Shown: positions 1-45,062 of the stretch, piece after piece
How positions within the stretch are numbered: the stretch's first letter is position 1
Layout of the letters: each line of letters begins with the position of its first letter
Assembly (NCBI GenBank): GCA_903906315.1
Contig: CAIVJW010000198.1
Coordinates: 1-45,062, forward strand
Direction of reading: 5' to 3'
Origin: an uncultured delta proteobacterium
Lineage (GTDB): Bacteria > Myxococcota_A > Polyangia > Polyangiales > Polyangiaceae
DNA: 45,062 nt
Translations under genes and position numbers: made by a program
Notes under the pieces: model-generated
The model's input: only the letters and a program-made list of their open reading frames with translations
Database searches by the model: none
What the model was told of the DNA's origin: nothing

Positions 1-1392
1 GACCCCGACCCCGACCGCGAGCGCAGCCCGCAGCGGGAGCGCCGCCGCGCCCGGGCGTGCGGGCGTCCCGACCGCGTCGAGCGCGTCGTCGGGCCCGGAC
101 GGCAGCCGCACGGTGCGCGGCGGTCGCCCCGGTCGCGAAGGGCGCGGCGCCGGGGAGGGCGCGCGCAGGGCGAGGGTGGGCTCCCCGTCGGGGCGATCGA
201 GCTGCACCTGCGTGCCGGTCGCCGTGACCACGACGCCCTCGGGCGCCGGGCTGGCCGCGCTCGCGCCGCGGTGGATGAGCGTTCCCTTGGCGGTGGTCGC
301 CGGCGGATCGACGTTCCCGAGCGTGCCGCCCGCGCCGACCGGCGGGGTCGCGACCACCTCCGTCGCCGCGAGCGCCGCCGCGCCGCCGCGAGCCTCGTCG
401 GGCCGCGTCGCGACGACCCTGCGGTCGGTGTCGTGGGGCGCCGCCGGCGAGGCCGGGACCGACTGCGGCGGCGTGTACGCGCGCCGCGCCGCCTGCGTCG
501 GATCCGCCGCGCCCGGATCGCCCCGCTCCTCCGCGTGGCGCCGCTCGGCGGCGCGCAGCGCGCCCGCCAGGATCGCCATCGACGCCTGGCGCGCGTCGCG
601 GTCCTTCTCCATCGCCAGCGAGACGATCTCCTCGACGTACGCCGGGCAGCCCGGCGCGACCTCGGCGAGCGGTCGCGGCGTGGCGTAGAGCTGCAGCCGG
701 GTGAGCTCTTGCGGGTCCGGCAGGCCCTCGCCGGAAGACCGCGCGAACGGGTGGCGCCCCGCGATCATCTCGTAGAGGACGATCCCGAGCGCGTAGAGGT
801 CGGCGCGCCCGTCGACCTTGTGGCCCTGGAGGTGCTCCGGGGACATGTACGCCGGCGTGCCGAGCACCCGCATGCGGTCGGTCGTCTTGAGGCCCCAGCC
901 GTGGAACTTCGCGGCCCCGAGGTCGAGCACCTTCACCGCGTGCCCGGTCGTCACGAAGACGTTCTCCGGCTTGATGTCGCGGTGGACGACGTCGCGCTCG
1001 TGCGCTGCCTGGAGCCCGTCGGCGACCTCGCGGGCGAAGAAGAGCGCGACGTGGACCGGCAGCGGCCCGGCGGCGTGCAGGAGCTCGCGCAGGGTCTTGC
1101 CCTCGAGCAGCTCCATCGCGATCCACACGATGCCCTCGGGCGTGATGTCGGCGTCGTGGACCTCCACCATGTTCGGGTGGCGGAACTGGCTCAGGAAGAT
1201 CGCCTCGCGCCGCATCCTCTCGAGGATGTCCGCCTTGCTCGCGTGCCGGAGCTGGAGGCACTTCAGCGCGACCGGGCGGCCGGTGAAGGCGTGGACGGCC
1301 TCGTAGACCTCGCCGATGCCGCCGGCGCCGAGCAGGCGCACGATCGCGTAGCGATCGCAGCGGTCTCCCGGCTTGAAATGACCCTGTTCCAT
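1..1392 (-). CDS. Ser/Thr protein kinase (PknB type), partial at the left edge
   Basis: The gene starts at an ATG (complement of 1390-1392) and stays open to base 1, giving 464 codons with no stop. Kinase motifs are intact: glycine loop GAGGIG (residues 22-27), VALK with Lys44, HRDIKPEN (137-144), DLG (157-159), SPE (184-186) and the ADLYALG helix F region. After the catalytic domain (about 1-270) comes a long Ala/Pro/Thr-rich low-complexity linker. The last visible residues (ALPLRAALAVGVGV) look like the start of a transmembrane helix, so a membrane-anchored kinase with an unseen C-terminal sensor part is likely. This is the usual layout of myxobacterial receptor kinases. An extended -10-like TGC-TACCAT lies at 1414-1419 on this strand, predicting a leader of about 15 nt. 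Substrates are unknown. Confidence 0.93.
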   Translation of the reverse strand, partial: MEQGHFKPGDRCDRYAIVRLLGAGGIGEVYEAVHAFTGRPVALKCLQLRHASKADILERMRREAIFLSQFRHPNMVEVHDADITPEGIVWIAMELLEGKTLRELLHAAGPLPVHVALFFAREVADGLQAAHERDVVHRDIKPENVFVTTGHAVKVLDLGAAKFHGWGLKTTDRMRVLGTPAYMSPEHLQGHKVDGRADLYALGIVLYEMIAGRHPFARSSGEGLPDPQELTRLQLYATPRPLAEVAPGCPAYVEEIVSLAMEKDRDARQASMAILAGALRAAERRHAEERGDPGAADPTQAARRAYTPPQSVPASPAAPHDTDRRVVATRPDEARGGAAALAATEVVATPPVGAGGTLGNVDPPATTAKGTLIHRGASAASPAPEGVVVTATGTQVQLDRPDGEPTLALRAPSPAPRPSRPGRPPRTVRLPSGPDDALDAVGTPARPGAAALPLRAALAVGVGV

Positions 1393-1490
1393 GGCTGATC
1401 CGACTCGGATCGCATGGTAGCAAAGCTCGTCGGTGACCCCGAAATGAACGGCTTTTTGGGCGCGGTCTCGTCGGCGGTCGTGGGGCGCGT

Positions 1491-2384
1491 TCAGCCCGCG
1501 CGGCGGGCGATCGCGAGCCGCTCCCAGACGTGCATGCGCCCGTGCCGGCCGGGCCAGTGCCGGGGCGCCCACTCGGCGGCGCTCTCGTCGGACTCGACGG
1601 TCAGCCCTTCGCGGCCGAGGGCGATCGCGACCTCGTGCGGGCGCATCAGGCCGAGCAACGGCTCGCCGATGGCCCGCGCGATCGCGCGGCCGACCGGCAG
1701 GAGCCACGGCGCGAGGGGCGGGTCCGGCGGCGCGTAGGTGAGGGCGACCCGGCTGCCCGGGGCGGCGACGGCGCCGACCGCGCGCAGCGTCTCGCGAATG
1801 GCCTCGGGCGTGAGGTACATCGTCACGCCCTCCCAGAGGAAGAACGCAGGCGCGTCGACGGCGAACCCTGCCGCGCGCAGCACGTCGTCGACGCGATCGC
1901 GCTCGAAGTCCATCGCGATCGAGGCGACCCGGCGCGCCACGGGCTCGAAGGGGCGCCCGGCGGCGCGCGCGGCCGCGTCGAAGCGCGCGCCGCGGAAGCG
2001 TGCCATCGCCGGGTGGTCGACCTCGAACACGTCGACGTCGGCGAGCGCGTCGATCCGGTAGGCGCGGCAGTCGAGCCCGGCGCCGAGCAGCACGAGCTGC
2101 CGCGTGCCGGCGCCGACGGCGGCCTCGATCGCGTCGTCGATCGCGCGCGTCCGCAGCTCGACGTCGTAGCTGAGCCCGGCCGTGACCGCCCCGATCGCGC
2201 GGTGTACGGCGGGCCCGAGGAAGCGCGCGCCGGCGAGCGCCCGCACCGGGATCGCGAGGTGCGCCGGGAGGATCGCGCGCGCCAGCGGATCGCGCGCCAG
2301 CCGCAGCGGCTCGTCGAGCTCGGTGTACATCGCGCGCACCGCGGCCACGAGGGTCGCCGTCAGGCTCGGTCCGTCCTCGCGCAT
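1491..2384 (-). CDS. SAM-dependent methyltransferase, leucine carboxyl methyltransferase (LCMT/PPM1) family
   Basis: A 297-residue class I methyltransferase. The N-terminal stretch with the YDVELRTRAIDDAI motif, the SAM-binding LVLLGAGLDCRAYR (about 96-109) and the acidic EVDHP that follows are the signature of the LCMT-like family (Pfam LCM, TIGR00027 type), common in actinobacteria and myxobacteria. The later FFLWEGVTMYL (about 180-190) also fits that family. The bacterial substrates are generally unknown; the family has been linked to O-methylation of small molecules and of protein C-termini, so no substrate is assigned. The start is the only good ATG, and a TGG-TAGTCT element ends 6 nt before it, suggesting a leaderless transcript. 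It lies upstream of the kinase on the same strand with a 98 nt gap and no evident link. Confidence 0.88.
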   Translation of the reverse strand: MREDGPSLTATLVAAVRAMYTELDEPLRLARDPLARAILPAHLAIPVRALAGARFLGPAVHRAIGAVTAGLSYDVELRTRAIDDAIEAAVGAGTRQLVLLGAGLDCRAYRIDALADVDVFEVDHPAMARFRGARFDAAARAAGRPFEPVARRVASIAMDFERDRVDDVLRAAGFAVDAPAFFLWEGVTMYLTPEAIRETLRAVGAVAAPGSRVALTYAPPDPPLAPWLLPVGRAIARAIGEPLLGLMRPHEVAIALGREGLTVESDESAAEWAPRHWPGRHGRMHVWERLAIARRAG

Positions 2385-2390
2385 CGCGCG

Positions 2391-2396
2391 AGACTA
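2391..2396 (-). promoter_or_regulatory. -10-like element TAGTCT of the methyltransferase gene
   Basis: The minus strand reads TGG-TAGTCT followed by only 6 nt (CGCGCG) before the ATG at 2384. The TG one base upstream makes it an extended -10. With a usual 6-8 nt distance to the transcription start, the first transcribed base would be the A of the start codon. No -35 match is evident. Confidence 0.45.
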
Positions 2397-2461
2397 CCAA
2401 GCCGTGGACGCAGAGGGCGGCGTTCGGGAGGTGCTCGCGATCGCCCCGCGCGGGCGGCGCT

Positions 2462-3607
2462 TCAGCTCGGCGAGCGGAAGAGCGCGATCACGGCCGCGTA
2501 GAGGTGCACGCGCGCCGCGCCGTCCGATCCGGGCGCGATCTCGAACGACGACGCCATCCCCGCGATCGGCAGGCCGGCGAAGCGCTGCCGCAGGATGCGC
2601 GACTCGACGTTCGGCGCCCCGTACAGGCCCTGGCCGCGCCCCGCGCACGTGAAGCAGAGCGCGAAGCGCGGAGCCGACCCGCGCGCGTCCTCGGCCACGC
2701 CCCGCGCCGTCGCCTCGAGATCGGCCCGCGCCCGGGCGGGGTCCCGCACCGCGAACGCGATGCGCGTCCCGACGGCCACGCCCTCGCCGACGAGGATGGC
2801 GCGGCGCTCGGGGTCGATGCCCCGGATCGCGCGAAGCACGAACCGCCCGCCGTCGCCGTCGGCCAGCGCGGCCAGCACGAGCGAAGCGGCCGGCGTGTTC
2901 GGCCCGACCGCGTCGGCGCTCCGCGAGAGCACCTCGAGCGCGGGCTTGCCCCCGATCCGCAGGATGGCCGCGCCTTCGACCGCGTCGACCGGCGCGGGCT
3001 CGCAGAGGAGCCGTCCCGCGATCGACGAGGCCACGATCGGCGCGGCGACCTTGCGCGTCGCCAGCCCGACGTACGGCCCGCCGACGAGCTCCCCCTCCGC
3101 GGTCACGGCGACGGCCGCCGGGCCCGCCGTGCCGCCGCCGAAGATCGTCAGCCCGCGCGCCGTCGCGAGCTCGGCCTCGAGCGCGGCCGGCTTCGCCGCG
3201 TCGGGGCGCGGGAAGATCGCCACGCTCGAGGCGCCGCCCTCACGCGCGGCCGCGAGGGCGGCCCCGAGCGTCGCCCCCGAGGCCGTCCCGGGCGGAGCGG
3301 TCTCGCGATCACCCGGCACGATCACCAGCGTCGACGCGCCGCCCGACCACAGCACCCCCGCGATCGCCGCGACGCCCTCGTGCTCGCCGGCCTCCGTGAT
3401 CACGCCGGCGGCCGGCACGACCACGAGGGGCACGGATCGCCACGCGAGGTGGGCGATTCGGGCGATTTCCTCCGCCCGCGTCGCGAGCGATCCGCTCGCG
3501 AACACGACCCCGCCCGTGGGCGATCCCACCGCAGCGCGCGCCCCGGCGAGCGCGCGGGACAGGGCTGCCGCGTCCTCCGCCGCGACCGAGAAGGTTCGGG
3601 CCGTCAC
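2462..3607 (-). CDS. FIST (N and C) domain protein
   Basis: A 381-residue soluble protein. The N-terminal half (about 30-220) has the alternating hydrophobic pattern of the FIST_N domain. The C-terminal part carries the typical FIST_C ending: FALCFTCAGRGQGLYG (about 318-333), then NVESRILRQRF and GLPIAGMASSFEIAP close to the C-terminus. FIST is a predicted intracellular small-ligand-binding sensory domain, proposed to bind amino acids, and is often joined to signalling modules. Here it stands alone, divergently transcribed from a PP2C phosphatase with 70 nt between their start codons, which hints at shared regulation. The start is GTG at 3607, 8 nt after a TAGAAT hexamer; no Shine-Dalgarno sequence is visible. 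The ligand is not predictable. Confidence 0.85.
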   Translation of the reverse strand: MTARTFSVAAEDAAALSRALAGARAAVGSPTGGVVFASGSLATRAEEIARIAHLAWRSVPLVVVPAAGVITEAGEHEGVAAIAGVLWSGGASTLVIVPGDRETAPPGTASGATLGAALAAAREGGASSVAIFPRPDAAKPAALEAELATARGLTIFGGGTAGPAAVAVTAEGELVGGPYVGLATRKVAAPIVASSIAGRLLCEPAPVDAVEGAAILRIGGKPALEVLSRSADAVGPNTPAASLVLAALADGDGGRFVLRAIRGIDPERRAILVGEGVAVGTRIAFAVRDPARARADLEATARGVAEDARGSAPRFALCFTCAGRGQGLYGAPNVESRILRQRFAGLPIAGMASSFEIAPGSDGAARVHLYAAVIALFRSPS

Positions 3608-3615
3608 AGGCAGTG

Positions 3616-3621
3616 ATTCTA
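3616..3621 (-). promoter_or_regulatory. -10-like element TAGAAT of the FIST gene
   Basis: TAGAAT (5 of 6 to TATAAT) lies on the minus strand with 8 nt before the GTG at 3607. It sits in the 70 nt divergent region shared with the PP2C gene, whose own candidate -10 (TATCGT, 3663-3668) is on the plus strand 9 nt before its GTG. Both transcripts would then be leaderless or nearly so. Confidence 0.5.
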
Positions 3622-3677
3622 TCCGATACCCCTCGTGCTCGACAGAGCGACCGGTCGGGGCCTATCGTGAAAGCACC

Positions 3678-4511
3678 GTGGTTCGTTCCCGACCCTCCAC
3701 TCCCAATCTGTCGCTCGCCGACCTCGGTGGGGACGCCTCGGCGCGTTCCCGCCGCACCATCCGATCGTTCGCGCGAAGCGATGTCGGCCTGCACCGGCAG
3801 GGCAACGAGGACGCGTTCTTCCACGACGACGGTCTTCGCCTGTACGTCGTCGCCGACGGCATGGGAGGCCACGCCGCCGGAGAGGTCGCCAGCGCCGAGG
3901 CGGTCGAGACCGTCTACGGCATGGTCAAGCGCGGCCTCGCCGCGATCGGCGACCCGGATGAGCTGCCGCTCACGGAGGCCCGGGCCCGCGCCGCGTGCCG
4001 CGTGATCGAGGGCGCCATCCAGGCGGCCACGTACATGCTCTTCGCCATCGCCGAGCTCGACCACGACAAGAGCGGCATGGGCACGACGATCAGCGCCGCG
4101 CTCGTCGTCGGCGACTCGCTCGTCACCGGGCAGGTCGGCGACAGCCGCATCTACCAGATCCGAGGCGATCAGGCCGTGCAGGTGACCGAGGACCACACCC
4201 TCATCGCCTGGCAGCTCAAGCAGGGGCTCATCTCCGAGGAGGAGGCGAAGGTCTCCCCCCACCGCAACGTGATCACGCGCGCCGTCGGCAACCGCGACTA
4301 CGTCGAGGTCGACACCTCCGTGCTCGCCCTCGAGCCGGGCGACCGCGTGCTGCTCTGCTCGGACGGGCTGCACGGCTACTTCGACGACCCGAGCGAGATC
4401 GCCGAGGTCGCCTCCCTCGGCGGCGACAGCGCCGTCGACCGCTTCATCGAGCTCGCGAACGCCCGCGGCGGCCGTGACAACATCACGGCCATCCTGGTGG
4501 AAGTGAGCTGA
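3678..4511 (+). CDS. PP2C-family (PPM) protein Ser/Thr phosphatase
   Basis: A 277-residue stand-alone PPM phosphatase. The metal-binding motifs are complete: RQGNED (40-45), ADGMGGHAAGE (59-69), GMGTT, VGDSRIY, the SDG with Asp229, and GGRDN with Asp267, so it should be an active Mn/Mg-dependent phosphatase of the PstP/Stp type. The flap-region stretch TEDHTLIAWQLKQGLISEEEA is also typical. The open frame extends far upstream over the FIST gene, but the GTG at 3678 is the first start that leaves the divergent promoter region free and gives a family-length protein; no ATG is available in frame. It probably opposes Ser/Thr kinases such as the one at the left edge, though no direct linkage to a kinase is seen. 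Confidence 0.92.
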   Translation: MVRSRPSTPNLSLADLGGDASARSRRTIRSFARSDVGLHRQGNEDAFFHDDGLRLYVVADGMGGHAAGEVASAEAVETVYGMVKRGLAAIGDPDELPLTEARARAACRVIEGAIQAATYMLFAIAELDHDKSGMGTTISAALVVGDSLVTGQVGDSRIYQIRGDQAVQVTEDHTLIAWQLKQGLISEEEAKVSPHRNVITRAVGNRDYVEVDTSVLALEPGDRVLLCSDGLHGYFDDPSEIAEVASLGGDSAVDRFIELANARGGRDNITAILVEVS

Positions 4512-4812
4512 GCTCTCCGACTTCGCGCCGAGAAGTTGACGGGCTCGGAGCGGGTTGATACGGGACGAGGCGTCGCCCCCTTCTGTTTCGGGGGCTCCGG
4601 ACGCGCGGCGCGTGTCGCAAATGACACGCAGCGTGCGTCGGTCGCGTCGCCCCGTCTCGCCTCGCTGTCCCGCGCCCGCTTCGACGTGGCCCTTCAAGGG
4701 CCGCGTTCCCCGCGAGTCGCAGCGTCGCTTTCGGAACGGCGTGGCAAGCCCGCCGTGCGGGCTTGGTTCGGTCGTTGCTACTCCCGGTCGACGGGGGTGG
4801 CGGAGGAGCAGC
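4512..4812 (+). other. Intergenic region between the PP2C and ddl genes, rich in hairpins
   Basis: No convincing ORF. Inverted repeats: GCCCCC (4575-4580) with GGGGGC (4590-4595); CGTGTC (4611-4616) with GACACG (4623-4628); GGCCC/GGGCC around TTCAA (4688-4702); and a perfect 9-bp stem at 4745-4765. A TGC-TACTCC -10-like element at 4779-4784 would start ddl transcription near 4791, leaving a leader of about 22 nt with GGAGGAG. On that reading the hairpins belong to the 3' end of the PP2C transcript or act as operators, not to the ddl leader. Confidence 0.5.
4745..4765 (+). terminator. Perfect 9-bp hairpin upstream of ddl
   Basis: CAAGCCCGC (4745-4753), loop CGT, GCGGGCTTG (4757-4765). The right arm is followed by GTTCGGTCGTT, a weak T-containing tail. 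It is a candidate terminator for the PP2C gene. Because it also covers the -35 area of the proposed ddl promoter, an operator is an alternative. Confidence 0.4.
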
Positions 4813-5844
4813 ATGAAGCAGCCGCAGGTGCGACGTCGCGTTGGGGTCATCATGGGTGGCTCGTCGGGCGAGCGAGAGGTCTCGCTTCGATCCGGCTCGG
4901 CGATGGCCGACGCGCTCGAGGCCCGCGGCCACGAGGTCGTGCGCATGGCGCTCGGCGAGGACTTCGGCGCCGAGCTCGCGTCGATGGTCACGCGGTCGCG
5001 CATCGACGTCGCGATGCTCGCCCTCCACGGACGCCTCGGCGAGGACGGCTGCGTACAAGGCCTGCTCGAGCTCGCCGGCATCCCGTACACCGGGTCGAGC
5101 GTCCTCGCGAGCGCGCTCGCGATGGACAAGCTCAAGGCGAAGGAGCTCTTCCGCCTGCACAACGTCCCGACTCCGCCGTACTACACGGTCGAGGCGTCCG
5201 CGGACCTCGCCGACCTCGAGGCCATGCACGGCTCGTTCGGCTTCCCGGTCGTCGTCAAGCCGCGCGGCGAGGGCTCGAGCCTCGGCGTGAGCAAGGCGAC
5301 GAACATGGCGGAGCTCGCGAGGGCCATCGAGGTCGCCCTCGACCTCGACGACACCGCGATCGTCGAGCGCTTCGTCGCCGGCACCGAGGTCAACGTCGGC
5401 ATCCTCGACGGCCAGGTCCTCGGCGCGATCGAGATCGTCCCGAAGCACGGCATGTACGACTACGAGGCGAAGTACACCCCCGGCATGACCGAGTACTTCA
5501 TGCCCGCTCGCCTCTCGCCGACCCGCTACCGCGGCGTGCTCAACCTCGCCGAGCGCGCGGCCCGATCGCTCGCCGTGAGCGGCGCCTGCCGCGTCGACCT
5601 GCTCGTGACGAGCGGCGAGAACGAGTACGTGCTCGAGGTCAACACGCTGCCCGGCATGACGCAGACGAGCCTCCTGCCGAAGATCGCCGCCTCCGCCGGC
5701 TACTCCTTCTCGGACCTCTGCGAGGCGATCCTCGATCGCGCGCGCCTCCACACGCCGGCCCGTCGCAAGGCCGCCGAGCGCGCGCCCGGATCGTTCCGAA
5801 CCGACGTCGTCGCGCCTCTCCGCCTCGTGAAGTCGGCCGGCTGA
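4813..5844 (+). CDS. ddl: D-alanine--D-alanine ligase
   Basis: A 343-residue ATP-grasp ligase that makes the D-Ala-D-Ala dipeptide for peptidoglycan precursors in the cytoplasm. Family motifs: GGSSGEREVS near the N-terminus, HGRLGEDGCVQGLLE (about 65-79), GIPYTGSSVLASALAMDK, VVKPRGEGSSLGVSK (ATP-grasp lysine region), EVNVGILDG, and the metal-binding/catalytic ending EVNTLPGMTQTS. The start is ATG 4813, chosen because GGAGGAG lies 5-10 nt upstream and the N-terminus RRRVGVIMGGSSGE then matches family length; the open frame extends further but without support. There are no division or Mur genes nearby, so it stands as a separate unit. Confidence 0.96.
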   Translation: MKQPQVRRRVGVIMGGSSGEREVSLRSGSAMADALEARGHEVVRMALGEDFGAELASMVTRSRIDVAMLALHGRLGEDGCVQGLLELAGIPYTGSSVLASALAMDKLKAKELFRLHNVPTPPYYTVEASADLADLEAMHGSFGFPVVVKPRGEGSSLGVSKATNMAELARAIEVALDLDDTAIVERFVAGTEVNVGILDGQVLGAIEIVPKHGMYDYEAKYTPGMTEYFMPARLSPTRYRGVLNLAERAARSLAVSGACRVDLLVTSGENEYVLEVNTLPGMTQTSLLPKIAASAGYSFSDLCEAILDRARLHTPARRKAAERAPGSFRTDVVAPLRLVKSAG

Positions 5845-5886
5845 CCGCCGCGTCCGCTTCGGCGTCATAGCGAAGCGGGCGGTCAG
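5841..5886 (+). terminator. Long bulged hairpin at the end of ddl
   Basis: CTGACCGC (5841-5848), 5-nt bulge, CCGCTTCG (5854-5861), 9-nt loop, CGAAGCGG (5871-5878), GCGGTCAG (5879-5886). Sixteen base pairs in total; the left arm includes the ddl stop codon. There is no T-tract, so it is an intrinsic-like or Rho-assisted terminator candidate. Confidence 0.5.
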
Positions 5887-6062
5887 CCCGGCGAGGTGCG
5901 CGTCCTCTTCGAGATCACCCCGACCGGCGTCCGGGCACGGTGCTGGTCCGGGCCGCGCAGGCGGGGGGGCCGGGGGCGCACCTTGCTTGTCAAACCCGGC
6001 GCTTCGTGACAGGACGGCTCCGCCGGGCGAGCGAACCTTCCTCGCCCAGGCAGAGCGCAACG

Positions 6063-7853
6063 ATGCCCCGAAGAAGCTCGAGCGGCGAAGACCCAGCTAC
6101 CAGGAATCACGAGCTGCCCATCGCGGTCGCGATGCGACGCACGCTCCGCGCCGGCTACGACGGCAAGGCGTTCCGGGCGGACCTCATGTCCGGCGTCGTG
6201 GTGGGGATCGTCGCCCTGCCGCTCTCGATGGCGCTGGCCATCGCGACGGGCGTGCCGCCCCAGCACGGCCTCTACACGGCCATCGTCGCCGGCGCGATCG
6301 TCGCTCTGCTCGGCGGGTCGAAGTACCAGGTCACGGGGCCCACGGCGGCGTTCATCGTCATCCTGGCCCCGATCGTGTCGAAGCACGGCCTCTCGGGCCT
6401 GCTCGTCGCGGGGCTGATGGCGGGCGTGATCCTGATCGCGATGGGCGTCGCCCGCCTCGGGCGCCTCATCCAGTTCATCCCGCACCCCGTGACGACGGGC
6501 TTCACCGCCGGCATCGCCACGGTCATCGCGACGCTCCAGGTGAAGGACGCGTTCGCGCTGCCCGTGCCGACGATGCCGGAGCACTACGTCGAGAAGGTCG
6601 TCGCGCTGTGGGAGGCGCGCCATGGCGCCTCGATGGCCGACGCCGTCGTGGCCGCGCTCACCCTCGGGCTGCTGCTGCTCCTGCCCCGGATCATCAAGAC
6701 GGTGCCGGCGCCGCTGCTCGCGATCGGCGCCATGACCGCGGGCACCGCGCTGCTGCACCACTACGCGCCGTCCTTCTCCGTCGCGACGATCGGATCGCGC
6801 TTCCACGCCACCGTCGGCGGTCACCTCGTCGACGGCATCCCTCCGATCCCGCCCCCGCCGATGCTCCCGTGGCAGGGCGGGGCGCTCACGTTCGACCTCG
6901 TGCGCGGCCTCGTGCCCGCCGCGTTCGCGATCGCGATGCTCGGCGCGATCGAGTCGCTGCTCTCGGCCGTCATCGCCGATGGCATGACCGGCAAGCGCCA
7001 TGACTCGAACGCCGAGCTCATCGCGCTCGGCATCGGGAACGTGATCGCGCCGTTCTTCGGCGGCATCGCGGCCACCGGAGCGCTCGCGCGCACCGCGACG
7101 AACGTCCGAGCCGGGGCCCGATCGCCCATCTCCGCGGTCGTGCACTCCGCCGTCGTCCTGCTCGCGATCCTGCTGCTCGCCCCCGCCGTCGCGTTCGTGC
7201 CGATGGCCTCGCTCGCGGGGCTGCTCCTGCTCGTCGCGTGGAACATGTCCGAGGTGCGCCACTTCGCCCACGTGCTGAAGGTGGCGCCGAAGAGCGACGT
7301 GTTCGTGATGGTCACCTGCTTCCTGCTGACCGTGATCGTCGACATGGTCGCGGCCGTCAGCGTGGGCGTCGTGCTCGCGGCGCTGCTCTTCATGCGGCGA
7401 ATGGCCGAGCTCACGCGATCGCGCGTCCTGACCTCGGACAAGGGCGAGTCCGACCACGTGGTGCCCCAGGGCGTCGTGCTCTACGAGATCGCCGGGCCCC
7501 TGTTCTTCGGCGCCGCGCAGCGCGCGATGTCCGGCCTCGACACCGTCGAGCACCGCGCGCGCGTGGTCGTGCTCGACCTCGGCGCGGTCCCCGCGATCGA
7601 CGCGACGGGCCTGGTGGCGCTCGAGAGCGCCTTCGAGCGGCTGCGCTTGATGAAGAAGTTCATCATCATCGCCGGTCCGCTCCCCGAGCCGCGCAAGGTC
7701 TTCGACAAGGCCAAGCTCGAGCACCAGGAGCACATCGTCTTCGCCGACTCGATCGACCTGGCCCTGCACATGGCGCGCGATCTCATCGCGCTGAACCCGC
7801 AGTGGGCTCAAGCCCCGCTGTCGACCCCGCTGCCCGGCGCCGTCCAGCGGTAG
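6063..7853 (+). CDS. SulP (SLC26) family inorganic anion transporter with STAS domain
   Basis: A 596-residue membrane protein. The N-terminal transporter domain (about 25-440) begins with the family pattern LMSGVVVGIVALPLSMALAI and contains many hydrophobic helices, with KYQVTGPTAAFIVILAPI and GGIAATGALARTATNVRAGA as conserved SulP stretches. The cytoplasmic STAS domain (about 475-585) contains VVVLDLGAVPAIDATGLVALE, the STAS signature. SulP proteins carry sulfate, bicarbonate or related anions by symport or exchange; the substrate cannot be read from sequence and there is no adjacent carbonic anhydrase or sulfur gene. ATG 6063 is preferred to more upstream starts because the earlier residues are Arg/Ser-rich and not family-like. 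Confidence 0.93.
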   Translation: MPRRSSSGEDPATRNHELPIAVAMRRTLRAGYDGKAFRADLMSGVVVGIVALPLSMALAIATGVPPQHGLYTAIVAGAIVALLGGSKYQVTGPTAAFIVILAPIVSKHGLSGLLVAGLMAGVILIAMGVARLGRLIQFIPHPVTTGFTAGIATVIATLQVKDAFALPVPTMPEHYVEKVVALWEARHGASMADAVVAALTLGLLLLLPRIIKTVPAPLLAIGAMTAGTALLHHYAPSFSVATIGSRFHATVGGHLVDGIPPIPPPPMLPWQGGALTFDLVRGLVPAAFAIAMLGAIESLLSAVIADGMTGKRHDSNAELIALGIGNVIAPFFGGIAATGALARTATNVRAGARSPISAVVHSAVVLLAILLLAPAVAFVPMASLAGLLLLVAWNMSEVRHFAHVLKVAPKSDVFVMVTCFLLTVIVDMVAAVSVGVVLAALLFMRRMAELTRSRVLTSDKGESDHVVPQGVVLYEIAGPLFFGAAQRAMSGLDTVEHRARVVVLDLGAVPAIDATGLVALESAFERLRLMKKFIIIAGPLPEPRKVFDKAKLEHQEHIVFADSIDLALHMARDLIALNPQWAQAPLSTPLPGAVQR

Positions 7854-7908
7854 TCGTGGCCCGGCCGGGACCGGCCCCAAACCCCGCGCTCCTGCGGAGT
7901 GGCCGCCG

Positions 7909-7951
7909 CGACGGGCCGTGATCGGCCCCGGGGCCTTGGGGCGGCCCGTCG
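7909..7951 (+). terminator. Nested inverted repeat between the SulP and aroA genes
   Basis: CGACGGGCCG (7909-7918) pairs perfectly with CGGCCCGTCG (7942-7951). The 23-nt interior holds the 12-bp palindrome GGCCCCGGGGCC (7924-7935). It is a strong stem without a T-run, probably ending the SulP transcript. The right arm lies close to the -35 zone of the proposed leaderless aroA promoter, so it could also be a binding site. Confidence 0.45.
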
Positions 7952-7959
7952 ACCCATGG

Positions 7960-7965
7960 TAGAGC
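7960..7965 (+). promoter_or_regulatory. -10-like element TAGAGC of aroA
   Basis: TGG-TAGAGC, an extended -10 pattern, ends 7 nt before the GTG at 7973. A start of transcription at the usual spacing would fall on or next to the G of the start codon. No Shine-Dalgarno sequence fits between them. Confidence 0.45.
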
Positions 7966-7972
7966 GCTCCCC

Positions 7973-9340
7973 GTGACGGACCTCCTCGTCCACCCGGCCG
8001 TCGGGCCGCTCGTCGGCAGCGTGCCCGTCCCCGGCGACAAGAGCATCGCTCACCGCGCGATCCTCCTCGCCGGCCTCGCGACGGGGACGAGCCGCGTGCG
8101 TGGCGGCGCGCTGGGCGACGACAACCGCGCGACCCTCGCGGCCCTGGGCGCGCTCGGCGTGGCGCACACGGAGCAAGCGGGCGCGCTCGTGATCGACGGC
8201 GTCGGGCTCCACGGCCTGCGGGCGCCGGCCGGCGATATCGACTGCGGCAACTCCGGCACGACGATGCGGCTGCTCGCGGGCCTCCTCGCCGCGCAGCCGT
8301 TCCGCGCGCGGCTCGTCGGTGATGCGTCGCTCTCGCGTCGTCCGATGGGGCGCATCGCCGGCCCGCTTCGCCTGCGCGGCGCGCGCATCGAGGGCCGCCT
8401 CGATCCGAGCAAGCCGGGCGAGACGACCGCGCCCCTCGAGATCGGCCCGCTGCCGTCGCCGCACGTCCTCGGCGCGCTCGAGTACGATCTGCCGGTCGCG
8501 AGCGCACAGGTCAAGAGCGCGCTGCTGCTCTCGGGCCTGTACGCCGACGGCGCGACGTGGCTCCGCGAGCCGGTCGTCTCGCGCGACCACACCGAGCGCA
8601 TGCTCCGCGCGCTCGGCGTGCCGATCGCATCGCTCGGACCGATGGTCGAGCTCGACGGCCCGTCGTGGTCGGGCGACCTCCCGGCGTTCGATCTCGAGGT
8701 GCCGGGCGACCTCTCCGCGGCCGCGTTCCTGATCGCCGCGGCGCTCCTCGTCTCTGGCAGCCGCGTCGGCGTGCGGCGCGTCGGCATCAACCCGACCCGC
8801 ACCGGGTTCGTCGAGCTCGTGCGTGACATGGGCGGCGCGCTCGAGGTCGCGGCGCGCGGCGACGAGCTCGGCGAGCCGCTCGGCGACCTCCTCGCGGCGT
8901 TCGGCCCCCTGCGCGCCGTCCGCGCGGGCGGCGAGACCCTCACGCGCGCGATCGACGAGGTGCCGATCTTCTGCGCGCTCGCGGCCAGGGCTCGCGGCCT
9001 CACGGTCATCCGCGACGCCGCCGAGCTGCGCGTCAAGGAGAGCGACCGAATCGCCACGATGGCGCGCGTGCTCGCGGCGTTCGGCGTGCCGTGCGAGGAG
9101 CGCCCCGACGGCCTCGTCGTCGAGGGCGTGCCGGATCGCCCCCTCGACGCGGCCGACGTCAAGAGTCACGGGGACCATCGCGTCGCGATGACGGCCGTCG
9201 TGCTCGGCCTGCTCGCGCGCGGCCCGACGCGCGTGCGCGACGCGGGCTGCATCGCGACGAGCTTCCCCCGCTTCGTGGGCACGCTGCGCGCGCTCGGGGC
9301 GACGATCGACGTGGTGGACGGCGCGGAGGCCCACTCATGA
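7973..9340 (+). CDS. aroA: 3-phosphoshikimate 1-carboxyvinyltransferase (EPSP synthase)
   Basis: A 455-residue enzyme for the sixth step of the shikimate pathway, joining shikimate-3-phosphate and PEP. Motifs: GDKSIAHRA at residues 22-30 (usually GDKSISHR), GNSGTTMRLLAG (about 90-101), RRPMGRIAGPL, ASAQVKSALLLSGLYA, NPTRTGFVELVRDMG, the catalytic-region RVKESDRIATMA and GDHRVAMTA. Full length for the family. GTG 7973 gives an N-terminus (MTDLLVHPA) correctly placed before the GDKS motif, and no better start is available. It overlaps cmk by 4 nt (ATGA), so the two are translationally coupled, the usual aroA-cmk arrangement. Confidence 0.97.
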   Translation: MTDLLVHPAVGPLVGSVPVPGDKSIAHRAILLAGLATGTSRVRGGALGDDNRATLAALGALGVAHTEQAGALVIDGVGLHGLRAPAGDIDCGNSGTTMRLLAGLLAAQPFRARLVGDASLSRRPMGRIAGPLRLRGARIEGRLDPSKPGETTAPLEIGPLPSPHVLGALEYDLPVASAQVKSALLLSGLYADGATWLREPVVSRDHTERMLRALGVPIASLGPMVELDGPSWSGDLPAFDLEVPGDLSAAAFLIAAALLVSGSRVGVRRVGINPTRTGFVELVRDMGGALEVAARGDELGEPLGDLLAAFGPLRAVRAGGETLTRAIDEVPIFCALAARARGLTVIRDAAELRVKESDRIATMARVLAAFGVPCEERPDGLVVEGVPDRPLDAADVKSHGDHRVAMTAVVLGLLARGPTRVRDAGCIATSFPRFVGTLRALGATIDVVDGAEAHS

Positions 9341-10074
9341 GCGGACATGCAGGCATGCGGCGCGCGCGCGTCGCGATCGATGGACCGGCCGGATCCGGCA
9401 AGAGCACGGTGGCTCGGAGGCTCGCCGAGCGGCTCGGCTACGTCCTCGTCGACACGGGGGCGCTCTATCGCACCGTGGCCCTCGCGGCCCAGCGCGGCGG
9501 CCTCGCGTGGAGCGACGCCGAGGCGGTCGCGGCCCTCGCGCGTCGCCTGGTCGAGGCGCGCGGCATCGTCGTCGCGCGCGGCGATCTCGACCCGTCGGTC
9601 GGCGGCAGCGGCGTGCGCGTCACGCTCGAGGGCGACGACGTCTCGCTCGCGATCCGCGCGCCCGAGATGAGCGTCGGCGCGAGCCGCGTCTCCGCCATCC
9701 CGGCCGTGCGCCAGGCGCTGCTCGTGGTGCAGCGTCAGGCCGGCGCCGCGGGCGGCGTCGTCCTCGAGGGCCGCGACATCGGCACCGTCGTGTTCCCCGA
9801 CGCCGAGGTGAAGTTCTTCCTCACGGCCTCGCCCGAGGTCCGCGCCCGTCGCCGCTGGGAGGAGCTCTCCGCGCGCGGCGCCGGCGTGTCGCTCGAGGAC
9901 ACGCTCGCCGACGTCGTGGAGCGTGACCGCGCCGACACCGAGCGCCCCGTCGCTCCGCTGCGCAAGGCCGACGACGCGATCGAGATCGACTCGAGCGAGA
10001 GCTCCGCCGACGAGGTCATCGAGCGAATGGCGCGCCTCGTCGAGGACCGCGTGGCGCGCCTCGCGCAGGGCTGA
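9337..10074 (+). CDS. cmk: Cytidylate (CMP) kinase
   Basis: A 245-residue nucleotide kinase that phosphorylates CMP and dCMP with ATP. The P-loop GPAGSGKSTVARRLAERLG, YVLVDTGALYR just after it, the CMP-binding region around RVSAIPAVRQALLVVQRQ, GGVVLEGRDIGTVVFPDAEVKFFLTAS and the lid ARRRWEEL are all present. The start is the ATG overlapping the aroA stop; a second ATG 18 nt later (before RRARVAIDG) is also possible and gives a more standard N-terminus. Two nested inverted repeats follow the stop codon, so the aroA-cmk operon seems to end here instead of continuing to rpsA. Confidence 0.96.
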   Translation: MSGHAGMRRARVAIDGPAGSGKSTVARRLAERLGYVLVDTGALYRTVALAAQRGGLAWSDAEAVAALARRLVEARGIVVARGDLDPSVGGSGVRVTLEGDDVSLAIRAPEMSVGASRVSAIPAVRQALLVVQRQAGAAGGVVLEGRDIGTVVFPDAEVKFFLTASPEVRARRRWEELSARGAGVSLEDTLADVVERDRADTERPVAPLRKADDAIEIDSSESSADEVIERMARLVEDRVARLAQG

Positions 10075-10078
10075 TCGC

Positions 10079-10141
10079 GCGAGACCGGCCCCTCGGACCG
10101 CGCCGCACCGAGGAGCCGCCGGCGTCCGTGGCAGGTCTCGC
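10079..10141 (+). terminator. Nested inverted repeats after cmk
   Basis: GCGAGACC (10079-10086) pairs with GGTCTCGC (10134-10141). Inside, CCTCGG (10091-10096) pairs with CCGAGG (10108-10113). It begins 5 nt after the cmk stop codon and fits a transcript end for aroA-cmk, but has no T-tract. Confidence 0.4.
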
Positions 10142-10353
10142 AGGCCGAACGATCCCCGTGCTCGCGTCTCTCCCGTGGTCGGGGCGTGATGCCCGGAAGG
10201 CCGCGTCGCGAAGGGCGCTGTGCGCCGAGACTTCGGCTTCGTTCGGGGTCGCTTCGCGTCGCCGATAGGAGGCCGCCGCCCGACCCGTGGGCCGCGTGTC
10301 CGCTCGCGATCCGAGGGCGGGCCGCGTGCGTGCTAGCGTGCCGGCGAACCCTC

Positions 10354-11376
10354 GTGCCGCGTTGCCTCTCGCGCTCCCCTCCGCCCGTACGCCTCGTCGC
10401 GATCGCGATCGCGGTCGCGACCGCGGTCGGCTGCAAGGAGGTCCCGCACGGCGGCGTGCGCACCCCCGAGGCCCGCGCCGGGGAGCTCGCCCCGAAGCGC
10501 CCCGCCGGTCCGCAGGTCGTGCGCCGCGTCGAGGCGTCGGAGCTGCTCCCGGCCGACCTCGACCTCGTCGTGCGCCTCGATCTCGCCCGGATCCGCGCAC
10601 AGCTCGGCGCCGAGGCGATCGATCGCCTGCTCGCGCGCGCGCTCGTCGAGGCGGCCCCGGGCCCCGGCGCGGTCGTCGAGGTCGACCCCCTCCTCGCGCT
10701 CGCGGCGCGTCGCGCCGACACGGTGTTCGTCGCGTTGCGCGCCGAGGACCCGGCGTCCGGCGACCGCGTCGTCGTGCTCGAGGGCAAGCTCGCCGGCCTC
10801 TCGCCCGATCCCGCCCGGTTCCACCCCGGTCCGCCGACGATCCTCGACGGCGTCCGCAGCTTCGACCGCCTCGGCGCGGCCGATCGCGCGCCGCGCGACG
10901 CGACGGCCCGCGTGGTCGCCGTCGGCGATCGCGCGATCGCCTTCGTGTCGCCCGTCGAGGTCGACAGCGTCGAACGCGTGCTGCGCGAAGGCCCCGATCC
11001 TCGACGCGGCGACCCCGCGGCCGAGGGGCTCGTCAGCGTCGATCTGCGCGTGCGTCGCCTGGGCCCGGCGATGGAGCGCCGGTTCCCCTCGCTGGGCGCC
11101 GTCGTGGCCGGGCTCGACCGTGTTCGCGGCTCGGCTGCGCTGCTCGACGATGGGCTTCGCGTGGACCTCGACGTCGTCGGCGCGTCCGAGGACGGCGCCG
11201 AGCGGCTCCTTCGCTTCGCGCTCGCGCTGCGCGACGGAGCCGCCGAGTCCGATCGCGCCAAGGTCCTCGCGAGCCTCGCCGCCGAGCGCACCGACAAGAC
11301 CGTGCACCTGCGCTGGACGCTGCCGGCCGCGACCCTGCTCGCGGCGATCGGCGACCGGGCGCCGCCCGCGCCCTGA
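10354..11376 (+). CDS. Putative lipoprotein of unknown function
   Basis: About 340 residues from GTG 10354 (MPRCLSRSPPP), followed by a hydrophobic signal and a lipobox-like AVGC, so the mature protein would be lipid-anchored at Cys27. The open frame extends upstream, but GTG 10354 is the start that places the signal peptide at the N-terminus; a TGC-TAGCGT -10-like element lies 14 nt before it. The mature part opens with LLPADLDLVVRLDLARIRAQLG and then alternates strands and helices, reminiscent of DUF3352-like proteins. The gene at 13476 has the same opening pattern and a similar layout and may be a distant paralogue. I do not recognise a function. It lies in the stretch that separates cmk from rpsA. 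Confidence 0.75.
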   Translation: MPRCLSRSPPPVRLVAIAIAVATAVGCKEVPHGGVRTPEARAGELAPKRPAGPQVVRRVEASELLPADLDLVVRLDLARIRAQLGAEAIDRLLARALVEAAPGPGAVVEVDPLLALAARRADTVFVALRAEDPASGDRVVVLEGKLAGLSPDPARFHPGPPTILDGVRSFDRLGAADRAPRDATARVVAVGDRAIAFVSPVEVDSVERVLREGPDPRRGDPAAEGLVSVDLRVRRLGPAMERRFPSLGAVVAGLDRVRGSAALLDDGLRVDLDVVGASEDGAERLLRFALALRDGAAESDRAKVLASLAAERTDKTVHLRWTLPAATLLAAIGDRAPPAP

Positions 11377-11771
11377 CCGGGCGCCGCCCCTTCGGCGTTG
11401 CCGGTCGACGCGCCGGCCGCCCTGGGAATCAGCCAGGCGAGCGCGGTCGCATCCCGTCACCGGGGGTCGGCCGAGCTCCTTCGCGGGGCACCGCCTACCG
11501 CCTTCTCATCGAAGCAGTGCCCGGTTCCTGCGCAGGCGATCGCTGGCGCCATCGCGATCGCCCGGCAGGCCCGGATACCCCTTCAGGCCCTCACGCACGA
11601 TGGGTCATGGCGATACCGTAACGAAACGTGGTGTGCTGGATTTGTGTCCTGCATCGGTGTGTTGGCGTGCTGTTGCAGTGTACTTCTGCCCCGATCGGTG
11701 TTCACTGGGCACGTGACCGTGAGACCGAGCACGACCCGAATCGTGCGCTGGTCGGGGAGGAATACACCGCG
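11377..11771 (+). other. Intergenic region with a locally AT-richer segment
   Basis: No supported ORF. Bases about 11605-11715 are clearly less GC-rich than the surroundings and probably hold the promoter and leader of the downstream lipoprotein gene, but I find no good -35/-10 pair. A sigma-54-like TGGC...TTGC at 11663-11676 has one base too few between its halves. The segment ends in a clear ribosome-binding site, GGGGAGGAA at 11754-11762. Confidence 0.5.
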
Positions 11772-13340
11772 ATGAAGAACTGGATCCTGGGTGCATCTGC
11801 CGCGCTACTGGCCGCTTCGGCCTGCGGGCTCGTCGGGTGCTCGAGCGACTCCGAGGCGACGACGGCGACGACCGGAGGGGGAACGACGGCGACCACGACC
11901 GGGGCGGGAGGCGCCGGGGGCGACACGGGTTCCGGTGGTAACACCGGTGCGGGCGGCGACACCGGCAGCGGGGGCAACACCGGCGCAGGCGGGGTGGGCG
12001 GCGCGGGCGGCGCGGGAGGTGCCCCGCAGCTGAAGATCGGCGTCGCCGATCCGACCCAGGCCACCGTGCACGGCAAGGCGATGGGCGACTGGGCCGAGGA
12101 CTACTGGAAGTGGGCCCTTGGTGGCGGCAGTGACAAGGACGCCGACCACGGAGACGTCTACTTCCTGCCGCTCCCGAGCGCGACGGACCTCGACCCGAAC
12201 GACCCGAATGCCATTCTCACCGGCGCGCTGCCGCTCGACGTGCCAGCGGGCAAGCCGATCCTGATGCCGCTCGTCGCGTGGACGACCGAGCGCTACAAGG
12301 CCGACCTCAACCTGCCCGACGACCAGCCGGTCGACGACTCGTGCTTCGACCCGTCGCTCGACAAGCGCGACTGCGTGGTCGGCGACACGAAGGGCGCGCC
12401 CGTCTACACGTGGCTCACGCTCGACGGCAAGCAGGTGGCCGTCGATCAGTCGAGCTTCTACACGGGCTACAAGGCGTGGGCGACGCCGTTCGACTACGCC
12501 GCTCCGAGCGACTACGGCTCGATCGCCGCGCTCGGCGCGCAGACGGTCATCGTGATGATCGAGAGCCTGCCCGCCGGCCCGCACACGGTCACGAACTACG
12601 TCGACTACGGCCCGATGGGCTTCTTCTTCGACAACACCTGGACGCTGACCGCGAAGGACCAGGGCGCCGCCGTCGCTCAGGGCCCGATCGCCGACGAGGC
12701 GCTGCCGGCCGTCGAGGCGGGCCTCGCCGACCCGACCGCGAAGGTCGAGGGCAAGACCTCGCCGGAGTGGTTCGTCGAGTACTGGCGCTGGATGCTCACG
12801 GGCGCCGACGAGGCCGCGAGCAAGGCGTCGCCGGTCGCGTTCCTGGCGCTTCCGCAGGGCGAGGACACCGATCCTTCGGACACCGCGACGTGGATGAAGG
12901 GGCACCTCGACGTGACGCTGGACAAGGGCAAGCCCTTCTTCCTCCCGGTGGTCGCCTGGATCCTCGAGAGCTACACCGCGGAGTCGAAGATCCAAGACGA
13001 CCTGCCGCTGTCCGATGGCTGCTACGACCCGGCGGTCGACCCGCGCGGGTGCGCGATCGGTGACCGCAAGTTCGACACGAACCGCATCTACCTGACGCTC
13101 GACGGCAAGCAGATCCTGGCAAACCAGAGCGCGTTCTACTTCGAGCCGCAGTCCTTCACCCCGGCGATCGATTACCCGGCGCCGACGGACTACCAGTCCG
13201 ACGCCGCGATCGGTTGCCAGGGGGTGGGCCTGCTCGTCGAGCCGCTCGCGAGCGGCACGCACGAGCTCACGCTGTTCGTCGACGTCGGCACGCTCGGCAA
13301 GTTCGTCTACGACAACACCTGGACCCTCACGGTCCCCTGA
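11772..13340 (+). CDS. Lipoprotein with an internally duplicated ~210-residue domain, function unknown
   Basis: 522 residues from ATG 11772, with GGGGAGGAA 9 nt upstream. A signal peptide ends in the lipobox LVGC (Cys23), followed by a Thr/Gly linker (about 28-85) with repeated GGDTGSGGNTGAGG units. Two copies of one domain follow, at about 90-305 and 318-522. Shared landmarks in order: ADPT, a Trp/Tyr-rich helix (DYWKWAL / EYWRWML), FLPLPS / FLALPQ, L+V..GKP+..P+VAW..E.Y, DSCFDPSLDKRDCVVGD / DGCYDPAVDPRGCAIGD, YLTLDGKQ, a SxFY strand, APSDYGS / APTDYQS, and the ending DNTWTLT. The conserved Cys pair in each copy suggests a disulfide outside the cytoplasm. I do not recognise the family. It lies in the insertion between cmk and rpsA. 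Confidence 0.9.
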   Translation: MKNWILGASAALLAASACGLVGCSSDSEATTATTGGGTTATTTGAGGAGGDTGSGGNTGAGGDTGSGGNTGAGGVGGAGGAGGAPQLKIGVADPTQATVHGKAMGDWAEDYWKWALGGGSDKDADHGDVYFLPLPSATDLDPNDPNAILTGALPLDVPAGKPILMPLVAWTTERYKADLNLPDDQPVDDSCFDPSLDKRDCVVGDTKGAPVYTWLTLDGKQVAVDQSSFYTGYKAWATPFDYAAPSDYGSIAALGAQTVIVMIESLPAGPHTVTNYVDYGPMGFFFDNTWTLTAKDQGAAVAQGPIADEALPAVEAGLADPTAKVEGKTSPEWFVEYWRWMLTGADEAASKASPVAFLALPQGEDTDPSDTATWMKGHLDVTLDKGKPFFLPVVAWILESYTAESKIQDDLPLSDGCYDPAVDPRGCAIGDRKFDTNRIYLTLDGKQILANQSAFYFEPQSFTPAIDYPAPTDYQSDAAIGCQGVGLLVEPLASGTHELTLFVDVGTLGKFVYDNTWTLTVP

Positions 13341-13396
13341 CCCTCGCGGGGCGTGACGGCGGCGGCCTCGCGCCGCCCGCGCCCCGGGAGCTCGCC

Positions 13397-13423
13397 GCGC
13401 GGCCTCGTCGAGGGAGGCCGCGC
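13397..13423 (+). terminator. Perfect 10-bp GC hairpin
   Basis: GCGCGGCCTC (13397-13406), 7-nt loop, GAGGCCGCGC (13414-13423), extendable by one more pair. It is placed 57 nt after the stop codon of the duplicated-domain lipoprotein gene and ahead of the next gene's promoter element. No T-run follows. Confidence 0.5.
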
Positions 13424-13462
13424 GCCGCCACCGCGCCCTCGCGCGCGCCGCGCTCGTCGTGC

Positions 13463-13468
13463 TACGCC
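13463..13468 (+). promoter_or_regulatory. -10-like element TACGCC of the gene at 13476
   Basis: CGTGC-TACGCC, the same extended -10 form seen before several genes here, ends 7 nt before ATG 13476. The match to TATAAT beyond TA is weak; its weight comes from the repeated position and the preceding TGC. Confidence 0.35.
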
Positions 13469-13475
13469 GGCAGGC

Positions 13476-14525
13476 ATGGCTCGCGAGCAGGTCGACGCCG
13501 TCCCCCCCACGGTCCGCGAGCGCCCGACTCGCAAGCGCGGCGGCGGCTGCGGCCTGGTCGTCCTGGCGGGCCTCGTGGCCGCGGCGATCGGCGCCGCCGC
13601 CCTCTGGGTGTTCGTGCTGCGCGCTCCCGCGCGCGCGCTCCGGCACGTGCCGTCGAACGCTACCCTCGTCGCGCGCGTCGACCTCGTCGAGATCGCCCTC
13701 TTCGGCCCGGTCCGCAAGCACCTCGTGCCGCTGTTCGACGCGCCCGAGGCGCCCGCGTCCGGCGCGTCCGCGACCCCCTCGGCCTCGGCGGGCGCCGACC
13801 GCGTCGACCGCATCCGCCAGGAGACCGGCGTCGACCTCCGCCGTGACGTGCGCGAGGTCGTGATCGCCTCCGTCGACGCCACCTCGTGGGTCGCGCTCTT
13901 CGGCGGTCGCATCGAGCGCGGCCGTTTCGTGGCCGGCATGGACCGCGTGCTCCGCGATGACGGGGCCGGCGGCTGGCAGCTCGAGGGCGATCGGCTCGTC
14001 GGACCGCGCGGGGTCGTGATCGCGCAGGCCGACGATGGCACGCTGGTCCTCGGCACGGATCGCTCGCTCGTCGGCGCGGCGCTGCCCGAAACCGACGACG
14101 CGGCCCACCTCGGCCTGCCCGACGGCGGCGCGGTCGCCATCGTGATCACGAAGCCGGCGTGGTCGGGCGCGTCGACGGCGCTCTTCGCGCTCCCGCACGG
14201 CGGGGTGCTCGGTAAGGTGGACGGCGCGTCCGGCCGCTTCGCTCTCGGGGACGCGCCCGCGCTCACCCTCCGTCTCGAGGCCGCCGGCGGCGACGCGGTC
14301 GCGCTGCAGGCGGACCTCGCGTCGATGCTCGACGAGGTCCGCGCCGTGTTCACGATCCTCCCGGACCTCGTCGGCGAGAAGGCGGCCTTGCGCGGAGCGC
14401 GCCTGCGCGTCGACGGCGGCGCGGTCGTGGTGGAGGCGCCCTGGCCCCTCGAGGCCCTCGACCGGGCGTGCGACCGCTTCGCCGGGGTCGTCCGCGGCGC
14501 GTTGGCGCGCCCATCGATTCGGTAG
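13476..14525 (+). CDS. Membrane-anchored protein of unknown function
   Basis: 349 residues from ATG 13476. A basic N-terminus (TRKRGGGCG) leads into one transmembrane helix (about 25-48, LVVLAGLVAAAIGAAALWVF), giving an N-in anchor with the rest outside the cytoplasm. The external part begins ALRHVPSNATLVARVDLVEIALFG, close in pattern to the opening of the lipoprotein at 10354 (P...DLVVRLDLARIRAQLG). Later segments in both (FVAGMDRVL... VIAQADDGTLVLGTD; LRLEAAGGDAVALQADLASMLDEV) suggest the same alternating sheet/helix fold. The function is unknown; DUF3352-like is the nearest description. It precedes rpsA by 224 nt, which carries its own promoter candidate, so co-transcription is uncertain. 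Confidence 0.82.
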   Translation: MAREQVDAVPPTVRERPTRKRGGGCGLVVLAGLVAAAIGAAALWVFVLRAPARALRHVPSNATLVARVDLVEIALFGPVRKHLVPLFDAPEAPASGASATPSASAGADRVDRIRQETGVDLRRDVREVVIASVDATSWVALFGGRIERGRFVAGMDRVLRDDGAGGWQLEGDRLVGPRGVVIAQADDGTLVLGTDRSLVGAALPETDDAAHLGLPDGGAVAIVITKPAWSGASTALFALPHGGVLGKVDGASGRFALGDAPALTLRLEAAGGDAVALQADLASMLDEVRAVFTILPDLVGEKAALRGARLRVDGGAVVVEAPWPLEALDRACDRFAGVVRGALARPSIR

Positions 14526-14581
14526 GCCAGCGCGCCGTTCACGTCGTGATCCCGAGCGCCCCCGGTGGCAGGACCTTTGCA

Positions 14582-14610
14582 TTGACAGAGGCGCCGCTCA
14601 CGACTACATG
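14582..14610 (+). promoter_or_regulatory. Candidate sigma-70 promoter of rpsA
   Basis: A perfect TTGACA (14582-14587), 17 nt, then TACATG (14605-14610, 3 of 6 to TATAAT). A consensus -35 is striking in DNA this GC-rich. The predicted leader is about 130 nt and contains a small hairpin (CGACC/GGTCG around CGAG, 14683-14696), which would suit S1 autoregulation known in other bacteria. Confidence 0.5.
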
Positions 14611-14749
14611 CACGCGACTCCCTCGCCTGGCGAGCGCATTTCGGCGCCTCTCCGCGCGTTGATTCGGCGAACCCTGCCCGCCCGACCCGAGGGTCGAACG
14701 GCGCCGATCGAAGGGACCAACGACTGCAGGCGAAGGCACTCAATCAGGC

Positions 14750-16504
<1,755 letters not shown>

Positions 16505-16514
16505 GGCCCCCCCC

Positions 16515-16973
16515 ATGGGCCTGCGTGGCCGTCAGGTGCTCCTCGCGATCGCTTCGATCGCGGTGACCCTGGCGGCCTCGCCATTTTGTGCGGCGGCGGA
16601 TCCGCCCTTGGATCCCGACCCGTGGTTCGGCAAGGACAAGCTCCTGCACTTCGGCGTGAGCGCGGCGATCTCGGCGGGGGGGTACGGCGTGGGCAAGGCC
16701 GCGTTCGGCGGGTACGCCGGGCCCGCGATCCTCGGATCGAGCCTGGCGCTCGCCGCGGGCGGCGCGAAGGAGCTCATCGACCTCGCGGGCTATGGCGACC
16801 CTTCGTGGCGCGACCTCGCGTGGGACGTGATCGGCACCGCGGTCGGGACGGGGATCTGCCTGTCGATCGACGCGATCGTGCATCGCGCGGCGTCGACGGA
16901 CCCGCCACCGGTCACGGTGTCGCCGACTGCGGGGGCGAAGGGCTTCGTCGTGGCGGTGCCGTTCGCGTTCTGA
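16515..16973 (+). CDS. YfiM/DUF2279-like small exported protein
   Basis: 152 residues beginning 10 nt after the rpsA stop, with AAGGAG at the rpsA end as a possible ribosome-binding site. An N-terminal signal peptide (about 1-27, cut near AAADPP) precedes WFGKDKLLHFGVSAAISAGGYG, a middle hydrophobic helix, and GAKELIDLAGYGDPSWRDLAWDVIGTAVG. This KLxHF ... KE..D..G.G..SW.DL..D..G..G pattern is that of DUF2279/YfiM proteins, whose role is not known. The C-terminus (GFVVAVPFAF) ends in alternating aromatic residues, as outer-membrane-directed proteins sometimes do, but it is too short to be a barrel. Confidence 0.72.
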   Translation: MGLRGRQVLLAIASIAVTLAASPFCAAADPPLDPDPWFGKDKLLHFGVSAAISAGGYGVGKAAFGGYAGPAILGSSLALAAGGAKELIDLAGYGDPSWRDLAWDVIGTAVGTGICLSIDAIVHRAASTDPPPVTVSPTAGAKGFVVAVPFAF

Positions 16974-17071
16974 TCGCGACTCCTCGCCGCCTCGTCGTGC
17001 GAGCCGTCCGTCGCGGCAGCCCGAACCCGTGGGACCGGCCTCCGAAGTGTGCGATGCTCCGCCCCCTTCCG

Positions 17072-17602
17072 ATGGCCAATCCGCTCTGGGCGCCGTGGCG
17101 CATCGAGTACATCCTCTCGCCGAAGGACAGGTCGCGAGGCTGCGTCTTCTGCGGCGTCGCCGAAGCGAGCGCGGACGAGCTGCGCGCGCGCCACGTCGTG
17201 TGCGTGACGGAGTCGGCCTTCGTCGTGCTGAACCGCTACCCCTTCGCGTCGGGCCACCTGCTCGTCGTGCCGCACGCCCACGTCGACGCGGTCGAGGCGC
17301 TCGACGACACGGCCTACGACGCGCTCTTCCGCCTCCTGCGTGAGAGCGTCGTGCGCGTGAAGAGGGCGTTCAAGCCGGAGGGCCTCAACGTCGGGCTGAA
17401 CCTCGGCGCGGTCGCCGGCGCCGGCATCGCCGAGCACGCCCACGCGCACGTCGTGCCGCGCTGGTCCGGCGATACGAACTTCATGCCCGTCCTCGCCGAC
17501 GTGCGCGTCGTGCCGCAGGCGCTCGACGCCACCCTCGACCACCTCGCGCCCCACTTCGCCGACGTCCCCGGTCGCGTGCGCGGGCCGGCTGCCTGCCCGT
17601 GA
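17072..17602 (+). CDS. HIT-family hydrolase/phosphorylase (Ap4A phosphorylase-like)
   Basis: 176 residues from ATG 17072. The opening NPLWAPWRIEYI, the Cys pair CVFC (24 and 27), NRYPFASGHLLVVPHAHV and the histidine triad EHAHAHVVPRW (His122, 124, 126) mark the branch that includes the mycobacterial Ap4A phosphorylase Rv2613c. It would split dinucleoside polyphosphates or similar nucleotides. An ATG at 17054 in the same frame is an alternative start, but family N-termini begin just before LWAPWR. The stop codon overlaps the GTG of the next gene (GTGA), so the two are translationally coupled. Confidence 0.9.
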   Translation: MANPLWAPWRIEYILSPKDRSRGCVFCGVAEASADELRARHVVCVTESAFVVLNRYPFASGHLLVVPHAHVDAVEALDDTAYDALFRLLRESVVRVKRAFKPEGLNVGLNLGAVAGAGIAEHAHAHVVPRWSGDTNFMPVLADVRVVPQALDATLDHLAPHFADVPGRVRGPAACP

Positions 17603-18939
17603 TCGCCGCGCCCCCGCCCGCCCTCGTCTGGCCGCGCCGCCTCTTCCTCGCGCTGTCCGCGATCGCGACCGTGGTCGTGATCGTCGCCGCGCGCGCCGTG
17701 CTCCTCCCGTTCGTGCTCGCGCTCGTCGTCGCCTACGTGCTGACGCCGTCGGTGCGGCGCGTGGAGCGGCGGCGCATCCCGCGCTGGATCTCCATCCTCG
17801 TCGTGTACGCGCTGAGCCTCGGCGTGATGGGCGCCTTCGTCTCGGTCATCGTGCCGCGCCTCGTCCTCGAGGGGCGATCGCTCGCCCACGAGTGGCCGAA
17901 GCTCACGCGCACCGCGCGCGACGAGTGGCTGCCGGCGCTCGACGCGAAGATCTCGTCCTGGCAGGGATCGCCCGACGCGCCTCCGCCCGCCGCCGCGCCG
18001 CCGGCGCCGCCCGTCGACGACAAGTTCGTGCCGTTCCGCGTCGTGAAGAACGCGGACGGCTCGATGAACGTCGAGGTCAGCGACGGGATCCAGGTGCGCG
18101 AGGTGCGCGAGCGCGTCTGGCAGATCGAGCAGATCCCCGAGAAGAAGCGCCTCTCCTCGGGCGCGATGCTCGAGCAGGCCTTCGACAAGGCGACGGCGTA
18201 CCTCTCGCACAACGCCTTCGAGGTGCTCAAGGTCGGGCAGGTCATCGTGGGGGCCGTCTCGCGCGGCATCTTCAACCTGTTCATGACCCTGATGCTCGGC
18301 GCGTACATCATCCTGACGCACGAGCGGATCCTCGGGTTCTTCCGCGAGCTCTGGGCCGTCCCCGCGCAGCCCTCGTTCGATCGCTTCCTCCGCCGCCTCG
18401 ATCGCGGCCTGTCGGGCGTCGTGCGCGGGCAGCTGCTCATCTGCTTCGTCAACGGCGTGCTCTCGGCGATCGGCTTCTGGCTCTTCGACCTCAAGTACTG
18501 GCCGATCCTCGCGGTCGTCGCGGCCGTGATGTCGCTCATCCCGATCTTCGGATCGATCCTGAGCTCGATCCCCGCGGTCGCGATCGGCCTCACGCAGTCG
18601 CCCGCGACCGCGTTCGGCGTCCTCGCGTGGATCCTGGGCATCCACCAGCTCGAGGCGAACTTCCTCAACCCGAAGATCATCGGCGACGCTGCCAAGATCC
18701 ACCCGGTGCTCGTCGTCTTCTCGCTCCTCGCGGGCGAGCACTTCCTCGGCATCACGGGCGCGCTCTTCGCGGTGCCGGTCATGTCGATCGCGCAGACGGT
18801 GTTCCTGCACTTCCGCGAGTCGACGCTCGGCCTCGCGGACCCGCTCGCTTCGGTCGCGATCGGGGCCGTTCGCCCGGGCAGCGCGCCGCCGCCCGCCGCC
18901 GATCGCGATCCCGCGGGCGCCGGTGGGGCCGGGGTCTGA
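17599..18939 (+). CDS. AI-2E/PerM family membrane transporter
   Basis: 446 residues of the former UPF0118/DUF20 family. Two or three N-terminal helices (about 12-50 and 65-85, with ALVVAYVLTPSVRRVERRRIPRW) are followed by a long hydrophilic segment (about 90-215) with a Pro/Ala stretch. The C-terminal helical block includes LNLFMTLMLGAYIILTHER-like sequence, GVVRGQLLICFVNGVLSAIGFW, MSLIPIFGSILSSIPAVAIGL and LEANFLNPKIIGDAAKIHPVLV, the best conserved parts of the family. Members have been tied to AI-2 export, Na+/H+ exchange or unknown cargo, so no substrate is assigned. The GTG start overlaps the HIT gene stop. Confidence 0.93.
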   Translation: MIAAPPPALVWPRRLFLALSAIATVVVIVAARAVLLPFVLALVVAYVLTPSVRRVERRRIPRWISILVVYALSLGVMGAFVSVIVPRLVLEGRSLAHEWPKLTRTARDEWLPALDAKISSWQGSPDAPPPAAAPPAPPVDDKFVPFRVVKNADGSMNVEVSDGIQVREVRERVWQIEQIPEKKRLSSGAMLEQAFDKATAYLSHNAFEVLKVGQVIVGAVSRGIFNLFMTLMLGAYIILTHERILGFFRELWAVPAQPSFDRFLRRLDRGLSGVVRGQLLICFVNGVLSAIGFWLFDLKYWPILAVVAAVMSLIPIFGSILSSIPAVAIGLTQSPATAFGVLAWILGIHQLEANFLNPKIIGDAAKIHPVLVVFSLLAGEHFLGITGALFAVPVMSIAQTVFLHFRESTLGLADPLASVAIGAVRPGSAPPPAADRDPAGAGGAGV

Positions 18940-18953
18940 GCGGCGTGGCAGGG

Positions 18954-18959
18954 TAGGCG
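18954..18959 (+). promoter_or_regulatory. -10-like element TAGGCG of aat
   Basis: GGG-TAGGCG lies between the permease stop (18939) and the proposed TTG start of aat, ending 8 nt before it. The weak match and close upstream gene make it one of the less certain cases. Confidence 0.3.
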
Positions 18960-18967
18960 AGCTCCCC

Positions 18968-19702
18968 TTGTCGGTCTTCCAGCTCGACGAGCGCGTCGTC
19001 TTCCCGCCGCCCCACCTGGCCGATCCCGACGGCTTGCTGGCCGTCGGAGGCGATCTCTCCGCGGAGCGCCTGCTGCTCGCCTACGCGAGCGGCATCTTCC
19101 CCTGGTACAGCGACGGGCTCCCGATCCTGTGGCACTCGCCCGACCCGCGCTGCGTGCTCGAGCTGTCGGCGCTGCACGTGCCGCGCAGCCTTCGCAAGGC
19201 CATGCGCCGCGCGCCGTACGAGGTCCGGATCGACACCGCGTTTCGCGAGGTGATGGCTGCCTGCGCGCAGACCCCGCGTCGCCACGAGGCCGGGACCTGG
19301 ATCACCGACGAGATGCTCGAGGCGTACGTCGAGCTGCACCGGCTCGGCTTCGCCCACTCGGCCGAGGCGTGGCGAGAGGGTGAGCTCGTCGGCGGCCTCT
19401 ACGGCGTGTCGATCGGCGACATGTTCTTCGGCGAGTCGATGTTCGCGATCGCGCCCGACGCATCGAAGATCGCGTTCGTCACCCTGTGCGACGCGCTCGT
19501 GCGCTTCGGGGTGGACCTCGTCGACTCGCAGGTGATGACCGACCACCTCGAGCGCTTCGGGGCCGAGCTCTGGCCCCGCAAGCGCTACCTCGCGGCGCTG
19601 CGCGCGCGGGTCGGCAAGCCCACGCGCCGGGGCGTGTGGCGCCTCGAGCCGCCGTCGCCGGCGCGCGGCGGGCCGGGGCCGGGCGCGAGCGAGGGCGACT
19701 GA
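18968..19702 (+). CDS. aat: Leucyl/phenylalanyl-tRNA--protein transferase
   Basis: About 244 residues. The enzyme adds Leu or Phe to proteins with N-terminal Lys/Arg for the N-end rule pathway read by ClpS/ClpAP. Motifs: FPPPHLADPDGLLAVGGDLS, LLLAYASGIFPWYSDGLPILWHSPDPR, EAGTWITDEMLEAY, WREGELVGGLYGVSIGDMFFGESMF and DSQVMTDHLERFGA. TTG 18968 (MSVFQLDERVVFPPP) aligns almost residue for residue with the E. coli N-terminus. The GTG at 18923 gives 15 extra residues and overlaps the permease gene by 17 nt, so it is the alternative. The C-terminal tail after PTRRGVWRLEP is lineage-specific. Confidence 0.93.
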   Translation: MSVFQLDERVVFPPPHLADPDGLLAVGGDLSAERLLLAYASGIFPWYSDGLPILWHSPDPRCVLELSALHVPRSLRKAMRRAPYEVRIDTAFREVMAACAQTPRRHEAGTWITDEMLEAYVELHRLGFAHSAEAWREGELVGGLYGVSIGDMFFGESMFAIAPDASKIAFVTLCDALVRFGVDLVDSQVMTDHLERFGAELWPRKRYLAALRARVGKPTRRGVWRLEPPSPARGGPGPGASEGD

Positions 19703-19755
19703 GGGGCGCCAGGTCCACGTCCCTCGGCGGGTCGTGCTATGTACGCGGCGCCTCG

Positions 19756-20694
19756 ATGCCCCCCGCCAAGACGACCAAGAAGCCGAGCGCCGCCCAGTCC
19801 CGCGAGGACCTCATCGCCGCCAACCGCGGGAGGCAGGCGCTCCCGGCCGATCCGTTCTCGAAGCAGCAGCTCAAGTCGATGGGCCTGCGCATCGGCATCC
19901 CGACGCTCCTCGTGTGGGCGATCGCGCTCGCGATCCCGAGCTGGATCCCGAAGGCCGTGGCTGGCGTCCTGACGGTCGCGCTGGTCGGCCTCATCCTCTG
20001 GGCGCTCCGCTACGCCACCAAGTCGCGGAAGGTCGCCGAGATCGTCCGGGCCGCCGACACGCCGCAGGGCCGGAAGGAGGCGATCGCGAGGCTCGACAGC
20101 GAGCACAAGGACGCGACCGAAGCGATCCTCGCGAAGGCGCAGCTGCAGCTTCAGGAGGACCCGCGCGCGGCCCTTGCGACCCTCGAGACGGTCAAGCTCG
20201 ACCGCGTGATGGCGCCGATCGCGGACCAGACGCGCGGGCAACGCGCGATGATCCACCTGCTCCTCGGCGAGACCGACGAGGCCCGGGTGCTCGTCGACAA
20301 CATCGAGCTGTCCCGGCACAAGGAGCCGAAGACGGTCGCGACGCTCGCCGCCATCACGGCCGAGGCGTGGGCGCGCACCGGGCAGGCCAAGCGGGCCCTC
20401 GAGACGCTCGAGACGTTCGACCTCACGGACGTGGTCTACGAGGACCTGAAGCCGCAGCTGCTGCGCGCGCGTGCGTTCGCTCAGGCCTGGACGAACAACA
20501 CGAAGGCGATGAAGGGCACGCTGCGCCAGCTCGCGGGCCTCAACATCCAGTACCTCACCGGCTTCATCACGAAGAAGAGGATGCCGGGCGGTGTGTCGCC
20601 GAAGGGCGTGCACCCGCTGCTCGAGAAGGAGGCCTTCGACATGGTGATGCGCTCCGGCACCGTGCAGCGGAAGATGGAGATGCGCCGGAGCTGA
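19756..20694 (+). CDS. Membrane-anchored helical-repeat (TPR-like) protein, function unknown
   Basis: 312 residues from ATG 19756. A short basic N-terminus (KTTKKPSAAQSRED) precedes two adjacent hydrophobic helices (about 45-85, IGIPTLLVWAIALAIPSWIPKAVAGVLTVALVGLILWAL) that would form a membrane hairpin and leave the C-terminal two thirds in the cytoplasm. That part is all helical, with TPR-like spacing (ALATLETVKLDRVM..., GETDEARVLVDNIEL, AEAWARTGQAKRALETLETFDL, LLRARAFAQAW). The start has a CGTGC-TATGTA -10-like element 12 nt before it. I do not recognise a named family; a role in protein-protein scaffolding is only an inference from the repeats. Confidence 0.8.
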   Translation: MPPAKTTKKPSAAQSREDLIAANRGRQALPADPFSKQQLKSMGLRIGIPTLLVWAIALAIPSWIPKAVAGVLTVALVGLILWALRYATKSRKVAEIVRAADTPQGRKEAIARLDSEHKDATEAILAKAQLQLQEDPRAALATLETVKLDRVMAPIADQTRGQRAMIHLLLGETDEARVLVDNIELSRHKEPKTVATLAAITAEAWARTGQAKRALETLETFDLTDVVYEDLKPQLLRARAFAQAWTNNTKAMKGTLRQLAGLNIQYLTGFITKKRMPGGVSPKGVHPLLEKEAFDMVMRSGTVQRKMEMRRS

Positions 20695-20704
20695 CGCGCG
20701 CGCG

Positions 20705-20729
20705 ACGGCGGCGGGCGTCGCCCCGCCGT
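20705..20729 (+). terminator. GC hairpin after the TPR-like gene
   Basis: ACGGCGG (20705-20711), 11-nt loop, CCGCCGT (20723-20729), 10 nt after the stop codon. It is a plausible transcript end with a TAAGG tail and no T-run. Confidence 0.3.
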
Positions 20730-20924
20730 AAGGTCGCGCTGGCCTCGCCCGTTCGCACCGACGACAGACCGGATCGCGCCGCGGTCCGTCAGAAGGCAGG
20801 GAACGGCGGCCTCGGGTGGCGCGGCGGGTGCGCGGCCCGGGGCGGATCCGCGTAGACTCGCGAGGCGCGCGGCGCCTGGCGAGCGCGGGCGCCCTTTCGA
20901 ACCGATCACGGAGAGGTGGGAGCG

Positions 20925-22808
20925 ATGACGCGACGGACGGGGATTTCGGTCTTGGTGCTCAGCGCGCTGGCTACGGGCTCGATCGGGCTCGGGAGCGTGG
21001 GTTGCGGCCGGTCGTCGGCGCCCGCTTCGGAGAAGGCGGCGGGGGCCGCTTCGGTGGCGCCTTCGCCGGCGGCGGCGACGCTCCCGTCGGAGGGAGCGCA
21101 GGGCAATCGGATGGCCGAGGGCGCGGATCAGGCATCCGGGGCGAAGGGGAAAGCGCCCGCCCGCGGCGACCGGATGGGCGGCATGCAGGGCTTGGCGAGC
21201 GAGCCCGCGGCGCCTCCGCCGGGCAAGCCCACCCCGTCGACCGGGGCGAGCCGCCTCGCCGCCGCCCAGGACGTGCCCGCTCCGTCGATCGCGCGGACGG
21301 AGCCGACGCTCGACGCGAACGGTCGGTTCGCGACGACTTACCGGCCCGGCGGCGGGCACCTCGCGGCGTTCGACTCCGCGGTCGCGCGCGGCATCGTCCC
21401 GGCGGCCGAGCGCGAGGTCGTCGCGGACCTGGGCGCGCGCTACACGCCCGAGGTCACGCTCCCGAAAGGCAAGGCCCTCGGCGTGCGCACCGACGTGGAG
21501 CGCACCGCGCTGCCGCCCACCGGCGGCCCCGTGCACCTGCGCATCGCGCTCCGGTCGACGACCGCGGCCGCGCTCGCGCGCCCGCACTTGTCGGTGCACC
21601 TCGTGCTCGACGTGAGCGGGTCGATGGCGGGCGCCTCGATCAAGAACGCGCGCGACGCCGCGCGGCAGGTCGTCGATAAGCTCGCTCCCAGCGACGATTT
21701 CTCGCTGGTCACGTTCTCGAGCGACGCGGAGATCAAGGTTCCCGACGGCCCGGTCGGCCCGCGCCGCGAGGCCATCAAGAAGACGATCGCAGGCATCGTC
21801 GAGGGAGGCGGGACGAACATCGGCGCCGGCCTGCAGCTCGCCTACAAGGAGGCGCAGACTCCGTCGATCCCGGGCGACGCCGTGCGCGTGGTGCTCCTCC
21901 TCTCCGACGGCCGCGTGAACGCGGGCCTCACGGGCACCGAGCGGCTCTCGAAGCTCGCCCTCGATGCGTTCCAGGAGGGCGTGCAGACGAGCTCGTTCGG
22001 CCTGGGGTCGGACTACGATGGTCCGCTGATGAGCGCGATCGCGTCCGAGGGCGCCGGCGGGTACTACTACCTGCGCGACTCCGAGCAGGTCGCCCCGGCG
22101 CTCTCGACCGAGATCGACAAGCGCCTCGATCCGGTCGCCACGGCCGTCGAGGTCCGCGTGCGCCTCGCGAAGGGCGTCGGCCTCTTGCACGTGTACGGAT
22201 CGCGCAAGCTCGACGCCGCCGAGGCCGCGCGCGTCCGCACGCAGGAGGTCGCGGTCGACGCCCAGACGCAGAAGCGCACCGGCATCAAGCGCGACCGCGA
22301 CGAGGACAACGCGGGCGGCATGCGCTTCTTCTTCCCGGCGTTCGCCCGCGATGACGCGCACGCGATGCTGCTCAAGCTCACGGTGCCCGAGGGCGTCGGA
22401 TCGCGCGGGCTCGCCACCATCGAGATCAAGTACAAGGATCTCGTGACGAAGAAGAACGTCGCCGACGAGGCGCCCGTGCAGATCGCCTACGGCGCGAGCG
22501 ACGCGGCGAGCGCGGGGACCTCCGACGCTTCGGTGGCTCGCACGATCCAGGGCTTCCTCGCCGGCGAGACGCTCGCCGACGCGGCCGCCCGCATCGCGAA
22601 CGGCGACCGCAACGGCGCGCTCGCCCTGCTCGCCGAGCGCGAGGGCATCCTGCGCCGCGCGGGCGAGACGCTCGGAGAGCCGCTCTTCTCGCGCGACGCC
22701 GATCGGCTCGCGCGCCTGCGCGGCCACGCCGGCACCGAGGGCGGCCTCGGCGACCCGCTCGTGCTGGCGATGCTGCTCGAGACCGCCGGCCGCGTGCACA
22801 TGCACTGA
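20925..22808 (+). CDS. VWA-domain lipoprotein
   Basis: 627 residues from ATG 20925, preceded by GAGAGGTGGGAG and, 67 nt upstream, a TAGACT -10-like element (20853-20858). The signal sequence ends in SVGC (about Cys27), so it is probably lipid-anchored. A low-complexity stretch leads to the VWA domain (about 222-400) with a complete MIDAS metal site: Asp229-x-Ser231-x-Ser233, Thr297 and Asp328 (LLLSDGRVN). The GGGTNIGAGL and FGLGSDYDGPLM elements resemble the TerF/YfbK-type VWA proteins. The C-terminal third has beta-rich sequence, then a helical region (DAAARIANGDRNGALALLAEREGILR). Probably it is a surface or periplasmic adhesion or assembly factor acting with the next gene, 30 nt downstream. 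Confidence 0.88.
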   Translation: MTRRTGISVLVLSALATGSIGLGSVGCGRSSAPASEKAAGAASVAPSPAAATLPSEGAQGNRMAEGADQASGAKGKAPARGDRMGGMQGLASEPAAPPPGKPTPSTGASRLAAAQDVPAPSIARTEPTLDANGRFATTYRPGGGHLAAFDSAVARGIVPAAEREVVADLGARYTPEVTLPKGKALGVRTDVERTALPPTGGPVHLRIALRSTTAAALARPHLSVHLVLDVSGSMAGASIKNARDAARQVVDKLAPSDDFSLVTFSSDAEIKVPDGPVGPRREAIKKTIAGIVEGGGTNIGAGLQLAYKEAQTPSIPGDAVRVVLLLSDGRVNAGLTGTERLSKLALDAFQEGVQTSSFGLGSDYDGPLMSAIASEGAGGYYYLRDSEQVAPALSTEIDKRLDPVATAVEVRVRLAKGVGLLHVYGSRKLDAAEAARVRTQEVAVDAQTQKRTGIKRDRDEDNAGGMRFFFPAFARDDAHAMLLKLTVPEGVGSRGLATIEIKYKDLVTKKNVADEAPVQIAYGASDAASAGTSDASVARTIQGFLAGETLADAAARIANGDRNGALALLAEREGILRRAGETLGEPLFSRDADRLARLRGHAGTEGGLGDPLVLAMLLETAGRVHMH

Positions 22809-22838
22809 TCCGCAACCCGCTCCGCGAGGCCCTCCCGC

Positions 22839-23693
22839 ATGCCGACCGTCCCGCTGCCGCTCGACCGACCCGCCCTGCCGCTCGACCTCGCCCCCGGCGG
22901 CGAGGTCGTCCTGCGCGGATCGTACTCGTCGGGCCTCGACGGGTCGGTCGTCGACGCCCGCGCGACCTCCTGGCCCGCGGGCGCTTCGGGGGGCGCCAGC
23001 GTCGACCCGGGCGGGCTCGTCGACTTCCCGGGGGGCGGGCTCCACGTCACGGCGTACGACGCCTCGACGCACACCGTCCACGCGGTGGCCGAGGACGGGC
23101 CGGCCCCCGCTTGCGCGGCCGCCGGCGTGCGCGCGCCTTGCTTGCCGCTGCGCTCGCTCTCGCTGGCGCAGAGCCGCCTGACGACGGTCGCCGAGCTCAC
23201 GCGCTCGCTCCACGGCGGCCTCCAGGTCGAGATCGTCGCGCCGCCGGCCTACGCGCCCGCGGCGCGCGCGGCCGAGGCCGCCGCGCCGGTCCTCGGGGGG
23301 CTGCTCGGCCTCGCCGCCGTCGTCATCGCCGGCGCGCTCGTGATCGCTGCGCGCCGCCGCCGCGCGATCTCGCCGGCGGGGCGCCTGGCCGCGCTCGCCG
23401 CCGAGGTGCGCCGAAGGCTCGATCGCGCCGCGGACCCGGTGCTCGCGGCGACGCTTCGCCCCGCGCTCGACGCGGCGGCCAAGGCGCTTCGCGAGGGGCG
23501 CGTCGACGCGGCCTCGGCCGAGGGCGAGCGTGTCGCGTCCGCGCTGCGCCGGGTGAGCGCGCGCCTCGAGGACGCCGCCCACCGAGCTCGTGCCGCCGAG
23601 GAGCGCGAGGCCGCCGACGAGCTCGTCCGCGACGTCGAGGGCGCGCTCGAGGCCGCCGACGAGGCGCACGGCGCGGCCGGCCGCCGGGCCTGA
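22839..23693 (+). CDS. Membrane protein with external beta-rich part and cytoplasmic helical tail, partner of the VWA gene
   Basis: 284 residues, starting 30 nt after the VWA lipoprotein stop and probably in the same operon. There is no signal peptide at the very start. Residues 1-145 are beta-rich with PLPLDRPALPLDLAPGGEVVLRGSY, two Cys near 89-101 and a Gly/Pro character. One transmembrane helix follows (about 149-171, VLGGLLGLAAVVIAGALVIAA), ended by the basic ARRRRA stop-transfer. The last 110 residues are strongly helical, Ala/Arg/Glu-rich and likely coiled coil (AALAAEVRRRLDRAADPVLAATLRPALDAAAKALREG and on). I do not recognise the family. The gene order suggests that the two proteins work together. 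Confidence 0.75.
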   Translation: MPTVPLPLDRPALPLDLAPGGEVVLRGSYSSGLDGSVVDARATSWPAGASGGASVDPGGLVDFPGGGLHVTAYDASTHTVHAVAEDGPAPACAAAGVRAPCLPLRSLSLAQSRLTTVAELTRSLHGGLQVEIVAPPAYAPAARAAEAAAPVLGGLLGLAAVVIAGALVIAARRRRAISPAGRLAALAAEVRRRLDRAADPVLAATLRPALDAAAKALREGRVDAASAEGERVASALRRVSARLEDAAHRARAAEEREAADELVRDVEGALEAADEAHGAAGRRA

Positions 23694-24072
23694 CCCGCGA
23701 TCGGACTGTTTGGGGCGAGTCCGGCGCATTCTCGCCGGCGGGTGTGCGCCGGCAGGGGCGAGGTCGCCAGGGAGGTCGGCGACGCGGGCGGGCGGCGCTC
23801 GTCCGGTCGCGGGGGCGGCGTGGCCCAGCGTCGCCCGCGGGGCGCCAGGCGCTCGCGGCGGGCGCTCGCGCGGGGCAAGGCGCGGGGCAAGGCGCGGGGC
23901 GGTCGTGGCCATTGTCCCCGCCTTCGACCCGTGCGAGGACTTTGCCATTCTTCAAGGCTTCGTCCACGCAAGGACGAGGGCCCGCAGTGTTGGCACGAAA
24001 GCCCGGCCATGCGGCGAGGGGGGTCCTCCCGCGCGAACCGAGGCGAGCTCCTCATCGAGGAAGGGTTTCACC
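23694..24072 (+). other. Intergenic region upstream of the Cys-repeat protein gene
   Basis: No supported ORF. It holds a 12-bp tandem repeat (23868-23900), a sigma-54 -24-like TGGCACG at 23991-23997 without a matching -12, and a purine-rich ribosome-binding site GAGGAAGGG at 24057-24065, 7 nt before ATG 24073. No clear sigma-70 promoter was found. Confidence 0.5.
23868..23900 (+). repeat. 12-bp tandem repeat, 2.75 copies
   Basis: Unit GCGCGGGGCAAG at 23868-23879 and exactly repeated with a one-base register at 23880-23891, then GCGCGGGGC. It is noncoding and probably a slippage product. Confidence 0.6.
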
Positions 24073-26442
24073 ATGGGTTCGATCCACTTCAGGCATGGGC
24101 TTCGCGGCGCGCTGACGGCCGCGGTGGTCTGGACGCTCGGCTCTGCGGTCGGCTGCGGCAGCACGACGCCCTCCGCGACGGACTCCGTCGGTGGCGACGG
24201 CACGGGCACCGGCACGACGACGCAGACCGGAGCCGGCGGCAGCGGCACGACCACCACCACGCTGACCGGCGGCGGTGGCAACCAGGGGCAGGGCGGCCAG
24301 GCCAACCCGTGTCCCGGGTCGAAGCTCTGCAACGACAAGTGCGTCGACGTCTCGCTCGACCCCAAGAACTGCGGCGACTGCGGGGCGACCTGCGGCGACG
24401 GCGAGGTCTGCTCGGCGGGCAAGTGCGGCCTCGGCTGCGGCGCGGGCACCGAGCAGTGCGGTAAGCTCTGCGCCAACACGCAGAACGACCCGGTCAACTG
24501 CGGCGCATGCGGCAAGGCCTGCGCCGCCGACCAGGTGTGCTCCGCGGGCATCTGCGGCCTCGAGTGCTTCGGCGGCACGACGAAGTGCGCGTCCGGCAAC
24601 GGCGATGCGTGCGTGAACACGGACAACGACCCGGCGAACTGCGGCGGCTGCGGGGACGCCTGCAAGGTCGACGAGTTCTGCTCGGGCGGCCAGTGCGCTG
24701 CGCAGTGCGGCGGCGGCACCACCTCGTGCGGCGGCAAGTGCGTCGTCACGGACATCGACCCGGCGAACTGCGGCGGTTGCGGCCTCGCGTGCAAGCAGGG
24801 CGAGGTCTGCTCGGCCGGCCAGTGCGGCATCCTCTGCGCCGGCGGCACCGAGAAGTGCGGGCAGGCTTGCGTGAACCCGCAGATCGACACGGCGAACTGC
24901 GGCGGCTGCGGCAACGTGTGCCCGGGCGGGCAGGTCTGCTCCGCCGGCAAGTGCGCGCTGCAGTGCGGCGGCGGCACGACGGCGTGCAACGGCAAGTGCG
25001 TCGACACCGGCGTCGACCCGGGCAACTGCGGCGCGTGCGGCACGGTCTGCGGCGCCGGCCAGGTGTGCTCGCAGGGCGTGTGCGCGGGCGGCTGCGGCGG
25101 CAACCTCGTCAAGTGCGGCAATGCCTGCGTCGACGTGCAGACGGACGCGGCGAACTGCGGCGCCTGCGGCACGGTGTGCGCCGCCGGCTCGAACTGCACC
25201 GCCGGCAAGTGCGTAGCGTGCGACAGCAACACCACCGACTGCGACGGCGACGGCTGGAAGGTCGCCGACGGCGACTGCTGCGACAAGCCGGGCGCGTGCG
25301 GCGCGCAGCCCGGGCTCGTGAATCCGGGCGCGATCGAGGTGGTCGGCAACGGCATCGACGACAACTGCAACGGCCAGGCGGACCTCTTCGACACGCAGGA
25401 CACGCTGCCGTGCGACACGGGGCTGCCGTCGAACTCCCAGGTCGCCGGCGACTACGCCAAGGCGATCGGCATTTGCCGCACCACGGTCGAGGCCCCGCCG
25501 GCGCTCAAGGACAAGAGCTGGGGCCTCATCTCCGCGGCGATCACGCACGCGGACGGCTCCGCGCTGACGGACTTCAAGGGCCTCTCCATCCGCCCGAGCT
25601 TCGGCAGCGTCAGCCCCGCCGTGCTCAACGGGCAGAACGTGATGGTCATCTCGAGCGGCATGGCCGCCGACGCGACGCAGACGAACCCGGGCCCGAACGG
25701 CGGTGCGCCCGGCGGCGCCAACGTCAGCAACAACCAGGTCCCGGCCAGCGGCGTCGACATCTCCGTGCCCAAGCAGTACTCGGTGCAGGATTGGTACGCG
25801 ACGGCGAACGCGCCGCTCAAGCCCGCCAATGGCCTGCCCGACGCGCCCGGCTGCAACGCGTCGGACTCCAAGACCGCGAACGACTCGGTCATGCTGCGGC
25901 TCCGGCTGCGCGCGCCCACGAACGCCAAGGCGTTCTCGTTCAACAGCTACTTCTTCTCGGCCGAGTACCCCGAGTTCGTCTGCACGAGCTTCAATGACCA
26001 GCTCGTCGCCCTCGTCGACACCCCGAACGGCGTGCCGACGCCGATCAAGAACCCGGTCGACAAGAACCTGATGACGTACTCGAACGGCGGTCAGCTCTGG
26101 CCGATCGGCATCAACATCGCCAAGGGCACCTCGCTCTTCGCCGTGTGCGACACCCAGGCCGTCAAGCCGGCCTGCTGGGACGCCGACGTCAGCGCGGCCT
26201 CGTGCTCGAAGACGTCGGCCCAGCTCAAGGGCACGGGCTTCGACGCGCAGAACGCGAACGGCTGCAGCATCGGCGGCGGCACGTACTGGCTGACGACGGC
26301 CGGCAACGTGATCGCCGGCGACATCGTCGAGCTCCGCGTCGCGGTCTGGGACGTCGGCGACTCCGCGTTCGACTCGCTCGCGCTCATCGACGGCTTCCAG
26401 TGGCTCGCGAACGCGACGCTGCCCGGTACTGGAGGTCAGTAG
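24073..26442 (+). CDS. Large Cys-repeat surface lipoprotein with MopE-like motif and choice-of-anchor-type C-terminal domain
   Basis: 789 residues from ATG 24073. A signal segment ends at AVGC (Cys28), then a Thr/Gly linker (29-78). Seven tandem repeats of about 43 residues follow (about 80-380; DNA 24310-25213), each C..G...C...C......DP.NCG.CG..C..G..CS.G.C. Then comes DCDGDGWKVADGDCCD...PGAIEVVGNGIDDNCNGQAD, a MopE-like metal-binding pattern with a double Cys. The C-terminal half (about 440-789), with VMVISSGMAAD, VSNNQVPASGVDIS, FSFNSYFFSAEYPEFVCTSFNDQLVALVD and GDIVELRVAVWDVGDSAFDSLALIDGFQW, matches choice-of-anchor L-type domains of myxobacterial surface proteins. It is probably exposed outside the cell, stabilised by disulfides and Ca2+. 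Confidence 0.88.
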   Translation: MGSIHFRHGLRGALTAAVVWTLGSAVGCGSTTPSATDSVGGDGTGTGTTTQTGAGGSGTTTTTLTGGGGNQGQGGQANPCPGSKLCNDKCVDVSLDPKNCGDCGATCGDGEVCSAGKCGLGCGAGTEQCGKLCANTQNDPVNCGACGKACAADQVCSAGICGLECFGGTTKCASGNGDACVNTDNDPANCGGCGDACKVDEFCSGGQCAAQCGGGTTSCGGKCVVTDIDPANCGGCGLACKQGEVCSAGQCGILCAGGTEKCGQACVNPQIDTANCGGCGNVCPGGQVCSAGKCALQCGGGTTACNGKCVDTGVDPGNCGACGTVCGAGQVCSQGVCAGGCGGNLVKCGNACVDVQTDAANCGACGTVCAAGSNCTAGKCVACDSNTTDCDGDGWKVADGDCCDKPGACGAQPGLVNPGAIEVVGNGIDDNCNGQADLFDTQDTLPCDTGLPSNSQVAGDYAKAIGICRTTVEAPPALKDKSWGLISAAITHADGSALTDFKGLSIRPSFGSVSPAVLNGQNVMVISSGMAADATQTNPGPNGGAPGGANVSNNQVPASGVDISVPKQYSVQDWYATANAPLKPANGLPDAPGCNASDSKTANDSVMLRLRLRAPTNAKAFSFNSYFFSAEYPEFVCTSFNDQLVALVDTPNGVPTPIKNPVDKNLMTYSNGGQLWPIGINIAKGTSLFAVCDTQAVKPACWDADVSAASCSKTSAQLKGTGFDAQNANGCSIGGGTYWLTTAGNVIAGDIVELRVAVWDVGDSAFDSLALIDGFQWLANATLPGTGGQ

Positions 26443-26490
26443 GCGAGGGGACCGTTAGCGGCGCCGACACGCGCCGCTCGCCGGTCCAGA

Positions 26491-26547
26491 CCCCGCGCTC
26501 CCGCGGTTCGATCGCACGCGGCCCCTTCGCTCCAAAGGAGCGCGGGG
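26491..26547. terminator. Terminator-like inverted repeats between convergent genes
   Basis: CGCTCC (26528-26533), AAA, GGAGCG (26537-26542) forms a tight hairpin. Alternatively CCCCGCGCTCC (26491-26501) pairs fully with GGAGCGCGGGG (26537-26547). The site is between the Cys-repeat gene end (26442) and the SprT-like gene end (26570), so it could serve both strands. Confidence 0.5.
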
Positions 26548-26569
26548 GCTGCGCGCATCGGGGCCCCGT

Positions 26570-27670
26570 TCAGCCCTTCGGCGGCAACATCCGCGGCCCT
26601 GCCGCGTGGCCGCCGGCTCCGACCGGCTTGTGGATCACGAGCGCGCGTCCGGCCTCGCGCCCGTGAGCGTGCGCCTCGGTGCGGCGCGGCCCGCGCGTCC
26701 GGACGTGCGTGATGCGCGGGTGACGCCGCCGGTAGAAGCCGTCGAGATCGGCATCGCGCACCCACACGAGGCCCTGCGCGCGGTTCTCCGTGCGCTGCGC
26801 GCGGAGCTTCTCGAGGAAGCCCGACATCACGCCCGCGAGGTACGTCCGCCGGTCGCGGTCGCCGCGCACGCCGCGCTCGCGCTTGTGCTCGCGCCACAGC
26901 CGCTCGGCCGCGTGGAGCAGGAACGCGTGCACGTACGACGCCATCTCGAGGTTCTCCTTCGTGCCGCAGATCTCGAGCACCGACCCGTGGCGCTGATCGA
27001 GCGGTCGGTACACCGGCACCCAGATCACCTCGACGAAGAAGTGCTCGGCGAGGATGGCCGCGACCAGGCGCTCGTGCTCCCCGGTGCGCCCCGTCGGCGC
27101 GCCGAGGTGGCGGAAGCCGTAGCCCGCCTCGGCGTCGCCGCGCGTCGCGGCCACGTCGAGGTTGTACCGGAGCATGAGCTTCTGCGCGGCCGCCATCGCC
27201 GCCTCGGCCTCGTTCGCGTTCGGGCTGTCGGCGAGCGCGAGCAGCCGTCGGATGCGCTCGAGCACGCGCGCCGACTCGGACCCCTCCGCGGCGCCCTCGC
27301 CGGGCAGGCCCGTCGCGGCCGCGTCGATGCCGAGCCGCGCGCAGAGCTCCCGGAACGCGGGGCCGTGCGCGGCCTCGCTGGTCGCGCCCAGGACCTCGTG
27401 GACGTACTGGTGCGCCATCTCGTGCTTGAGCACCTCGACGACGACGCCCCACGGCCTCTCGAGCACGAGCCCCCGCGACAGCTCGATGGTGCGCACGCCG
27501 GGCACCCAGCGCCCGAGCCGCGTCGACGCCTCGGAGAGCTCGATCGCAGGCTGTGTCAGCGCACGCAGGAAGAACGTCGCGTTGAGGTCCTGCCACGTGC
27601 GGCGGAGCTCGCGCACGAGCGCGGTGGCAAGCTCGGTAGTCAGCTCGGCGACAGGAGCGCGGCGCACCAT
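26570..27670 (-). CDS. SprT-like zinc metalloprotease-type domain fused to DUF2786
   Basis: 366 residues from ATG (complement of 27668-27670). The N-terminal domain (about 10-115) has the SprT-like active-site pattern KHEMAHQYVHE (His83, Glu84, His87) with a third His at 102 in AAHGPAF. SprT/Spartan-type domains are predicted Zn proteases; the eukaryotic Spartan cuts DNA-protein crosslinks. A DUF2786 segment follows (about 137-172: LERIRRLLALADSPNANEAEAAMAAAQKLMLRYNLD). The C-terminal half (about 190-300, HERLVAAILAEHFFVEVIWVPVY... GTKENLEMASYVHAFLL) is the domain usually found behind DUF2786. The open frame extends upstream, but this ATG follows a TGC-TACCAC -10-like element by 6 nt and opens directly into the domain. 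Confidence 0.85.
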   Translation of the reverse strand: MVRRAPVAELTTELATALVRELRRTWQDLNATFFLRALTQPAIELSEASTRLGRWVPGVRTIELSRGLVLERPWGVVVEVLKHEMAHQYVHEVLGATSEAAHGPAFRELCARLGIDAAATGLPGEGAAEGSESARVLERIRRLLALADSPNANEAEAAMAAAQKLMLRYNLDVAATRGDAEAGYGFRHLGAPTGRTGEHERLVAAILAEHFFVEVIWVPVYRPLDQRHGSVLEICGTKENLEMASYVHAFLLHAAERLWREHKRERGVRGDRDRRTYLAGVMSGFLEKLRAQRTENRAQGLVWVRDADLDGFYRRRHPRITHVRTRGPRRTEAHAHGREAGRALVIHKPVGAGGHAAGPRMLPPKG

Positions 27671-27993
27671 CCGACCGTGGTAGCACGGCCGTCCGCGCGC
27701 GCGACGAGCCTCGTGTCGGCGCCACGGGCCGCGTCCGGCCACGAAGCGAGGCCGATCGCGTGGCCCCGCCGGCCGCGGCTCGTCGCCGCCGCGCGTCGTC
27801 GCGACGGAGGCCCGCGCGCCGAGGTGAGAGCGGGCGGCGCGATCCTCGTCCCCCCGCTTCCGGTGGGGAACCGTTCGATCCGTGCGCTGGACGCTGCTCG
27901 TCGCCGTCGCGTGCGCTAGACTCCGCCGTTCTCGCCGTGCCCTCTCCGCACCTCTCCATCGATGACGTCGTCGACGCCCCCTCGGAGGCTCCC
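27671..27993. other. Divergent intergenic region
   Basis: It separates the SprT-like gene (minus) from the first sulfatase-like gene (plus). It contains TGC-TACCAC for the minus gene and TAGACT (27917-27922) for the plus gene. A GTG at 27937, 14 nt after TAGACT and in frame, is an alternative start for the plus gene. Nothing else is supported; the long frames across it are not gene-like. Confidence 0.5.
27677..27682 (-). promoter_or_regulatory. -10-like element TACCAC of the SprT-like gene
   Basis: The minus strand reads CCGTGC-TACCAC then GGTCGG and ATG (27670). The 6-nt gap leaves no room for a ribosome-binding site, so a leaderless transcript is predicted. Confidence 0.4.
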
Positions 27994-29913
27994 GTGCCCC
28001 CCGCGTCTCCGTTTCCCCGCGGCTGGGCCGAGCGCCGGGCGCGCCTCCGCACGTTCGCCAAGGCGCGGCGCCGCTACGGCGTCGTCCTGCTCCTCGCACC
28101 CGTGCTGCTCGTCGTCCTGCTCGACGCGTCCCGGCGCGGCGACCGCATGCTCGGCTTCAGCGCGAGGTACCTCGCGAGCTACGTGGTCGCGATGCTCGAG
28201 AGCGGCGTGCTCTGGGGCCTCCTGCTCTTCGCGGCGTCGGCGCGCAAGGGCCTGTTCCGCTGGCTCTCGGGCTCGCTCTTCGTCGCGCTCGCGACGCTCT
28301 CGCTCGGCGGCCAGCTCTATTTCTATCGCTCCTACTCGGTCTACCTGAACCTCGACGCGACGCTCTTCGGCACGTCCGTCGGCGAGAGCGTCTTCGGCCA
28401 GCTCAAGGCCGACGGAAAGAACTTCCTCCTCTCGACCGCGCCGCCGTTCCTCCTCGCGGGCGTGCTGGTGCTCCTCGGTCGCCTGCTGCTGCGCCCGCGC
28501 CGCACGCGCGCGACGCTGCCGCTCCAGGTCGCGGCGCTCGTGGCCGTCGTGTCGGTGTTCCTGATCCCGTGCTCGTACCGCACGGTCCAGGGGTCGACCC
28601 CCGACGTCATCTACTTCCACGCCCTCGGCGGCCTCGCGAAGCAGCTCTCCGGCGTGCGCACGACGGCGCAGGTCCGGCCCGGGCTGCGCACGCCCGCGAA
28701 GCTCCCGACGCTCACCGCCAGGCCGGCGAACGGCAAGGCGCGCAACGTCCTCTTCGTGCTCACCGAGAGCGTGCGATCGGACGCCTCCTGCTCCGCGCAC
28801 GAGCCGTCCTGCCCGCCGTCGCCCGAGCTGAACGAGCTGCTCCCGGATCGCCTCGCGCTGAGGCAAATGCGATCGAACACCTCGACGACCGCGATCGAGC
28901 TGTCGGTGCTCTGGTCGGGCCTGTCGCCGACCGATCCGCGCGACGCCCTGCACACGGCGCCGCTGATCTTCGACTACGCGCACGCGGCGGGCTTCGACAC
29001 GGCGTACCTGAGCAGCCACCACATGCTCTTCGCCAACTCGCGCCTCTACGTGCAGGATCTGCCGACCTCGCACCAGACCGGCGCCACGGACCTCGACCCG
29101 CTCGCCGACATCGACACCGGCGCGCGCGACGACCTGCTGACCGACCGCGCGAAGCACGACCTCGGCGAGATGACCGAGCCCTTCCTCGCCGTCGTCCACT
29201 ACGGCAACACGCACCTGCCGTACCGCGTGGACCCGGCCGACTCGCCGTTCCAGCCTTCGCTGCCGAGCAAGGCCGAGGCCGACAACGCCGCGTACAAGAA
29301 CTACTACCTGAACGCGGTCCACCTGCAGGACAGGACCATCGCGGACCTCGTCCGCTGGGTGCGGCAAGGCCCGATGGGTGATCGCACCGTCATCGTCTTC
29401 ACGTCCGACCACGGCGAGCAGTTCCGCGAGCACGCGCAGTACGGCCACACCTGCTCGGTCTTCGAGGAGGAGCTGCACGTGCCGTTCTGGGTCGACGCGC
29501 CGCCGGGCTTGCTCACCGCGTCGGAGGTGGCCGCGCTCCGGGCGCTCGAATCCGCGCCGCTCTTCCACCTCGACGTCGCGCCGACGCTGATCGACCTGAT
29601 CGGCCTGCACGAAGCGCCGGAGCTCGCGCGCTTCCTCGCCGCCATGCCGGGCACGAGCCTCGTCCGCGGCGGCCACGACCTCGACAAGGCCGTGCCGGTC
29701 ACCAACTGCTCCGAGATCTGGGGCTGCGCCTTCAAGAACTGGGGCATGATGCGCGGCTTCAAGAAGCTCGCCGCTCGCGAGTGGGAGCGCGACTGGCAGT
29801 GCTACGACGTGGGCGAGGACCCGCTCGAGCGGCACGATCTCGGCCCGGCCGCCTGCGGGGACTTGCCGGCGCTCGCCAACGCATTATACGGCGGCCTCCC
29901 CAGCGCGCCCTAG
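27994..29913 (+). CDS. Membrane-bound sulfatase/LtaS-superfamily enzyme (first of tandem pair)
   Basis: 639 residues. GTG 27994 is chosen because GGAGG (27984-27988) lies 5 nt upstream; GTG 27937 is the alternative. About five N-terminal transmembrane helices (residues 30-200) precede the catalytic domain (about 248-600) outside the cytoplasm. It begins RNVLFVLTES (Glu258, metal ligand type), has SNTSTTAIELSVLWSG (Thr298/Thr299) where LtaS and phosphoethanolamine transferases keep their Thr nucleophile, and TSDHGEQFREHAQYGHT (Asp472, His473). The Cys/Ser-x-Pro-x-Arg motif of true sulfatases is absent, so a phosphotransferase or phosphodiesterase acting on an envelope polymer or lipid is more likely. 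Extra Cys residues suggest disulfides. The next gene is a clear paralogue. Confidence 0.88.
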   Translation: MPPASPFPRGWAERRARLRTFAKARRRYGVVLLLAPVLLVVLLDASRRGDRMLGFSARYLASYVVAMLESGVLWGLLLFAASARKGLFRWLSGSLFVALATLSLGGQLYFYRSYSVYLNLDATLFGTSVGESVFGQLKADGKNFLLSTAPPFLLAGVLVLLGRLLLRPRRTRATLPLQVAALVAVVSVFLIPCSYRTVQGSTPDVIYFHALGGLAKQLSGVRTTAQVRPGLRTPAKLPTLTARPANGKARNVLFVLTESVRSDASCSAHEPSCPPSPELNELLPDRLALRQMRSNTSTTAIELSVLWSGLSPTDPRDALHTAPLIFDYAHAAGFDTAYLSSHHMLFANSRLYVQDLPTSHQTGATDLDPLADIDTGARDDLLTDRAKHDLGEMTEPFLAVVHYGNTHLPYRVDPADSPFQPSLPSKAEADNAAYKNYYLNAVHLQDRTIADLVRWVRQGPMGDRTVIVFTSDHGEQFREHAQYGHTCSVFEEELHVPFWVDAPPGLLTASEVAALRALESAPLFHLDVAPTLIDLIGLHEAPELARFLAAMPGTSLVRGGHDLDKAVPVTNCSEIWGCAFKNWGMMRGFKKLAAREWERDWQCYDVGEDPLERHDLGPAACGDLPALANALYGGLPSAP

Positions 29914-29931
29914 GCGCCTGGCCGACCGTCG

Positions 29932-31902
29932 ATGGCCGAACCCTCCGATCTCACGCCGCCCGCGCCGGCGCCCGGCTCCAGCGCGCCCTCCGCGCGACGC
30001 GAACGCGCCCGCGCCCGCCGTCTCCGGCGCCTCGCGGGCGTCGCCGCGTTGCTCGCTCCGTGGCTCTGGATCATGGCCACCGACTGGTTCCGTCGCCCGC
30101 GCCACCTCCTGCGCTTCGATCGCGTCCACGCTCTCGGCTACGCCGGCGGCTGCGCCGAGTCGCTCGCGCTCTGGTCGGTCCTGCTCTACGTCGCCTCGCG
30201 CAGGCGCGGCCTGCTGCGCGGGCCGGTCGGCGCGATCTTCGTCGCCCTCTACGCGCTGGCCGTCGGCGTCGAGGGCGGTTTCTTCTCGTTTTACAACGTC
30301 TACCTCTCGATCGACGGGCAGCTCCACTCGAAGTCCATCCCCTGGTCGATCCTCGGCACGCTGCCGCTCTCGCGGCCTGCCGTCCTCTTCCAGGTCGTGC
30401 TGGCGGTCGTGCTCGCGCTCGGCTTCCTCCGCGCCGCGCGTCACCTCGTGCGCCCCCGGAAGATCCCGCGGCTGCTCTTCCCCCTCTTCGTGCCGGCCGT
30501 CCTCTTCGCGGTCGTGCGCGTGCCGGTCAGCTACCGGACGATCCAGTCGACGCCCCCCGATCTCATCTACTTCCACGGCGTGACCGCGCTCGTGAAGGAG
30601 CGCCTCGGCCTGACGCACGACTCGCCCGACCTCCGCGTGCAGAAGCGCAGCCCCGAGTCCGTGCCGACGCTCGCGGCCAGGCCCGCGCGCCCGCGCAACG
30701 TGCTCCTCCTGCTTCAGGAGAGCCAGCGCGCGGACGTCACCTGCGTCGAGCACGATCCCGCATGCGACCGGGCGACCCCGCACTCGAACGCGGTCGTGCC
30801 CGACCGGATGCCGCTCCTGCAGATGCGCGCGAACGCCTCGACGACGGCCATCTCGATCTCGAACATCTGGTCGGGCGTGCGACCGACCGAGAGCCGCGAC
30901 CTGCTGCACTCGGTGCCGCTCATGTGGGACTACGCGCGCGCCGCGGGCTACGACACCGCCTACTGGACGAGCCAGAACCTGATGTTCGGCAACGCGCGCC
31001 TCTACGTGCAAGACATCCCCGTCTCGCACCGCTGCGTGGCGACCGAGCTCGACTCGATGGCCGACCTCGACACGGGCGCGCGCGACGACCTCGCGTCCGA
31101 CCGCGCGATCGAGCTGTGGTCGCAGCTGAAGGAGCCCTTCTTCGCGGTCGTGCACTACTCGGCGAACCACTGGCCGTACATCTACGACCCGGCTCACGCG
31201 CCCTTCCAGCCCGCGGAGCTGAGCAAGGCGGCCGACAAGAACGAGGAGTTCAAGAACTACTACAAGGACGTCGTCTACCTGTCCGACATGGCCGTCGCGA
31301 AGCTGCTGAAGCACGTGCGGTCCACCGACAGCGGGCAGCGCACGGTCGTCGTCTACACCTCGGATCATGGCGAGGCGTTTCGTGAGCACTGGCAGCTCGG
31401 CCACACGAGCGCGATCTACGACGAGGAGATCCTCGTCCCCACGTGGGTGGATGCGCCGCCGGGCACGCTCTCGGAGAGCGAGAGGGCGAGCCTCGAGAGC
31501 GCGAAGAACGATCTCGTCTGGCACCTCGACCTCGCGCCGACGTTCCTCGATCTCCTCGGCGTGTGGGACGACCCTGCGCTCGCGTCGTACCGCGCGCGCA
31601 TGATGGGTCACCCGATCACGCGCCCCGAGCGCACCGTCGAGCCCGTGCCGATCACGAACTGCACCTGGGTCTGGGAGTGCTCGTTCCGCAACTGGGGCAT
31701 GATGCAGGGCCCCATGAAGATCGAGGCCCGCGAGTGGGACGGCGAGTTCCACTGCTTCAACGTGCTCGACGACCCGGAGGAGCTCCAGAACCTCGGCGAG
31801 GCCGCCTGCGCGCCGCTGCCCGCGCTCGCGCGGCAGGTCTATCATGTGATGCCGAACGTCACGCCGCCGGGCCGCGCGCCCGTCGACTGGGGCAAGCACT
31901 GA
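29932..31902 (+). CDS. Membrane-bound sulfatase/LtaS-superfamily enzyme (second of tandem pair)
   Basis: 656 residues starting 18 nt after the first paralogue, so probably co-transcribed. It has the same architecture: N-terminal helices (about 35-200), PVSYRTIQSTPPDLIYFHG as a conserved bridge shared with the first copy (SYRTVQGSTPDVIYFHA), then RNVLLLLQESQRAD (Glu263), ANASTTAISISNIWSG (Thr304/Thr305) and TSDHGEAFREHWQLGHT (Asp478, His479). Both copies share LYVQD, LADIDTGARDDL/MADLDTGARDDL, VDAPPG, HLD(V/L)APT and NWGMM. As in copy one, the sulfatase formylglycine motif is missing and the Thr cluster is the likely nucleophile. The two may act on related substrates or in sequence, but this is inference. 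Confidence 0.88.
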   Translation: MAEPSDLTPPAPAPGSSAPSARRERARARRLRRLAGVAALLAPWLWIMATDWFRRPRHLLRFDRVHALGYAGGCAESLALWSVLLYVASRRRGLLRGPVGAIFVALYALAVGVEGGFFSFYNVYLSIDGQLHSKSIPWSILGTLPLSRPAVLFQVVLAVVLALGFLRAARHLVRPRKIPRLLFPLFVPAVLFAVVRVPVSYRTIQSTPPDLIYFHGVTALVKERLGLTHDSPDLRVQKRSPESVPTLAARPARPRNVLLLLQESQRADVTCVEHDPACDRATPHSNAVVPDRMPLLQMRANASTTAISISNIWSGVRPTESRDLLHSVPLMWDYARAAGYDTAYWTSQNLMFGNARLYVQDIPVSHRCVATELDSMADLDTGARDDLASDRAIELWSQLKEPFFAVVHYSANHWPYIYDPAHAPFQPAELSKAADKNEEFKNYYKDVVYLSDMAVAKLLKHVRSTDSGQRTVVVYTSDHGEAFREHWQLGHTSAIYDEEILVPTWVDAPPGTLSESERASLESAKNDLVWHLDLAPTFLDLLGVWDDPALASYRARMMGHPITRPERTVEPVPITNCTWVWECSFRNWGMMQGPMKIEAREWDGEFHCFNVLDDPEELQNLGEAACAPLPALARQVYHVMPNVTPPGRAPVDWGKH

Positions 31903-31941
31903 CGGGGCGCGCGCCGCGCGGGCGAGGGGCCACGCGCGGTC

Positions 31942-31988
31942 GCTGAAGCCATGGCCGCGCGGCACCGCGCGACGGCCCGGCCATCAGC
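31942..31988. terminator. Inverted repeat between convergent genes
   Basis: GCTGA (31942-31946) plus TGGCCG (31952-31957), with a 5-nt bulge, pairs with CGGCCATCAGC (31978-31988). An inner GC hairpin fills the loop. It is located between the second sulfatase-like gene (ends 31902) and the minus-strand Cys-rich gene (ends 31998). Confidence 0.4.
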
Positions 31989-31997
31989 CTCGGCGCG

Positions 31998-32738
31998 TCA
32001 CTTCTTGTTGCACGTGTGGTCCGTGCAGGCCTGGCCCGGCCCGCACTGCGAGTTGGCGAGGCACTGCACGCACTCGCCAACGCTCGGATCGCAGATCGGC
32101 GTCGCGCCGCCGCACTGTGCCTGGGTGAAGCACTTCACGCAGCGGCCGTTGAAGCACGAGCTGATCGCTCCGCCCTGGGTCGGGCAGGGAGCGTCCGCGG
32201 TGCACTCCGCGCAGAAGTGCGCCGTCGGGTCGCAGTGCGAGGCCGCGCCGTTCTTGCAGTCCGTGTCGCTGCCGCACGCCGAGGCGCACGTGTGGTCGTA
32301 CTGCGAGCAGACCTTCTGCGCGTCGCACTCGAACGGAGTGCCGCACTCCGCGCAGCTCCCGAACACGCAGATCGGCTTGCCGGCGTCCTTGCAGTCGGTG
32401 TCGGCGAAGCACTCCATGCAGCCGAGCCCCGGGTCGCAGACCTTGCCGTCGGGGCAGCCGCCGCACGGCGCGCCGCCGGAGCCGCCGGACCCTCCGCTGC
32501 CCCCCATGCCCGCGGACCCGCCCGTGCCGGTCGACGTGCTCCCCGTGGTCGTGCCCGTGCCCGTCGCGCCGCCGCTGCCGCCGGTGCCCGTCGACGTCGT
32601 CGCGCTGCCGCCGGTGCCCGCGCCGTTGCCGTCGCCGCTCGTGGCCGCCGGTTCGGACTTCTTGCAGCTCGTCGCCGAGCCCACGGCCGCGCACAGCGCG
32701 AGCGCACCGAGGAAGAGAACACCTCTCGACAGAGACAT
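31998..32738 (-). CDS. Cys-rich lipoprotein with Gly/Thr linker
   Basis: 246 residues. The signal sequence ends in ATSC (Cys25), the putative lipid-anchored Cys. A Gly/Ser/Thr linker (about 32-92) with repeated GTGGS and GSGGS units separates it from a Cys-rich region of about 150 residues. The Cys-rich part has repeating units of the form C..D.DC......C......C..C, for example CMECFADTDCKDAGKPICVFGSCAEC and CVKCFTQAQCGGATPIC, a type common in myxobacterial secreted proteins. With more than 20 Cys it is probably heavily disulfide-bonded outside the cell. Function unknown. A CGG-TAGGCC element lies upstream with GGAG before the ATG. Confidence 0.85.
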   Translation of the reverse strand: MSLSRGVLFLGALALCAAVGSATSCKKSEPAATSGDGNGAGTGGSATTSTGTGGSGGATGTGTTTGSTSTGTGGSAGMGGSGGSGGSGGAPCGGCPDGKVCDPGLGCMECFADTDCKDAGKPICVFGSCAECGTPFECDAQKVCSQYDHTCASACGSDTDCKNGAASHCDPTAHFCAECTADAPCPTQGGAISSCFNGRCVKCFTQAQCGGATPICDPSVGECVQCLANSQCGPGQACTDHTCNKK

Positions 32739-32912
32739 CGCGTCGCTCCGGCGCCGGCCTACCGGCGCAAAGGGGGGGCGGCCGTTGCCTCCCCCGAAGG
32801 GCCTATCGCGTCGGGCGCTTCCGCGCCCACCGCATCGCTCGACGGTAGCCCGGCGGTCGCCGCGCTTCCAGAGCGGGCGCGTAACGGGCGACGAGGAGAC
32901 GCCCTCGCCTCG

Positions 32913-34040
32913 TCACTCGGGGAAGGCCAGCTGGATGTCCTTCGACGCGACGCCGGCGCCGGTGAAGTACATCTTCTTGCAGTTGCCGGTCGGCACGGCC
33001 CGGGCGAGCTGCGGGTAGTCCATGAAGGCGGTGAACGGGTCCCCGAGGTGCTCGCGCCACGCGGCGCGCTGGACCCCCGCCTGCTCGTCCCAGAAGTAAA
33101 GCGTCAGCAGGTCGGCCGCGAGGCCGGTCGGCTGGCGGCGCTTGCCGTTCGACGCGTCGAGCTCGGCCCCGCCGAACGTCTCCGCCGTCGCGGTCCACGC
33201 GGCGCTCGGGCTCGCGTGCTCGGCCACGTGGATCGTGGTCTTCGCGGCGGCCGAGTACACCGAGTAGACGAGCAGCCCGTCGTCGTTCGACAGGACGGGA
33301 TCGTTGATCGAGTCGCCCGCCGCGATCGCGCCGTTGATCGCGGCGAACGGCGCCGGATCCGGCGTGCCCTCGAAGGCCTCGACGCGCGTCTTGCGCTTGA
33401 GCTGCCCGAGCTTCTTCTTGTCGGCGGAGACCCCGACCAGGCGCAGCCCGTCGGGGCTGAGCGCGACGCGATCCATCGCGTACCAACCCGCCGCCACCGG
33501 CAGGGTGCGGATCACGTCGAACGGGTTCACCGAGTCGGTGCGGTCCGAGTAGCGGACCTCGCCGGCTGCCGGCGACAGGAAGGCGATGGTGAGCTCGTCG
33601 GGCGTGATCGACCCGAGCAGGTCGTCCGCCCCGGTCGCGATCACGGGCTTGCCGCCGGGGACCACCGTCCAGTTCGTGTTGATCGAGCACACGTACGAGA
33701 TGCCCTGGCCGCCCTGGCCCTGCTGGCCGCCCTGGCCCTGACCGCCCGTGCCGGCGCCACCCTGGTTGCCGCCGCCGCCGGCGCTCCCACCGGTGCCCTG
33801 GTTGCCGCCGCCCGCGCCGGTGCCGCCGGTGCCCTGGCCGTTGCCGCCCTGCTCGCCGCCGCCCTGTCCGGTGCCGCCGGCGCTCGTGGTGGTGGCGCCG
33901 TGACCGTTCGCCGCGCCAGCGCTCTTGTCGTCGGTGCTCTTGCAGCCGCCCGCGCCCAGCGCGGCGACGCACAGCAGCGCCGTGGCGCCGCCGAGGAGTC
34001 GAAGCGAGCTGCCCATCTCGAGTCGAAGGAGGTCGTTCAT
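32913..34040 (-). CDS. Lipoprotein with Gly-rich linker and TolB/PD40-like beta-propeller region
   Basis: 375 residues. The signal sequence ends in AGGC (Cys33). A long Gly/Gln/Asn linker (about 50-110; DNA about 33700-33900) of repeated GGNQGTGG-like units follows. The remaining part shows WD40-like (PD40) strands: LGSITPDELTIAFLSPAAGEVRYSDR, DRVALSPDGLRLVGVSADKKKL, NDPVLSNDDGLLVYSVYSA and ADLLTLYFWDE, the S-x-D-x-L-x-x-x-F pattern of TolB-type propellers. It is about four blades long, short for a full propeller. Location is probably the outer surface or periplasm. The function is unknown; binding of protein or carbohydrate is only an inference. Confidence 0.83.
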   Translation of the reverse strand: MNDLLRLEMGSSLRLLGGATALLCVAALGAGGCKSTDDKSAGAANGHGATTTSAGGTGQGGGEQGGNGQGTGGTGAGGGNQGTGGSAGGGGNQGGAGTGGQGQGGQQGQGGQGISYVCSINTNWTVVPGGKPVIATGADDLLGSITPDELTIAFLSPAAGEVRYSDRTDSVNPFDVIRTLPVAAGWYAMDRVALSPDGLRLVGVSADKKKLGQLKRKTRVEAFEGTPDPAPFAAINGAIAAGDSINDPVLSNDDGLLVYSVYSAAAKTTIHVAEHASPSAAWTATAETFGGAELDASNGKRRQPTGLAADLLTLYFWDEQAGVQRAAWREHLGDPFTAFMDYPQLARAVPTGNCKKMYFTGAGVASKDIQLAFPE

Positions 34041-34137
34041 GGCATCCGGGCGCCGCGAGGCGCGAAGGGAGAAGAAAGCGTGTCCTCGGCGGGTCGTAGC
34101 GGCCGGCAGCCAGGGGGCCGCCCGCCGCGCTCGGACG

Positions 34138-34599
34138 TCACTTCGCGGGGTTGGCGCAGCCCTGCGTGCGGGCGTTCTCGTCGAGGCACACGTCGTCCGC
34201 CGTCATGCACAGGCCGTCTTGCAGCTTGCCGGACTTGTTGAGGCAGCCGGTCGCCGCGTACTGCGTCTTGCCGTCGTCGCACACGCAGCAAACCGGCAGG
34301 CAGTTGAGCGCCACCGTGCAGGCTTCGCACTCCTTGTGGTTGCAGCCCGGCACCTTCTTGATGGCCACGAGGTCGCAGGTGCCGTTGTCCGTCGGGCTGG
34401 CCCACACGCTGCCGCCGGCCGTCACGCACACCTCGTTGCCGCCCGTCTGGCCGCCCGCGCCGGCATCCTTCTTGGTCGTCGTCGCCGTGGAGTGGGTCGT
34501 GCTGGACGTCGTGTCGGAGGCGGTGTCCCCGTCCCCGCAGCCCCAGGCTGCACCGACGAGGCACGTGACGAGCGCGATAATGGGAGTCCGAAGGCGCAT
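34138..34599 (-). CDS. Small Cys-rich lipoprotein
   Basis: 153 residues from ATG (complement of 34597-34599), preceded by GGGGAAAGGG as ribosome-binding site and about 45 nt below a GTG-TAGGCT -10-like element. The signal sequence ends in AWGC (Cys21), then a Thr/Ser-rich linker with KKDAGAGGQTGG. The C-terminal 100 residues contain about 12 Cys, arranged CNHKECEACTVALNCLPVCCVCDDGK and GCLNKSGKLQDGLCMTADDVCLDENARTQGC. I do not recognise the fold. It is likely extracytoplasmic with disulfides. A longer frame continues upstream but without signal-peptide logic. Confidence 0.8.
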   Translation of the reverse strand: MRLRTPIIALVTCLVGAAWGCGDGDTASDTTSSTTHSTATTTKKDAGAGGQTGGNEVCVTAGGSVWASPTDNGTCDLVAIKKVPGCNHKECEACTVALNCLPVCCVCDDGKTQYAATGCLNKSGKLQDGLCMTADDVCLDENARTQGCANPAK

Positions 34600-34706
34600 G
34601 GTAAGCCCTTTCCCCGGTCTGCGGACCGGCTGGCTCCAGCCTACACGATGGATTCGGATCGCGGTAGGCGCGGCGCGCGCGCTTCGCGGGGGCGCGAGTG
34701 CGCTGG

Positions 34707-36947
34707 TCAGTCCTTCGGACCTTCGTTGTAGCCGCGAGGACGGTGCTTCGGGTCGACGCCCTTGTTCTGCTCGCCATTGTCGAGCGTGTCCGTCGCGAGG
34801 TAGCCGATCCAGCTGCCGGGGTGCGCCTCGGCGAGCGCGCGCAGCTCGTCCTCGTGCTCGCGCAGCTTGCCCTCGTCCCATAGGCATTGCAGCCCGAGCG
34901 CGATGAGCGACAGCTCGTTCGGGCCGAGGTCGAAGCCCTTCTTGTAGTAGGGCCACGCCTCGTCGGCGCGCTTCAGCCGGCAGAGCGTGTCACCAACGTA
35001 GATCTGGCCCATCGGCCAGTTGGGCGCGAGATCGATCGCGATCAGGTTCTCGGCGAGGCGCGTCGCCAGGTCGCCGCGCGCGCCCTTCATGACCGAGTAG
35101 TTGAGGTGCGCCTTCGCGCTGTTCGGCACGGCCTTCTTGGTCGCGAACCAGAAGTCGAGATCGCTGCGGTAGTCCATCGAGTGGCGGTACGCCTGGATGC
35201 CCTGGAAGACGAAGAACGCCAGCACGAGGCCAGCCGCCACGGGCGCGAGCCGCTTGCCGCGCGCGGCGCCGAGGGCCGCCGCGAACAGCACGCCGATCAC
35301 GGCGGACGTGCCGATCACCGGGAAGTACCAGAACCGCTCGGCGCGCACCGTGGGCAGGACGACCGGGATGTTCGAGTGAGGGAAGTAGCTCACCACGATC
35401 CACATCAGCGCGACGGAGACGAGCACGAGGCCGGCGCGCCCGAGCGGCACGGGCTCGCCTGCGGCGTCGGGTCGAGGGAGGCGAGAGAGCCCGTCGACGA
35501 TGGCGCCGAGGCCGACGACGAAGACGACGGCGACCACGGTAGCGAGGCCCACGCGGTAGCCGAGCGACGTGACGCCGCGGCGGCCGAGCTCGACCCAGCC
35601 GAGGCGCGCCATGGCGGTCGCCAGGGCGATCAGGGCAGCGCCGAGCGCGATCACGATCGGGCGCGAGGGCGTGCGCGACGGGGCGCCGGCGCCTTCGGTG
35701 TCGCAGGAGCGGGCCGCCTCGCGACGGGCCGAACGCTCGGCGAACAGCGCCCCGATCCAGCAGCCGAGCGAGGCGATCGGCGGCAGGGCGAGCATGGCGG
35801 CGCCGAGGACGCTCTCCGAGAAGACGAGCCGATCCGGGATGGGCTCTTGCGGGAACGAGTAGTCGCCGCTCAGCGCGCGCGGGAAGACGACCTGCGCGAG
35901 CCCGCGCCAGTACACGCGCAGCGCGCCCGCGATCCGGTGCGGCACGTCCGCCTGGATGAGCGGGTTGTTCATCGGATCGCGCGGCATCGGCGCCTGGTGG
36001 AACCACACGAGCGCCGCGCGCATCGCGCGCTTGGCTTGCGACGCGTCCACCGGCAGCTCGGTGGTGAGGTCCGCCGCGAGCGGCGAGGGGAACCAGCGCT
36101 TGCGCAGCTCGACGTAGAGCACGAACGCGCCCGCGGTCGCCACGAGCGCACCGACGGCGCGGGCGAGGCGCGCAGGCCGCTCGGGGTGGGTGAGCGGCGC
36201 CGCGACGATCGCGGCGAACGGGACGAGCGGCACGCAGACGAGCGCGCTCTCCTTGCTGAAGAGCCCGATCAGCATCGCGACGAACACGCCGAACGGCATC
36301 GCCCACGCGGGGAGCGCGAGCGCCGCGAGAGCGAGCAGCGCGCCGAGGCCGCCGAGGACGTCGGCGATCCCGACGATGCCGCTGACGGCCTCGGTCAGCA
36401 CGGCGCTCGTCACGAACGCGAGTCCCGTGAGCCACGCGAGCCCGCGGCGCCGCGTCAGGAAGAACGCGATGCAGACGACGAGCGCGGCGTTCGCCGCGTG
36501 GAAGGCGACGTTGTAGACATGGTGAAAGAACGGCTGCTTGGAGACGTGCCAGAGCGCGCGCCACAGGAGGTTCGGCAGCGGGCGGTACGATCCGATGCTC
36601 CGATCGTGCGGCAAGCCCCAGAAATCCCTGTGAATCGCGTCGATGAAGCGCAGCCCCGACATGCGGTTGACGTACGGGTTGCCGAGCAGCGCCTCCTGCT
36701 CGTCGAAGATGTAGTTCGTCGCGGGCGACCGCGTGAACAGCAGCATCGACACGAGCGTCAGCGGCAGAAACGCCACCATGAAGCGCGGGTCTTGCCCGAG
36801 GAAATAGGCCTTGGCGTCCGCCGCCCAGCGCTCGAGGCGCGAGGGCGTCGTCGGCAGGGGCGGCAGCTCCTCGCCGGGCGCGTCCGGTGTCGGGAGCGGC
36901 TCGGTGCGCGCGTCCGCCGTCGGCTGCTGTTCGGTGCCGTCGTCCAC
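34707..36947 (-). CDS. GT-C type membrane protein with C-terminal TPR region (TMTC/DUF1736-like)
   Basis: 746 residues from GTG 36947, starting 8 nt after the stop of the SDR gene. A Pro/Glu-rich cytoplasmic N-terminus (1-55) is followed by about ten or more transmembrane helices (about 57-590). In the first outer loop NYIFDEQEALLGNPYVN (Asp82-Glu83) and later SIGSYRPLPNLLWRALW and HHVYNVAFHAANAALVV are the conserved features of the O-mannosyltransferase-like TMTC family (D-D/E, YRPL, H..N..H). The C-terminal part (about 620-746: NSAKAHLNYSVMKGARG, MGQIYVGDTLCRLKRADEAWPYYKKGFDLG) has two or three TPR motifs. It would transfer a sugar from a lipid carrier to an exported target; the target is unknown. 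Confidence 0.85.
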   Translation of the reverse strand: MDDGTEQQPTADARTEPLPTPDAPGEELPPLPTTPSRLERWAADAKAYFLGQDPRFMVAFLPLTLVSMLLFTRSPATNYIFDEQEALLGNPYVNRMSGLRFIDAIHRDFWGLPHDRSIGSYRPLPNLLWRALWHVSKQPFFHHVYNVAFHAANAALVVCIAFFLTRRRGLAWLTGLAFVTSAVLTEAVSGIVGIADVLGGLGALLALAALALPAWAMPFGVFVAMLIGLFSKESALVCVPLVPFAAIVAAPLTHPERPARLARAVGALVATAGAFVLYVELRKRWFPSPLAADLTTELPVDASQAKRAMRAALVWFHQAPMPRDPMNNPLIQADVPHRIAGALRVYWRGLAQVVFPRALSGDYSFPQEPIPDRLVFSESVLGAAMLALPPIASLGCWIGALFAERSARREAARSCDTEGAGAPSRTPSRPIVIALGAALIALATAMARLGWVELGRRGVTSLGYRVGLATVVAVVFVVGLGAIVDGLSRLPRPDAAGEPVPLGRAGLVLVSVALMWIVVSYFPHSNIPVVLPTVRAERFWYFPVIGTSAVIGVLFAAALGAARGKRLAPVAAGLVLAFFVFQGIQAYRHSMDYRSDLDFWFATKKAVPNSAKAHLNYSVMKGARGDLATRLAENLIAIDLAPNWPMGQIYVGDTLCRLKRADEAWPYYKKGFDLGPNELSLIALGLQCLWDEGKLREHEDELRALAEAHPGSWIGYLATDTLDNGEQNKGVDPKHRPRGYNEGPKD

Positions 36948-36955
36948 GTTCGCCG

Positions 36956-37774
36956 TCAGGCGCCCTCCGGCTCCGGGATGCTCCACACGTCGCCCCACAG
37001 CGGCTGGCCGCCGTCGATGCCCCAGACCGCGCCCGTGACGAAGTCGTTGCGGTCGCTCGCGAGGAACACGATGACGCGCGAGACCTCTTCCGGCGTGCCG
37101 AGCCGCTTGACCGGCGTGGCCTTGCGGGCGAGCTCGAGCAGCACGTCGCCGTACTGGTCGGTGCCGCTCGATCGGATGTTGTTGCCCGGGGCGACCGCGT
37201 TCACGCGGACGCCGTGGTGGGCCCACTCGATCGCCAGGGAGCGAGTGAGGTTCTCGACGCCTGCGCGCGCTGCCCCGGTGTGGCTCATCCCGGGGAAGCC
37301 GCGCGCGACCATCGCGGTGATGTTCACGATGCGCCCGCGGCGGGCCGGGATCATCGCGCGCGTCGCGACCTCGCGCGTCACGTTCCAGGTGCCGAAGAGG
37401 TTGTTGCGCACGACGGCCTCGAAGCCGCGCGGTGACAGGTCCTCGGCGCGGGACGGGAACTGCCCGCCGGCGTTGTTCACCAGCACGTCGATGCGCTCGA
37501 AGCGATCGATCACCTGCCCGATGAACGCCGCGACCTGGTCCGGGTCGCGGATGTCGCACGGCGCGGCGATCAGCCGGTCGTCCTCGACGCCGTCCGCGCG
37601 CAGGGCCGTCCGCGCCGCGTCGAGCTTGTCCTGCTTGCGCCCGCAGATCGCGACGCGCGCTCCGAGCGTGGCGAGCTCGCGCGCCGTGGCCAGGCCGATG
37701 CCCGATCCGCCGCCGGTGACGATGGCGACCTGCCCCTCGAAGAGGCCGCTCGCGAAGAGGGTCGGAGGTGTCAC
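36956..37774 (-). CDS. SDR oxidoreductase, PECR/2,4-dienoyl-CoA reductase-like branch
   Basis: 272 residues with a Rossmann fold: TGGGSGIG (20-27), CDIRD (73-77) and NNAG (100-103). In place of the usual YxxxK the sequence reads SHTGAARAGVENLTRSLAIEW, so Thr166 and Arg170 stand where Tyr and Lys normally are. This HxGAARAGV form, with the following VRVNAVAPG and RLGTPEEVS, is what I recall from peroxisomal trans-2-enoyl-CoA reductase, which suggests a fatty-acyl-CoA substrate. GTG 37774 follows a TTG-TAAACG element by 7 nt. The stop is 8 nt before the GT-C gene, so the two are probably one operon without an obvious shared pathway. Confidence 0.88.
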   Translation of the reverse strand: MTPPTLFASGLFEGQVAIVTGGGSGIGLATARELATLGARVAICGRKQDKLDAARTALRADGVEDDRLIAAPCDIRDPDQVAAFIGQVIDRFERIDVLVNNAGGQFPSRAEDLSPRGFEAVVRNNLFGTWNVTREVATRAMIPARRGRIVNITAMVARGFPGMSHTGAARAGVENLTRSLAIEWAHHGVRVNAVAPGNNIRSSGTDQYGDVLLELARKATPVKRLGTPEEVSRVIVFLASDRNDFVTGAVWGIDGGQPLWGDVWSIPEPEGA

Positions 37775-37781
37775 GCGCCGC

Positions 37782-37787
37782 CGTTTA
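37782..37787 (-). promoter_or_regulatory. -10-like element TAAACG of the SDR gene
   Basis: The minus strand reads CGTTG-TAAACG, 7 nt before the GTG at 37774, with only GC-rich sequence between and no Shine-Dalgarno sequence. It predicts a leaderless transcript for the SDR/GT-C operon. Confidence 0.45.
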
Positions 37788-37843
37788 CAACGAGCCCGGC
37801 GGCGGCGCCAGCGGCCGTGGCGCCCCCGGCGAGGGCGGGCGCG

Positions 37844-40405
37844 TCAGCCCGCGGGCTTGCAGAAGACCTCGAGCACGGAGCCCTCGTCGTTGCCCGCCTT
37901 GCACTCGGCGTACTTGCCGTCGTCGTTCGGCCGCACGACCACGTCGATCGCGCTGCCCTGCTGCGTCGGCGGGGTGCCCCACACGCACGCGACCGTCTCG
38001 CAGGCGCCGGGCGCGAGCGCGCTCTTCGTCGTCGCGCTGCACACGGCCTTGCCGTCGACGTAGAAGCCCACCGGGATGCCAGGAGCGATGGAGTCCGCGC
38101 CGCGGTTGCAGACGGCCGCGGTGAGCGTCGCGCCCTCGCCGCCGCAGGTGAAGCCCGTCGACGCGCCGGCGGTGAGGTCGCCCGTCGCCTTGCCGTTCTT
38201 GTCGCCGGGCACGTTCTGGCGGAAGTTGTTCAGCCCGGCGACCGACGAGTTCGGCTGCCACTGGCTGGATTTGAACACGGTGCCCTGGTCGTCGATGTGC
38301 GTGACCGAGTACGCGTGCTGGCTCCAGATCGGGCGCGACTTGACCCAGCGGTCGTTGGCGTCCGAGTAGACGCGGATGCCCGAGACGCCGTGCGGGTGCG
38401 CCGCGCGGCAGGTGCTCCCGGCGCCCTTCGTGCCGTCCGGCGGCGGCGCGCACTTCATGCCTTCCTCGAGGCAGGCGGCCTCGTCCTTCTTGGCGCAGCA
38501 CTCCGCCGACGTCGCGCAGCGACACAGGCCCTCGTCGCAGGCGCCCGAGACGCAGTCGGTCGCCTTCTCGCAGTGCACGCCTGCAAACTGCGAGTCCACC
38601 CCGTTCGCGTCGAGCATCGTGCACGCGATGCCGTCGCCGGTCGGCGAGCACGCCTTGTTCGAGGGCGTCACGAGGTCCGCGCGGAAGTTGCCGTCCACGT
38701 CGGCGACGATCGGGTTCTCGTACCAGGTGCACGACGAGCGGTACTGGCTGAAGATGACGTCGCCGGTCTTGCCGCTGTACACCCGCACGAAGCACTCGTC
38801 GGCGTAGACGGCCTCCGCGTTCCCGTCGGCCTCGAAGTCGAACACGCTCGATCCCGTGATGCTCGACGAGATGTCCTGGGACTGGCGGCTCCACGCGATG
38901 CTGCCGCCGGCGGGGCACGGCCCCGCGAGCCAGTCGCAACGGCCGAGATCGCACTTGCCACCCGGGCGAGGCGTCGGGCCGCAGTCGATGTCGAACACGG
39001 TGTACGCGGCCATGCTCGCGACCGCGAGCTCGGGCAGGCCGTCGCCGTCGAAGTCGCCGACGGTGGGCGGGCCGCCACCGCCGCCGGGCAGCGCGATCGG
39101 CGCCATCGCGAGCGTTCCGTCGATCGCGTACACCATCGCGTAGCCGCCGCGCACGACGGCGAGCTCCGGGTTCTTCGCGGGGATGCCCTGCCCGTACGCG
39201 CCGAAGTCGGCGATCGCGACGTGCCCCGGCGCCGATGGCGTCCCGCCCGGGAAGTACGGCTCGATCGCCCACGCTCCGGCCTTCCACTCCCAGACGAACT
39301 GGCCGTTCGTCATCTCGATTGCCGGGTCCTGGTCGAGGTTCGCCGTGATCGAGAACAGGCCCTGGGAGTAGCTCCCGTACCCCGCGGGAGGAGGCGAGAG
39401 CTCCTTGCCTGCGGCCGAGATGACGTGCCCGTCGCGGAGCACCTCGGGCACCCCGTCGTCGTCGAGGTCGTGGATCGCGGGTCCCGCCCACCCGAGCGGG
39501 CAGCCCCCGCCGCACGCCGGGCCGGTGCCGGGCGCCTTCCACAGCAGGCCCCAGGTGCCTTGTTTCTTGGTGAAAGCGAGCGTCGAACCGTCGGCGCCGT
39601 ACGCGACGATCTCCGCGACGCCGTCGCCGTCGAGGTCCGCGACCGCGAGCGACGCCGACGAGACGGTGTAGTCGGGCACCGAGTCGCCATCGAGGTCCGT
39701 GCCGCCGAGGTTCGCCTCGAGCGAGCAGTCCGATCCCTTGAGCACGCGGATCACGCCGAGGTTCTCCGTGTAGCTGCCGATCACGGTCGCCGTGAACGAC
39801 GCGATGATGCTCGGGGGCCCGGCGTTCGCGGGGTTGTTGAAGTTCACCACCATCGGCGTGCTCTGCACGTCGACGTGCCCGGGGAACGGGTCGCCGGGCG
39901 GCGCGACCGAGAACTCGCACTTCACCTTCGGCGAGAAGATGCCGGGGGGCAGCACGTTCACGCAGCCGGGGTCGTAGGGCGGCGTGCGGTCGTCCCACGG
40001 CTGGCAGACGCCCGCGGCGTCGCAGTACGTATCGTTGTGGCAGTCGTCGTCCGTCGTGCACTGGGTCGCGGGCACGCACGCGCCGTGCGAGCAGACCTCG
40101 GCGGCGCCGCAGGGCTTGGGGCAGTCGTCCTTTCCGCCGTCCTTGCTCGTCACCGTGGTGATGACGCCTCCGGCTCCGCCGCCCCCGGAGCCCGCGCCGC
40201 CGCTGCCCGTCCCGGTGGACGCGCCGGTCGCCGTCGCGCCGCCCTGGCCCGCGGTCGCGCCGTCGTCGCCCGAGCCGCAGGCGAAGCCCGGCGCGAGGCC
40301 GATCGCGGAGAGCGCCACCGCGACCCCGAGCCACGGCGCCGCGCGGCGTCGGCGTGGGGTAGGGGAGGACGAGGGCGCGTTCGGTCCGGAGGCGAGGCTC
40401 GGCAT
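37844..40405 (-). CDS. Large lipoprotein with FG-GAP/VCBS-type repeats, Cys-rich modules and CARDB-like C-terminus
   Basis: 853 residues from ATG 40405 (MPSLASGP), chosen because the Arg-rich n-region and hydrophobic core (RRRRAAPWLGVAVALSAIGLAPGFAC) then form a proper signal ending at Cys43; a start at 40504 adds 33 unlikely residues. A Gly/Thr linker is followed by a Cys cluster (CPKPCGAAEVC...). At least four FG-GAP-like Ca2+ loops are visible: DLDGDGVAEIV, DLDDDGVPEVL, DFDGDGLPELAV and DVDGNFRADLV, typical of an integrin-like propeller. A second Cys cluster (CEKATDCVSGACDEGLCRC) and a CARDB-like beta domain (LTAAVCNRGADSIAPGIPVGFYVDG) end the protein. It is probably a cell-surface binding protein. 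A TAGAAT (40557-40562, minus strand) is a candidate promoter. Confidence 0.88.
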   Translation of the reverse strand: MPSLASGPNAPSSSPTPRRRRAAPWLGVAVALSAIGLAPGFACGSGDDGATAGQGGATATGASTGTGSGGAGSGGGGAGGVITTVTSKDGGKDDCPKPCGAAEVCSHGACVPATQCTTDDDCHNDTYCDAAGVCQPWDDRTPPYDPGCVNVLPPGIFSPKVKCEFSVAPPGDPFPGHVDVQSTPMVVNFNNPANAGPPSIIASFTATVIGSYTENLGVIRVLKGSDCSLEANLGGTDLDGDSVPDYTVSSASLAVADLDGDGVAEIVAYGADGSTLAFTKKQGTWGLLWKAPGTGPACGGGCPLGWAGPAIHDLDDDGVPEVLRDGHVISAAGKELSPPPAGYGSYSQGLFSITANLDQDPAIEMTNGQFVWEWKAGAWAIEPYFPGGTPSAPGHVAIADFGAYGQGIPAKNPELAVVRGGYAMVYAIDGTLAMAPIALPGGGGGPPTVGDFDGDGLPELAVASMAAYTVFDIDCGPTPRPGGKCDLGRCDWLAGPCPAGGSIAWSRQSQDISSSITGSSVFDFEADGNAEAVYADECFVRVYSGKTGDVIFSQYRSSCTWYENPIVADVDGNFRADLVTPSNKACSPTGDGIACTMLDANGVDSQFAGVHCEKATDCVSGACDEGLCRCATSAECCAKKDEAACLEEGMKCAPPPDGTKGAGSTCRAAHPHGVSGIRVYSDANDRWVKSRPIWSQHAYSVTHIDDQGTVFKSSQWQPNSSVAGLNNFRQNVPGDKNGKATGDLTAGASTGFTCGGEGATLTAAVCNRGADSIAPGIPVGFYVDGKAVCSATTKSALAPGACETVACVWGTPPTQQGSAIDVVVRPNDDGKYAECKAGNDEGSVLEVFCKPAG

Positions 40406-40539
40406 TCCCTCATGGTCGATTGCGTGCACGTCGTTCAGCAAGGGGCGCGCGAGGGCGGAGGCGCGGTCCGTCGCCGAGGGGGAGGTGGATCGACGTCGAA
40501 CCATGGGCCTTCGGGTCGGAGTCGTGCGAGGCTCCGCGC

Positions 40540-41301
40540 GTGCCTTGGGTCCGAGCGATTCTACGAGGGCAGCGGGTCTACGCCCGCGCCGACGAGGCCG
40601 GCGCGCTCCGCGTCGAGGGCGGCCGCGTCGAGATCCGCTACAAGCCGAACGACGGACGGCGCTACCAGGCGCGCGCCGACAACCTGAGCGGCATCGAGGG
40701 GCCCGCGCTGCCGGAGGACACCTGCGGCCCGGCGGGTGACGTCGCCAAGCCGGAGAAGGCGGCCGCGTCCGCGGGCGGCTCGGCAGCGCCGGCCGAACGG
40801 CGCGCGGCGGCGACCGGGCGGGCCGCGGAGGGGCACGCTGCGGCCGTCGCGGCCGGATCGGTCATCGCGTACGCCGACGGCGCCTGCTCGGGCAACCCCG
40901 GGCCCGCGGGGCTCGGCGTCGTCATCCTCGACGGCACGCGTCGCATCGAGCTGTCGGAGTACCTCGGCGTCGGCACCAACAACATCGCCGAGCTCACGGC
41001 CGTGCTGCGCGTCCTCGACGAGGTCCCCGCCGACAGCGCCCTCGTCGTCCACACCGACAGCCAGTACACCATCGGCGTCGTGCAAAAGGGCTGGAAGGCG
41101 AAGGCGAACGTCGAGCTCGTCGCCTCGCTGCGCGCGGCTCTCGTCGGGCGCAAGGCCACGCGGCTCGCGTACGTCCCGGGACACTCCGGCGTGCCGCTCA
41201 ACGAGCGCGCCGACGAGCTCGCGCGCGAGGCCGTCACCGCGCGTCGTAACCGCCGCGCCGAGATCGGCAGCCCGCCCGCGACGCCCGCCGCCGACGCCTG
41301 A
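40540..41301 (+). CDS. rnhA: Ribonuclease HI with an extra N-terminal module
   Basis: 253 residues from GTG 40540; the frame is open further upstream but there overlaps the divergent lipoprotein gene's leader. The C-terminal RNase H domain (about 107-240) has the full active site: YADGACSGNPG (Asp113), NNIAELTAVLRVL (Glu151), HTDSQY (Asp173) and YVPGHSGVPLNERADELA (His215, Asp225), so it should cut RNA in RNA-DNA hybrids. Before it lie a compact 55-residue segment (MPWVRAILRGQRVYARADEAG... RYQARADNLSGIEG) and an Ala-rich linker. The segment is not the hybrid-binding domain of eukaryotic-type RNase H1. Its role is unknown. Confidence 0.9.
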   Translation: MPWVRAILRGQRVYARADEAGALRVEGGRVEIRYKPNDGRRYQARADNLSGIEGPALPEDTCGPAGDVAKPEKAAASAGGSAAPAERRAAATGRAAEGHAAAVAAGSVIAYADGACSGNPGPAGLGVVILDGTRRIELSEYLGVGTNNIAELTAVLRVLDEVPADSALVVHTDSQYTIGVVQKGWKAKANVELVASLRAALVGRKATRLAYVPGHSGVPLNERADELAREAVTARRNRRAEIGSPPATPAADA

Positions 41302-41327
41302 CGCCCGCCCCGGTCCGGGTTTCGTTG

Positions 41328-41333
41328 TAGAGT
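41328..41333 (+). promoter_or_regulatory. -10-like element TAGAGT of the iPGM-like gene
   Basis: GTTG-TAGAGT, then 6 nt (CCGCGC) and ATG 41340. Only 38 nt separate this gene from rnhA. No ribosome-binding site is present, so a leaderless transcript is predicted if this element is used. Confidence 0.5.
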
Positions 41334-41339
41334 CCGCGC

Positions 41340-42938
41340 ATGCCTCCGAGCTCCGAGACGCCTCGCCCGCGCCCCGTCGTCCTCTGCGTCCTCGGCGGCT
41401 TCGGCGAGCGCGCGGAGCGCGAAGGCAACGCCGTACGCCTCGCCCGCACCCCGAACCTCGACGCGCTCTCCGACCGCCCCCGCACGCAGCTCGTCGCCAG
41501 CGGCCCCGACGTCGGGCTCCCGGCGGGCACCGCTGGCAGCGGTGAGTCGGGCTGGATCACCCTCGGCGCCGGCCGAGTCCCCGAGCTCGTCCGGACCCGC
41601 ATCGACCGCGCGATCGACGACGAAAAGCTCGCCGGCGACGAGATGCTCCGTCGCCTGTTCTGGCTCCTCGGCGAGCGCCGCGGCGCCCGCCTGCACCTCT
41701 TCGCGCTCGTCTCGGACGGCACGGTGCATGCGTCGATGCGCCACCTCCACGCCGTCCTCGAGGCGGCGCACCTTCGCAACGTCGAGGTCGTCGTCCACGC
41801 GATCCTCGACGGGCAGGACACGTCGCCGAAGAGCGCGTGGCGGTTGCTCGATCCGTTCCTCGCCTACCTCGACAAGAAGGGCACCCTCGGCACGGTCGCC
41901 GGCCGGCACTACGCCCTCGACCGCGACGGGCGCTGGGACCTCACCCACCGCTACTGGAAGGCGGTGGTGAAGGCCGACGGCCCCCGCTTCGACGACGCCT
42001 ACCAGGCGATCGCGTCGGCTTACGACGAGGGCCTCGGCGACGCGATGGTCGCGCCCGCGCGCCTCGGCGACTACGCCGGCGTCCAGGGCAGCTTCCTCGC
42101 GGACTTCGCGTCGGGCGCCCCGCGATGGGATTGGTGGGGCGAGGACGTCGCCCTCGCGGTCACGCTCCGATCCGACCGCGTCGGCCAGCTCGCGGCGATG
42201 CTCCGCGCGAAGGGCCTGCCGCCGGAGGCGCTCGATCTCGTGACCGAGCGAGGCCGCGTCTTCCACGCCTTCGACGAGTTCTCGCTCACCACGCTCACCG
42301 AGGCCGACCCCGCGCTCGAGCTGCCGGTGTCGTTCCCGCCCCAGCCGATCGCCGACACGCTCGGCGAGGTCGTCGCCCGCGCCGGCCTCAAGCAGCTGCG
42401 CTGCGGCCCGCCGGGCGCGCGGACGCACCTCGGCGCGTACTTCGGCGGCTTTCGCCCCGCGCCCCTCGACGGCGAGGACCGCGTGTTCCCCGCGGCCGCC
42501 GCCGACGCGCCCGACGGCGGGTCCGCCGAGGTCGCCCGCGCGGCCGCCGCGGCCATCGAGGCCGGCGCGCACGACCTCGTCGTCGTGAGCCTGCCGGCCG
42601 CGGACCGCGCGGCGCACACCGGATCGCTCGACGCGGCGGTGCGGGCGGTCGAGGCCGTCGACGCCGCGATCGGCGTGATCGCTCGCGCGACCCTCGCCGC
42701 GGGCGGCGCGCTCGTGGTCACCTCGGATCACGGCAACTGCGAGGACCTGATCGGCGCCGATGGGCCCCGGCCGATGCACACGACGGCGCCCGTCCCGCTC
42801 GTGATCGTCGACGACGCTCACCGTGAAGCGGTCCTCGCGCCCGGGCGCCTCGCCGACGTCGCGCCCACCGTCCTCGAGCTGCTCGGTCTCGCGCCGCCGG
42901 CGGCGATGACCGGCCGCTCGCTGCTCGCGCGCAGGTGA
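41340..42938 (+). CDS. gpmI: Cofactor-independent phosphoglycerate mutase homologue with altered active site
   Basis: 532 residues, full iPGM length and clearly homologous: REGNAVRLARTPNLDAL, LGAGRV, SDGTVHAS, HAILDGQDTSPKSA, GRHYALDRDGRW and AVEAVDAAIG. The metal-1 ligands are kept (Asp422, His426 in DRAAHTG; His480), as are Asp463-His464 of site 2 and His130, Asp160. But the first metal ligand Asp (LDGWG) is Gly19 (VLGGFG). The catalytic phospho-Ser in GNSEVGH is Gly68 (GSGESGW). The substrate Arg of DGRDT is Gln159, and the Lys of AETEKYAH is Ala360. Normal phosphoglycerate mutation is therefore doubtful; it may be a pseudoenzyme or have other chemistry. Ser67, next to the lost Ser, is the only nearby substitute. 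The stop overlaps the next gene's start (GTGA). Confidence 0.9.
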   Translation: MPPSSETPRPRPVVLCVLGGFGERAEREGNAVRLARTPNLDALSDRPRTQLVASGPDVGLPAGTAGSGESGWITLGAGRVPELVRTRIDRAIDDEKLAGDEMLRRLFWLLGERRGARLHLFALVSDGTVHASMRHLHAVLEAAHLRNVEVVVHAILDGQDTSPKSAWRLLDPFLAYLDKKGTLGTVAGRHYALDRDGRWDLTHRYWKAVVKADGPRFDDAYQAIASAYDEGLGDAMVAPARLGDYAGVQGSFLADFASGAPRWDWWGEDVALAVTLRSDRVGQLAAMLRAKGLPPEALDLVTERGRVFHAFDEFSLTTLTEADPALELPVSFPPQPIADTLGEVVARAGLKQLRCGPPGARTHLGAYFGGFRPAPLDGEDRVFPAAAADAPDGGSAEVARAAAAAIEAGAHDLVVVSLPAADRAAHTGSLDAAVRAVEAVDAAIGVIARATLAAGGALVVTSDHGNCEDLIGADGPRPMHTTAPVPLVIVDDAHREAVLAPGRLADVAPTVLELLGLAPPAAMTGRSLLARR

Positions 42939-44290
42939 AGGGGGCCGTGCGGCTCGGGCCCTACCGGCTGCTCGAGGAGGTCGATCGCCTTGGCGTGACC
43001 GCTACGTGGCGCGCGGTGCACGATCAGCTCGGCCGCCGCGCGCTCGTGAAGGCGCTCCGCCCTGCGGCCTCGCCCACCTCGGGGTTCGCCCGCGAGATCG
43101 AGCGGGAAGCCGCCGCGCTCGCGCGCCTTGACCACGACGGCGTCGTGCGGCTCTACGACTTCGAGCGGACCGACGCCGGCCCGTGGCTCGCCGTCGAGGA
43201 TCCGGGCGGTTTCTCGCTCGCGGACGTGATCGCGAAGGCACCGAAGCTCGCGCCCGAGGTCGCCGCCGCCATCGCGATCGGCGCCGCGCGCGGGCTCGGT
43301 CACGCCCACGAGCGGGGCGTCGTGCACCGCCACCTGTCGCCGCGCGCGTTCACCCTCACCCCCGCGGGCGCCGTGAAGCTCGGCGACCTCGGCGCGGCCC
43401 ACCTCGACGGCGGGCCGGCGGCTGCCGGCGACGGTGTCGAGGCGATCGGCCCGCCCGACTACCTCGCACCCGAGCAGATCCTCGGCGACCCGCCCGCCGC
43501 ACCGGCCGACGTCTTCAGCCTCGGCGTCCTGTTCTACGAGCTCCTCGCGGGCGTCCGGCCGTTCACCACCGAGGGCGCCGCGTCCGCCGACGTCGCTCGT
43601 CGTATCCGCGGCGCTCTCCCCGCCTCGTTGCGCGACGTTGCTCCGGGCGTGCCTCCGTCGCTCGAGCGCGTCGCGCTTCGCTGCCTCGCGAAGCGCCCGG
43701 AGGAGCGCTACCCCGACGCGCGCGCCGTCGCGGTCGCGATCGGCGTCGCCCTCGGCGAGCTCACGTCCACGCCCGAGGCGACGCTCGTCGCCCGCGCCCT
43801 CGCCGCGGCGCGCCTCGCCCCCGAGCCCCTCGGGTCCGGCCTCGCGCCGCCGCCCCCTCGCTCCCGCTCGCTCCTGCGCTCGCTCGGCCCCGAAATCCCC
43901 GCGTTCGCGGCGCTGCTCGCGATCCTCGTCGTCGGCGTGATCGGGCTCGACCGTGCGCTCGGCGGCGGCGCGCGCTCCGACCCGCGCGGCGCGGCCCAAC
44001 CGCGAGGCCTCGCCGGGCCGCGCGGCTACGTGCGGGTGCTCGTGCGCCCGTGGGCCGAGGTCCTCGTCGACGGCGAGCTCGTCGACGTGACGCCCATCGG
44101 TCGGCCGCTGTCCGTCGCGCCCGGCCGCCACTACCTCACGTTCCGCCACCCCGTCGCGCCCGACGAGCAACGCACGGTGGACGTCGCGGTCGCCCAGACC
44201 GTGCTGCTCGACGTCAGCATGCGCTTGTTGCGCGCGCCCCGCATTCCCGACGCGGGCCCTCCGCCCCCGCACCCGTCGGCTTCGCCGTGA
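42935..44290 (+). CDS. Pseudokinase-like Ser/Thr kinase homologue with TM helix and PEGA domain
   Basis: 451 residues; GTG 42935 overlaps the iPGM-like stop by 4 nt, so it is translationally coupled. The kinase fold spans about 1-270: ALVK (Lys39), DLG (151-153), LAPE (177-180) and ADVFSLGVLFYELLAG. The glycine loop is degenerate (EVDRLGVTAT). The catalytic loop reads HRHLSPRAF (131-139) instead of HRDLKPEN-, replacing the catalytic Asp by His133, Lys by Ser135 and Asn by Ala138. Phosphotransfer is therefore unlikely, while nucleotide binding could persist. A transmembrane helix (about 323-341) is followed by a PEGA domain (about 362-430, VRVLVRPWAEVLVDGELVDVTPIG) outside the cytoplasm. It is likely a scaffold or sensor acting with the iPGM homologue. 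Confidence 0.9.
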   Translation: MKGAVRLGPYRLLEEVDRLGVTATWRAVHDQLGRRALVKALRPAASPTSGFAREIEREAAALARLDHDGVVRLYDFERTDAGPWLAVEDPGGFSLADVIAKAPKLAPEVAAAIAIGAARGLGHAHERGVVHRHLSPRAFTLTPAGAVKLGDLGAAHLDGGPAAAGDGVEAIGPPDYLAPEQILGDPPAAPADVFSLGVLFYELLAGVRPFTTEGAASADVARRIRGALPASLRDVAPGVPPSLERVALRCLAKRPEERYPDARAVAVAIGVALGELTSTPEATLVARALAAARLAPEPLGSGLAPPPPRSRSLLRSLGPEIPAFAALLAILVVGVIGLDRALGGGARSDPRGAAQPRGLAGPRGYVRVLVRPWAEVLVDGELVDVTPIGRPLSVAPGRHYLTFRHPVAPDEQRTVDVAVAQTVLLDVSMRLLRAPRIPDAGPPPPHPSASP

Positions 44291-44291
44291 G

Positions 44292-44693
44292 CTACGCCCC
44301 CGTGCGCGCTCGCGCGGCCGTGAGGAGGCGCTCGACCGCGAGGAGCGGCCGATCCGCCTTCGTCGCGATCTCCCCTCGGCAGGCCCCGCTCCCTCGCTCG
44401 AGCGCGCGGCACGTGTCCGGGCGAGCCGCGTAGATCGAGCACACGTACCGCCGCCGCTCCGCGTCCACGACGAGCGACGCGCAGTGCCCGTCCTCCATCC
44501 GCATGTGGCAGCGGTTGCCGAGGAAATGGGTCTGCGCGAGCGCCCGGTCGTCCATGCGGTCGTGGTCGCAGCCGAACACGCGCAGGTACTCCGGCAGCGT
44601 CGAGAAGCAGCACGTGCCGCAGTCGAGGCACTCCGGCAGATCGCTCGCGTCGAGCTGCCCCGGGCCCCAGGGCAGTCGCCCGCGATCCGTCAC
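44292..44693 (-). CDS. YkgJ-family zinc/iron-chelating cysteine-cluster protein
   Basis: 133 residues. The Cys pattern ECLDCGTCCFS (about 21-31), CH, GHCASL, YVCSIYAARPDTCRALERGSGAC is the standard UPF0153/YkgJ (CxBxARxxxC) signature, thought to bind a metal ion. Function unknown. It starts 12 nt after the stop of the parvulin gene, so it is probably in one operon. Its stop is 1 nt from the stop of the convergent kinase-homologue gene, leaving no room for a separate terminator. Confidence 0.9.
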   Translation of the reverse strand: MTDRGRLPWGPGQLDASDLPECLDCGTCCFSTLPEYLRVFGCDHDRMDDRALAQTHFLGNRCHMRMEDGHCASLVVDAERRRYVCSIYAARPDTCRALERGSGACRGEIATKADRPLLAVERLLTAARARTGA

Positions 44694-44705
44694 GCGCGGC
44701 GTGCC

Positions 44706-45062
44706 TTACAGTCGCACCTCGAGGTGCGTGCGCCGCCGCAGCTCCTCGAGCCATTTCCGCTTCGCGCGCTCGAGCACCTCGCTCTGCGCGCGCTGCATCA
44801 TCTCGGGCCGCGCCGCCTCGAGCGTCGTGTACTTCGACGGCGCCCGCTCGACGAGCTTCATCACCACGAGCGCGTCGCCCGCTCGCATCGGGTCCGTCAC
44901 GTGCCCCGGGTCGAGCGTCATCAGGGCCGCCTCGAGGTCGAGCGCCATCACGGGCCGCCGCCCGGCCACCGCGGCCTGAGACCCCTGCGTCGCGCGGTTG
45001 CCGAGGTCGCCGCCCGCGTCGCGCGTCGCGGTATCGTCCGAGAAGCGCTTCGCGAGCCCGGC
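44706..45062 (-). CDS. Parvulin-type peptidyl-prolyl isomerase (PpiC/SurA-like), C-terminal part, cut by the right edge
   Basis: 119 codons are visible, open to base 45062 and ending at TAA 44706-44708. The visible part begins inside the parvulin domain: LAKRFSDDTATRDAGGDLGN (the typical A..FSDD....GGDLG), then LEAALMTLDPGHVTDPMRAGDALVVMKLVERAPSK, the end of the domain (GxVTDP...). A charged helical tail (RPEMMQRAQSEVLERAKRKWLEELRRR) follows, as in SurA/PpiD-type chaperones. It is probably a periplasmic or lipid-anchored foldase; the N-terminus is outside the window. The ORF that begins at 44969 is only an internal GTG. Confidence 0.88.
   Translation of the reverse strand, partial: AGLAKRFSDDTATRDAGGDLGNRATQGSQAAVAGRRPVMALDLEAALMTLDPGHVTDPMRAGDALVVMKLVERAPSKYTTLEAARPEMMQRAQSEVLERAKRKWLEELRRRTHLEVRL

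What the first reader, a model, noticed from the sequence alone, without database searches (positions are those of the whole stretch)
41340..42938. iPGM homologue without its catalytic Ser and a metal-ligand Asp
A full-length gpmI relative keeps the metal-1 site (Asp422, His426, His480) and Asp463-His464. It has Gly19 in place of the Asp of LDGWG, Gly68 in place of the phospho-Ser of NSE, Gln159 in place of the substrate Arg, and Ala360 in place of the substrate Lys. Four independent active-site positions are changed while the scaffold is well preserved. This points to selection for another role: a substrate sensor, or another alkaline-phosphatase-superfamily reaction using one metal or Ser67. 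Normal glycolysis would need a separate phosphoglycerate mutase elsewhere in the genome.
Basis: partly seen in the sequence, partly recalled or inferred. Interest (0 to 1): 0.8.

Follow-up and report, generated by a model that had tools for sequence, protein, structure and literature searches.

The report
Dead glycolysis enzyme kept beside pseudokinase
In a branch of soil myxobacteria a glycolysis enzyme has repeatedly lost its active site after another enzyme took over its job, yet the protein is kept next to a membrane kinase that also looks dead, which suggests a second, non-enzymatic role.

Summary
Window 41340-42938 encodes a full-length iPGM fold (AlphaFold pTM 0.85; TM 0.85/0.89 to 1EJJ) without Asp12 and phospho-Ser62, and altered at N61, H66, R153 and K336. 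The same genome has an intact second iPGM. Of 68 aligned orthologues, 30 carry a roughly 20-residue insertion (GxFxxDF...WxWxGE). Of these 30, 22 lack a complete metal-2 site, with substitutions that differ between lineages; all 22 genomes have another phosphoglycerate mutase. All 1000 bootstrap rpoB trees need 4 to 9 separate losses. Dead copies in one genus evolve at dN/dS 0.17-0.44. Insertion tryptophans are kept in 22 of 22, including one copy with no metal ligand left. A transmembrane Ser/Thr kinase gene with a PEGA-like domain follows in all 30 loci (start and stop overlap here) and has lost catalytic residues in all 30, against 4 of 28 short-type loci. Most likely this is an iPGM pseudoenzyme kept as a non-catalytic partner of the membrane pseudokinase; the partnership is inferred from gene order only. 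A shared substrate-sensor role, or a reaction using Ser67, is not supported across the family and cannot be excluded for this one protein.

The parts
41340..42938 (+). pseudo-iPGM (GpmI 'type B', insertion clade), 532 aa
   Evidence: TIGR01307 351 bits (cut-off 330.65); PF01676 + PF06415; AlphaFold pTM 0.85 and Foldseek to 1EJJ
41394..41396 (+). codon 19, Gly in place of metal-2 ligand Asp12
41541..41543 (+). codon 68, Gly in place of phospho-Ser62
42075..42143 (+). clade-specific insertion 1 (aa 246-268) with G250, F252, D255, F256, W263, W265, G267
   Evidence: present in 30 of 68 type-B orthologues aligned, absent in the 38 short ones; W263, W265 and G250 kept in 22 of 22 dead copies, F256 and G267 in 21, D255 in 20
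42207..42278 (+). second clade-specific segment (aa 290-313)
   Evidence: gapped in part in short-B; F311 22 of 22, R304 and P294 21 of 22 in dead copies; low pLDDT
42935..44290 (+). Ser/Thr pseudokinase, start codon overlaps the iPGM stop (GTGA); HRD Asp -> His, catalytic Asn -> Ala, Lys and DxG Asp kept
   Evidence: PF00069 92.5 bits; motif table; overlap
43892..43960 (+). predicted transmembrane helix of the kinase (aa 320-342)
   Evidence: hydrophobic stretch in the alignment; helix in a low-confidence model
44024..44221 (+). PEGA-like C-terminal domain of the kinase
   Evidence: PF08308 hit in 9 of 26 aligned members, none for the window member itself; invariant P-W-A, G, T-P, G, H-P, A, R columns
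40420..41301 (+). RNase HI gene just upstream
   Evidence: PF00075 87.4 bits; found just upstream in 20 of 30 insertion-type loci

Best explanation
A positional orthologue of the glycolytic enzyme GpmI has become a pseudoenzyme. Shown by sequence: in this clade the gene is followed directly by a transmembrane, PEGA-like Ser/Thr kinase gene; another phosphoglycerate mutase is present in this genome and in all 22 genomes with a dead copy; the metal-2/Ser62 centre was lost several times (4 to 9 on bootstrap rpoB trees, if never regained); the dead copies keep long open frames and, where it could be measured, evolve under purifying selection. Inferred: the enzyme had gained a second, non-catalytic job, marked by the W-x-W insertion. 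Once another mutase covered glycolysis the active site was free to decay while that job kept the protein. The likeliest job is to bind the cytoplasmic pseudokinase domain of the membrane protein encoded by the overlapping next gene, as a scaffold or allosteric subunit of an envelope-linked complex.
For: Own intact second iPGM. 0 of 22 dead copies have a complete metal-2 site; each lost S62 or D444. A second PGM (iPGM 'A', GpmA or, besides these, ApgM) in 22 of 22; none found in 45 of the 46 intact genomes. The AU test rejects all dead copies as one clade (p 4e-83) and the one two-clade split tried (p 5e-4) on rpoB; loss counts without regain are 6 on the ML tree and 4-9 on 1000 bootstrap trees. 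dN/dS 0.17-0.44 in 15 pairs of dead copies of genus g43 against 0.28-0.50 in 15 pairs of intact copies of genus g47. G250, W263 and W265 in 22 of 22 dead copies. Kinase adjacent in 30 of 30 insertion-type loci and catalytically incomplete in 30 of 30, against complete in 24 of the 28 short-type loci that have it. Of 19 genomes without type B placed on the rpoB tree, none falls inside the insertion clade, while two (G072, G068), nested among short-B genomes, have lost B.
Against: No interaction, expression or biochemistry was measured. The kinase occurs order-wide (169 of 183 genomes); in 38 of 40 further loci looked at no iPGM lies beside it, so it does not need this partner everywhere, and it is also degraded in 17 genomes without type B. 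Active-site ligands are retained in dead copies about as often as other formerly invariant positions (0.60 against 0.62, p=0.22), so the whole protein relaxed, not the active site alone. G112 has GpmA and an intact B, so a second mutase need not lead to decay. A 2010 survey reports two iPGM copies in Sorangium cellulosum (PMC2964296, passages), a strain that seems not to be in my set. One dead copy (G151) has a TAG inside its matched stretch. No near relative of this genome exists in the set to measure selection on this very gene.
Confidence: 0.58

Rival explanations
1. Slow decay without function: after a second mutase arrived, type B is simply eroding, and long open frames survive because the DNA is very GC-rich.
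For: Constraint fell over the whole protein. G168-G170 are extremely diverged (gene tree branches 1.3-1.9). 35 other genomes of the family have a second mutase and no type B. One dead copy (G151) has a TAG inside its matched stretch, near the C-terminus to judge.
Against: The 22 dead copies have open frames of 476-580 aa as trimmed, most at 44-50% identity to the window protein. dN/dS is well below 1. Insertion residues are invariant while catalytic ones are not. The kinase follows in all 22. No placed B-less genome lies inside the insertion clade.
Confidence: 0.17
2. Neo-functionalised enzyme: the remaining metal-1 site plus D463/H464 carries out another phosphatase, phosphodiesterase or transferase reaction in this species.
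For: Metal-1 ligands, D463, H464 and most substrate-domain residues are kept in the window protein, and metal-1 in 9 other dead copies.
Against: Nucleophile and Asp12 are gone, and Ser67 is not conserved. Metal-1 is incomplete in 12 of 22 dead orthologues, so no catalytic set is common to them.
Confidence: 0.11
3. Substrate sensor: the protein binds 2-PG or 3-PG and reports glycolytic flux to the kinase.
For: H123, D154, R185, R191, R261 and R264 are kept in the window protein. The title of 1O99 says the S62A enzyme was solved with a 2-phospho ligand.
Against: R153 and K336 are lost here, and over 15 representative dead lineages R191, R264 and K336 are kept in only 0.27-0.40.
Confidence: 0.1
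4. Still an active mutase through migrated residues.
For: Pseudoenzymes with migrated residues are known (PMC10211241, abstract).
Against: No Ser/Asp replaces the lost pair in the alignment, and an intact PGM is present.
Confidence: 0.04

Closest known systems
GpmI, cofactor-independent phosphoglycerate mutase (TIGR01307; PDB 1EJJ/1O98/1O99)
   Same: Fold, two-domain layout, metal-1 ligands, most substrate-domain ligands; passes the curated TIGR01307 score
   Different: No Asp12, no Ser62, altered R153 and K336, two clade-specific segments; should not be able to run the phospho-serine cycle
Pseudoenzymes in general (review PMC10211241, abstract and outline seen)
   Same: Loss of conserved catalytic motifs with retention of the fold; scaffold or allosteric roles in general
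   Different: The listed results of searches (top rows only for 37, 58 and 84) named no iPGM pseudoenzyme; here two adjacent genes appear dead
pfk-pkn4 operon of Myxococcus xanthus (PMC2887360 and PMC6213207, passages)
   Same: A glycolytic enzyme gene beside a Ser/Thr kinase gene in a myxobacterium
   Different: There the kinase phosphorylates PFK; here the enzyme is iPGM, the kinase has a PEGA-like domain, and both look inactive. I did not test whether the kinases are orthologous
EcpK, tyrosine pseudokinase of M. xanthus (PMC12004946, search listing only)
   Same: A myxobacterial pseudokinase, linked to exopolysaccharide biosynthesis by its title
   Different: A tyrosine pseudokinase; its relation to the Hanks-type kinase here was not examined

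Membership tests
GpmI / iPGM (active enzyme) | Family profile score and fold | tested here: met
   351 bits against cut-off 330.65; TM 0.85/0.89 to 1EJJ
GpmI / iPGM (active enzyme) | Phospho-Ser62 nucleophile | tested here: not met
   Gly68; lost in 18 of 22 dead copies
GpmI / iPGM (active enzyme) | Complete metal-2 site (D12, S62, D444, H445) | tested here: not met
   D12 and S62 missing here; complete in 0 of 22 dead copies
GpmI / iPGM (active enzyme) | Complete metal-1 site (D403, H407, H462) | tested here: met
   D422, H426, H480
GpmI / iPGM (active enzyme) | Mutase activity | not testable with these tools
   needs protein
iPGM pseudoenzyme | Essential catalytic residues lost while the ORF and fold are kept | tested here: met
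iPGM pseudoenzyme | Another enzyme covers the reaction in the genome | tested here: met
   intact iPGM at C385; 22 of 22 genomes with dead copies hold another PGM gene
iPGM pseudoenzyme | Purifying selection after loss | tested here: inconclusive
   met in the dead pairs of g43, G081/G082 and g45; no close relative for the window's own copy
Hanks-type Ser/Thr kinase (active), neighbour gene | Lys72, HRD Asp, catalytic Asn, DFG Asp all present | tested here: not met
   K, H, A, D in the window; complete in 0 of 30 insertion-type and 24 of 28 short-type loci
PEGA-domain protein, neighbour gene | PF08308 match | tested here: inconclusive
   9 of 26 aligned members match, the window member does not

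The most novel reading that the evidence does not exclude
A two-gene 'dead-enzyme pair': in a Sorangium/Polyangium-related clade a membrane Ser/Thr kinase first lost catalysis, its operon neighbour GpmI gained a W-x-W insertion and then, in lineages where another mutase covered glycolysis, lost catalysis too in several separate events (4 to 9 on bootstrap trees). The two dead proteins persist as one envelope-spanning, non-catalytic complex, which would have been a moonlighting function of a living glycolytic enzyme before it died.
Probability: 0.4. Interest if true: 0.85.

Novelty: new variant of a known kind. Interest (0 to 1): 0.68.

Why it matters
Glycolytic enzymes are often said to moonlight, but the second role is usually hard to separate from catalysis. 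Here evolution appears to have done the separation repeatedly: the same gene at the same locus exists, in related species, as an intact enzyme with an intact kinase, as an intact enzyme with a broken kinase, and as a broken enzyme with a broken kinase. That gives a natural series for testing what the non-catalytic role is. It also shows that a curated family model (TIGR01307) scores a protein without the catalytic serine as a phosphoglycerate mutase, so automatic annotation would name it one.

Tried and rejected
Ser67 as a replacement nucleophile: rejected, the column varies in relatives. Selective loss of active-site residues: tested and not supported, retention 0.60 against 0.62 for other invariant columns. 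Kinase as Pkn4 orthologue of the pfk operon: the gene after the kinase in 10 of the 40 genomes forms one family, LysM-like in the three members I read by eye, not PFK; I dropped the idea without a direct test. Hidden decayed iPGM beside the kinase in genomes without an adjacent B: an insertion-type profile found none in 38 loci, of which G067, G101 and G160 are cut short upstream. Kinase structure model: pTM 0.33 from a three-row alignment, not used except to place the helix. Genome-contig scan with one sequence gave 27 loci, most of them remote. IQ-TREE on the iPGM tree timed out; FastTree was used instead. The first residue table read minus-strand loci on the wrong strand and placed R261/R264 one column off; one search replaced it. 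The first rpoB run took wrong frames and failed; one search replaced it. Fisher values are not used as evidence: species are not independent, and the insertion set is B-bearing by definition. A draft of this report said at least three losses from the AU tests alone; since only one two-clade split had been tried, I counted losses on bootstrap trees instead.

Full report
WHAT IS THERE. The window gene 41340-42938 (+) encodes 532 aa with Metalloenzyme and iPGM_N domains and passes the curated TIGR01307 cut-off (351 against 330.65 bits). The AlphaFold model (pLDDT 82.5, pTM 0.85) matches B. stearothermophilus iPGM 1EJJ (TM 0.85/0.89). Metal-1 and Asp444/His445 are intact. The role of each residue is recalled from the iPGM literature, except S62, which the PDB title names.

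SAME GENOME. G000 (8.8 Mb, 455 contigs, 98.55% complete) holds a second iPGM, 'type A', at C385:6636-8219 with all 19 scored residues; its nearest relative among the 18 type A proteins I aligned is that of G070, same family, 75% identical. It has no GpmA above the TIGR01258 cut-off and no ApgM match.

ORTHOLOGUES. Of 183 genomes in the order, 148 match P0001 at E 1e-10. I aligned 68 type B orthologues (30 with and 38 without the insertion) and 18 type A proteins. Dropped before the table: G091, G154 and the type A piece of G078; never put in: partial copies such as G065, G089, G098, G100 and G141, and G002, G048, G050 and G146. All 38 'short' B proteins are intact at all 19 positions. The 30 with a roughly 20-residue insertion (window aa 246-268) split: 8 intact (G108, G112, G162-G167) and 22 broken (G000, G069, G078, G081, G082, G113, G114, G129, G147-G152, G155-G159, G168-G170). 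None of the 22 has a complete metal-2 site; S62 is lost in 18, and where it stays (G069, G078, G155, G156) D444 is lost. The substitutions differ between lineages. Metal-1 is complete in 10 of 22. For G168-G170 the alignment is uncertain (about 28-38% identity).

SECOND MUTASE. All 22 genomes with a broken B have type A or GpmA: above cut-off in 21 and, in G078, as a type A cut by a contig end with intact N-terminal motifs; G078 and G114 also have ApgM above cut-off. Of the 46 intact-B genomes, G112 has GpmA; the other 45 show no GpmA or ApgM above cut-off and no second iPGM in the rows, except a weak extra match in G110, which one search shows to be 44 bits over 113 positions (G112's is 46 bits).

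HOW OFTEN. rpoB was found in 24 of 30 genomes, 14 of them with a broken B. On its tree intact and broken lineages interleave. AU tests reject one clade of all broken lineages (p 4e-83) and one two-clade split (p 5e-4; other splits not tried). Counting losses without regain, rooted at G088, gives 6 on the ML tree and 4, 5, 6, 7, 8 or 9 on 6, 76, 377, 397, 137 and 7 of 1000 bootstrap trees. The iPGM gene tree puts the 30 insertion-type proteins in one clade (support 1.0).

IS IT KEPT. NG86 dN/dS between broken copies is 0.17-0.44 (15 pairs, G147-G152), 0.47 (G081/G082) and 0.12-0.34 (three g45 pairs), against 0.28-0.50 for 15 pairs of intact copies of g47 and 0.05-0.27 for nine short-B pairs. 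High GC makes these values rough. One copy, G151, has a TAG inside its matched stretch; its open frame still reaches query residue 524. For the window's own copy there is no near relative. Formerly invariant positions are retained at 0.62 in broken copies and the 15 ligands at 0.60 (p=0.22): the active site has lost its special protection but is not decaying faster than the rest. In contrast G250, W263 and W265 of the insertion and G247 and F311 near it are kept in 22 of 22, F256 in 21 and D255 in 20. G170, which keeps none of the seven metal ligands, and G169, which keeps only some of metal-2, still have D255, F256, W263 and W265.

THE NEIGHBOUR. The iPGM stop overlaps the start of a Ser/Thr kinase gene (42935-44290, GTGA; PF00069) with a transmembrane stretch and a PEGA-like C-terminus (PF08308 in 9 of 26 members, not in the window's). 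The kinase follows iPGM in 30 of 30 insertion-type loci, in 28 of 31 short-type loci of the same family (G146 counted with its sister G145) and in 0 of 7 loci of other families; RNase HI lies just upstream in 20 of the 30 insertion-type loci. The four catalytic residues (Lys, HRD Asp, Asn, DFG Asp) are all present in 24 of 28 short-type and 0 of 30 insertion-type loci; the six of genus g43 miss only the Asn and may still be active. In all 8 insertion-type genomes with an intact mutase the kinase is already incomplete, which suggests the order kinase first, mutase later. The kinase's TM-PEGA part is found in 169 of 183 genomes. In 40 further loci 38 show no iPGM beside it; 38 of the 40 kinases could be read, and 17 of these, all from genomes of the family without type B, are incomplete, so kinase decay is not tied to this iPGM alone. 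In nine genomes of other families and in G141 it is followed by one gene family, LysM-like in the three I read by eye, which hints at an envelope role.

RETENTION CONTRAST. 35 genomes of the family have a second mutase and no type B (type assigned by score; G091 set apart). Of the 19 that could be placed on an rpoB tree, none lies inside the insertion clade of the ML topology, and two (G072, G068) sit within the short-B clade; in G072 RNase HI directly abuts the kinase, as after a clean deletion. So these two short-B lineages deleted B, while insertion-type lineages kept it dead. Sixteen of the 35 were not placed, and genera g18 and g35 (and g19 of G091) are unrepresented.

READING. The best-supported account is a pseudoenzyme retained for a non-catalytic role that depends on the insertion; binding to the membrane pseudokinase is the likeliest form of that role but rests on gene order, overlap and co-occurrence only. 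I searched the held library for a described iPGM pseudoenzyme or iPGM-kinase operon and saw none in the rows listed; for the larger answers only the top rows are shown, and subscription papers are mostly outside the library.

Noticed in passing
L080:8776-10389 (G091:C241): A 538-aa frame reads as a circularly permuted iPGM: C-terminal half (matching 244-557 of the Sorangium-like protein) before the N-terminal half (26-234), with NSEVGH and DHGT kept but the LDGRD and SDGGVH motifs altered; the genome also has GpmA. A phylum sample of 282 genomes gave no match at 1e-60, which the tool says shows nothing without a positive control.
   Followed up: partly
L210-L249 kinase loci: The PEGA-like Ser/Thr kinase is found in 169 of 183 genomes of the order, mostly as one copy, and has lost catalytic residues in 17 further genomes of the family without type B (often DFG -> NFS or similar).
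   Followed up: partly
L237-L246, around the kinase: In other families of the order the kinase is followed by a LysM-like gene family, and in G010 preceded by an OmpA-like and a YbgF-like gene (read by eye), suggesting an envelope role.
   Followed up: partly
window 41340-42938: TIGR01307 accepts this and some other dead copies (for example G069, G078, G114, G129) above its curated cut-off, so automatic annotation would call them phosphoglycerate mutases.
   Followed up: yes
L142, L150, L152, L159 (G094, G088, G104, G105): Four short-type loci also have kinases with altered catalytic residues next to an intact iPGM, perhaps a parallel start of the same series.
   Followed up: no
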